From: Bacteroidia bacterium
GTDB lineage: Bacteria; Bacteroidota; Bacteroidia; JAIBAJ01
Assembly: GCA_019695265.1 (NCBI GenBank)
Contig: JAIBAJ010000001.1
Span: forward strand, 1-34,346
Length of the DNA stretch: 34,346 nt
Reading direction: 5' to 3'
Position numbers and translations under genes: made by a program. Under the pieces are notes generated by a model. The model worked only from the letters and a program-made list of their open reading frames with translations. It was not told the DNA's origin and searched no databases. Below, one piece after another: positions 1-34,346 of this stretch (within the stretch, counting starts at the first letter, position 1; each line of letters starts with the position of its first letter).

Positions 1-50
1 CACTGAAAAAGGCCTTCAAAAGGAATCATTTCTATTTTAAAATTCTTAGT

Positions 51-205
51 ATGCGGGCCCCTTCCGCCCAACCATCATTTTACTAAACCCAAAACAACAT
101 GTATGGGCTTTCAGGTCACGCTATCGGCTGTAGTCCTCGGCCCACTTGGCTAGCGCCGCGTGCGCCTGTGGGCTACTTGCCTCTATCGTTGCCCGAGGCG
201 CTACT
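51..205 (-). repeat. Structured intergenic element, copy A1
   Basis: One of six related GC-rich elements in this window, read on the minus strand. The core (195 down to 112) opens with CGGGCAACG and closes with CCTG, so the basal stem CGGG/CCTG contains one G-U pair possible only if this strand is the RNA. Inside it GGC/GCC and GTAG/CTAC pair. The internal loop is CCCACAG opposite CGAGGA, and the apical hairpin is GGC-GCTA-GCC. A second hairpin (GCCCA/TGGGC) follows and the element ends in GGGGCCCGCAT. It lies about 200 bp past the 3' end of the GNAT gene. Positions 206-401 hold no gene, only a short CTAGT/ACTAG hairpin. Family unrecognised. Confidence 0.8.
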
Positions 206-401
206 AATGCAGGTAGTTGCTAGTCCAACTAGACAAGGCATCTAATTGAGCTTTGCAAGAGGGAACATTTTCAAACCTCCCTTTACCTCACTTTTCTCAA
301 TAAAAGTCAATACAAACAGGTATCGTAACAGAATTTAAATCATGGAAAATTAATGATGGTAGCACTTTTCAGCAGGCCTTCTTGTGGAGGGTTAATCGGC
401 T

Positions 402-1349
402 TCACATATCCATCACAAATAATTCAGAGTATAACCCATCATAATCTAGGTTGGAAACTGTTTTTGAGAAGAACATTTGTCTGGAATGAAAAAACTCCGA
501 AGTAAAAGAATAAGAAGGACGACCTTTCAATACTTGTTCCTTTTTTGCGCATATAGCGACTACTTGTGAAACGGGGAATGCTAGGTTAAGAAATGCCTTT
601 AATTCAGTCATTAAGAAAGGATAGTTATCGCAATAATGAATTTCCTTACAAATCATGGGTTTTGAAAAGAAATCCAGGCGAAGGAATTTACGGAGAGCCC
701 AATCTAGGTATCCAATCCAACGATTGGTAATGAACTTTCTCCGTTGGCCTTTCAAATTTTTCAAAATCACCATTGCGGACTGATTGCCTTTTGAAAAAAG
801 CCAGATATCGCAATTAAAATTTTTGTGATCCTTAAAAATACGGAGAGATTCACCGGTTAATTTCTTCTCTATTTCATCCAAATTGGTCAGGAGTAAGGAA
901 TCTACAACCGGTTTACCGAATAAACCTTTCCAAAAAACCACTCTATTATCCTGCAAATCCCTAAATCCATTTGATTTATACATACTATATAAACTTGGGA
1001 TTGGTGTTATAGCGGTAAGCGAATAATCACCCAGTGATTGCAAGTATTGTACAATTCGATGGGTTAGTTTTTGCCCTCTATAATCAGAATCAATAATTAA
1101 GGTGGTAAGATTTGCAAATACTTCTGATTTTCCATGGATGATACGATCACTAAAAATTAGGCCTAAGTAAGCAATCACCTTGTTTTCATCTTGAATCATG
1201 ACACCGCAAAAATCAATCGAACAAGGCCAATGCGTTTGAAAAAGGAGAGGAAATTTCTCTTTTAAATCCCCGGCCGTTTCAAATTTTTCCAAAAGCGGAA
1301 GGACTTTTGGATAATCCAAAGGATAAACTTTATGAAAGGTTAGGGCCAT
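402..1349 (-). CDS. GNAT-family N-acetyltransferase
   Basis: A 315-residue protein whose first half looks like a GCN5-related N-acetyltransferase. The acetyl-CoA-binding motif A is visible around residues 82-104, with a beta strand (LTTLIID) followed by the R-G-Q-K-L turn and a helix. A later segment around 120-135 (LYSMYKSNGFRD) matches the usual Y-x-x-x-G-F end of the fold. The second half, about 170 residues, is longer than a plain GNAT domain and rich in aromatic and basic residues; I do not recognise it. The substrate cannot be read from the sequence. It is a lone minus-strand gene. A weak -7 match (CACTTTTG) lies about 20 nt upstream of the ATG. The GNAT assignment is good; any more specific role would be a guess. 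Confidence 0.75.
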   Translation of the reverse strand: MALTFHKVYPLDYPKVLPLLEKFETAGDLKEKFPLLFQTHWPCSIDFCGVMIQDENKVIAYLGLIFSDRIIHGKSEVFANLTTLIIDSDYRGQKLTHRIVQYLQSLGDYSLTAITPIPSLYSMYKSNGFRDLQDNRVVFWKGLFGKPVVDSLLLTNLDEIEKKLTGESLRIFKDHKNFNCDIWLFSKGNQSAMVILKNLKGQRRKFITNRWIGYLDWALRKFLRLDFFSKPMICKEIHYCDNYPFLMTELKAFLNLAFPVSQVVAICAKKEQVLKGRPSYSFTSEFFHSRQMFFSKTVSNLDYDGLYSELFVMDM

Positions 1350-1416
1350 AATTAGACAATAAAGCCTTCAAAAGTGGGAATATTTTCGAAGAGTGGAACG
1401 AAAAAAATGACAATAA

Positions 1417-1452
1417 AAAAAGGCGAAAATCTTATGAAGAATTCGCCTTTTT
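1417..1452 (-). terminator. Intrinsic terminator behind tRNA-Phe
   Basis: AAAAAGGCGAA and TTCGCCTTTTT form an 11-bp inverted repeat with a 14-nt loop. It starts 4 nt past the tRNA 3' end on the minus strand, with a T run after the stem. The A/T flanks make it usable from both strands. Confidence 0.8.
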
Positions 1453-1456
1453 GAGG

Positions 1457-1529
1457 TGGTGTGGGAGGGAATCGAACCCCCGACACAAGGATTTTCAGTC
1501 CTTTGCTCTACCGACTGAGCTACCACACC
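1457..1529 (-). tRNA. tRNA-Phe (anticodon GAA)
   Basis: On the minus strand a complete cloverleaf can be traced. The acceptor stem is GGTGTGG/CCACACC and the D arm is GCTC...GAGC. The anticodon stem AAGGA/TCCTT carries loop CTGAAAA, giving anticodon GAA at 1494-1496. The T arm is GGGGG/CCCTC (one G-T pair) with the TTCGATT loop, and the discriminator is A at 1457. The next encoded bases are CCT, so the CCA tail is not fully encoded and must be completed enzymatically. It is flanked by its own promoter (1549-1580) and terminator (1417-1452), so it looks like an independent unit downstream of deoC. Confidence 0.97.
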
Positions 1530-1548
1530 CCGTTTTTATTTCGGGCTG

Positions 1549-1580
1549 CAAATGTAGAATTAAATCGAATAAAATTGCAA
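1549..1580 (-). promoter_or_regulatory. Promoter of tRNA-Phe
   Basis: On the minus strand TACATTTG (1549-1556) matches the Bacteroidota -7 consensus TAnnTTTG. A TTG (1578-1580) lies 21 nt upstream, at the -33 position. The -7 box is about 20 nt before the tRNA 5' end. Confidence 0.7.
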
Positions 1581-1631
1581 TAAGCCAAAAAAATATTTGA
1601 AAATTGAAAAAAAAACGGCTTGATGACTCAA

Positions 1632-2537
1632 CTAATCAATTGAAAAATAATCCTTTCCTTGGTAAACTCCCGAACGCTCTTTTTCTAATTGCATTAATAT
1701 ATCATTAGCCAAACTGCTGGCGCCAAACCTAAACCAATGATTAGTTAACCAAGCCTGACCTAAGGTTTCTCTTACCATAACCAAATACTGCAGCGCACCT
1801 TTTGCAGTACTAATACCTCCTGCAGGCTTCATTCCTACCATTTTTCCGGTTAATTCATAAAAATCACGAATAGCTTCTAACATCACCAATGTTACTGGTT
1901 GGGTAGCTGCAGGACTTATCTTCCCTGTCGAGGTTTTAATAAAGTCTGCCCCGGCATGCATGGCTATATCACTTGCTTTCCGAACATTATCTAAGGTAGA
2001 AAGTTCCCCTGTTTCCAATATCACTTTAAGCCGGGCGCTTCCGCAAGCTTCCTTAATTGCAGCAATTTCATCGTAAACATAGTTGTATTCTCCTGCTAAG
2101 AATTGCCCCCTCGAAATAACCATGTCAACCTCATCAGCACCACTATCAACTGCAAACTTGGTATCCTCCAATTTCACCGACCGTAAACTTTGACCGGAAG
2201 GAAAGGCTGTAGCCACGGAAGCAACTTTGATACCGGTTCCTTGTAAAGCCGCTTTTGCTACTTTGACAAAGGTAGGATAAACGCAAACAGCAGCCACCGT
2301 AGGTAAATCAGGATAAGAATCATGCATGTGAGCAGCTTTGTAACACATTTGCTGAACTTTGCCGGTGGTATCCTTACCTTCTAAAGTGGTTAAATCAATC
2401 ATGTTCAAGGCTAACTTTAATCCACTTACTTTGGAAGAAGCCTTGATACTACGGGTATTTAATCGTGCCACCCTCTCCTCTACTCCAACTTGGTCAATCG
2501 GAATAGTAGTATTAAAATCAATTGGTGTTGTAAGCAT
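1632..2537 (-). CDS. deoC: Deoxyribose-phosphate aldolase
   Basis: DeoC cleaves 2-deoxyribose-5-phosphate to glyceraldehyde-3-phosphate and acetaldehyde in the cytoplasm, the last step of deoxynucleoside catabolism. The 301-residue protein shows the class I aldolase TIM-barrel signatures. Lys201 in DFIKTSTGK is the Schiff-base lysine, Asp138 lies in ADEVDMV, and Lys237 lies in GMKPAGG. Together these form the known catalytic triad. About 45 extra N-terminal residues place it in the longer clade rather than the short E. coli form. It is the last gene of the osmC-amidohydrolase-deoC unit, starting 4 nt after the amidohydrolase stop. An amidohydrolase next to DeoC is compatible with nucleobase or nucleoside salvage, but this is only context. 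Confidence 0.95.
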   Translation of the reverse strand: MLTTPIDFNTTIPIDQVGVEERVARLNTRSIKASSKVSGLKLALNMIDLTTLEGKDTTGKVQQMCYKAAHMHDSYPDLPTVAAVCVYPTFVKVAKAALQGTGIKVASVATAFPSGQSLRSVKLEDTKFAVDSGADEVDMVISRGQFLAGEYNYVYDEIAAIKEACGSARLKVILETGELSTLDNVRKASDIAMHAGADFIKTSTGKISPAATQPVTLVMLEAIRDFYELTGKMVGMKPAGGISTAKGALQYLVMVRETLGQAWLTNHWFRFGASSLANDILMQLEKERSGVYQGKDYFSID

Positions 2538-2541
2538 GCTG

Positions 2542-3714
2542 CTAAAGTAGCACTTCCACTTTTGTGTTTGACGTTAATTCACCATTTTCTACATTCTTCA
2601 ACCAATTTACTCCCGGAATTGCACCCGGAACAAACCTTCCTAAATCCTTCCAACCAAATAATTCTGCGCCATTAAAAATGCCCCATTTTAGCAATTCCTC
2701 TGTATTAATCTGTGGAAAATTGAGCTTTATTGTCTTTAATTCCTCTAAAACATTTAGTCCATCATTCGATGCTAAACTGTCTGTACCTATAACCACCTTG
2801 TTCGAAAAACCCATAAAAACCTCCATATCGGGCAGCCTGTTCTCAATGAACAAATTTGCTTTTGGACACAGGCAAAACCAAAGTTGATTAGTGTAAAGCA
2901 TAGCTCTACTAATGTCATCAGCTGTGGTATTCGTGTTGTGTACAAGTAATACCGGGTTGCATTTCGGCAATTTTACCACATGAGAAGGTAGAGAACGGAA
3001 GCCGGTTGGAATAAAATTAACCATTCCTGGATAAAAAGCCTTCATTAATTCAAACATCTCACCTGTACCACTCATAAAAAAATCATCTTCACTTGGAGTC
3101 TCCTGGTTATGAATTGATATTGGAAATTCTGAAGTATAACAATACTCTGACAATAAAGCATACAACTTATCCGAAACCGAATATGGAGCATGTGGAGTTA
3201 CCGAAACCTGGGCTCTTGGATACATTTGCTTCATCCTACGTTCCAAAGTTTTACCATGATCTAGCATAGCGCTTGCCTTGTTTGGATCAGGGCTAAAAAT
3301 TTCCATAAAAGAATGATATCGAATCGAACTCACTGCTTTTGTTGGAAAAGTGGCTTCGCTATTGCAAATATCCCCAACCCCTACAATACCATTTTTTATC
3401 ATTTCTGATTCGGCGGCTTTAATAGCTGCATCAATTTCAGAACCAGGACCCAGGCGCTTAGGTACTAATTCCTTTACAAATTGAGCCAAACCCTTTCCAG
3501 CGGTAACTTTTGATTTTAGATGACTCAATTCCAAATGACAATGCGCATTTATAAAACCCGGACAAAGAATTCCGGGAAAAAAGTCAACCTGATCCACATG
3601 GCCGGTATTTTCCGAAATGGAAACAATCTCTCCTTCCGATGTAACCGTCAAAACCGCATTTTCATGCATAACCGATCCATCAAAAATGAAATCGGAACTA
3701 AAACGCCTTACCAA
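2542..3714 (-). CDS. Amidohydrolase (AtzA/TrzA/SsnA-type deaminase-like)
   Basis: A 390-residue metal-dependent hydrolase of the amidohydrolase superfamily. The metal and catalytic positions are visible: H58-x-H60 (INAHCHLE), H175 (TPHAPYS), H202 with E205 (IHNQET), H259 (LLVHNT) and D312 (IGTDSLASND). This order fits the cytosine-deaminase/chlorohydrolase branch, whose members deaminate or dechlorinate nucleobase-like heterocycles using one divalent metal. The exact substrate is not readable. Guanine or adenosine-type deaminases and aminofutalosine deaminase belong to the same broad group. It starts 1 nt after the osmC stop and ends 4 nt before deoC, so all three are probably co-transcribed. 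Family confidence is high, substrate confidence low. Confidence 0.85.
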   Translation of the reverse strand: MVRRFSSDFIFDGSVMHENAVLTVTSEGEIVSISENTGHVDQVDFFPGILCPGFINAHCHLELSHLKSKVTAGKGLAQFVKELVPKRLGPGSEIDAAIKAAESEMIKNGIVGVGDICNSEATFPTKAVSSIRYHSFMEIFSPDPNKASAMLDHGKTLERRMKQMYPRAQVSVTPHAPYSVSDKLYALLSEYCYTSEFPISIHNQETPSEDDFFMSGTGEMFELMKAFYPGMVNFIPTGFRSLPSHVVKLPKCNPVLLVHNTNTTADDISRAMLYTNQLWFCLCPKANLFIENRLPDMEVFMGFSNKVVIGTDSLASNDGLNVLEELKTIKLNFPQINTEELLKWGIFNGAELFGWKDLGRFVPGAIPGVNWLKNVENGELTSNTKVEVLL

Positions 3715-3715
3715 G

Positions 3716-4126
3716 TTACACCAATATAGCTTCCAAGGTTATGGAAGTGTTTAACAATTTGCCAATTGGACAATTCTCTTTAGCTTCCAAAGCCGCTGCT
3801 TGAAAATCATCATTGGAAATGCCCGCAACCGAAGCAGCCAGCTTTAAATGAATACCAGTAACTGCCCCATTTTCAAATGTTAAATCTGCCCGGGTATCCA
3901 AGGTATTCGGAGTGAAACTTTTCGCCCCCAGTACAAAACTCAGTTTCATGGTAAAACAACCGGCCAAGGCTGCTGCAATTAATTCTTCTGGATTTGTACC
4001 CACACCTTCTTCGAACCGGCTCGAAAAAGAATATTGGGTGTTGTTCAATACTGTGCTTTGTGAAGAAAGTGTGCCTTTGCCTTCTTTTCCACTGCCTTCC
4101 CAATGGGCGGTTGCATGTCTTTTCAT
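3716..4126 (-). CDS. osmC: OsmC-family organic hydroperoxide reductase
   Basis: A 136-residue OsmC/Ohr-type peroxidase that reduces organic hydroperoxides with a cysteine pair. Cys57 (ALAGCFTMKLS) and Cys119 (KENCPIGKLL) are the two catalytic cysteines, and Arg37 (SSRFEEG) is the conserved active-site arginine. The GTNPEELI segment is typical of the OsmC rather than the Ohr branch. I chose the ATG at 4126 over an in-frame upstream one at 4168. The protein then begins like other OsmC proteins (MKRHATAHWEGSGKEGKG), and a -7 box (4146-4153) lies between the two ATGs, so the upstream one would not be transcribed from it. First gene of the osmC-amidohydrolase-deoC operon. Confidence 0.93.
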   Translation of the reverse strand: MKRHATAHWEGSGKEGKGTLSSQSTVLNNTQYSFSSRFEEGVGTNPEELIAAALAGCFTMKLSFVLGAKSFTPNTLDTRADLTFENGAVTGIHLKLAASVAGISNDDFQAAALEAKENCPIGKLLNTSITLEAILV

Positions 4127-4145
4127 ATGGTTTATATTTTGGAAG

Positions 4146-4153
4146 CAAAGATA
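4146..4153 (-). promoter_or_regulatory. -7 promoter box of the osmC operon
   Basis: TATCTTTG on the minus strand is a perfect TAnnTTTG match, 19 nt upstream of the chosen osmC ATG. It rules against the longer osmC start at 4168. Confidence 0.65.
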
Positions 4154-4247
4154 AATTTTGATTGGCAAGTTGGATCAATGAAACTGCCAAATTCAGCATG
4201 GAGATTTTTTTTTAAGGGTAACACAATAATATCAAAATGGCCTAGTT

Positions 4248-4625
4248 ATGACTTACCCAAAACCAAGAAAAATGAACCACCTAAGCTCTACTTCCTCCCG
4301 TCCTCTGGACGTTAATTACGGCATTAAAATGTTAGTGGCTCTTAGTCTTTACCCATTTGTTTGGACCATTTGCCTGGGTTTAGGGGAGATTTTCCAAAAT
4401 CAAATTTTGATTCTACTTACCATGTGCACCTGGAAAGTTGCCTGGAGTTTGGGATCTATCATTTGGATAGTATTATTGGTTTACCATTTCACATTTTTCC
4501 AATCGTACCGTAAACACTTGATTTGGCCGCTAGTAATAATGGGAAGCGGTTGCACTTTGCTCTATTTTATTGAAAAATGGGATTGGTTTGGAATTGGAAG
4601 CCAATACCTCAATCTTGGGATTTAA
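4248..4625 (+). CDS. Small integral membrane protein, unknown
   Basis: A 125-residue protein with a polar N terminus (about 25 residues) and three likely membrane segments: around 27-47 (LVALSLYPFVWTICLGLG), 52-82 (ILILLTMCTWKVAWSLGSIIWIVLLVYHF, possibly one long or two short spans) and 93-110 (LIWPLVIMGSGCTLLYF). I do not recognise the family. An alternative ATG at 4272 would give a shorter start (MNHLSSTSS), and neither start has a clear ribosome binding site. It is 47 bp upstream of the desaturase gene on the same strand, but that gene seems to have its own -7 box. No function can be assigned. Confidence 0.55.
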   Translation: MTYPKPRKMNHLSSTSSRPLDVNYGIKMLVALSLYPFVWTICLGLGEIFQNQILILLTMCTWKVAWSLGSIIWIVLLVYHFTFFQSYRKHLIWPLVIMGSGCTLLYFIEKWDWFGIGSQYLNLGI

Positions 4626-4667
4626 GAAAATCCATTTGTTCATCCATCCGGTATTAAACTGTAAATT

Positions 4668-4675
4668 TACCTTTG
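4668..4675 (+). promoter_or_regulatory. -7 promoter box of the desaturase gene
   Basis: TACCTTTG matches TAnnTTTG and lies 18 nt before the TTG chosen as start. The upstream in-frame TTG at 4673 falls inside this box and so is unlikely to be translated. No convincing -33 motif is visible. Confidence 0.5.
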
Positions 4676-4693
4676 TTGTTCAAAACAAAGGTA

Positions 4694-6163
4694 TTGAAAG
4701 CAATCATCATTGGTAGTGGTTTAGCAGGATTGGCCTGTGCCATTCGTTTACGAAAGGCCGGTTGGGATGTAGATGTTTATGAATCTCAAGCTACCCCGGG
4801 GGGTAAATTACAAACCAAATGGATTGGCGATTACCGTTTTGACCTAGGTCCTTCGGTTTTAACTAAACCGGAATTCATCCAACAGCTCTTTGAACTGTGT
4901 GGAGAAAATGCCGATATTCATTTTCGAGTTAAGAAACCTGAAAAAATATTTCAGTACTTTTTTGAAGATGGCACCATTCTTCAAACCTATAACGATCGCT
5001 ATAAAACTGCCGAATCACTTTCCAAAAGTCTTGGAATTGATAAAAACCAACTGCTTGCTTACCTTCAACGCTCTGAAGATATTGCCAGGATAACATCGCC
5101 GGTTTTTTTAGAGCGTAGTTTACACCAATTAAAAAACTATTTCAACAAGGAAACCACCTACGGAATTTTACATTTTGGAAAAATTAAAGCCTTTCAAAGC
5201 TTAAACCAGTATCATCTTTCCTCCTTTCAAAACCCCAAACTGGTTCAACTTTTCAACCAATATGCCAGTTACAATGGTTCCAACCCTTACGTAGCACCCG
5301 GAACATTAAGTGTTATTCCTCATTTCGAATTAAACGAAGGAATGTATATTCCAGAAAATGGTATTCATGCAATTGTGGATAGTTTGTATAATTTGGCATT
5401 AAGACAAGGTGTAAAATTTCATTTCAATAAAAAGGTAAGCGAAATTTTTGTTCATGAACGTAAGGCCAAAGGCATTCGAATTTCTGAAGGAAAGGTACTT
5501 GGTGATGCTATTATTTCAAATGCAGATGCCTGGAATACATGGAAACACTTACTACCAAAAGAGAAATTCCCCTCCAATATTCAAAAACATCAACGGTCAT
5601 CGTCTATGGTGGTTTTTTACTGGGGAGTAAATCGCAATTTTCCGGAACTAAATTTACACAACATGTTTTTTAGTGGCAATAGTCAAGAAGAATACCGACA
5701 TATTTTTGATTTAGGTCAGGTGTATAACGACCCCTCCGTTTATGTCAATATTACCAGCAAAGAGATTAAAGGAGATGCACCGGAGGGTAAAGAAAATTGG
5801 TTTGTTATGACTACTGTTCCGCATTTGAATGGACAAGATTGGGATGAATTGCTAAAGAACATCCGTCGAAATGTACTTTCCAAGTTAAACCGCATGCTTA
5901 AAACAGACCTGGAACCTTTGATAGAAGTTGAAGAACATCTTGAACCAAGAATAATAGAAAGCAGATACAATTCAGCATTTGGCAGTGTTTATGGTTACAG
6001 CAGCAATAGTATATGGTCGGCATTTTTAAGACAAGCAAATTTTGAAAAAAGCATAAAAGGTTTGTACTTTTGTGGAGGCAGTGCTCATCCGGGCGCAGGT
6101 ATGCCCTTGTGTTTGCTGTCCGGAAAAATTGCGGCCGAATTGGTTCAAGAAAAATCCGGATGA
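4694..6163 (+). CDS. CrtI/CrtD-type FAD-dependent carotenoid desaturase
   Basis: A protein of about 489 residues of the phytoene desaturase family, which introduces double bonds into carotenoid chains using FAD at the membrane. The N-terminal dinucleotide-binding motif (IIGSGLAGLACAIRLRKAG) is followed by an acidic residue in VDVYES and by GGKLQT. The C-terminal signature GLYFCGGSAHPGAGMP is diagnostic of CrtI/CrtD/CrtO-like enzymes. I chose the TTG at 4694, which gives the canonical beginning MKAIIIGSG behind an AAAGG. The TTG at 4673 lies inside the -7 box. No phytoene synthase (crtB) or cyclase gene is nearby, so the step cannot be fixed. It overlaps tadA by 4 bp (ATGA), indicating co-transcription. 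Confidence 0.85.
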   Translation: MKAIIIGSGLAGLACAIRLRKAGWDVDVYESQATPGGKLQTKWIGDYRFDLGPSVLTKPEFIQQLFELCGENADIHFRVKKPEKIFQYFFEDGTILQTYNDRYKTAESLSKSLGIDKNQLLAYLQRSEDIARITSPVFLERSLHQLKNYFNKETTYGILHFGKIKAFQSLNQYHLSSFQNPKLVQLFNQYASYNGSNPYVAPGTLSVIPHFELNEGMYIPENGIHAIVDSLYNLALRQGVKFHFNKKVSEIFVHERKAKGIRISEGKVLGDAIISNADAWNTWKHLLPKEKFPSNIQKHQRSSSMVVFYWGVNRNFPELNLHNMFFSGNSQEEYRHIFDLGQVYNDPSVYVNITSKEIKGDAPEGKENWFVMTTVPHLNGQDWDELLKNIRRNVLSKLNRMLKTDLEPLIEVEEHLEPRIIESRYNSAFGSVYGYSSNSIWSAFLRQANFEKSIKGLYFCGGSAHPGAGMPLCLLSGKIAAELVQEKSG

Positions 6164-6603
6164 TTGAATACGACGACACTTATTTCATGCGTCAGGCTTT
6201 AAAAGAGGCTGAAAAAGCATTTGCACTTGATGAAATACCTATTGGTGCAATTGTTGTCTGTAACGGGACCATTATTGCCCGAAGCCATAACCTTACTGAA
6301 CGTCTAAATGATGTAACTGCTCATGCCGAGATGCAAGCAATTACAGCCGCTGCTGATTACATGGGTGGAAAATACTTACCTGAATGCACCATGTACGTTA
6401 CTGTAGAGCCTTGCGTAATGTGTGCAGGGGCATTGACCTGGTCTCAAATTGGAAGAATCGTGTACGGGGCATCCGACAACCGCAAAGGATATACTCATTT
6501 ACAAAACTTTTCACTACATCCCAAAACAGAAGTCAGCAAAGGAATTTTGGAAAATGAATGCGGAAAACTAATGAAGGATTTTTTTAAGAAAAAAAGATCA
6601 TAA
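6160..6603 (+). CDS. tadA: tRNA adenosine(34) deaminase
   Basis: TadA converts adenosine to inosine at the wobble position of tRNA-Arg(ACG). The 147-residue protein has the zinc deaminase motifs: H55-A-E57 (DVTAHAEMQA) with the catalytic glutamate, and P84-C85-V-M-C88 (EPCVMCAG) holding zinc with H55. The length is normal for the family. The start was placed at the ATG at 6160, which overlaps the desaturase stop as ATGA. A longer in-frame reading from 6070 would add 30 residues that are out-of-frame desaturase sequence. A 24-nt gap separates it from the downstream lipoprotein gene. Confidence 0.95.
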   Translation: MIEYDDTYFMRQALKEAEKAFALDEIPIGAIVVCNGTIIARSHNLTERLNDVTAHAEMQAITAAADYMGGKYLPECTMYVTVEPCVMCAGALTWSQIGRIVYGASDNRKGYTHLQNFSLHPKTEVSKGILENECGKLMKDFFKKKRS

Positions 6604-6627
6604 TTTTACAACACACTTATTTAAAAA

Positions 6628-7092
6628 ATGAAAAAAGCAATTTACCTTTTAGCCTTCCCCATCCTCTTTAGTTGCAATTCTAACCCTAACAAAGAAGTAG
6701 TAGCTTCCGATTTTATTGGAGAAAAATTTGACGATTCCGCACCTATTTCTTTGGCAGAACTGAATGAAAAAATGAAATCCGGTGGACCGGTAGAGGCTAC
6801 TGTTACTGCACCGGTATCAGCAGTTTGCCAAGTGAAAGGATGTTGGATGACATTACAAAATCCGGGGGGTGAAGATGTTAGAATTACCTTTAAAGATTAT
6901 GCCTTTTTTGTACCTAAAGATAGTAAAGGAAAAACAGCCATTATCCATGGAAAAGCATCCATGGATACCACTTCCGTGGAAGAATTAAAACATTTTGCCG
7001 AAGATGATGGACAATCCAAAGAAGAAATAGAAAAAATTACTGAACCCAAAATTGAAATGGTTTTTGAAGCCAGCGGAGTGAAACTAAAGTAA
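6628..7092 (+). CDS. DUF4920-type lipoprotein
   Basis: A 154-residue secreted lipoprotein. The N terminus (MKKAIYLLAFPILFSC) is a lipoprotein signal with the lipidated cysteine at 16. The body carries the C67-x4-C72-W-M motif (VCQVKGCWM), followed by an OB-like beta-rich stretch (EDVRITFKDYAFFVPKD) that I associate with DUF4920 proteins of Bacteroidota. Their function is not known. A conserved cysteine pair in a periplasmic or outer-membrane lipoprotein could bind metal or form a disulfide. It follows tadA by 24 nt and is probably in the same operon. Confidence 0.75.
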   Translation: MKKAIYLLAFPILFSCNSNPNKEVVASDFIGEKFDDSAPISLAELNEKMKSGGPVEATVTAPVSAVCQVKGCWMTLQNPGGEDVRITFKDYAFFVPKDSKGKTAIIHGKASMDTTSVEELKHFAEDDGQSKEEIEKITEPKIEMVFEASGVKLK

Positions 7093-7141
7093 TCCAACCA
7101 CCTGACTTTCAACAGGATTTTTACTACATGGAATAATTTCG

Positions 7142-7149
7142 TACCTTGG
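7142..7149 (+). promoter_or_regulatory. Possible -7 box of the START-like gene
   Basis: TACCTTGG differs from TAnnTTTG at one position and lies 22 nt before the ATG, the same spacing as the stronger boxes in this window. Confidence 0.35.
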
Positions 7150-7171
7150 CATCCAATAAGTTTTTGAACTG

Positions 7172-7543
7172 ATGGAAAAGATTGAATTGGAGTACGAAAT
7201 TAAAACCTCGCCTCGCATCCTTTACAAAATGATTAGCACAGATGAAGGTTTGCAGCAATGGTTCGCCAAGAAAGTTAAAATAACCAAGGATAGTTATACC
7301 TTCGACTGGGATGGAACCACCGAAGTAGCTAAATTACTTGGAATGAAGGAAAATGACCATGTTAAGTTTCGATTCGCCAATAAACCCGACCACACCTTTA
7401 TGGAGTTTAAAATAAAAGTGGATGATCTCACCAAGGATGTTGCCTTATTAGTTGTTGACTTTGTAGATCCCGACGAAAAAAATGAAACTAAGGAGTTGTG
7501 GAATAAGCAAATTGAAGATTTGATGGAGGCCATTGGGCTGTAA
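7172..7543 (+). CDS. START-like (SRPBCC fold) domain protein
   Basis: A 123-residue single-domain cytoplasmic protein. Its beginning (EKIELEYEIKTSPRILYKMIST) and the segment LQQWFAKKVKITKDSYTFDWDG resemble the helix-grip START/AHSA1-like fold, in which an N-terminal strand is followed by L-x-x-W. It ends with an amphipathic helix (ELWNKQIEDLMEAIGL). Members of this Bacteroidota family have no established function, and the fold binds hydrophobic ligands or acts as a co-chaperone in other families. It is preceded by a possible -7 box and followed within 20 bp by an intrinsic terminator. Confidence 0.7.
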   Translation: MEKIELEYEIKTSPRILYKMISTDEGLQQWFAKKVKITKDSYTFDWDGTTEVAKLLGMKENDHVKFRFANKPDHTFMEFKIKVDDLTKDVALLVVDFVDPDEKNETKELWNKQIEDLMEAIGL

Positions 7544-7561
7544 AACTTACTATCCTCTGTA

Positions 7562-7590
7562 AGAACCGGTTGATTGCCGGTTTTTTTATT
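7562..7590 (+). terminator. Intrinsic terminator of the START-like gene
   Basis: The stem AACCGG/CCGGTT with a 7-nt loop is followed by a run of seven T. It lies 20 bp after the stop codon and directly before repeat copy B2. Confidence 0.85.
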
Positions 7591-7596
7591 AATTTT

Positions 7597-7751
7597 TATT
7601 TGGCGGGCCCTTTTCGCCACCAATAGTTTGCAATTTCCTGAATGAAAAGCAGGCGAAAAGGACGGGCTATCGCCTGTACTCCTCGTCCCTTCAGGCTAAG
7701 GCCTTTCGGTACTGTGGGGTACCTGGCTCTATCCCTGCCCGACGGAAACCC
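7597..7751 (-). repeat. Structured intergenic element, copy B2
   Basis: Subtype B of the family, read on the minus strand. The conserved 5' lead is GGGTTT, and the core runs from CGGGCAGGG (7741) to GCCCG (7663). Stems are CGGGC/GCCCG, GCC/GGC and GTAC/GTAC. CCCACAG lies opposite CGAGGA, and the apical hairpin is AGGC-CTTA-GCCT. The second hairpin is a perfect 10-bp stem, CCTTTTCGCC/GGCGAAAAGG. It runs into GGGCCCGCC and then CCAAATA, a flank shared with copy B3. It stands head-to-head with copy A2. Confidence 0.8.
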
Positions 7752-7778
7752 CAACTTTCGTGCAAAAAACAACTGTTT

Positions 7779-7935
7779 GGGTTTAGTCGGGCAACGATTG
7801 AGACAAGTAGCCCACAGAACCCCGATGGCGCTAGCCTCGGGGGGCGAGGACTACAGGCGAAAGCGTGACCCGAACGCCCATTGCAAACCACCAGAAAATC
7901 TTACAAAAACTAATTGGGCGGAAGGGGGCCCGCAT
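7779..7935 (+). repeat. Structured intergenic element, copy A2
   Basis: Subtype A on the plus strand. The lead is GGGTTT (7779) and the core CGGGCAACG (7788) to CCCG (7872). GTAG/CTAC pairs, while the neighbouring GAC/GGC stem has one mismatch. CCCACAG lies opposite CGAGGA, and the apical stem CCCCGA/TCGGGG is capped by GGC-GCTA-GCC. The second hairpin is CGCCCA/TGGGCG and the end is GGGCCCGCAT. The copy lies 20 bp before the glpD 3' end. Its 5' end is complementary to the 5' end of B2 across a 27-bp spacer. Confidence 0.8.
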
Positions 7936-7954
7936 CATACTCAAAAAATAAATT

Positions 7955-9619
7955 CTAAATAAAATCCAGTACCGATTGAATTTCGGTATCCAATTCTGAT
8001 TCAGCCTGCTTCAGAAAGTCGGAAGGAATAGACGATTTATTTGATAACCAAGAATTTACAGAATCCCGCTTAGCCTTTACCTGAGGGCGATTGAAATAAA
8101 GCATACCCGAACGTCGAATAAAAAAATCGCTTGGCGTGCAAACCATTTCCTCGTTCATGCCATAACTAAGTTCAGCTATCAAAGCCAAATCCTCCGAAAC
8201 GGGAATTTCTCTGGCCAAATTATAAGCAATTTCAATAATTTGTCTTGCATTTTTCCCATATTTACCTACCAATTTTTGAATAATAGGGTAAGAAAAGCCC
8301 ACTTGCTTAGCCTCCCCAAACAGAACTTCGGTAAACTCCAACACCTCCTGTTTAGAAGAAAATCCACCGGCCAATGCTATTTGGTGGGTTGAACATGCTA
8401 CAAATGGCAACCCTTTTCGCTCCGAAATTCGTGCAAAAATCTTGTCTACAATACGTTGCGACATTTTCCGATAACCGGTCAATTTACCCCCGGCGATGGA
8501 CAATAAACCGGATGAAGACTCAAATATTTCGTCTTTTCTCGACAATTCAGAAGGCGATTTACCATCTTCATGAATGAGAGGCCTCAAACCACACCAGGTA
8601 CTCATAATATCCGATTCATTTACCTGCACCCCTTCAAACATATCGTTCACTGCTTTTAACAGATAGGCAACATCCTCTTGGGTAACTGCAGGTCTTTCTT
8701 TTTGTTCGGTATAATTGGTGTCGGTAGTTCCGACGTAAGTGCAACCATCTCGAGGTATTGCAAAAACCATACGACCAAGGGGTGCATCGAAATACATGGC
8801 TTGTTGTATGGGCAGTTTCTCGAAAGGAAAAACGATATGAACCCCTTTGGTAAGGTGCAACCGTTTACCTTTTCTGGAATTATCCAACTCACGAAGTTCA
8901 TCAACCCAGGGTCCTGCAGCATTGATAATATAATCTGCCTTAATTTCAAATTCAACACCTGTAATTTGATCCTGAACTTTGGCTGCATTTAACTTAGTTT
9001 GATCATAGACGAACCCAAGGCAACGAGCATAATTTAAGCAAATGGCGCCTCTTTTAACAGCCTCCTTCATATTTTCAATTACCAACCTGGCGTCATCGCT
9101 TCGATATTCGGTGTACAAGGCGCCGGCTTTTAGAATTGTTTTACGAAGCAAAGGTTCCTGATTCAGCGTTTGCTCTTTCGAAAGCATTTTTCGACGTTCA
9201 CCAGCCTTAACACCTGCCAATACATCGTATACATAGAGTCCAATAGAGGTAGAAAACTCACCCAAGGATCCATTTTCAATAACAGGCAAGAGCATTTTTT
9301 CAGGAATTACCAAATGAGGAGCGTTTCGGTAAACTATTTCCCTTTCCCGACCAACTTCCATAACCAGCCCAATTTCAAGCTGCTTGAGGTAACGCAAACC
9401 TCCATGAATAAGCTTAGTGCTTCGGCTACTTGTTCCTGCACCAAAGTCTTGTTTTTCAATAAGAGCAACTTTTAAACCCCGAGCCGAGGCATCCAAGGCA
9501 ATCCCGGCCCCGGTAATGCCTCCGCCAATAACCAAAACATCAAAGGTTTGGGAAGACAGTTGCTGAACAAAATCAGAACGATTTGCTGAAGAAAAACGAG
9601 GTGTTTCCAAGTGCGTCAT
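7955..9619 (-). CDS. glpD: Glycerol-3-phosphate dehydrogenase (FAD)
   Basis: GlpD oxidises sn-glycerol-3-phosphate to dihydroxyacetone phosphate and passes electrons to quinone at the inner membrane. The 554-residue protein has the N-terminal FAD motif (VLVIGGGITGAGIALDAS, about residues 28-45). It also has the GlpD/GlpA signatures GTSSRSTKLIHGGLRYL and YVGTTDTNY, and the C-terminal helical domain of the bacterial enzyme. The length is normal. No glpF or glpK is adjacent, so glycerol uptake must be encoded elsewhere. Its -7 box (9631-9638) is only 11 nt from the ATG, so the leader is a few bases at most. Confidence 0.95.
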   Translation of the reverse strand: MTHLETPRFSSANRSDFVQQLSSQTFDVLVIGGGITGAGIALDASARGLKVALIEKQDFGAGTSSRSTKLIHGGLRYLKQLEIGLVMEVGREREIVYRNAPHLVIPEKMLLPVIENGSLGEFSTSIGLYVYDVLAGVKAGERRKMLSKEQTLNQEPLLRKTILKAGALYTEYRSDDARLVIENMKEAVKRGAICLNYARCLGFVYDQTKLNAAKVQDQITGVEFEIKADYIINAAGPWVDELRELDNSRKGKRLHLTKGVHIVFPFEKLPIQQAMYFDAPLGRMVFAIPRDGCTYVGTTDTNYTEQKERPAVTQEDVAYLLKAVNDMFEGVQVNESDIMSTWCGLRPLIHEDGKSPSELSRKDEIFESSSGLLSIAGGKLTGYRKMSQRIVDKIFARISERKGLPFVACSTHQIALAGGFSSKQEVLEFTEVLFGEAKQVGFSYPIIQKLVGKYGKNARQIIEIAYNLAREIPVSEDLALIAELSYGMNEEMVCTPSDFFIRRSGMLYFNRPQVKAKRDSVNSWLSNKSSIPSDFLKQAESELDTEIQSVLDFI

Positions 9620-9630
9620 AAAAAAGTATG

Positions 9631-9638
9631 CAAAGATG
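9631..9638 (-). promoter_or_regulatory. Possible -7 box of glpD
   Basis: CATCTTTG on the minus strand differs from TAnnTTTG only in its first base and is followed by the usual C. It lies 11 nt upstream of the glpD ATG. Confidence 0.45.
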
Positions 9639-9672
9639 CGAAAAGCAAGGTTTCCTGCCTATTCATTCCTAC

Positions 9673-9680
9673 TACTTTTG
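9673..9680 (+). promoter_or_regulatory. -7 box of the alpha/beta hydrolase gene
   Basis: TACTTTTG matches TAnnTTTG perfectly, 33 nt before the ATG at 9714. A TTTCC about 18 nt upstream may serve as -33. It supports the shorter hydrolase start. Confidence 0.45.
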
Positions 9681-9713
9681 AACGTATTTTTGGTGACAAG
9701 TTCAAAACATAGT

Positions 9714-10382
9714 ATGGCAGAAGAAAAGCATTTAGTTGTTTCAAAAACCGCCAGGTATTTTATTCATGGAAATGCATCAGCAAAAACCAGAGAAGTTTGG
9801 TTTATTATTCATGGATACGGTCAGTTGGCGAAGTATTTCATTCGGCATTTCAGCCATTTTAATCCTGAAACCCATTTGGTTGTTGCACCGGAAGGACTAT
9901 CCAAATTTTATTTGGAAGGAACCACTCCGGATAGTCGAATTGGTGCCACCTGGATGACCAAAGAAGACCGGGAGGCAGAAATAAAGGATTATGTAAACTA
10001 TCTGGATTCTTTACATGATCAGGTAATAAGTCAACTTGGAAAAGAAGTGAAGGTAAAAGTTTTCGGATTTTCACAAGGTTGTTCAACCTTATGCAGGTGG
10101 GTAGCTTATGGAAAGGTACAACCCAAACGCATGGTGATGTGGGCAGGCACCTTCCCTCCCGACATTGACCTAAAGGAATTTGGTTCCCGTTTTCATGGTT
10201 ACGAAGTTGATGTAGTATATGGGAAACAAGACGAATACCTATCCTGGATTAATGCAGAGGAAATAACCCAATGGATGGAGCAAGCCGGAATAGATTTTAG
10301 GGTGACCACTTTCGAGGGTAAACATGAAATAATCAGGGAAGTTTTAAATAAGCTTTTAGAAATAGAACAAGAAGCAGATTAA
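9714..10382 (+). CDS. Alpha/beta hydrolase (carboxylesterase/phospholipase type)
   Basis: A 222-residue esterase-like protein. The nucleophile elbow GFSQG holds Ser120. Likely partners are Asp173 in YGKQDEY and His204 in EGKHEI, completing a Ser-Asp-His triad. WFIIHGYG near residue 29 supplies the oxyanion-hole region. An in-frame ATG at 9636 would add 26 residues, hydrophobic in the middle and resembling a signal peptide. I prefer 9714, because a perfect -7 box lies between the two ATGs and the short form begins like cytosolic relatives. If 9636 is right the protein is secreted. The substrate is unknown. Confidence 0.8.
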   Translation: MAEEKHLVVSKTARYFIHGNASAKTREVWFIIHGYGQLAKYFIRHFSHFNPETHLVVAPEGLSKFYLEGTTPDSRIGATWMTKEDREAEIKDYVNYLDSLHDQVISQLGKEVKVKVFGFSQGCSTLCRWVAYGKVQPKRMVMWAGTFPPDIDLKEFGSRFHGYEVDVVYGKQDEYLSWINAEEITQWMEQAGIDFRVTTFEGKHEIIREVLNKLLEIEQEAD

Positions 10383-10387
10383 ACACT

Positions 10388-10395
10388 ACTTTCGC
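10388..10395 (+). promoter_or_regulatory. Possible -7 box of the FkbM gene
   Basis: TACTTTCG is one base off TAnnTTTG and lies 23 nt before the FkbM-family ATG. Confidence 0.35.
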
Positions 10396-10418
10396 CCCCA
10401 AATACCTGTAAGAAGTTC

Positions 10419-11147
10419 ATGAATTTTGTCGATTTGCGCCAGTTTGCGAAGTACGTATTGGACAATTTGGGAATAATAATAACCCAAAATCAGCGGTACG
10501 ACAAATATACCAGGGAGGTGATACAGTCGACCTTGAAACCTGACTCTAACAGTATTGATGTAGGATGCCACAAAGGAGAGATTTTAGATATAATATTAAA
10601 ATTTTCACCGAATGGCAAGCATTTTTGTTTTGAACCCATTCCTTACCTTTACGAGAATTTATTAAAAAACTATGGCAGTAAGGCCCAATTTTTCGATTTA
10701 GCACTTGCCGAAGAAAATGGCACGGCCACCTTTAACATTGTAAAGAATGCTCCTGCCTACAGCGGTTTAAGGAAAAGGCAGTACAAAGTTGCCCATCCGG
10801 AAATTGAAGAAATTCCTGTTCAGGTAAAACGACTAGATGAAGTGGTGCCATTGGATGTAAAAATTGACCTGATTAAAATTGATGTGGAAGGGGCAGAATA
10901 CAATGTATTCAAAGGAGCCAGAGAAATATTAATAAAACACAAACCCGTTGTCATTTTTGATTGTGGGTTGGGGGCAAGTGATTATTATGGAACCAAACCG
11001 GAGGATTTGTTTGATTTATTGCACTCCTATGGTTTACATATTTGTTTATTGGGAGATTATACCAAAACAAAACAAAAATTGAGCAGAAACGATTTTATTA
11101 ATATTTATCAGGAGAACAAAGAATATGCATTTGTTGCCTTCCCCTAA
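10419..11147 (+). CDS. FkbM-family methyltransferase
   Basis: A 242-residue SAM-dependent methyltransferase. Motif I (IDVGCHKGEI, about residues 46-55) binds SAM, followed by the acidic end of strand 2 (FCFEPIPY). The FkbM hallmark IDVEGAEYNVFKGA lies at 154-167. FkbM-type enzymes mostly O-methylate sugars or polyketides, and the acceptor here is unknown. It is followed after 3 nt by a FabZ-like hotdog gene, so the two are probably co-transcribed. That pairing suggests lipid, polyketide or glycolipid chemistry, but this is inference only. Confidence 0.88.
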   Translation: MNFVDLRQFAKYVLDNLGIIITQNQRYDKYTREVIQSTLKPDSNSIDVGCHKGEILDIILKFSPNGKHFCFEPIPYLYENLLKNYGSKAQFFDLALAEENGTATFNIVKNAPAYSGLRKRQYKVAHPEIEEIPVQVKRLDEVVPLDVKIDLIKIDVEGAEYNVFKGAREILIKHKPVVIFDCGLGASDYYGTKPEDLFDLLHSYGLHICLLGDYTKTKQKLSRNDFINIYQENKEYAFVAFP

Positions 11148-11150
11148 ATC

Positions 11151-11522
11151 ATGCTAGAAGGAGATTTTTATACTATTGAATCTATCGACGTCAATGATTC
11201 CGTTGGGAAAGGAACCATTGATCTAAATCCAAGAAACCCGATATTTGAAGGGCATTTCCCTGGCGAACCGGTGGTGCCCGGAGTTACCATGATTCGAATG
11301 TGCGAAGAATTGGTTTCAAAGAGTTTAGGAGGCACATGGAGAATTATAGAATCCAAATCCATCAAGTTTTTATCTGTAATAGATCCCAGAACAGATTCTA
11401 AATTAGGATTTGAATATCAATTGAAGACGGATGAAAATGGAACCAAAATAGAATTCAACCTTACGAAAATGGATGGAATTCTTAGTTTCAAACTTAGTGG
11501 TCTGATTCAAAAAGTAATTTAA
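11151..11522 (+). CDS. FabZ-like hotdog-fold protein (hydroxyacyl-ACP dehydratase family)
   Basis: A 123-residue single hotdog domain. It has the family's active-site loop (EGHFPGEPVVPGV) with the catalytic histidine at 35. In FabZ a glutamate five residues after the loop's final G-V-type turn acts with the histidine; here the aligned position is Arg49 (GVTMIRMCEE). The nearest glutamates are a few residues later (E52, E53). It may therefore be a divergent dehydratase or a non-dehydrating hotdog protein, like those in aryl-polyene or flexirubin-type clusters. It starts 3 nt after the FkbM gene. Its stop overlaps the 3' end of the convergent ABC gene by 4 bp. Confidence 0.8.
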   Translation: MLEGDFYTIESIDVNDSVGKGTIDLNPRNPIFEGHFPGEPVVPGVTMIRMCEELVSKSLGGTWRIIESKSIKFLSVIDPRTDSKLGFEYQLKTDENGTKIEFNLTKMDGILSFKLSGLIQKVI

Positions 11523-12214
11523 AAAACTGATTTATCCCAATTCAGGTAATTCTCATGCAAAATTTGCCCATCGAGTAACCGAATTATTCTTGACGAATAG
11601 TCAGCATCTCGTTCACTGTGAGTAACCATAATAATAGTTGTACCAAGATCATTCAATTCTGTTAGAAGTTTCATAATCTCCGTTCCATTGGTGGTATCGA
11701 GGTTTCCTGTTGGTTCATCTGCCAGAATTAAGGTAGGCTGATGAACAACAGCTCTGGCAATAGCGGCTCGTTGCTGTTGCCCTCCTGAAAGTTGTTGAGG
11801 AAGGTGGTTTCTGCGATGCATCATATGCATTCGATCCAATACTGCATCAACCATAACAGCTCTTTCACCTGCCGAATAACCAAGATATAGTAAAGGCAAT
11901 TCAACATTTTCGAACACTGTTAATTCATCAATTAAATTAAAACTCTGAAAAATAAAACCCAGGTTTTGTTTACGGTATTTAGTAAGAGCAGATTCGGAAA
12001 GAATATCTACATTTTGATTTTGGAAAAAATATTCACCGGAACTTGGTCTGTCCAACATCCCAATAATATTCAGCAGAGTAGATTTACCACAACCGGAAGG
12101 TCCCATAATAGCTACAAACTCCCCTTGCCTCACCTCTAAATTAATTTCAGAAATGGCTATGGTTTCTACTTCCTTGGTTTGATAAATTTTACTCAGGTTT
12201 TGAAGCTTAATCAT
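11519..12214 (-). CDS. ABC transporter ATP-binding protein, LolD/MacB type
   Basis: A 231-residue ATPase. It shows Walker A (GPSGCGKST, residues 38-46), the Q-loop (GFIFQSFNL), the ABC signature (LSGGQQQR, 142-149) and Walker B (LILADEPTGNLD, ending near 173), plus the H-loop (MVTHSERD). E-P-T-G-N-L-D and the overall pattern place it in the LolD/MacB/FtsE-like group. That group powers lipoprotein release, macrolide or peptide efflux, or division-linked permeases. No permease gene is adjacent, so the partner cannot be named. The 3' end overlaps the convergent FabZ-like gene by 4 bp. Confidence 0.92.
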   Translation of the reverse strand: MIKLQNLSKIYQTKEVETIAISEINLEVRQGEFVAIMGPSGCGKSTLLNIIGMLDRPSSGEYFFQNQNVDILSESALTKYRKQNLGFIFQSFNLIDELTVFENVELPLLYLGYSAGERAVMVDAVLDRMHMMHRRNHLPQQLSGGQQQRAAIARAVVHQPTLILADEPTGNLDTTNGTEIMKLLTELNDLGTTIIMVTHSERDADYSSRIIRLLDGQILHENYLNWDKSVF

Positions 12215-12229
12215 GAGAATTTAAACACA

Positions 12230-12237
12230 CTAAGGTA
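12230..12237 (-). promoter_or_regulatory. Possible -7 box of the ABC ATPase gene
   Basis: TACCTTAG on the minus strand is one base off TAnnTTTG and lies 15 nt before the ATG. Confidence 0.35.
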
Positions 12238-12500
12238 CTCTATTCAGAAATGGGATTTTGGCAATAGACTAAAAATTTAGAATACTTCCAGAGATGGAAA
12301 CAAAAAGGAACTTAACTCAGCTTGTTCATTTAGGAAGACCTGGGCGAAATAATAGTTTCTATTCGCTGCAGGGATGCGGCAAACGAAACGACCTGAGTTC
12401 AGAATATCCATGGAAATTTTGGAATACTCTTTAATATAACCTCTGCTATTACTGAGTTTAGAAGCCTCACTTGGCTATTTGCTTTTGTACGATAGTGAAC
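12238..12500. other. Stretch without a confident gene; two competing short readings
   Basis: Between the ABC gene and the terminator of the giant gene, no recognised gene is visible. A 44-residue minus-strand reading (12277-12411, MDILNSGRF...SLEVF) and an overlapping 46-residue plus-strand reading (12294-12434, METKRNLTQ...) both look protein-like, but at most one can be real. In the minus-strand reading the frame stays open to a TAG near 12475. A second open minus frame overlaps it upstream, as in a decayed gene with a frameshift. Neither has a promoter box or ribosome binding site I can support. Confidence 0.25.
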
Positions 12501-12501
12501 A

Positions 12502-12536
12502 AAAAAGGCCGATAATTATAAACTATCGGCCTTTTT
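12502..12536 (-). terminator. Intrinsic terminator of the giant surface-protein gene
   Basis: A perfect 13-bp inverted repeat, AAAAAGGCCGATA/TATCGGCCTTTTT, with a 9-nt loop. It lies 17 bp past the minus-strand stop at 12553. It is symmetrical and so could act from both sides. Confidence 0.88.
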
Positions 12537-12552
12537 ATTAATTAATAGCAGT

Positions 12553-15500
12553 TTATTCTTTCACTATTCGTTTGGTAATACTTGCCTCATTTACCTTAAT
12601 AGTTACGAAGTAAATACCTCTGGATAATTCCGAAAAATCTACTTTACGCACCACCAGACCTGTACCATCAAGCATCACTGGATTTACAACTGACTTACCC
12701 AACATATCTGCAAAGGTAACTTCTACTTTAGTTGAAGGAGCCAAAGTTGCTTCGATAAAGAAGCTGGAAGAAGCCGGGTTAGGATACATGTTTAAATCAG
12801 TAACTCCATTTAACTCTTCAATTCCAATGGTATTTGGTTTTAGGACAAAGTTAAACACCAATGACGTATCAAATCCACAACCAGAGCTATCTTGAGTTAC
12901 AACGGTATAAGCACCAGTTTGTGTAGCTACATATTGCTGATTAAATGCTCCCGGAATAATGGTTCCATTAAAGTACCATTGATAACTGATGGCTGCAGGC
13001 ATAGCTTGAAGGGTATCGTCAAATGAAACTATGTAAGGATCAACGCTGGTAATCACAGTTACATTAATTGTGTTAGATGTGATACCGCCGTTGTTCGGCA
13101 AAGTAGGATCATAAGGATAACAATCGTTATAGGCTGTTACAAAATATGAACCTGACACATTGGTAATGATATCTTCAGTAGTTGAACCGGAAGTCCAAAC
13201 ATAATAATCAAATCCTGAGGTAGCATCTAGACCAACTTCATTTTCAGAACCTGTTCCTTCGCAGAATATAACCGGACCATCAGGAACAATGGTTAAGCTG
13301 CTTGGGCTTAAACTAACATAGATAGGTTGTGAAGAACCAACACAACCATCGGAATTAGTAACCGTAACTACATAAGTACCCGGTTGAGTAATTGTAACGC
13401 TATTAGTAATATCTGACGGACTAGTTGACCATTGGTAAGCAGTGTAAGTACCTACAACGGTATAGGTAATTTGATCTCCCACGTTACATAACAAGGAGCT
13501 ATTGGTACTGGAAGTTACAGTTGGCACAGGTGTGGTACCGACCGTTACAGAATAAGGGGAGGAAGTGGCCACACAACCAGCGGGGTCAGTAACAGTTAAG
13601 GAATAGGTACCTGAGCTAGTAACGGTTAAAGTTGGGGAGGTAGCACCACCCGGACTCCAGGAATAAGATGCAGCACCTACAGTAGTTCCATCTAAAACAA
13701 CCGGTTGACCGGAACATACTACTGATCCACCAGTACTTGAAATAATATTAATTTGAAGGGTCGATCCAGATTGAATAGTTATTGCACCTGAAGTAGCAGA
13801 ACATCCATTGGCATCAGTTCCGGTAACGGTGTAAGAACCGGACTGAGTAACGGTAATTGTTGGAGTTGTTGCTCCTCCGGGATTCCAAACATAAGTGGAA
13901 GCTCCAGAAGCAGCTAACACTACAGATCCATTACAGAATTGAGTTGGACCATTAGCAACTGCTGAAACAGAAGGGTTTGACAATATTGTTACAGTAACTG
14001 GAGCAGAAGTTGCACCACAACCAGGGATAGCTTCACCATAAACGGTATAAGAACCACTGGTTGAAACAGAAATAGAAGCCCCTGTTTGGTTACCAGGAGA
14101 CCAAGTATAGGTTGAAGCGCCTGACGCTGTTAAGGTTACCGATTGTCCTTGACATACTTGAGTGCTTCCTTGAGCTACTGCAGTAACAGTTGGAATAGCA
14201 ACTTCGGTTACAGTAACAGGAGCTGAACTTCCAGAACAACCTGCTTGAGAAACTCCGACTGAATATTGACCTTGAGTTACAACAACAGTTTGGTTTGTAC
14301 CAATAATGTTATTATTACTTAAATCAGTCCAAACGTATTGTGTATAACCTGTTCCGGCATCTAAAGTGGTATTACCACCTTGACAATATTGAAGAGTTCC
14401 TGTCACGACAGGAGTAATAGTTGAGGACTGAGTAACCGTAACAGAGGCGGAAGTACCTGTACAACCATTTGCATCTGTAACAGTTACGGTGTAAGAACCA
14501 TTAGCAGCTGTTATAGTTTGCGTAGTTTCACCATTTGGAGTCCAAGAATAAGAAGTAAATCCGGCACCGGCATCTAAGGTAGTTCCCGGTGCTGATGGGC
14601 AATAGGTTAAACTACCGGTAATAGTTGGTACAGGAGCAGTTCCTTGGGTAACAATAATAGTATCAATACCTGAACATCCGGATGAATTCACTACTTGAAC
14701 CCCATAAATTCCGGGAGTGCTTGTAGTGAAAGTTTGGTTGGTTTCACCTGGAATAGGAGTAGGTGTTGTACCTACTGCAGTACCCCATTGATAAGTTGTA
14801 TATCCTGTTCCGGCATCTAATGTTACAGAACCGCCGGGACATAGAACCGTATTTCCTGTAATGGCGAAGGTAACCTGACTGCTTTGAGTAACGGTAACAG
14901 GAGCAGAGGTTCCAGAACATCCATTGTTATCGGTTACAGTTACTGTATAAGTTCCTGCTGGAGCGGTAACAGTTTGGGTTGAACCTGAAAAAGAACCTCC
15001 ATCAGACCAGGAATAAGTAGCAAATCCGGCACCTGCATCCAAGGTGGTTCCGGTAGTACAATAAGTTAAAGAACCTGTAATGGTAGGTGATGGAGAAGGA
15101 AGTTGAACAACGGTAATGGTATCAATACCTATGCAACCAGAGGCCAAATCAACTTGAGCACCATAAATGCCTGGTTGAGTTGCAGTGTAAGTTTGATTGG
15201 TTTCACCAGGAAGGATAGTAATACCTGTGGTAATAACTGCCCAAATATAGTTAGAACCAGCACCTGCATCAAGAACAGTAGATCCACCTGAGCAAATTGC
15301 TGTTGTGCCTGTTATCGTAATTGGAACAGTGTCATTCTCAATAACAGCAACTAAAGCTGAGCCTACACAACCATTGGCATCAGTAACTGTTACGGCATAA
15401 GTTCCCGCACCTAAGGTAGCAGTTTGGGTGGTACTGTATGGCGGAACCGGTATTGGTAAGGCATCAGTCCATCCATAGGAGGTATAACCTGGACCAGCAT

Positions 15501-17376
15501 CAAGAACAGTAGTTGCGCCAGGACACACGGTTAAGTTACCGGTAACTGTAACGTTAACAACAGTTTCTGTTACTGTAACTGAGCCTGTTCCGGTACAGCC
15601 AAAAGCATCAACAACGTTTACGGTATATGCTCCTGAACCAACTGTTACAGTTTGGTTAGCATCGGTAAAACCATTAGGTCCTGTCCAGGCATAAGTAGAA
15701 TAACCTGCACCTGCATCCAAGGTGGTGGTAGTTCCTTGGCAAATGGTTGTGGTGCCAGTAATATTTACAGTAACACTTCCGCTTACAACAGTTGCCGATG
15801 AAGAACCTTGGCAACCATTCGCATCAGTAACTGTTAAGTTATAAGTACCTGCAGCAGTAGCTGTAATAGTTTGAGTGGAGGCTGTGAATCCGGATGGGCC
15901 GGTCCAGGCATAAGTTGAAAAACCTGCTCCACCATCCAAAGTTGTTGAACTTCCGTTACAAACATTTAAATTACCAGTGATAGTTGGAGTAGGACCAGCA
16001 TTGACAGTTACTGTAGCTGATGCTGTACCTGTACAACCACCTGAATTAGTTGCACCCACGGTATATGTTCCGGCAGCAGTTGCCGTAATGGATTGAGTGG
16101 TTGCAGTAAATCCATTAGGACCGGTCCAAGCGTATGATGTAAATCCAGCACCTGCTGAAAGTGTTGTTGATGCTCCTTGGCAGATTGTAGTAGTACCGGT
16201 AACACTTGTAGAGGCCGGAGTAGGAGCAGTATAAGTAAATTGGGCATTACAAGCTGACGACCCAGAGAAAACAGCATTTACTGTATGAGAAGCTCCATCA
16301 GCAGTTACACCGGTGATAGTAAAGTTATAAGGTGAAGTAAAAGGAGCATTAATAACTGTTTGATTTGCTCCATCTGAGAAGGTTAGGGTACCCGTAGAAG
16401 GAGGGTCAGTAAAAGTTATGGTACCAGTTACGTTATAGGTATTTGTACCTGCCGTGCAGGAAGCCCCAGAACCTGTAAAAGCTGAGATATTACAAAGTGC
16501 ATTACAAGTTGTACTTCCGGTACTACTTGGATTCTGACTGAAGGTAATATTAGTTGCACCACCATTATAATTGGTAATAAGAATGAGGTAATATTCACCG
16601 GCTTGAGCATTAGGGATAGTTAATGAAAACGTTGCGCTGGCAGCGTAATCACAGGCTATTGGAGCCAAACCGGAAAGACTTGAACATCCGGTTGAAGGAT
16701 CGGAAAAAGGTCCCCAAATTGCTCCATCCACATCAATTCCGCTGGAATTGCTTTGGTCGATTGCAATGCTTCCACTTGTTCCAACCTGGAAATAATACCA
16801 AGCCGGATTAGGTCTGGTGGAGAGACATCCATAGTTAGGCCCTGTTTCTGCTGTTCCGCCTGAGGTACCAGCAGGAAAAGTGATAGCACTACTTAAGCAA
16901 GCACCACCTGCACCTGCGCAGGTTGTAGAGGGCCCAGGAGGAACCACAATAGCACCACAGCCTATGGTTGCAGTAAAACCGGCATTTTGAACAGATCCAT
17001 CAGATGTAAAACGAAAAGTTAAACATCCACTAGTTGAAGTAACAGTTCCTGGCGAAGTGGATCCGGTATACTGTCCGACTAAGGTTGCACTTGTTGAAGA
17101 ACCATCATAAATATAGAGGTAATCGTAGTTACTTTCCAAATTGAACGCACTAAAAATAGCATACATTGGAGTTGCGCTTCCATCACCGCAAATGGTTACA
17201 GTGTAATCTTCATTTGCAGAATAGGTTGAACCCGAACCACCACTATCATAAAAGTTGGCACTACAAGAATTCACCGTTCCACCTTGGCTAACCAAAATTG
17301 TTTGCTGGGCTTGAGCAGATCCACTTAAAAAATATAAACCTGCTAAAGCTACGATTGCAGTATAAAATTTATTCAT
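12553..17376 (-). CDS. Giant T9SS-secreted surface protein with tandem Ig/PKD-like repeats
   Basis: A 1607-residue secreted protein. Residues 1-24 are a Sec signal peptide. Residues about 28-140 form a CUB-like domain (NYDYLYIYDG, CLTFRFTSDG). Residues 150-285 are a Cys-rich beta domain resembling a pre-peptidase/jelly-roll module. Residues 290-385 form another Cys-containing beta domain. From about 389 to 1515 there are about 15 repeats of roughly 75 residues. The last 80 residues are a T9SS type A sorting domain (NMYPNPASSSFFIEAT ... RGIYFVTIKV ... KRIVKE). This predicts export through Sec and T9SS, loss of the tail and attachment to the cell surface or release. An adhesin or matrix role is likely but not shown. 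A promoter and small secreted partner gene lie upstream, a terminator downstream. Confidence 0.9.
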   Translation of the reverse strand: MNKFYTAIVALAGLYFLSGSAQAQQTILVSQGGTVNSCSANFYDSGGSGSTYSANEDYTVTICGDGSATPMYAIFSAFNLESNYDYLYIYDGSSTSATLVGQYTGSTSPGTVTSTSGCLTFRFTSDGSVQNAGFTATIGCGAIVVPPGPSTTCAGAGGACLSSAITFPAGTSGGTAETGPNYGCLSTRPNPAWYYFQVGTSGSIAIDQSNSSGIDVDGAIWGPFSDPSTGCSSLSGLAPIACDYAASATFSLTIPNAQAGEYYLILITNYNGGATNITFSQNPSSTGSTTCNALCNISAFTGSGASCTAGTNTYNVTGTITFTDPPSTGTLTFSDGANQTVINAPFTSPYNFTITGVTADGASHTVNAVFSGSSACNAQFTYTAPTPASTSVTGTTTICQGASTTLSAGAGFTSYAWTGPNGFTATTQSITATAAGTYTVGATNSGGCTGTASATVTVNAGPTPTITGNLNVCNGSSTTLDGGAGFSTYAWTGPSGFTASTQTITATAAGTYNLTVTDANGCQGSSSATVVSGSVTVNITGTTTICQGTTTTLDAGAGYSTYAWTGPNGFTDANQTVTVGSGAYTVNVVDAFGCTGTGSVTVTETVVNVTVTGNLTVCPGATTVLDAGPGYTSYGWTDALPIPVPPYSTTQTATLGAGTYAVTVTDANGCVGSALVAVIENDTVPITITGTTAICSGGSTVLDAGAGSNYIWAVITTGITILPGETNQTYTATQPGIYGAQVDLASGCIGIDTITVVQLPSPSPTITGSLTYCTTGTTLDAGAGFATYSWSDGGSFSGSTQTVTAPAGTYTVTVTDNNGCSGTSAPVTVTQSSQVTFAITGNTVLCPGGSVTLDAGTGYTTYQWGTAVGTTPTPIPGETNQTFTTSTPGIYGVQVVNSSGCSGIDTIIVTQGTAPVPTITGSLTYCPSAPGTTLDAGAGFTSYSWTPNGETTQTITAANGSYTVTVTDANGCTGTSASVTVTQSSTITPVVTGTLQYCQGGNTTLDAGTGYTQYVWTDLSNNNIIGTNQTVVVTQGQYSVGVSQAGCSGSSAPVTVTEVAIPTVTAVAQGSTQVCQGQSVTLTASGASTYTWSPGNQTGASISVSTSGSYTVYGEAIPGCGATSAPVTVTILSNPSVSAVANGPTQFCNGSVVLAASGASTYVWNPGGATTPTITVTQSGSYTVTGTDANGCSATSGAITIQSGSTLQINIISSTGGSVVCSGQPVVLDGTTVGAASYSWSPGGATSPTLTVTSSGTYSLTVTDPAGCVATSSPYSVTVGTTPVPTVTSSTNSSLLCNVGDQITYTVVGTYTAYQWSTSPSDITNSVTITQPGTYVVTVTNSDGCVGSSQPIYVSLSPSSLTIVPDGPVIFCEGTGSENEVGLDATSGFDYYVWTSGSTTEDIITNVSGSYFVTAYNDCYPYDPTLPNNGGITSNTINVTVITSVDPYIVSFDDTLQAMPAAISYQWYFNGTIIPGAFNQQYVATQTGAYTVVTQDSSGCGFDTSLVFNFVLKPNTIGIEELNGVTDLNMYPNPASSSFFIEATLAPSTKVEVTFADMLGKSVVNPVMLDGTGLVVRKVDFSELSRGIYFVTIKVNEASITKRIVKE
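12834..16212 (-). repeat. Tandem repeat block inside the giant gene (about 15 units of ~225 bp)
   Basis: The unit encodes roughly xxITGxxxxCxGxxTTLDAGAG, then Y-x-W, then Q-T-x-T, G-x-Y-x-V-T-V-T-D-A-N-G-C-x-G, about 75 residues. Nearly every unit has one cysteine early (C-x-G) and one late (GC-x-G), which could form an intra-domain disulfide. Units near the N terminus of the block are most alike and those towards the C terminus diverge. The last unit lacks the first cysteine. Units 5-6 and 7-8 look like a duplicated pair (see findings). Confidence 0.85.
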
Positions 17377-17396
17377 TTTCGTTAGGTATGGGAATA

Positions 17397-17759
17397 TTAA
17401 TTCAGTTCTACAATAATTGGTCTTTGGGTTTCAACATCATATTTCATGATAAGACTAGGCAAACCGGGTGTCCACAACTTATTAGTTGGAGAAGGTTTAC
17501 GCTGGTATTTCTCTCTTAATTCATTAGCAGAGTAAAGTTCAATGATAGTTCCATCATACACTTCAATCTTCCTGCGTTGATCCAATAGACGAAAACGCTC
17601 CAAATCAATCACTTGCATCATTTTCAAGGTATGATCCTTACTTTCTGGGCTCACTACTTTAACAAATTCGAAATGTGCTTTTGGGGTTGCAGTTTGAGCT
17701 AAAACTGATCTAATCCCTACTATAACCAATAGGAACAGAACCGATACTACTTTTTTCAT
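17397..17759 (-). CDS. Small secreted protein, unknown
   Basis: A 120-residue protein with a clear signal peptide (MKKVVSVLFLLVIVGIRSVLAQ, cleavage probably after LA-Q near residue 21-22). The mature part is about 98 residues, charged and rich in Lys and Glu, with no cysteine and no motif I recognise. The C-terminal half (LWTPGLPSLIMKYDVETQRPIIVELN) looks beta-stranded. It lies 20 bp upstream of the giant surface protein on the same strand and shares its promoter. A role in secretion, folding or anchoring of that protein is a reasonable inference but has no direct support. Confidence 0.7.
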   Translation of the reverse strand: MKKVVSVLFLLVIVGIRSVLAQTATPKAHFEFVKVVSPESKDHTLKMMQVIDLERFRLLDQRRKIEVYDGTIIELYSANELREKYQRKPSPTNKLWTPGLPSLIMKYDVETQRPIIVELN

Positions 17760-17782
17760 TGAATCGTAAAAATTTTAATCCG

Positions 17783-17790
17783 CAAACATA
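17783..17790 (-). promoter_or_regulatory. -7 box of the secreted-protein/giant-protein operon
   Basis: TATGTTTG on the minus strand is a perfect TAnnTTTG match, 23 nt before the ATG at 17759. A TTG 19 nt further upstream fits the -33 position. Confidence 0.65.
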
Positions 17791-17930
17791 TTTAAAAAAA
17801 TCCAAATACCAATAACCTAGAAATTATTTGGGTTGCTAACACCTTATTTGACATCCCCCACCTCGAAAACCGTTTATTTAACAGGGCTTTCGAGTTGATT
17901 TCCACCCCTAAAATCCAAAAAGTTTTTAAC

Positions 17931-17960
17931 AAAGTGGCAGAAAGTGGGAAAATGTGGGAA
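17931..17960 (+). promoter_or_regulatory. MraZ-binding boxes (three direct repeats, 10-bp period)
   Basis: Three tandem 10-bp units with cores GTGGC, GTGGG and GTGGG, each preceded by AAA or AAT. This is the known MraZ operator pattern: G-rich boxes once per helical turn in front of mraZ. They end 10 bp before the -7 box, so they cover the -33 region. MraZ binding here would block polymerase, giving autoregulation of the dcw operon. Confidence 0.85.
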
Positions 17961-17969
17961 TTTCCTCCT

Positions 17970-17977
17970 TACTTTTA
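17970..17977 (+). promoter_or_regulatory. Probable -7 box of the dcw operon
   Basis: TACTTTTA is one base off TAnnTTTG, 17 nt before the mraZ ATG and immediately downstream of the MraZ boxes. Confidence 0.45.
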
Positions 17978-17994
17978 CCAACTGAAAATTTTTC

Positions 17995-18468
17995 ATGGCC
18001 ATTTTAACCGGAGAATATGATTGCACAATGGACGCCAAAGGCAGGCTAGCACTGCCTTCCGGCTTATTGAAGCAATTACCGGAAAGCACCCGTGGAAAGT
18101 TTGTAGTAAACCGTAGTGTTTTTAAACGTTGTTTGGTTTTATACCCTTTAGATGCTTGGGAGAAAATTGTTTCTGACATCAATGGGCTTAACCGATTCAA
18201 CAGAAAGCACGACGACTTTATTCGGCAGTACAGCAATGGAGCTACCACCTTGGAAGTGGATGCCAGCAACAGGGTTTTGTTACCCAAACGACTTGCTGCT
18301 TATGCCGGAATCGAAAAGGATGTTGTTTTAGCTGCCCATGTGGACAATAAGGTTGAGATATGGAGCGAAAAAGCATACAACGAATTGATGAATAGTTATG
18401 ACCCTGATGCTTTTGGAAACCTTGCTGAAGAAGTTCTAGGTGGAGGAAAGCCAAACACAGAGGAGTAA
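17995..18468 (+). CDS. mraZ: Transcriptional regulator MraZ
   Basis: MraZ is a ring-forming DNA-binding protein that represses or tunes the dcw operon it heads. The 157-residue protein has two tandem SpoVT-AbrB-like domains, each with its D-x-x-x-R motif: DAKGR at 13-17 and DASNR near residue 89. It begins with the typical GEY near residue 6. Matching operator boxes lie just upstream (17931-17960). Its stop codon overlaps the rsmH start (TAATG), so translation is coupled. Confidence 0.96.
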   Translation: MAILTGEYDCTMDAKGRLALPSGLLKQLPESTRGKFVVNRSVFKRCLVLYPLDAWEKIVSDINGLNRFNRKHDDFIRQYSNGATTLEVDASNRVLLPKRLAAYAGIEKDVVLAAHVDNKVEIWSEKAYNELMNSYDPDAFGNLAEEVLGGGKPNTEE

Positions 18469-19364
18469 TGTATCATAAACCCGTTCTTTTACAAGCGTGC
18501 CTGGATGGACTAAACATCAGGCCCAACGGAACATATGTTGATGTGACCTTTGGAGGAGGGGGGCATTCGAAAGCTATTTTGGAAAAACTTGGCCCAAATG
18601 GTAAATTAATTGGATTTGACCAGGATTCAGATGCTTTGAAAAATGATCTGAACGACCCCAGATTTACGCTCATCCACAGCAATTTTAGGTTTATAGGCAA
18701 TCATTTGGAATATCTAAAAGTGCTTCCAATTGATGGAATTCTAGCCGATCTTGGAGTATCCTCCCACCAATTTGACCAAGCATCCCGTGGATTTTCCATT
18801 CGGATGGATGGCCCTTTGGACATGAGAATGGATCAAAGTGCAAATCATTCTGCATTTGATTTTATCAATAAAGCCTCTAAAGAAGATCTTATAGAAACCT
18901 TTAAAGAATTTGGAGAAATTTTCAATGCCGGTAAAGTGGCAAGTTTGATAGTTTCTCACAGAACGAAGGAACCAATAGAATCAACCTTAACCCTCACCGC
19001 TTTGGTAGAAAAACTCGTGCATCCCAAGGATAGAAATAAATTCTTGGCTCAAATTTTTCAGGCCATCCGAATTAAGGTTAATGCAGAAATGGAGGTTTTA
19101 AAAAACCTTTTGGAAATAAGTCCGAGCCTATTAGGACCGGGAGGAAGACTGGTTTTTATTTCCTATCACAGCCTGGAAGATAGAATGGTCAAAAACTTTA
19201 TAAAAACAGGTAACACCAAAGGGTTAGAAACTAAGGATGTATTTGGAAACACCCAATCTCCTTTTAAAAATCTAACCACAAAACCCATAGTTCCGGAAGA
19301 AATAGAATTAGAACAAAACAACCGCTCCCGAAGCGCCAAGCTTAGGATAGCTGAAAAAAAATAA
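18468..19364 (+). CDS. rsmH: 16S rRNA m4C1402 methyltransferase RsmH (MraW)
   Basis: RsmH methylates N4 of C1402 in 16S rRNA. The 298-residue protein shows the SAM-binding motif (VDVTFGGGGHSKAIL) and the acidic strand end (LIGFDQDSDAL). It also has the family signatures DLGVSSHQFD, RGFSIRMDGPLDMRMD and FISYHSLEDRMVK. The ATG overlaps the mraZ stop by one base. Its place second in the cluster is the standard dcw arrangement. Confidence 0.97.
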   Translation: MYHKPVLLQACLDGLNIRPNGTYVDVTFGGGGHSKAILEKLGPNGKLIGFDQDSDALKNDLNDPRFTLIHSNFRFIGNHLEYLKVLPIDGILADLGVSSHQFDQASRGFSIRMDGPLDMRMDQSANHSAFDFINKASKEDLIETFKEFGEIFNAGKVASLIVSHRTKEPIESTLTLTALVEKLVHPKDRNKFLAQIFQAIRIKVNAEMEVLKNLLEISPSLLGPGGRLVFISYHSLEDRMVKNFIKTGNTKGLETKDVFGNTQSPFKNLTTKPIVPEEIELEQNNRSRSAKLRIAEKK

Positions 19365-19365
19365 A

Positions 19366-19695
19366 ATGAGTAAAAGCAAATTCTCTAAAACCTTGCTCAG
19401 TATTATGGATGGAAGTTTTCTAACTACAGAAAATGTAGTGAAGAATCTTCCTTTCATCCTCTTTGTGATGGGCTTAGGAATTTTCTACATAGCCAACAGC
19501 TACTATGCTGAAAAAACAATCATTCAAATTAATAAAACCGGAAATGACCTCAAAGAACTTCGTAGTGAGTATATCACCGGGAAAAGCGATTTGATGAAAA
19601 AAAGCAAGCAGAGTGAAGTAGCCACCCTCGCTATTCAAAACAATCTCAAAGAAAGTATTGAGCCCCCAAAAAAAATAATTATTAAAAACAACTAG
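19366..19695 (+). CDS. ftsL: FtsL-like division protein
   Basis: A 109-residue bitopic membrane protein. It has a short basic cytoplasmic N terminus, one membrane segment at about 25-45 (NLPFILFVMGLGIFYIANSYY) and a heptad-like extracytoplasmic helix (IQINKTGNDLKELRSEYITGKSDLMKK). Size, topology and position between rsmH and ftsI identify it as the FtsL-equivalent, although FtsL sequences are too divergent for motif proof. In the divisome FtsL works with FtsB and FtsQ to recruit FtsW and FtsI. It starts 1 nt after rsmH, and its stop overlaps the ftsI GTG by one base. Confidence 0.8.
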   Translation: MSKSKFSKTLLSIMDGSFLTTENVVKNLPFILFVMGLGIFYIANSYYAEKTIIQINKTGNDLKELRSEYITGKSDLMKKSKQSEVATLAIQNNLKESIEPPKKIIIKNN

Positions 19696-21836
19696 TGGAA
19701 GCCAAAAACGACATACTGTGGAGAGTGTACCTCACCGGTGCAGGAATGTTCCTATTCGCTTTTGCTATAATTGGAAGGGTAGCATATCTGCAATTCGCTC
19801 AAGGAGATTATTGGAAAGCAAGAGCAAAAGTGCTAACCACACGAAAAGAAGTAATCATCGCAGAACGAGGAAATATCTTTTCAGCTGATGGCAACCTTTT
19901 GGCTACCTCTTACCCAATATACGAACTACGGTTTGACGCTGCTACAGGTGCGGTGAAGAAGGAAGAATTCGACGAAAAAGTAGATAGCTTGGCCCTCGGA
20001 TTGCATAAAATCTTCAACGATAAACCCATCAAGCAAATCAAACAAGAACTGGTTCAGGCCAGAAAAAGAAAAGACCACTATTTCCTCCTAAAAAGAAATG
20101 CTACTTACGGACAGTTAAAAAAGGTAAAAGCTTTACCCATATTCAACCTTGGTAAAAACAAAGGAGGCCTTATAGCCATTCAAAAATCAAGAAGGGAAAA
20201 ACCATACGGAATTCTGGCATCCCGGACAGTTGGATATTCCATCAAAGGCAAAAAAAACGTAGCGGTTGGACTGGAAGGTTACTACGATAAATTACTATGT
20301 GGAAAAAATGGATCTAGGTTGATGCGAAAAATCGCAAAAGGTGTTTGGAAACCGCTTCATTCAGAAAATGAGATAGAACCACAAGATGGATTTGATGTGG
20401 TGTCAACTATTGATATAAATATTCAGGATGTTGCAGAAAATGCATTAATGAAACAAATGGTACAGCACAATTGCGACTATGGCTGTACTATTCTGATGGA
20501 GGTTGCTACCGGAGAAATTAAGGCTATTGCAAACTTAAAAAAGGATGAAACCCAAGAGGGGCTTTACCGTGAAGCTGAAAATATTGCTGTTGGAAAAGCA
20601 ACTGACCCAGGTTCCACCTTTAAACTTCTTTCAGCCATGGCTCTTTTGGAAGAAGGTATTAAACCAACCGATTCATTCAATACCTCCGGCGGCAAAATCA
20701 CCTTTTGTAAAGATGTAACCATTCACGATAGTCATGAAGGCGGATATGGCACAATTAGTTTGCAAAGAGCTTTTGAGGTATCCAGTAATGTGGCGTTTGC
20801 CGGAATGGTAAACAAGTATTTTGGCAAAGGAACAGCTCGGGGTCCTCAGACCTTTATTAAACATATATATAACACCGGAATTCACCAAAAACTAGGTATA
20901 GACATCCCGGGAGAAGCCAGTCCGTACGTAAAAAACACAGAAGATAAATGGTGGAGCTGCCCTACCTTACCTGAAATGAGTATTGGTTATGAGGTATTAA
21001 TTACTCCACTCCAAACTCTTACCATATACAATGCTATAGCCAACAATGGTGTGATGGTAAAACCACATTTCATAAAAAGAATTTTGAATAAAGGAGAAGT
21101 AATTAAAGAAACCAAACCTGAAATTATTAATCACCAGGTATGCAGCCCTACAACAGTTGCAGCTTTAAAACAAATGATGGAAGGCGTGGTACAGAGCAAA
21201 GGTGGAACTGCCAGTAACTTGAAAGGATTAAGTTACACCATTGCAGGCAAAACAGGAACTGCGGTAGTTGCGGATGATAACAGAGGATACAAAGGCGCTA
21301 ATGGAAAAATATACAGAGCAAGCTTTGTTGGATATTTTCCAGCAGACAAGCCACTTTATACCTGTATCGTACTAATCAACAATCCTACGGAAGGAATATA
21401 CTACGGTAATGTTATCGCCGGTCCTGTTTTTAAAGAAATTGCAGATAAGGTTTATTCCACTTCCATTAAACTTCATAAAGAACTTGAAACAGATAGTTTA
21501 TTCGCAACTCAAGGGCTACCTGCGATTAAAACTACCTATGCTCACGTTGCTAATACCTTAGTTTCTAAAACCAATATTCCAGCTAAAAACCCAAGCGAAC
21601 CAGATGCACTTTCTGAAACGATTAACACACAGAACTATGTGCAACTAAAAACAAGGACCATTCCGGTAGAAAAAGTACCTGATGTAAATGGAATGGGAAT
21701 CAAGGATGCGCTATTCATCCTGGAAAACCTGGGTTTGGAAGTAGAAACCAGAGGCTTCGGTAAAGTTAACTCTCAAAGCATACCTCCCGGAAGCAAATTA
21801 GTGAAAGGTCAAAAAATAACCTTGAATTTCTCTTAG
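19695..21836 (+). CDS. ftsI: Septal peptidoglycan transpeptidase FtsI (PBP3) with PASTA domain
   Basis: FtsI cross-links septal peptidoglycan. The 713-residue protein has a membrane anchor (about 13-32), a dimerisation/pedestal domain, and the transpeptidase domain with S307-T-F-K (nucleophile Ser307), S363-S-N and K519-T-G. A C-terminal PASTA domain (about 655-713, VPDVNGMGIKDALFILENLG) is a feature of Bacteroidota FtsI that the E. coli protein lacks. Translation starts at a GTG overlapping the ftsL stop. MurE follows 1 nt after its stop. Confidence 0.95.
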   Translation: MEAKNDILWRVYLTGAGMFLFAFAIIGRVAYLQFAQGDYWKARAKVLTTRKEVIIAERGNIFSADGNLLATSYPIYELRFDAATGAVKKEEFDEKVDSLALGLHKIFNDKPIKQIKQELVQARKRKDHYFLLKRNATYGQLKKVKALPIFNLGKNKGGLIAIQKSRREKPYGILASRTVGYSIKGKKNVAVGLEGYYDKLLCGKNGSRLMRKIAKGVWKPLHSENEIEPQDGFDVVSTIDINIQDVAENALMKQMVQHNCDYGCTILMEVATGEIKAIANLKKDETQEGLYREAENIAVGKATDPGSTFKLLSAMALLEEGIKPTDSFNTSGGKITFCKDVTIHDSHEGGYGTISLQRAFEVSSNVAFAGMVNKYFGKGTARGPQTFIKHIYNTGIHQKLGIDIPGEASPYVKNTEDKWWSCPTLPEMSIGYEVLITPLQTLTIYNAIANNGVMVKPHFIKRILNKGEVIKETKPEIINHQVCSPTTVAALKQMMEGVVQSKGGTASNLKGLSYTIAGKTGTAVVADDNRGYKGANGKIYRASFVGYFPADKPLYTCIVLINNPTEGIYYGNVIAGPVFKEIADKVYSTSIKLHKELETDSLFATQGLPAIKTTYAHVANTLVSKTNIPAKNPSEPDALSETINTQNYVQLKTRTIPVEKVPDVNGMGIKDALFILENLGLEVETRGFGKVNSQSIPPGSKLVKGQKITLNFS

Positions 21837-21837
21837 A

Positions 21838-23298
21838 ATGAAACTCCTGTCTGAAATATTATACAAAGCCGGTTTAGTAGAGGTTGTAGGGACCACTCAT
21901 CTCGCCGTGACTTCTATTTGCTTCGACAGCAGAACAGTGGAGAAATACAGCCTGTTCATTGCTGTAAAAGGCACAGCAAGTGATGGGCATGCATTTATTA
22001 GTTCATCCATTGAAAGAGGTGCCATAGCAATTGTTTGCGAAGAAATGCCATCTGAATTTAAAGAAGGCATTACCTATGTTCAGGTAAAAAACAGTTCCTT
22101 GGCTTTAGGAATAATAGCTTCCAACTTCTACGATTCACCTTCCTCCAAATTGAAATTGATTGGAGTTACCGGTACCAACGGGAAAACTACCACTGTAACT
22201 GTTCTATTTAACCTATTTACACAACTTGGTTATAAGTGCGGCTTGATATCCACCGTGAAATACATGGTTGGAAAAGCGGAATTACCATCCACTCACACAA
22301 CCCCCGATGCCATTAAACTAAATGAGCTTATCGGATTAATGGTTTCTGAAGGATGTCAATATTGCTTCATGGAGGTTAGCTCACACTCAGTAGTTCAACA
22401 CCGAATTTCTGGACTTGAATTTAGTGGAGGCATATTTTCAAATCTAACTCACGACCATCTGGATTATCATGGAACATTCGAAAATTACCGAAATGCCAAA
22501 CAAGAATTCTTTACTGGTTTAGGTGAAAATGCCTTTGCATTGGTAAACAAGGATGACAAAAATGGTCTCCTAATGTTCCAAAACTCAAAAGCCAGCAAAA
22601 AAACCTATGCTTTACAATCCATGGCAGATTTTAGATGTAAAGTCATAGAAAACCATATCAGTGGTCTAATACTTAATATAGATAATACCGAAATCCATAC
22701 CCGACTGGTTGGAAGTTTCAATGCATACAACTTAACAGCAGCATACGCCACAGCAATGCTCCTGGGTATTGAAAAAATGCATGCACTAACTGCATTAAGT
22801 CTGGTAGAACCTCCTCCAGGTCGTTTCCAAACCATTAAATCTCTTAATGGAATAACCGGAATAGTAGATTATGCACATACCCCCGACGCATTAGAAAATG
22901 TATTAAAAACCATTCAAGAATTGCGACAAGGAGGGGAAACCCTAATAACAGTAGTAGGTTGCGGTGGAAATCGCGATGCGGCAAAAAGACCCATCATGGC
23001 AAGAATTGCTGCCAACCTAAGTGACAAAGTTATACTCACTTCCGACAATCCAAGAAATGAAGAACCGGAAGAAATCTTATCCCAAATGAAGAAAGGATTA
23101 GAAGGGGATAACATTAGAAAAGCCATAACTATCACCAACCGGCATGAGGCTATCAGAACTGCTGTTATGATGGCCGGGCCAAAGGATATCATCCTGGTTG
23201 CCGGAAAAGGACACGAAAACTACCAAGAAATCAAAGGCATCAAACACCCCTTTGATGACCTTCTTGAATTACAAAATGAATTTAAAAACCTGATCTAA
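21838..23298 (+). CDS. murE: UDP-MurNAc-tripeptide synthetase (meso-DAP adding) MurE
   Basis: MurE adds the third amino acid to UDP-MurNAc-L-Ala-D-Glu in the cytoplasm. The 486-residue ligase has the ATP loop GVTGTNGKTTTV (109-120), the central-domain motif HDHLDYHGT and the C-terminal GKGHE. D-N-P-R at 403-406 is the substrate-selecting motif of enzymes that add meso-diaminopimelate rather than lysine. So a DAP-type peptidoglycan is predicted, as expected for Bacteroidota. It starts 1 nt after ftsI. Confidence 0.96.
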   Translation: MKLLSEILYKAGLVEVVGTTHLAVTSICFDSRTVEKYSLFIAVKGTASDGHAFISSSIERGAIAIVCEEMPSEFKEGITYVQVKNSSLALGIIASNFYDSPSSKLKLIGVTGTNGKTTTVTVLFNLFTQLGYKCGLISTVKYMVGKAELPSTHTTPDAIKLNELIGLMVSEGCQYCFMEVSSHSVVQHRISGLEFSGGIFSNLTHDHLDYHGTFENYRNAKQEFFTGLGENAFALVNKDDKNGLLMFQNSKASKKTYALQSMADFRCKVIENHISGLILNIDNTEIHTRLVGSFNAYNLTAAYATAMLLGIEKMHALTALSLVEPPPGRFQTIKSLNGITGIVDYAHTPDALENVLKTIQELRQGGETLITVVGCGGNRDAAKRPIMARIAANLSDKVILTSDNPRNEEPEEILSQMKKGLEGDNIRKAITITNRHEAIRTAVMMAGPKDIILVAGKGHENYQEIKGIKHPFDDLLELQNEFKNLI

Positions 23299-23308
23299 AC
23301 CATAACCA

Positions 23309-24571
23309 ATGCTTTACTACTTATTCGATTTCCTCGACAAAGCGTATGACCTCCCTGGTGCCGGTGTGTTTAAATACATCTCTTTCAGGGCTGCATTGGC
23401 TCTATTAAGCTCCTTGCTTATTACCATGATTTGGGGTAAAGATCTTATCCGATTCCTACGGGTTAAACAAATTGGGGAAACAGTCAGAGACCTCGGACTT
23501 GAAGGCCAAATGAAAAAACAAGGAACTCCAACCATGGGAGGCCTCATTATCCTAACTTCTATCCTAATCCCAACCCTGCTATTTGCCAAACTTGGCAATG
23601 TCTACATCATTCTAATGATAGCCTCTACCATTTGGCTTGGCTTAATCGGTTTCATGGATGATTATATCAAGGTTTTCAAAAAAGATAAAGAAGGTTTACC
23701 CGGACGACTAAAAATCGTAGGACAAGTAGGTATCGGATTAATTGTTGGAATTACATTGTATTTCAACAAACATGTAGTAATAAAAGAGAAACTGGTACAT
23801 GGTTCAGAATCCATCACTACACAGGAAATCAGTGGCAACCAAAATCAAACAGCCTTTTTCAAAGAATCGGTTTATGCCAAAGAAAATACAAAATCCTTAA
23901 AAACTACGATTCCATTCTTCAAAAACAACGAATTCGACTATGCCGATTTAATTACCTGGATTAGTGAAGATTTAAGAGATTATGCTTGGCTAATTTTTAT
24001 TCCTATCGTAATTTTTATTGTAACTGCGGTATCCAATGGAGCGAATATTACCGATGGACTGGATGGATTAGCAACCGGAACTTCTGCGATAATAGGTGCC
24101 ACGTTAGGAATCCTGGCCTATGTAAGCGGTAATACTGTTTTTGCAGACTATCTCAATATCATGTATTTACCTAGCACCGGTGAACTGGTGGTATTTATGT
24201 CAGCCTTTGTTGGAGCCTGCGTTGGTTTCCTTTGGTACAATTCATTCCCGGCCTATGTATTTATGGGAGATACCGGAAGCCTTGCACTTGGAGGAATCAT
24301 AGCCGTATTCGCCATTGCCATTCGAAAAGAATTACTCATACCAATTCTATGTGGAATTTTCTTGGTAGAAAACCTTAGCGTAATGATGCAGGTTAGCTAT
24401 TTCAAATACACCAAGAAAAAATACGGAGAAGGAAGAAGAATTTTCAAAATGTCTCCACTTCACCACCACTACCAAAAATTAGGATACCACGAAAGCAAAA
24501 TTGTAAGCCGCTTTTGGATTGTAGGCGTCATGCTGGCTGTATTAACCATTGTAACCTTGAAACTACGCTAA
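23309..24571 (+). CDS. mraY: Phospho-MurNAc-pentapeptide translocase MraY
   Basis: MraY transfers phospho-MurNAc-pentapeptide to undecaprenyl phosphate, making lipid I in the inner membrane. The 420-residue polytopic protein shows GFMDDYIKV with the paired aspartates, [27 protein letters not shown] and the [12 protein letters not shown] histidine motif. It is about 60 residues longer than E. coli MraY. The extra residues form a loop at about 150-205 (between KHVVIKEK and DLITWISED), a common Bacteroidota trait. It lies 10 bp after murE and 1 nt before murD. Confidence 0.97.
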
Positions 24572-24572
24572 C

Positions 24573-25916
24573 ATGTCGGCTAAACCATATATCGTAATTC
24601 TAGGCGCCGGTGAAAGCGGTTGTGGGGCTGCATTGCTTGCTCAAAAGCAGGGTTATGAAGTTTTCGTTTCGGACAAAGGTTCCATAAAGGAGAAGTACAA
24701 AACCTTCCTTAACCATCACCAAATTCCATTTGAAGAAAACCAACATTCGGAAGATAAAATCCTAAACGCCTCCGAAATAATCAAATCTCCCGGAATCCCT
24801 GAAAAAGCTCCCCTGATAAAAAAATTACGGGAACAGAAAACAAGCATCATTGACGAAATCGAATTTGCTCTTCGGTATACGAATGCCAAAATTATTGGGA
24901 TTACCGGCACCAACGGAAAAACAACCACTACCCTACTTACTTACCATATTTTGGAAAAAGCAGGTTACTCGGTAGGTTTAGCCGGAAATGTTGGTAAAAG
25001 TCTTGCATTGCAAGTGGCGCTCGAAAACTACGAATACTACGTTGTGGAACTAAGCAGCTTCCAATTGGATGGCATGATTAATAGCAGAATTCACATTGGC
25101 ATTCTCACCAATATAACTCCAGATCATTTAGACCGCTACGAATACAAACTGGAGAACTATGTGAACTCCAAATTCAGAATTCTACAAAATCAAACCGAAA
25201 CCGATGCATTTATTTATTGTGCCGACGATGAAATAACTGCAAAGGCTCTTCAATCCATACAACTAAAAGCACAAGCTTATCCGATTTCCATTAAAACCAA
25301 AGTGGAACAAGGAGCTTACCTCGAAAACAATCAAATCATCATAAAAACCCCAAACTCAACTTTTAACATGTTTATAGAAGAATTAGCACTACAAGGAAAA
25401 CACAACACCTACAATTCAATGGCCGCAGGTGTAACAGGAAAATTGGTCGACATCCGCAATGAAAACGTTCGCCAAAGCATGAGCGATATGGAAAGCGTTG
25501 AACATCGAATGGAACCGGTTGCAAAAGTATTTGGCATTCAGTTCATTAACGATAGCAAAGCGACCAATGTAAACAGCACCTGGTATGCATTGGAAAGCAT
25601 GCAAACCCCTACTATTTGGATAGCCGGCGGACAAGACAAGGGAAATGATTACAATGAATTACGCGACTTGGTAAAAGCCAAAGTAAAAGCTATTGTATGC
25701 CTTGGAAAGGACAATTCCAAAATCATTGAAGCATTTAAAGACCTGGTACCCAACATAGTGGAAACGGATAATGCCGATGATGCTGTCCGTTACTCCTACA
25801 AATTGGGTACAAAAGGCGATACAGTTCTCCTTTCTCCAGCTTGCGCCAGTTTTGACTTGTTTGAAAATTACGAAGACCGCGGAAAGCAATTCAAAAGAGC
25901 CGTTAGAGCACTTTAA
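24573..25916 (+). CDS. murD: UDP-MurNAc-L-alanine:D-glutamate ligase MurD
   Basis: MurD adds D-glutamate to UDP-MurNAc-L-Ala. The 447-residue protein has the N-terminal UDP-binding fold (IVILGAGESGCGAALLA), the ATP loop GITGTNGKTTTT (109-120), NITPDHLDRY and NDSKATNVNST. The C-terminal end LLSPACASFDLFENYEDRG is characteristic of MurD. It is the last gene of this dcw block. In most Bacteroidota ftsW, murG, murC, ftsQ, ftsA and ftsZ would follow, but here a terminator and a repeat pair follow and the next gene is convergent. Confidence 0.97.
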   Translation: MSAKPYIVILGAGESGCGAALLAQKQGYEVFVSDKGSIKEKYKTFLNHHQIPFEENQHSEDKILNASEIIKSPGIPEKAPLIKKLREQKTSIIDEIEFALRYTNAKIIGITGTNGKTTTTLLTYHILEKAGYSVGLAGNVGKSLALQVALENYEYYVVELSSFQLDGMINSRIHIGILTNITPDHLDRYEYKLENYVNSKFRILQNQTETDAFIYCADDEITAKALQSIQLKAQAYPISIKTKVEQGAYLENNQIIIKTPNSTFNMFIEELALQGKHNTYNSMAAGVTGKLVDIRNENVRQSMSDMESVEHRMEPVAKVFGIQFINDSKATNVNSTWYALESMQTPTIWIAGGQDKGNDYNELRDLVKAKVKAIVCLGKDNSKIIEAFKDLVPNIVETDNADDAVRYSYKLGTKGDTVLLSPACASFDLFENYEDRGKQFKRAVRAL

Positions 25917-25933
25917 GCCTGTCTTCATTTCGG

Positions 25934-25993
25934 AAATCCAAGTTAAACGTAGACCTATTGGGGTGGTCTTTGATTTGACTTGGATTTTTTTTT
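25934..25993 (+). terminator. Intrinsic terminator of the dcw operon
   Basis: A long two-part hairpin. AAATCCAAGT pairs with ACTTGGATTT, and inside it AGACC pairs with GGTCT, separated by an internal loop. A run of nine T follows. It begins 18 bp after the murD stop, showing that the shortened cluster ends transcriptionally here. Confidence 0.88.
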
Positions 25994-26040
25994 GCCCAAA
26001 TGCTCATCATCAAAGGGATAAATATGCTACTTTGTTTTAG

Positions 26041-26190
26041 TATTTGGGGGGCCCCATTCGCATAAAAGTTAACACTATTACAAAAATCAGAACGGCTCAT
26101 GGTCGGGCTTTCGTCGTTACTCCTCGGTTCGTTGCTAAGGCAACGCACCTGTGGGGTAACATCCTCAATCCCTGCCCCGGGTGCAAACCC
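26041..26190 (-). repeat. Structured intergenic element, copy B3
   Basis: Subtype B on the minus strand. The lead is GGGTTTGCACC. The core runs from CGGGGCAGGG (about 26179) to GCCCG (26104). The inner stem is TTAC/GTAA where other copies have GTAG/CTAC or GTAC/GTAC. CCCACAG lies opposite CGAGGA. The apical hairpin CGTTGC-CTTA-GCAACG is perfect. The second hairpin is CCAT/ATGG next to GGGGCCCC. The CCAAATA end is shared with B2. It is the left partner of copy A3, head-to-head. Confidence 0.78.
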
Positions 26191-26617
26191 AAAAAACGTC
26201 GCATTGACCATAATGTATTGCTGTGCTACCGGGCTATTCAGTCTTAAACCGATTGCAAATTATCCCAAAATTGTCAATAGAAATTTTAAACTACGTTTCG
26301 AGACAAGTGTTAGTAAGGCTTTCAAGTAATTTTTACCGAGAGAACATTATGTAAGACCTATTTAAGAATTAGCCTTATTGGTAAAATTAGGTCTAACATA
26401 ATGTAACCTCGGCACTAACTAACACTAGCTCGGGGTTAACCCGAATCTCCCCACATCCCACCGAATTTGTCAATTGTTCCCTTCGTTTCAAATGACAATT
26501 TTGGTATTAAGTGGATATTTACCCTGAATAGTTGCAATTATTTTTCTTAATACAATGAACCTTCCTTGAAGAGGACAAAAAGACACCGTTAATTGTTGGG
26601 TCAAAAGTTAGCCGAAT
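26191..26617. other. Non-coding interior between copies B3 and A3
   Basis: This 427-bp stretch separates the two divergent elements. I see no credible gene on either strand. Its main content is the large nested inverted repeat at 26299-26432. A smaller TTGTCA/TGACAA inverted repeat lies near 26468-26499. It is AT-rich, unlike the elements that flank it. Confidence 0.5.
26299..26432. repeat. Large nested inverted repeat (hairpin) between copies B3 and A3
   Basis: The outer arms are CGAG + AGTGTTAGT (26299-26314) and ACTAACACT + CTCG (26418-26432). The inner arms are CCGAG + ACATTATGT + AGACCTA (26336-26360) and TAGGTCT + ACATAATGT + CTCGG (26388-26412), all perfectly complementary within each block and interrupted by 1-3 nt. 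The loop is 27 nt. CGAG/CTCG blocks cap both levels, so the arms look like two copies of one design. No T run follows, so it is not a standard terminator. Confidence 0.8.
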
Positions 26618-26772
26618 GGGTTACGCATCGGGCAACGATAGAGGCAAGTAGCTCCAAGCCAACGCAGCGATTAAGCGGAGTTGGCTTGGACTACAGCCGA
26701 TAGCGTGACCCGAACGCCTTGCAAGTTATTAAGAGATTTGCAAAAATTTATTCAGGCGGAGGGGGCCCGCAT
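26618..26772 (+). repeat. Structured intergenic element, copy A3
   Basis: Subtype A on the plus strand. The core CGGGCAACG (26629) to CCCG (26712) has GGC/GCC and GTAG/CTAC stems. This copy lacks the CCCACAG/CGAGGA internal loop. In its place a perfect 11-bp stem, TCCAAGCCAAC/GTTGGCTTGGA, leads to a 16-nt loop. The second hairpin is CGCCT/AGGCG and the end is GGGCCCGCAT. It lies 51 bp before the 3' end of the AIM24-family gene. Confidence 0.8.
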
Positions 26773-26822
26773 AAAAAGTATTAAAAAGGAAATTATTCAA
26801 CCAGGATGAAATAACAGCGGAC

Positions 26823-27614
26823 CTAATATCCGTCTCCATCTAACAAATTACCAAGGCCGCCTAAGATGCTACCTTCTTCCTTTCCCCTGTGGGTTCCATA
26901 TTCTAAAATTCTACCGGCCAATCGGCTAACAGGCAAGGACTGCACCCATACTTTTCCGGGACCTCTTAAAGTGGCAAAAAACAAGCCTTCACCACCAAAA
27001 ACCATGTTTTTCACGCCTTTTACGAACTGAATATCATAATCGACATTCTGAGTAAAGCCAACAATACAACCTGTGTCAATTTTCAATAGTTCACCGGGTT
27101 GAAGTTCGCGTTCAATAATATGTCCACCTGCATGAACAAAGGCCATTCCGTCACCTTCCAACTTCTCCATAATAAAACCTTCTCCACCAAACAATCCGGT
27201 TCCTAGTCTTTTTTGAAATTCAATTCCTATGCTAACCCCTTTGGCAGCACATAAGAATGCGTCTTTTTGGCAAATGATTTTACCACCCAATTTGGATAAA
27301 TCCATGGGAATAATTTTCCCGGGATAAGGGGCAGCAAAAATGACCCTCTTCTTCCCTTGACCAACATTGGTAAACGCAGTCATAAACAAACTCTCCCCTA
27401 CAATTAATCGTTTACCGGCAGAGAATAACTTGTTCATAAATCCACCGCTATTTTGCTGGGAGCCATCTCCAAAAATGGTTTCCATTTGAATGGCTTCATC
27501 CATCATCATAAAATTGCCGGCTTCGGCAATTGCAGTTTCCTGAGGATCAAGTTCTATTTCAACAACTTGCATTTCCTCTCCAATAATTTTATAATCGATT
27601 TCGTGGTTTTGCAT
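26823..27614 (-). CDS. AIM24 / TIGR00266-family protein
   Basis: A 263-residue protein of the AIM24 family, a beta-rich fold rich in glycine. Typical segments are [17 protein letters not shown] near the start, [23 protein letters not shown] and [30 protein letters not shown] and [19 protein letters not shown] are further family hallmarks. The biochemical role of the bacterial members is unsettled; the mitochondrial relative affects inner-membrane organisation. It follows yidC by 26 bp on the same strand and is probably co-transcribed, which fits a membrane-linked role but does not prove it. Confidence 0.9.
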
Positions 27615-27640
27615 GTTACGTTTTATTAAATGGTAAAATA

Positions 27641-29500
27641 TTATTTGTTTTTGGGAAGGTTATAACCACGTTGTTTGGCCATATCCTCTAATCTTTTCTG
27701 AAAATTTGATTTTGTGGCAGGCTTCTTTTTGTTCTCCTCAATTTTTGCCCGAATGGCTTTTTCATCCACCAAAAAGCGAAATGCATATTGTTGTCCAAAG
27801 GTCAATAAGTTACCCAAGGTATAGTAATATGCCAAACCACTGGATTGACTATTCATTACCCCAAGGAAAATAACCGGCATCACATACATCATTATCTTCA
27901 TTTGTTTAGCCATCATATCGTCTCCACTGGGTTGCATTTGCATATTTACCATAGAATATAAAACTGTGGTAATAGCCATTAAAATTGCAAACAGACTTAC
28001 GTGATCGCCATAAATGGAGTTAATAATTGGAACATAGCCAAAGTCCCAAATACTGTCGTAACTTGACAGATCGGTGGCCCAGAGAAATGATTCGTGACGC
28101 AACTCAATGGCAGCGGGGAAAAACCTAAACACTGCAAGTGTAATAGGTAACTGCAACAACATGGGCAAACATCCACCCAGTGGATTTACGCCTGCCTTGC
28201 GGTACAAAGCCATTTGTGCTTGTTGTTTTTCTAATGGATCCTTGCCCTCAAATTTTTTATTAAGCTCCTCAATTTCAGGTTTCAAAACCCTCATTCGGGC
28301 ACCACTTAAATAGGATTTATAGTTAAGTGGAAACAAAACCAATTTAACAATGATGGTCAATAAAAGAATGATTATTCCATAAGAAAGGTTCAACTTCTCC
28401 AAACCATAAAAAATCCAAATTACTACCCGATTTATCCAACCTAAGATACCCCAACCCAAAGGCACCAGCTTTTGCATGTTGTATTTGGAAAGGGTTTCGT
28501 AATGGTTGGGTCCAAAATAAAAGGAAGCAGCATAGGATTCAGAAGGTTTATGATTGTATGGAATTGGGAAAGTAGCTGAAATGGTTTTTACATAGGCCGA
28601 ATTTTCATCCATCTTGGTTTCTACATTAATAGGACCTGAAATGGCTTTTGGGGCTAGAAATCCGGAACTAAAAAACTGTTGTTTGAATGCAATCCAATTC
28701 AACTTGTTTGGTATGGTTTGCTTTTCAGATTTACCTTCATTGATATAGTCTGTTTCTTCGTCCTCAAATTGCCAATAAACCGTACTGGCAGCACGCTCAT
28801 TTTTCAGGCTTTTTTCCAATTGAGGTTGGTTAACAAGCCATTCTAAATCCAGGGTATTGCTACGCTGCTCAATAACATTGTTTAATCCAACAAAGTTTAT
28901 TTTAAATCCAACCAAATATTCTGAACCTTTCAGGGTATACACGTATTCCAGATACTTTTCAGGAGCAACCTCCAACCGAATAGCGAACGAAGAGGAATCA
29001 TTTCCCTGCACTAAAATGGGTTTGGAATTTGGCTTAAAAAACAAATCGCCGGTATTAACTACTTTGTTGTTTTCAAAAAAGCTTAATCCGAATTTGTTTT
29101 CATCACCACTAAATAAAACTAAGGGCTTTTTATTTTCATCATCATACTCCTTTAAAACCACCGATTTAACTCGTCCACCTTTGGAGCTAATATTAAGCTT
29201 CATTAAATCATTCTCCAAGGTATAAATTTCTTCCTTGCCCATTAGGTTGGCCCCAAATGCGCCATATTGTTTTACTAAAACAGAGTCGGGCAAAACAGAG
29301 TCCTTGGGAGAAGGAGATGTTTTAGCAACGGTTTCAGCAGCTTTTTTAGCAAGGGTTTCTTTTTGCTTTTCTACCAAAGCAATAGAATCTTGCTTTCGTT
29401 TTGCTGCTTCTATTTCTTCTTTGGAAGGCTGGTTATATATGGAAAAGCCAATAAAAATGGCCATAATTAAAACCAGTCCTATGATTGAATTTCTATCCAT
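27641..29500 (-). CDS. yidC: Membrane protein insertase YidC
   Basis: YidC inserts and folds inner-membrane proteins, alone or with SecYEG. The 619-residue protein has a first membrane segment at about 4-20 ([17 protein letters not shown]) and a charged linker. A large periplasmic beta-sandwich domain of about 300 residues follows. The conserved 60KD_IMP core comes next ([19 protein letters not shown] ... [17 protein letters not shown] ... ending PKNK). The ATG at 29500 (MDRNS) was chosen. An upstream in-frame TTG at 29524 lies within the -7 box TATCTTTG and would add eight atypical residues. The AIM24-family gene follows in the same unit. Confidence 0.95.
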
Positions 29501-29521
29501 GCGTAGTCTAAAATCGGGCGG

Positions 29522-29529
29522 CAAAGATA
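29522..29529 (-). promoter_or_regulatory. -7 box of the yidC operon
   Basis: TATCTTTG on the minus strand is a perfect TAnnTTTG match, 21 nt before the yidC ATG. It also occurs in front of osmC. Confidence 0.6.
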
Positions 29530-29634
29530 GTTTGGTAAGGCTGTGTTTTTTCGATTGTTTGTTAAAAAAATACAGAATTTTTGGAAGTTGTAAATTTTAC
29601 CCTACCAGGAGAATTTTTAATACCCTTTCCAAAT

Positions 29635-29642
29635 TAACTTTG
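29635..29642 (+). promoter_or_regulatory. -7 box of the DinB-like gene/glycosyltransferase operon
   Basis: TAACTTTG is a perfect TAnnTTTG match, 16 nt before the ATG at 29659. It is divergent from the yidC box about 105 bp away. Confidence 0.6.
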
Positions 29643-29658
29643 CCTACCTACTAACCAC

Positions 29659-30117
29659 ATGAAAGAGCATTTCAAACGCTTGTATCGATACGACTTTTGG
29701 GCGACCAAGGTATTATTGGATTACTTGCTGCAATCCAATCAGGTAACCGAAAAATCCCAATTATTAATTTCCCACCTTGTTTCTGCCCAATCCATTTGGT
29801 TATCAAGGCTATGCGGCACAACATTTAGCGGTGGAATTTTTGAAATACTGCCATTGGAAACTGTGTTACAAATGGCTATAGACAATCAGGGAGCCATGCA
29901 GGCATACCTGGATACCATGGAAGATAGCAAGTGGGGTTTGTTGTTGGAATACAAAAGCCTTAAAGGCGAACCATTTTCCAACACTTTGGCCGATATACTA
30001 ACCCATTTAGCAAATCATGGCAGTCACCACAGAGCTCAGATCTTAAGCGACATGAAAGTAGTTACCGGACAAGTCCCTGTTTTAGATTATATTGCATTTG
30101 CCAGAATTAATTCTTAA
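29659..30117 (+). CDS. DinB-like four-helix protein
   Basis: A 152-residue helical protein of the DinB/YfiT-like superfamily. The first helix (LYRYDFWATKVLLDYL) carries the usual Y-x-x-W-A/x-N-like pattern. His residues in ISHLVSAQSIW and in LTHLANHGSHHRAQIL are placed like the three metal-binding histidines of the family. Members are often thiol transferases or unknown metalloenzymes, and the name does not imply DNA polymerase IV. It has its own promoter and is followed 5 bp later by a glycosyltransferase gene, so the four plus-strand genes up to 33127 may be one transcript. Confidence 0.82.
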   Translation: MKEHFKRLYRYDFWATKVLLDYLLQSNQVTEKSQLLISHLVSAQSIWLSRLCGTTFSGGIFEILPLETVLQMAIDNQGAMQAYLDTMEDSKWGLLLEYKSLKGEPFSNTLADILTHLANHGSHHRAQILSDMKVVTGQVPVLDYIAFARINS

Positions 30118-30122
30118 TTGCA

Positions 30123-31151
30123 TTGGATCAGCCGGAAGTTTCAATTATTATTGTCAATTACAATACCTGTGATTTACTTAGGAATTGTATTGCCTCTATC
30201 TATAAACATTCAAAACCGGTTGAAATTGAAATCCTAGTTGTTGACAATGATTCAAAAGATCAAAGTGAACAAATGGTAAAAACTGAATTCCCCAAGGTTA
30301 AATGGATTCAAACCGGTTACAATGCAGGATTTGGCCGGGCCAATAACATGGGAATAAGGGCCGCCAAGGGTACTTATGGACTCATACTCAATTCAGATAC
30401 CGAATTTTTCGAGCAAACCTTACCCGTTTCCCTGCAATGCCATCGGGAATTGGAAAAGAAAGGACCTGTTGGGGTAAGCACCTGTGCTATGGTGGATGGA
30501 GAAGGCCATGTTTTATTTAACTCAAATACCAGAACCCCATTCATAAAGAAACTTTGGAATGCCAATCCTTTGGTAATTGCCATTCAAACTAAATTAGGAA
30601 TTAAACAGGTAGACATTTATCAGGAACGGTTAGCCATTCATTCCAAAAACCATGAATCAGAATGGATTGGTGGAGCTTTTTTATTATTCAATTTATCTGT
30701 ATTTAAAGAATTGAATTTGTATTTAGATGAAGATTTCTTTATGTATGGGGAAGACATTGAATGGTGTGAGCGAATTCGCAGAAATGGATTAAAGCACTAT
30801 TTCTATGCGGATACAAAGGTTTTGCATTACGATGGAGGGAGCCCCAACCCTTCGCGCAACCGCATGGCTCAAGTAATTATTTCCGGATGGTTATGTATGA
30901 AAAAAATCAAAGGAAATGCCTATTTCTTCGTGTATTGCCTTTTATTCCTATTCAATTACGTATTGGATGAAATCTTGTTTCGGCTGGCAAAAGCGCAAAA
31001 CCGAACTACAGAAATGGATACCAAAGCCAAGGGAGAAAGAATTTTTATTTGGAACCTGCTTAAAACTTATTTTTATACCATTGCTATGCGTTACCGACGC
31101 AACCCTTCTTCCGCAAAGAACTATTTAAAATATGCCAATACGACGAATTAA
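30123..31151 (+). CDS. Glycosyltransferase family 2 (rhamnosyltransferase-like)
   Basis: A 342-residue inverting GT-A glycosyltransferase. It shows the N-terminal strand (VSIIIVNYNTCDLLRNCIASI), the nucleotide-sugar loop (ILVVDNDSKD), GYNAGFGRANNMG and the metal-binding N-S-D (LILNSDTEFF). The acceptor-side motif is GEDIEWCERIRRNG. This set is typical of the WbbL/rhamnosyltransferase branch working on surface polysaccharide. The C terminus has a hydrophobic stretch (YFFVYCLLFLFNYVLDEILF) that may associate with the membrane. Translation appears to start at TTG (30123), since no in-frame ATG precedes the fold. It overlaps the next gene by 20 bp. Confidence 0.88.
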   Translation: MDQPEVSIIIVNYNTCDLLRNCIASIYKHSKPVEIEILVVDNDSKDQSEQMVKTEFPKVKWIQTGYNAGFGRANNMGIRAAKGTYGLILNSDTEFFEQTLPVSLQCHRELEKKGPVGVSTCAMVDGEGHVLFNSNTRTPFIKKLWNANPLVIAIQTKLGIKQVDIYQERLAIHSKNHESEWIGGAFLLFNLSVFKELNLYLDEDFFMYGEDIEWCERIRRNGLKHYFYADTKVLHYDGGSPNPSRNRMAQVIISGWLCMKKIKGNAYFFVYCLLFLFNYVLDEILFRLAKAQNRTTEMDTKAKGERIFIWNLLKTYFYTIAMRYRRNPSSAKNYLKYANTTN

Positions 31152-32277
31152 GCAGCGTTTTGATCTTGCCCGGGAGCAGAAAGCCTCCTTGGAAAGCATT
31201 AAAAAGGATTTGGCAAAAATCAGGGCTAAATTTCCCTACCTTGTTCTTACGCCCAAGCCCACCGGTATGAATTACAGAGGAATATTCAATGCAACTTTAG
31301 GTTTATTTGGAGAAGCTTGTTTGGAGATACCTCAATATTATTCCAATTCATTGCTATCGGATAAACAAAATCTGGATTGGATAATGCTTTTGGCAGAACT
31401 AGAATTTGAACAAGTGATCGCTAGCGGAACACATCCTTATTTTATGGATATTCTGCATGAGTATAAACATGTTAGCGCCAAACCAACCGGCGCTATTTTC
31501 CATGGTGCTTTAACAGAATTAGCCGATGACCATCACAAACTTGCCTCCTTCAATAAGTTCTCCAATTTGGTATCGGAAGGGGTTATTGATAAAATTGGAT
31601 TTGTAAAAAAAGGATTGGCAGAAACCTTTGCCGGCTTAAAAAACGTTCGATGTTATCCACTTTACCTTAAAACCAAACTTCCGTCGGAAACCTTACCAAC
31701 CAAACCAAGCAGGGAATACCCAATTATTGCGGTACCCGGGGTGAGCAATTTCAATAAAAACATTCACAACCAGGTTGCAGCAGCATTATTGGTTAAAAAT
31801 TCCAAGGTATTTGTTTGGGGAAATGAACAAGATTTTAAAATCTGGAATGCCGGTGACCGAATTGTTTACCAAAACCACAGCGGGCATGCGGATTTTTTAA
31901 AAGTACTTTCCCAATGCGATGCAACCATGTACCTTTCCTTTAGTGAAAGTTGGGGGCAAATAATCACCGAAAGTCTTGCTTTAGGTATTCCTTGTCTTTG
32001 TTCGGATACCAATCCTATTTTGGATACTAACCCGGCCTTGAAGGAATTTCTTACCATTTCGGCCAACGATAATCCTTTCCTGATCAGCCAACGATTGGAG
32101 CAAGTTTTGGAGAAAGGCGAAGCATGGAAAACAGAGATGAAAAATCAGGTAGTATTTTTAAATCAATTGGCCGAAGAAAAGAAAGAAGCATTTATTCAAG
32201 ATTTAAATTCAAGCAACTTCCATATACTTCCTCCTTCCAAGACAACGGCGACGGGGAAACTAAATCCATTTAAATAA
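31132..32277 (+). CDS. GT-B glycosyltransferase (family 4-like)
   Basis: A 381-residue protein. The C-terminal half looks like the nucleotide-binding domain of a GT-B enzyme. It has a strand-loop start (YPIIAVPGVSNFNKNIHNQVAAALL) and the signature segment YLSFSESWGQIITESLALGIPCLCSD, where the E...G...E pattern contacts the nucleotide sugar. The N-terminal half is divergent and not recognised. Being flanked by a family 2 glycosyltransferase, it most likely adds another sugar to the same surface glycan. It begins inside the end of the previous gene (20-bp overlap) and stops 1 nt before the SDR gene. Confidence 0.75.
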   Translation: MPIRRIKQRFDLAREQKASLESIKKDLAKIRAKFPYLVLTPKPTGMNYRGIFNATLGLFGEACLEIPQYYSNSLLSDKQNLDWIMLLAELEFEQVIASGTHPYFMDILHEYKHVSAKPTGAIFHGALTELADDHHKLASFNKFSNLVSEGVIDKIGFVKKGLAETFAGLKNVRCYPLYLKTKLPSETLPTKPSREYPIIAVPGVSNFNKNIHNQVAAALLVKNSKVFVWGNEQDFKIWNAGDRIVYQNHSGHADFLKVLSQCDATMYLSFSESWGQIITESLALGIPCLCSDTNPILDTNPALKEFLTISANDNPFLISQRLEQVLEKGEAWKTEMKNQVVFLNQLAEEKKEAFIQDLNSSNFHILPPSKTTATGKLNPFK

Positions 32278-32278
32278 G

Positions 32279-33127
32279 ATGAAAACCATACTCATTACCG
32301 GAGCAACTTCAGGAATAGGATTTGAAACGGCAAAAAACTTAGCGGGACAGGGCCATTCCATTGCTATTGTTGGCAGGGACAAGGCAAGAACCGAAGCTGT
32401 TGTATCCACCTTAAACCAGGTAAACCCCAAGGGGAACCACCTGGCATTTGTAGCCAACTTAAGTTCTCAGAAACAAGTTAGAGCCTTGGCAGAACAAATA
32501 AAATCCAAGCTCACTGCTTTAGACGTTCTGGTAAACAATGCAGGAACCTATTTTACCGAACAAACCTTCTCCGAAGAAAAGATTGAACTAACCTGGGCTA
32601 CCAACCATTTAGCCTACATGCTGCTTACTTATGAATTATTACCCCTTTTAAAGGCGGCACCCAAGGCTAGAATTGTGAATGTCGCATCCCACTCCCATTA
32701 CAAAGGCAAAATACATTTTGATGATATTTCCCTTTCAAAAAGCTGGAATGGTTACAAAGCCTATGAACAAAGCAAATTAGGCAATGTATTGTTTACCATG
32801 GAGTTATCGGAGCGATTGAAAAACAGCGGTATTACGGTTAATGCTTTACATCCGGGAGTAGTAAAAACAGACATTGCTTCCAAAAATGGGGCTTGGTATG
32901 CCAAGTTGTTTTGGGGACTTGTAAAAAACATTGTTGCCATTCCGGTTGAAAAGGGAGCAGCAACCTCTATTTATTTGGCGAGTTCGGCAGAAGTAGAAGG
33001 AATAAGCGGACAATATTTTGATAAATGTAAACAAAAATGGCAAAGTAGGTTTTCGCAAACTCCGGGCTTAAAAGAGCAATGCTGGGAATTTAGTTGCAGG
33101 CAGTTGGGAATTCCGGTGAATTGGTAA
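32279..33127 (+). CDS. Short-chain dehydrogenase/reductase
   Basis: A 282-residue NAD(P)-dependent oxidoreductase of the SDR superfamily. The cofactor loop TGATSGIG is at residues 7-14 and NNAGTYF near 85-91. The catalytic set is Ser in VASHSH, Tyr and Lys in YEQSK, and the downstream LHPGVVKTDI. The long C-terminal part and the order of motifs resemble retinol-dehydrogenase-like SDRs. In an operon with two glycosyltransferases it could modify a sugar or lipid, but the substrate is not readable. No terminator hairpin with a T run follows; repeat copy A4 does. Confidence 0.88.
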   Translation: MKTILITGATSGIGFETAKNLAGQGHSIAIVGRDKARTEAVVSTLNQVNPKGNHLAFVANLSSQKQVRALAEQIKSKLTALDVLVNNAGTYFTEQTFSEEKIELTWATNHLAYMLLTYELLPLLKAAPKARIVNVASHSHYKGKIHFDDISLSKSWNGYKAYEQSKLGNVLFTMELSERLKNSGITVNALHPGVVKTDIASKNGAWYAKLFWGLVKNIVAIPVEKGAATSIYLASSAEVEGISGQYFDKCKQKWQSRFSQTPGLKEQCWEFSCRQLGIPVNW

Positions 33128-33190
33128 AAATCTGCCTCTGAAGGCAACTGTAATGGTTCAGTAAAAAGTTCGTTTCATGCAATACCTACC

Positions 33191-33348
33191 GGGTTTGCAC
33201 CTCGGGCAACGATAGAGGTAAGTAGCCCACAGGAGCACGCGGCGCTAGCCAAGTGCTACGAGGACTACAACCGATAGCGTGACCCGAACGCCTTGAACCT
33301 AAACCAGGAAGTTTCGATTCAAAGTTGGTGGGCGGAGGGGGCCCGCAT
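33191..33348 (+). repeat. Structured intergenic element, copy A4
   Basis: Subtype A on the plus strand. The lead is GGGTTTGCACC (33191), as in copy B3, and the core CGGGCAACG (33203) to CCCG (33286). The stem that is GGC/GCC in A1 and A3 is GGT/ACC here, a compensated change. GTAG/CTAC follows, CCCACAG lies opposite CGAGGA, and the apical stem AGCAC/GTGCT is capped by GGC-GCTA-GCC. The second hairpin is CGCC/GGCG and the end is GGGCCCGCAT. It stands alone between the SDR gene and the convergent beta-helix gene. Confidence 0.82.
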
Positions 33349-33385
33349 CCAAAATAAAAAATAAAAACCCGGGGGAAAAATTGAC

Positions 33386-34346
33386 CTATTTACCGGTAGC
33401 CAACTCTTTATTAGGAGCCAAAGGAATTGGATTTAAGGTACAATCGAAGGGCTTGATATCGGTGTTTACGTTTTTGAAATTATTGGGTCCATCAACATTG
33501 GCGAAGGTTGCAGAACCGTTATTTTTGATACAAATACGATTTTCTGCAGCCACGGAATTGGTTTTAGGATCAACCACGGAAGGGTCGTAAAAGCCATCAA
33601 AAATGATATCCGGAATGTTGTTACCAAAAACTCCGGCCAATAATCTACCTATTTGGCGAGAAGTATCGGGCAAGCAGGTTTGACGCTTAATTTCATTGTC
33701 GTGGATGTAAACCGCATAGGTAAAAGGGTTGTAAAGTGTATCGTTGTATTCTTTGCCTGAGGTAAGGAAAGATGCTACACAAATGCCCAAGGTATTGTTG
33801 TTAATTACCTTATTAGCAGTTAGTTCTACGTTATTATACGCCATAACCAACATACCCATACCGGCGGGCACCAAGGCTACTGTATTTCCGGGAGGGGCAA
33901 AGTTTGGGAGGTTATTTTCGTGTACATTGTTATTGTGTACAAACACATCTTTTCCGTTTTTAACGGGCACTTCAGGCATATCGAACACCATTATTCCACC
34001 GGTATTGTTCCAGGCTTCGTTTTCATAAACATCGGCGGCGGTGCAATTTTCGATTTCGATACCAGCCACATTTTCATGAACTTTGTTGTTGCGAACGATA
34101 ACATTTTTGGATTGTCCCACATAAATACCTGCATCGGAGGCTCCGTACACATCGCAATTTTCAATCAAAACACCATCGCAGGTTACAGGATAAAGTCCGT
34201 AAGCACCGTTGGTAATTTTTGGACCTTGAGTCCAGCCAACCCTCACATTTCTAACAACCAGGTTTTTAGAATTTTGGATTTTTATCGCATCACCTTTTGC
34301 ATCTTCAACGGCAAAGCCTTCGAGGGTGCAATTTTCAGCTTTTATA
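33386..34346 (-). CDS. Parallel beta-helix repeat protein (partial, 5' end outside window)
   Basis: The reading frame is open to the right edge, so the start lies outside the window. About 320 residues are present. A GTG at 34246 is internal, because the 33 codons upstream (NCTLEGFAVEDAKGDAIKI, then NSKNLVVRNV) continue the same repeat pattern. Repeats of about 22 residues with N-N and I-x-V-x-N-N turns (NVIVRNNKVHENVAGIEIEN, DVFVHNNNVHENN) show a right-handed parallel beta-helix of the pectate-lyase/NosD kind. Such proteins are usually secreted and bind or process polysaccharides. No catalytic residues can be assigned. The gene converges on the SDR gene with repeat A4 between them. Confidence 0.85.
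   Translation of the reverse strand, partial: IKAENCTLEGFAVEDAKGDAIKIQNSKNLVVRNVRVGWTQGPKITNGAYGLYPVTCDGVLIENCDVYGASDAGIYVGQSKNVIVRNNKVHENVAGIEIENCTAADVYENEAWNNTGGIMVFDMPEVPVKNGKDVFVHNNNVHENNLPNFAPPGNTVALVPAGMGMLVMAYNNVELTANKVINNNTLGICVASFLTSGKEYNDTLYNPFTYAVYIHDNEIKRQTCLPDTSRQIGRLLAGVFGNNIPDIIFDGFYDPSVVDPKTNSVAAENRICIKNNGSATFANVDGPNNFKNVNTDIKPFDCTLNPIPLAPNKELATGK

Follow-up and report, generated by a model that had tools for sequence, protein, structure and literature searches.

A divergent, extended form of the Flavo-1 motif in head-to-head pairs in a Bacteroidia genome, possibly a fold of single-stranded DNA

The stretch of a Bacteroidia contig analysed here (the window, 34,346 nt) contains short sequences of two subtypes, A and B, which twice lie head to head, with a minus-strand B element and a plus-strand A element diverging from a common centre (7597-7935 and 26041-26772). 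What kind of unit is this? A preliminary description offered two interpretations, a transposon-like unit with terminal inverted repeats or a divergent pair of RNAs with a common promoter. The arrangement itself is confirmed in the sequence: the window holds six copies, two B-A pairs and two solo A elements, the latter being A1 and A4 as described (Table 1), and the outer ends of both pairs are of the same kind and bear GCGGGCCC/GGGCCCGC. The contrast between a short and a long spacer also stands, but the lengths, given as 27 bp and about 430 bp, are about 47 bp and 451 bp when counted between cores.

Table 1. Elements and adjoining features in the window
Feature	Position	Strand	Remarks
Solo A element 1	53..195	-	downstream of minus-strand gene 402-1349
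Apparent intrinsic terminator of upstream gene (AACCGGTTGATTGCCGGTTTTTTT)	7564..7590	+	from sequence; immediately outside B element 1 tail
B element 1 (GGGCAGGGAT subtype)	7598..7741	-	P1 CGGGC/GCCCG, P2 rod, P3 arm
Centre between B element 1 and A element 2 cores	7742..7787	.	46 bp; contains both G/T-rich heads
A element 2, head-to-head partner of B element 1	7788..7933	+	
B element 2 (GGGCAGGGAT subtype)	26041..26178	-	49.9 bits, covariance model
Unrelated dispersed repeat in long spacer of second pair	26285..26510 (bounds approximate)	.	same sequence elsewhere in genome
A element 3	26629..26771	+	fold z -6.9 (DNA), -7.6 (RNA)
Solo A element 4	33203..33346	+	between convergent genes

Architecture of the element and its relation to Flavo-1

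The element is about 145 nt long and is predicted to form, on the given strand, a three-way junction of a closing stem (P1), a rod (P2) and a variable arm (P3). P1 pairs CGGGY with RCCCG, in the window CGGGC with GCCCG and across the genome either CGGGC/GCCCG or CGGGT/ACCCG. The P2 rod consists of short helices split by purine internal loops (ACG a TA ga GGC aa GTAG c CC aca G ... C ga GG a CTAC a GCC ga TA g CGT), and the P3 arm reads CCC gaa CGCC, a variable 35-40 nt, and GGCG ga GGG. Subtypes differ in the P2 stem (GTAG/CTAC or GTTAC/GTAAC) and in the P3 arm (ACC/GGT, GCC/GGC or CCA/TGG). An A-rich stretch (~16-24 nt) comes after every copy, regardless of the direction of the next gene. Two details of the preliminary description are revised by this architecture. 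The GGGCCC ends, taken for an independent terminal repeat, are the junction of the 3' strands of P3 and P1, and their GCCCG pairs with the CGGGC with which the same element begins. The ends CCAAATA and GCAT do not distinguish B from A, since both forms are found at the ends of A copies elsewhere.

When five window copies were folded independently, all of them gave this architecture as RNA and four gave it as DNA. In B element 1 the three-way junction is the minimum free energy (MFE) structure both as DNA (z -4.1) and as RNA (z -3.1); in A element 2 it is the RNA MFE, and the DNA MFE differs. A element 3 has a straight helix (CTCCAAGCC/GGCTTGGA) in place of the inner P2, with the same GTAG/CTAC closing. 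In an alignment of 30 A copies 98.5% of 1043 cells are paired and 11 pairs have changed on both sides; the covariation score was reached by none of 500 shuffles, and sliding the 3' partners by 1-3 columns lowers the pairing to 31-41%. In silico, these comparisons identify a three-way-junction fold with strong covariation. A subset of 16 A copies, including A1 and A3 of the window, has a further ~100 nt in common on the 5' side (CTTGCAGAA..AATAGATACCGT..GTTGGGTTAGCAA..GTTGAGGTTGCACC) and frequently has the tail ATACTAGGAATTTTAAAATA; the element may therefore be longer in this branch.

The Flavo-1 RNA motif (Rfam RF01705; Weinberg et al. 2010, PMC2864571) has been a candidate sRNA without a function since 2010 and is filed by Rfam as Gene; sRNA. 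The window gave no match to the Flavo-1 model at its gathering cut-off of 42 bits. At permissive thresholds B copies at other loci of this genome score 31-36 bits (E 1e-4 to 3e-3), under that cut-off, and a third subtype in the same genome exceeds it (e.g., C5:51022-51111, which is paired head-to-head with an A copy). The alignments contain the P2 rod (GAT..G..GG / GG.A.AGC) with symmetric purine internal loops and the conserved GAT and AGC blocks, and the hosts are Bacteroidetes in both cases; the Rfam model, however, lacks the P1, P3 and A-rich tail of the window elements. Judged by these alignments, the window elements represent a form of Flavo-1 that is divergent and extended. Flavo-1 itself is already known, whereas the three-way-junction extension, the mixed head-to-head pairs, the copy number of ~500 per genome, the occurrence on plasmids of Pseudomonadota and Bacillota, the leading-region placement and a DNA-level role were not found in the open-licence literature searched.

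Flavo-1 was found in 75 of 198 Bacteroidia genomes, several of which had at least 20 of at most 22 scored candidates. The P1 and P3 arms are common to many other lineages, and Flavobacterium-type copies (L119-L123) lack them. P1 takes the forms GCGTG/CACGC, GCGTT/AACGC, GCAAG/CTTGC, GCAAA/TTTGC and GAGTT/AACTC in other lineages, where P3 can be reduced to a mini-hairpin such as CCC-GAA-GGG. BLAST searches of plasmids and phages with the A element or with a Flavobacterium-type copy gave no match; plasmid matches were obtained solely with the type that bears P1 and P3.

Copies, pairs and persistence in the genome

The pattern GGGYARSGATWG has 469 matches in the 3.83 Mb genome, compared with 5 for the reversed control. 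A covariance model detected 98 copies in 728 kb, or ~2% of the DNA, none of them weaker than E 0.002. The genome contains about 500 copies, nearly all of them intergenic, and the near absence of weak matches among the 98 suggests that decayed remnants are rare. Mapping the copies and counting pairs against solos, as the preliminary description had proposed, resolved the 98 into 79 units, of which 60 are solos and the other 19 pairs. Wherever two copies are less than 700 bp apart, which happens 19 times, they stand head-to-head; the distance between their cores is 47-514 bp. The pairs mostly join A to B, 16 of the 19 combining different subtypes (p = 0.0016). The suggested preference for head-to-head pairing of two subtypes is thus supported, where random orientation genome-wide would have spoken against it. 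Nevertheless, B on the left and A on the right is not a rule, as the pair arrangements A(-)B(+), A-A and B-B occur too.

Orientation and spacing depart from chance beyond the pairs as well. Neighbouring units share an orientation in 19 cases versus 32 expected (P = 0.0004), and at less than 6 kb in one case versus 11 expected. A replication-strand bias is not apparent, both orientations being mixed along every contig. Units are also spaced more evenly than random intergenic gaps (CV 0.56 versus 0.84-0.89). Recombinational loss of the DNA between close direct repeats would suffice to explain the scarcity of same-orientation neighbours and perhaps accounts for part of the even spacing. Gene direction was rejected as the cause of the alternation, because codirectional contexts would favour equal, not opposite, neighbours.

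A unit is present in 75 of the 163 gaps of at least 150 bp, and more often in convergent gaps (29/46) than in divergent ones (12/40, p = 0.003), according to gene calls that are approximate, having been made with a simple in-house script. Of 96 copies, 64 have the tail pointing toward the 3' end of a gene, frequently at a distance of 12-60 nt from the stop. In the first window pair the tail of B element 1 points toward a gene ending at 7543, and that of A element 2 ends 21 nt from the stop of a minus-strand gene (7955-9619). The genes on the head side of solos have no orientation bias (30:30), and the chromosomal copies revealed no -35/-10-like boxes; these copies therefore do not look like promoters of neighbouring genes. 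Dispersed repeats adjoin some copies. The one in the long spacer of the second pair, ~225 bp (GTTAGTAAGGCTTTC...ACATAATGT...CTAACACTAGCTCGGGG), also adjoins A copies at C1:118245 and C3:45162, and others, e.g. TTTAGGCAAATTAATGCGAAGCATAATTGGACCATTACTGATTGGCTATCGG, adjoin A copies as well (flanks of L002-L024).

Do these units move? In 18 pairs no target-site duplication was found (mean direct repeat 1.6 nt, versus 1.7 nt for shuffled partners), and the outer ends of pairs are only 55% alike over 32 nt. Two congeneric genomes (G079 and G174) hold three elements at orthologous positions in surrounding DNA that is 75-85% identical; all three tested sites are occupied in both, a small sample from another family than that of the window genome. 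In one of these elements a T-A pair of one species corresponds to a C-G pair in the other. The relatives sampled for the window genome itself are no closer than class level (nearest YidC 52% identical), and the loci compared there carry no element; a comparison of G100 with G064 matched only other copies and one distal flank. Identity in P3 is 0.71 for copies whose cores are at least 98% identical, 0.68 for cores of 80-90% and 0.55 for shuffled pairs, and identity upstream likewise does not rise with that of the core. Near-identical cores are therefore not a mark of recent copying and reflect constraint on the core or its homogenisation.

We find no transposase partner either. Among the Y1_Tnp loci of 18 element-bearing genomes (the window genome and 17 others) only two of 32 hold an element, one of the two genes has short palindromes of its own, and four element-bearing genomes lack Y1_Tnp. 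Mobilisation by a RAYT was rejected, since the Y1_Tnp genes of these genomes are not flanked by the element. One Y1_Tnp gene (L033, 2438-2974, minus strand, on G000:C29) lies between arrays of a short palindrome, CGACCCCATCGGGGTCACATATCG, on both sides; this locus resembles a REPtron that has REPs of its own and no relation to the A and B elements. The missing target-site duplications, the lack of a transposase partner, the orthologous copies and the failure of P3 and flank similarity to track the core suggest that the elements are mostly held in place and not freshly transposed. Together with the finding that each half of a pair is a complete fold, this leaves the proposed transposon-like unit with terminal inverted repeats without support. 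Past spread must nevertheless have occurred, because two genera of one family (f34) have in common, at 86% identity, a 315-bp unit that carries the element, and no shared flanking proteins were found within 1.5 kb. At the f34 loci L130, L131 and L144 the element sits within this larger, hairpin-rich repeated unit of ~315 bp, and at L130 a promoter-like box, TAnnTTTG, lies just past the element tail.

A fold of DNA or of RNA

Base-pair composition, loops and transcripts bear on whether DNA or RNA folds. G-U pairs make up 8 of 1043 cells (0.8%, one mis-aligned column excluded), as against 15 of 194 (7.7%) in tRNAs of the same genome (Fisher p 8e-8, in which independence is overstated as the copies are related). 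P1 has no G-U pair among 460; C-G and T-A pairs are both present there without intermediates (92 copies). Low G-U could also result if both strands are under selection or the cores are homogenised. Small P3 hairpins have GNA or GNNA loops in 10 of 20 cases and GNRA in only 2; GNA and GNNA loops are typical of unusually stable DNA mini-hairpins. In Flavobacterium psychrophilum, Flavo-1 matches are indifferent to transcript sense, occurring both sense and antisense, and many fall outside transcripts (PMC9723704).

The plasmid copies add the matter of the strand. Leading regions contain four copies in Moraxella bovoculi, two in M. ovis and one in M. catarrhalis (three plasmids, seven copies) and two identical copies in Acinetobacter, the last below the model threshold and recognised by P1, P3 and a CCCAAA tail. 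All lie on one strand, opposite to most leading genes, and adjoin T4CP/relaxase and antirestriction genes; from the geometry of F and the gene order, this is presumably the transferred strand. G-U rarity, the missing intermediates in P1, the P3 loops and the F. psychrophilum transcripts lean toward DNA over RNA, and this strand is in keeping with a role in DNA. Paraclostridium plasmids bear the element without the anatomy of a leading region. In those of P. bifermentans, widely spaced head-to-head Flavo-1 pairs flank an amidase gene (L180, 2189 (-)/5005 (+); L181, 572 (-)/3514 (+)), and the elements have an extra outer stem.

The closest parallel for a DNA-level role is provided by the single-stranded DNA promoters Frpo and ssi (Masai and Arai 1997; PMC9849209; PMC11541004). 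The likeness consists in a stable single-strand fold, a position in the leading region beside antirestriction genes, the presumed transferred strand and several copies per plasmid. Frpo on F has the same arrangement as the Moraxella and Acinetobacter copies, and we count the long extra helix in P2 of Moraxella, Vibrio and Acinetobacter copies as a further likeness. However, Frpo consists of a single stem-loop, long and imperfect, the Bacteroidota copies yielded no promoter boxes, and ~500 chromosomal copies have no counterpart in the three works cited. Leading-region placement is found for the Moraxella and Acinetobacter relatives and does not apply to chromosomal copies. Direct homology to Frpo was rejected, as the element profile R1 has no match in the F or ColIb-P9 stretches; by sequence, the Frpo of the F plasmid would be an analogue at best.

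Three other explanations have to be weighed. The elements may be a small structured RNA family, as the Rfam classification of Flavo-1 implies, with the folding strand transcribed either from a promoter of its own or within a UTR, and the RNA fold under selection. The fold is confined to one strand, RNA folding energies favour it too, the RNA MFE equals the consensus in all five window copies tested, and there are compensatory changes and a few G-U pairs. Yet G-U pairs are rare, most genes of the plasmid leading regions lie on the strand opposite to the folding one, the F. psychrophilum copies have no preferred sense and are often untranscribed, and tails toward gene 3' ends make solo copies mostly antisense to the gene they abut. 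We consider an RNA family unlikely. Its particular form in the preliminary description, a divergent RNA pair with a common promoter, found no positive support, given the rarity of G-U and spacers of 47-514 bp, among which those read showed no constant sequence.

A selfish repeat of the REP/BIME or MITE kind, in which a transposase acts on the hairpins and the head-to-head pairs are a mobile, REPIN-like doublet, would account for the high-copy, intergenic, palindromic elements, their inverted doublets of different subtypes and the 3'-end bias, all known from REPs, BIMEs and REPINs with their RAYTs (TnpA_REP). The 315-bp unit of f34 and the 'atypical structures' flanking TnpA_REP subclass 2.6 of Bacteroidetes (PMC6006769) are also in keeping with it. 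However, a REP is a hairpin of 20-40 nt with a 5' GTAG/GTGG foot; the element, a three-way junction several times that length, has heads that read GGGTTTGCACC or variants, in which no GTAG-type foot was identified. MITEs and other TIR transposons share with it the inverted ends and the many gene-less copies, but the element has no target-site duplication, its ends are alike only over the P1 strand, and each half of a pair is complete and common as a solo. With the Y1_Tnp counts, the orthologous retention and the scarcity of decayed copies also against it, a selfish repeat is improbable. We regard as very improbable a structural role at the 3' ends of genes, in which the element would insulate transcription units from each other or aid termination and be selected for its place just past stop codons, especially between convergent genes. 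The tail bias and the occupied convergent gaps fit such a role, as do phage copies directly behind long genes, two of them terminase-like. But one third of the tails point to gene starts, no T-tract comes after the hairpin when it is read in the direction of the abutting gene, and some copies follow a terminator that appears complete (7564-7590). The conserved sequence of unpaired purine loops on one strand and the leading-region placement would also go unexplained.

The reading that we favour, to which we would give an even chance, is that the element functions as a fold of single-stranded DNA, with pairs providing one fold for each strand. When one strand is exposed during replication, repair, transfer or uptake, the element on it would fold into a pseudo-duplex, whose P2 rod, as a duplex mimic, may recruit RNA polymerase, primase or another conserved nucleic-acid enzyme. 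The enzyme would then start RNA or primer synthesis on single-stranded DNA, as Frpo and ssi do on conjugative plasmids. Mixing A with B in a pair would avoid a long perfect inverted repeat that could snap the partners together. Whereas the fold, the copy number, the intergenic placement, the pairing and the retention at three loci are shown in silico, we infer the enzyme, the activity on single-stranded DNA and the chromosomal purpose. The lack of promoter boxes in chromosomal copies and the unbiased orientation of head-side genes count against this mechanism.

A wider claim, tentative and in our view rather unlikely to hold as a whole, is that Flavo-1, instead of being an RNA, is a fold of single-stranded DNA found across phyla that serves to start RNA or primers on exposed single strands. 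Some Bacteroidota chromosomes would then maintain hundreds of copies, at a density of about one unit per 9 kb and on either strand, as start sites throughout the genome, with pairs serving both strands. Reading Flavo-1 as a DNA-strand fold, with the P1 and P3 arms and the link to leading regions, gives it a testable function. If true, single-strand DNA promoters or priming sites would extend beyond Proteobacteria, and ~2% of one Bacteroidota genome would be explained as paired copies of one structure.

Copies in viral contigs have no clear common partner gene; two terminase-like genes and one prohead protease lie beside them, and the other neighbouring genes have no assignment. In contigs L214 and L197 and the similar L202, L205, L208 and L212, the element is found directly behind a gene of ~520-566 aa, two of which weakly match the terminase large subunit while the others match nothing. 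In the window, 12553-17376 is a 1607-aa ORF with degenerate repeats of ~76 codons (a 51-nt motif at ~228-bp spacing), which probably encodes a repetitive surface protein.
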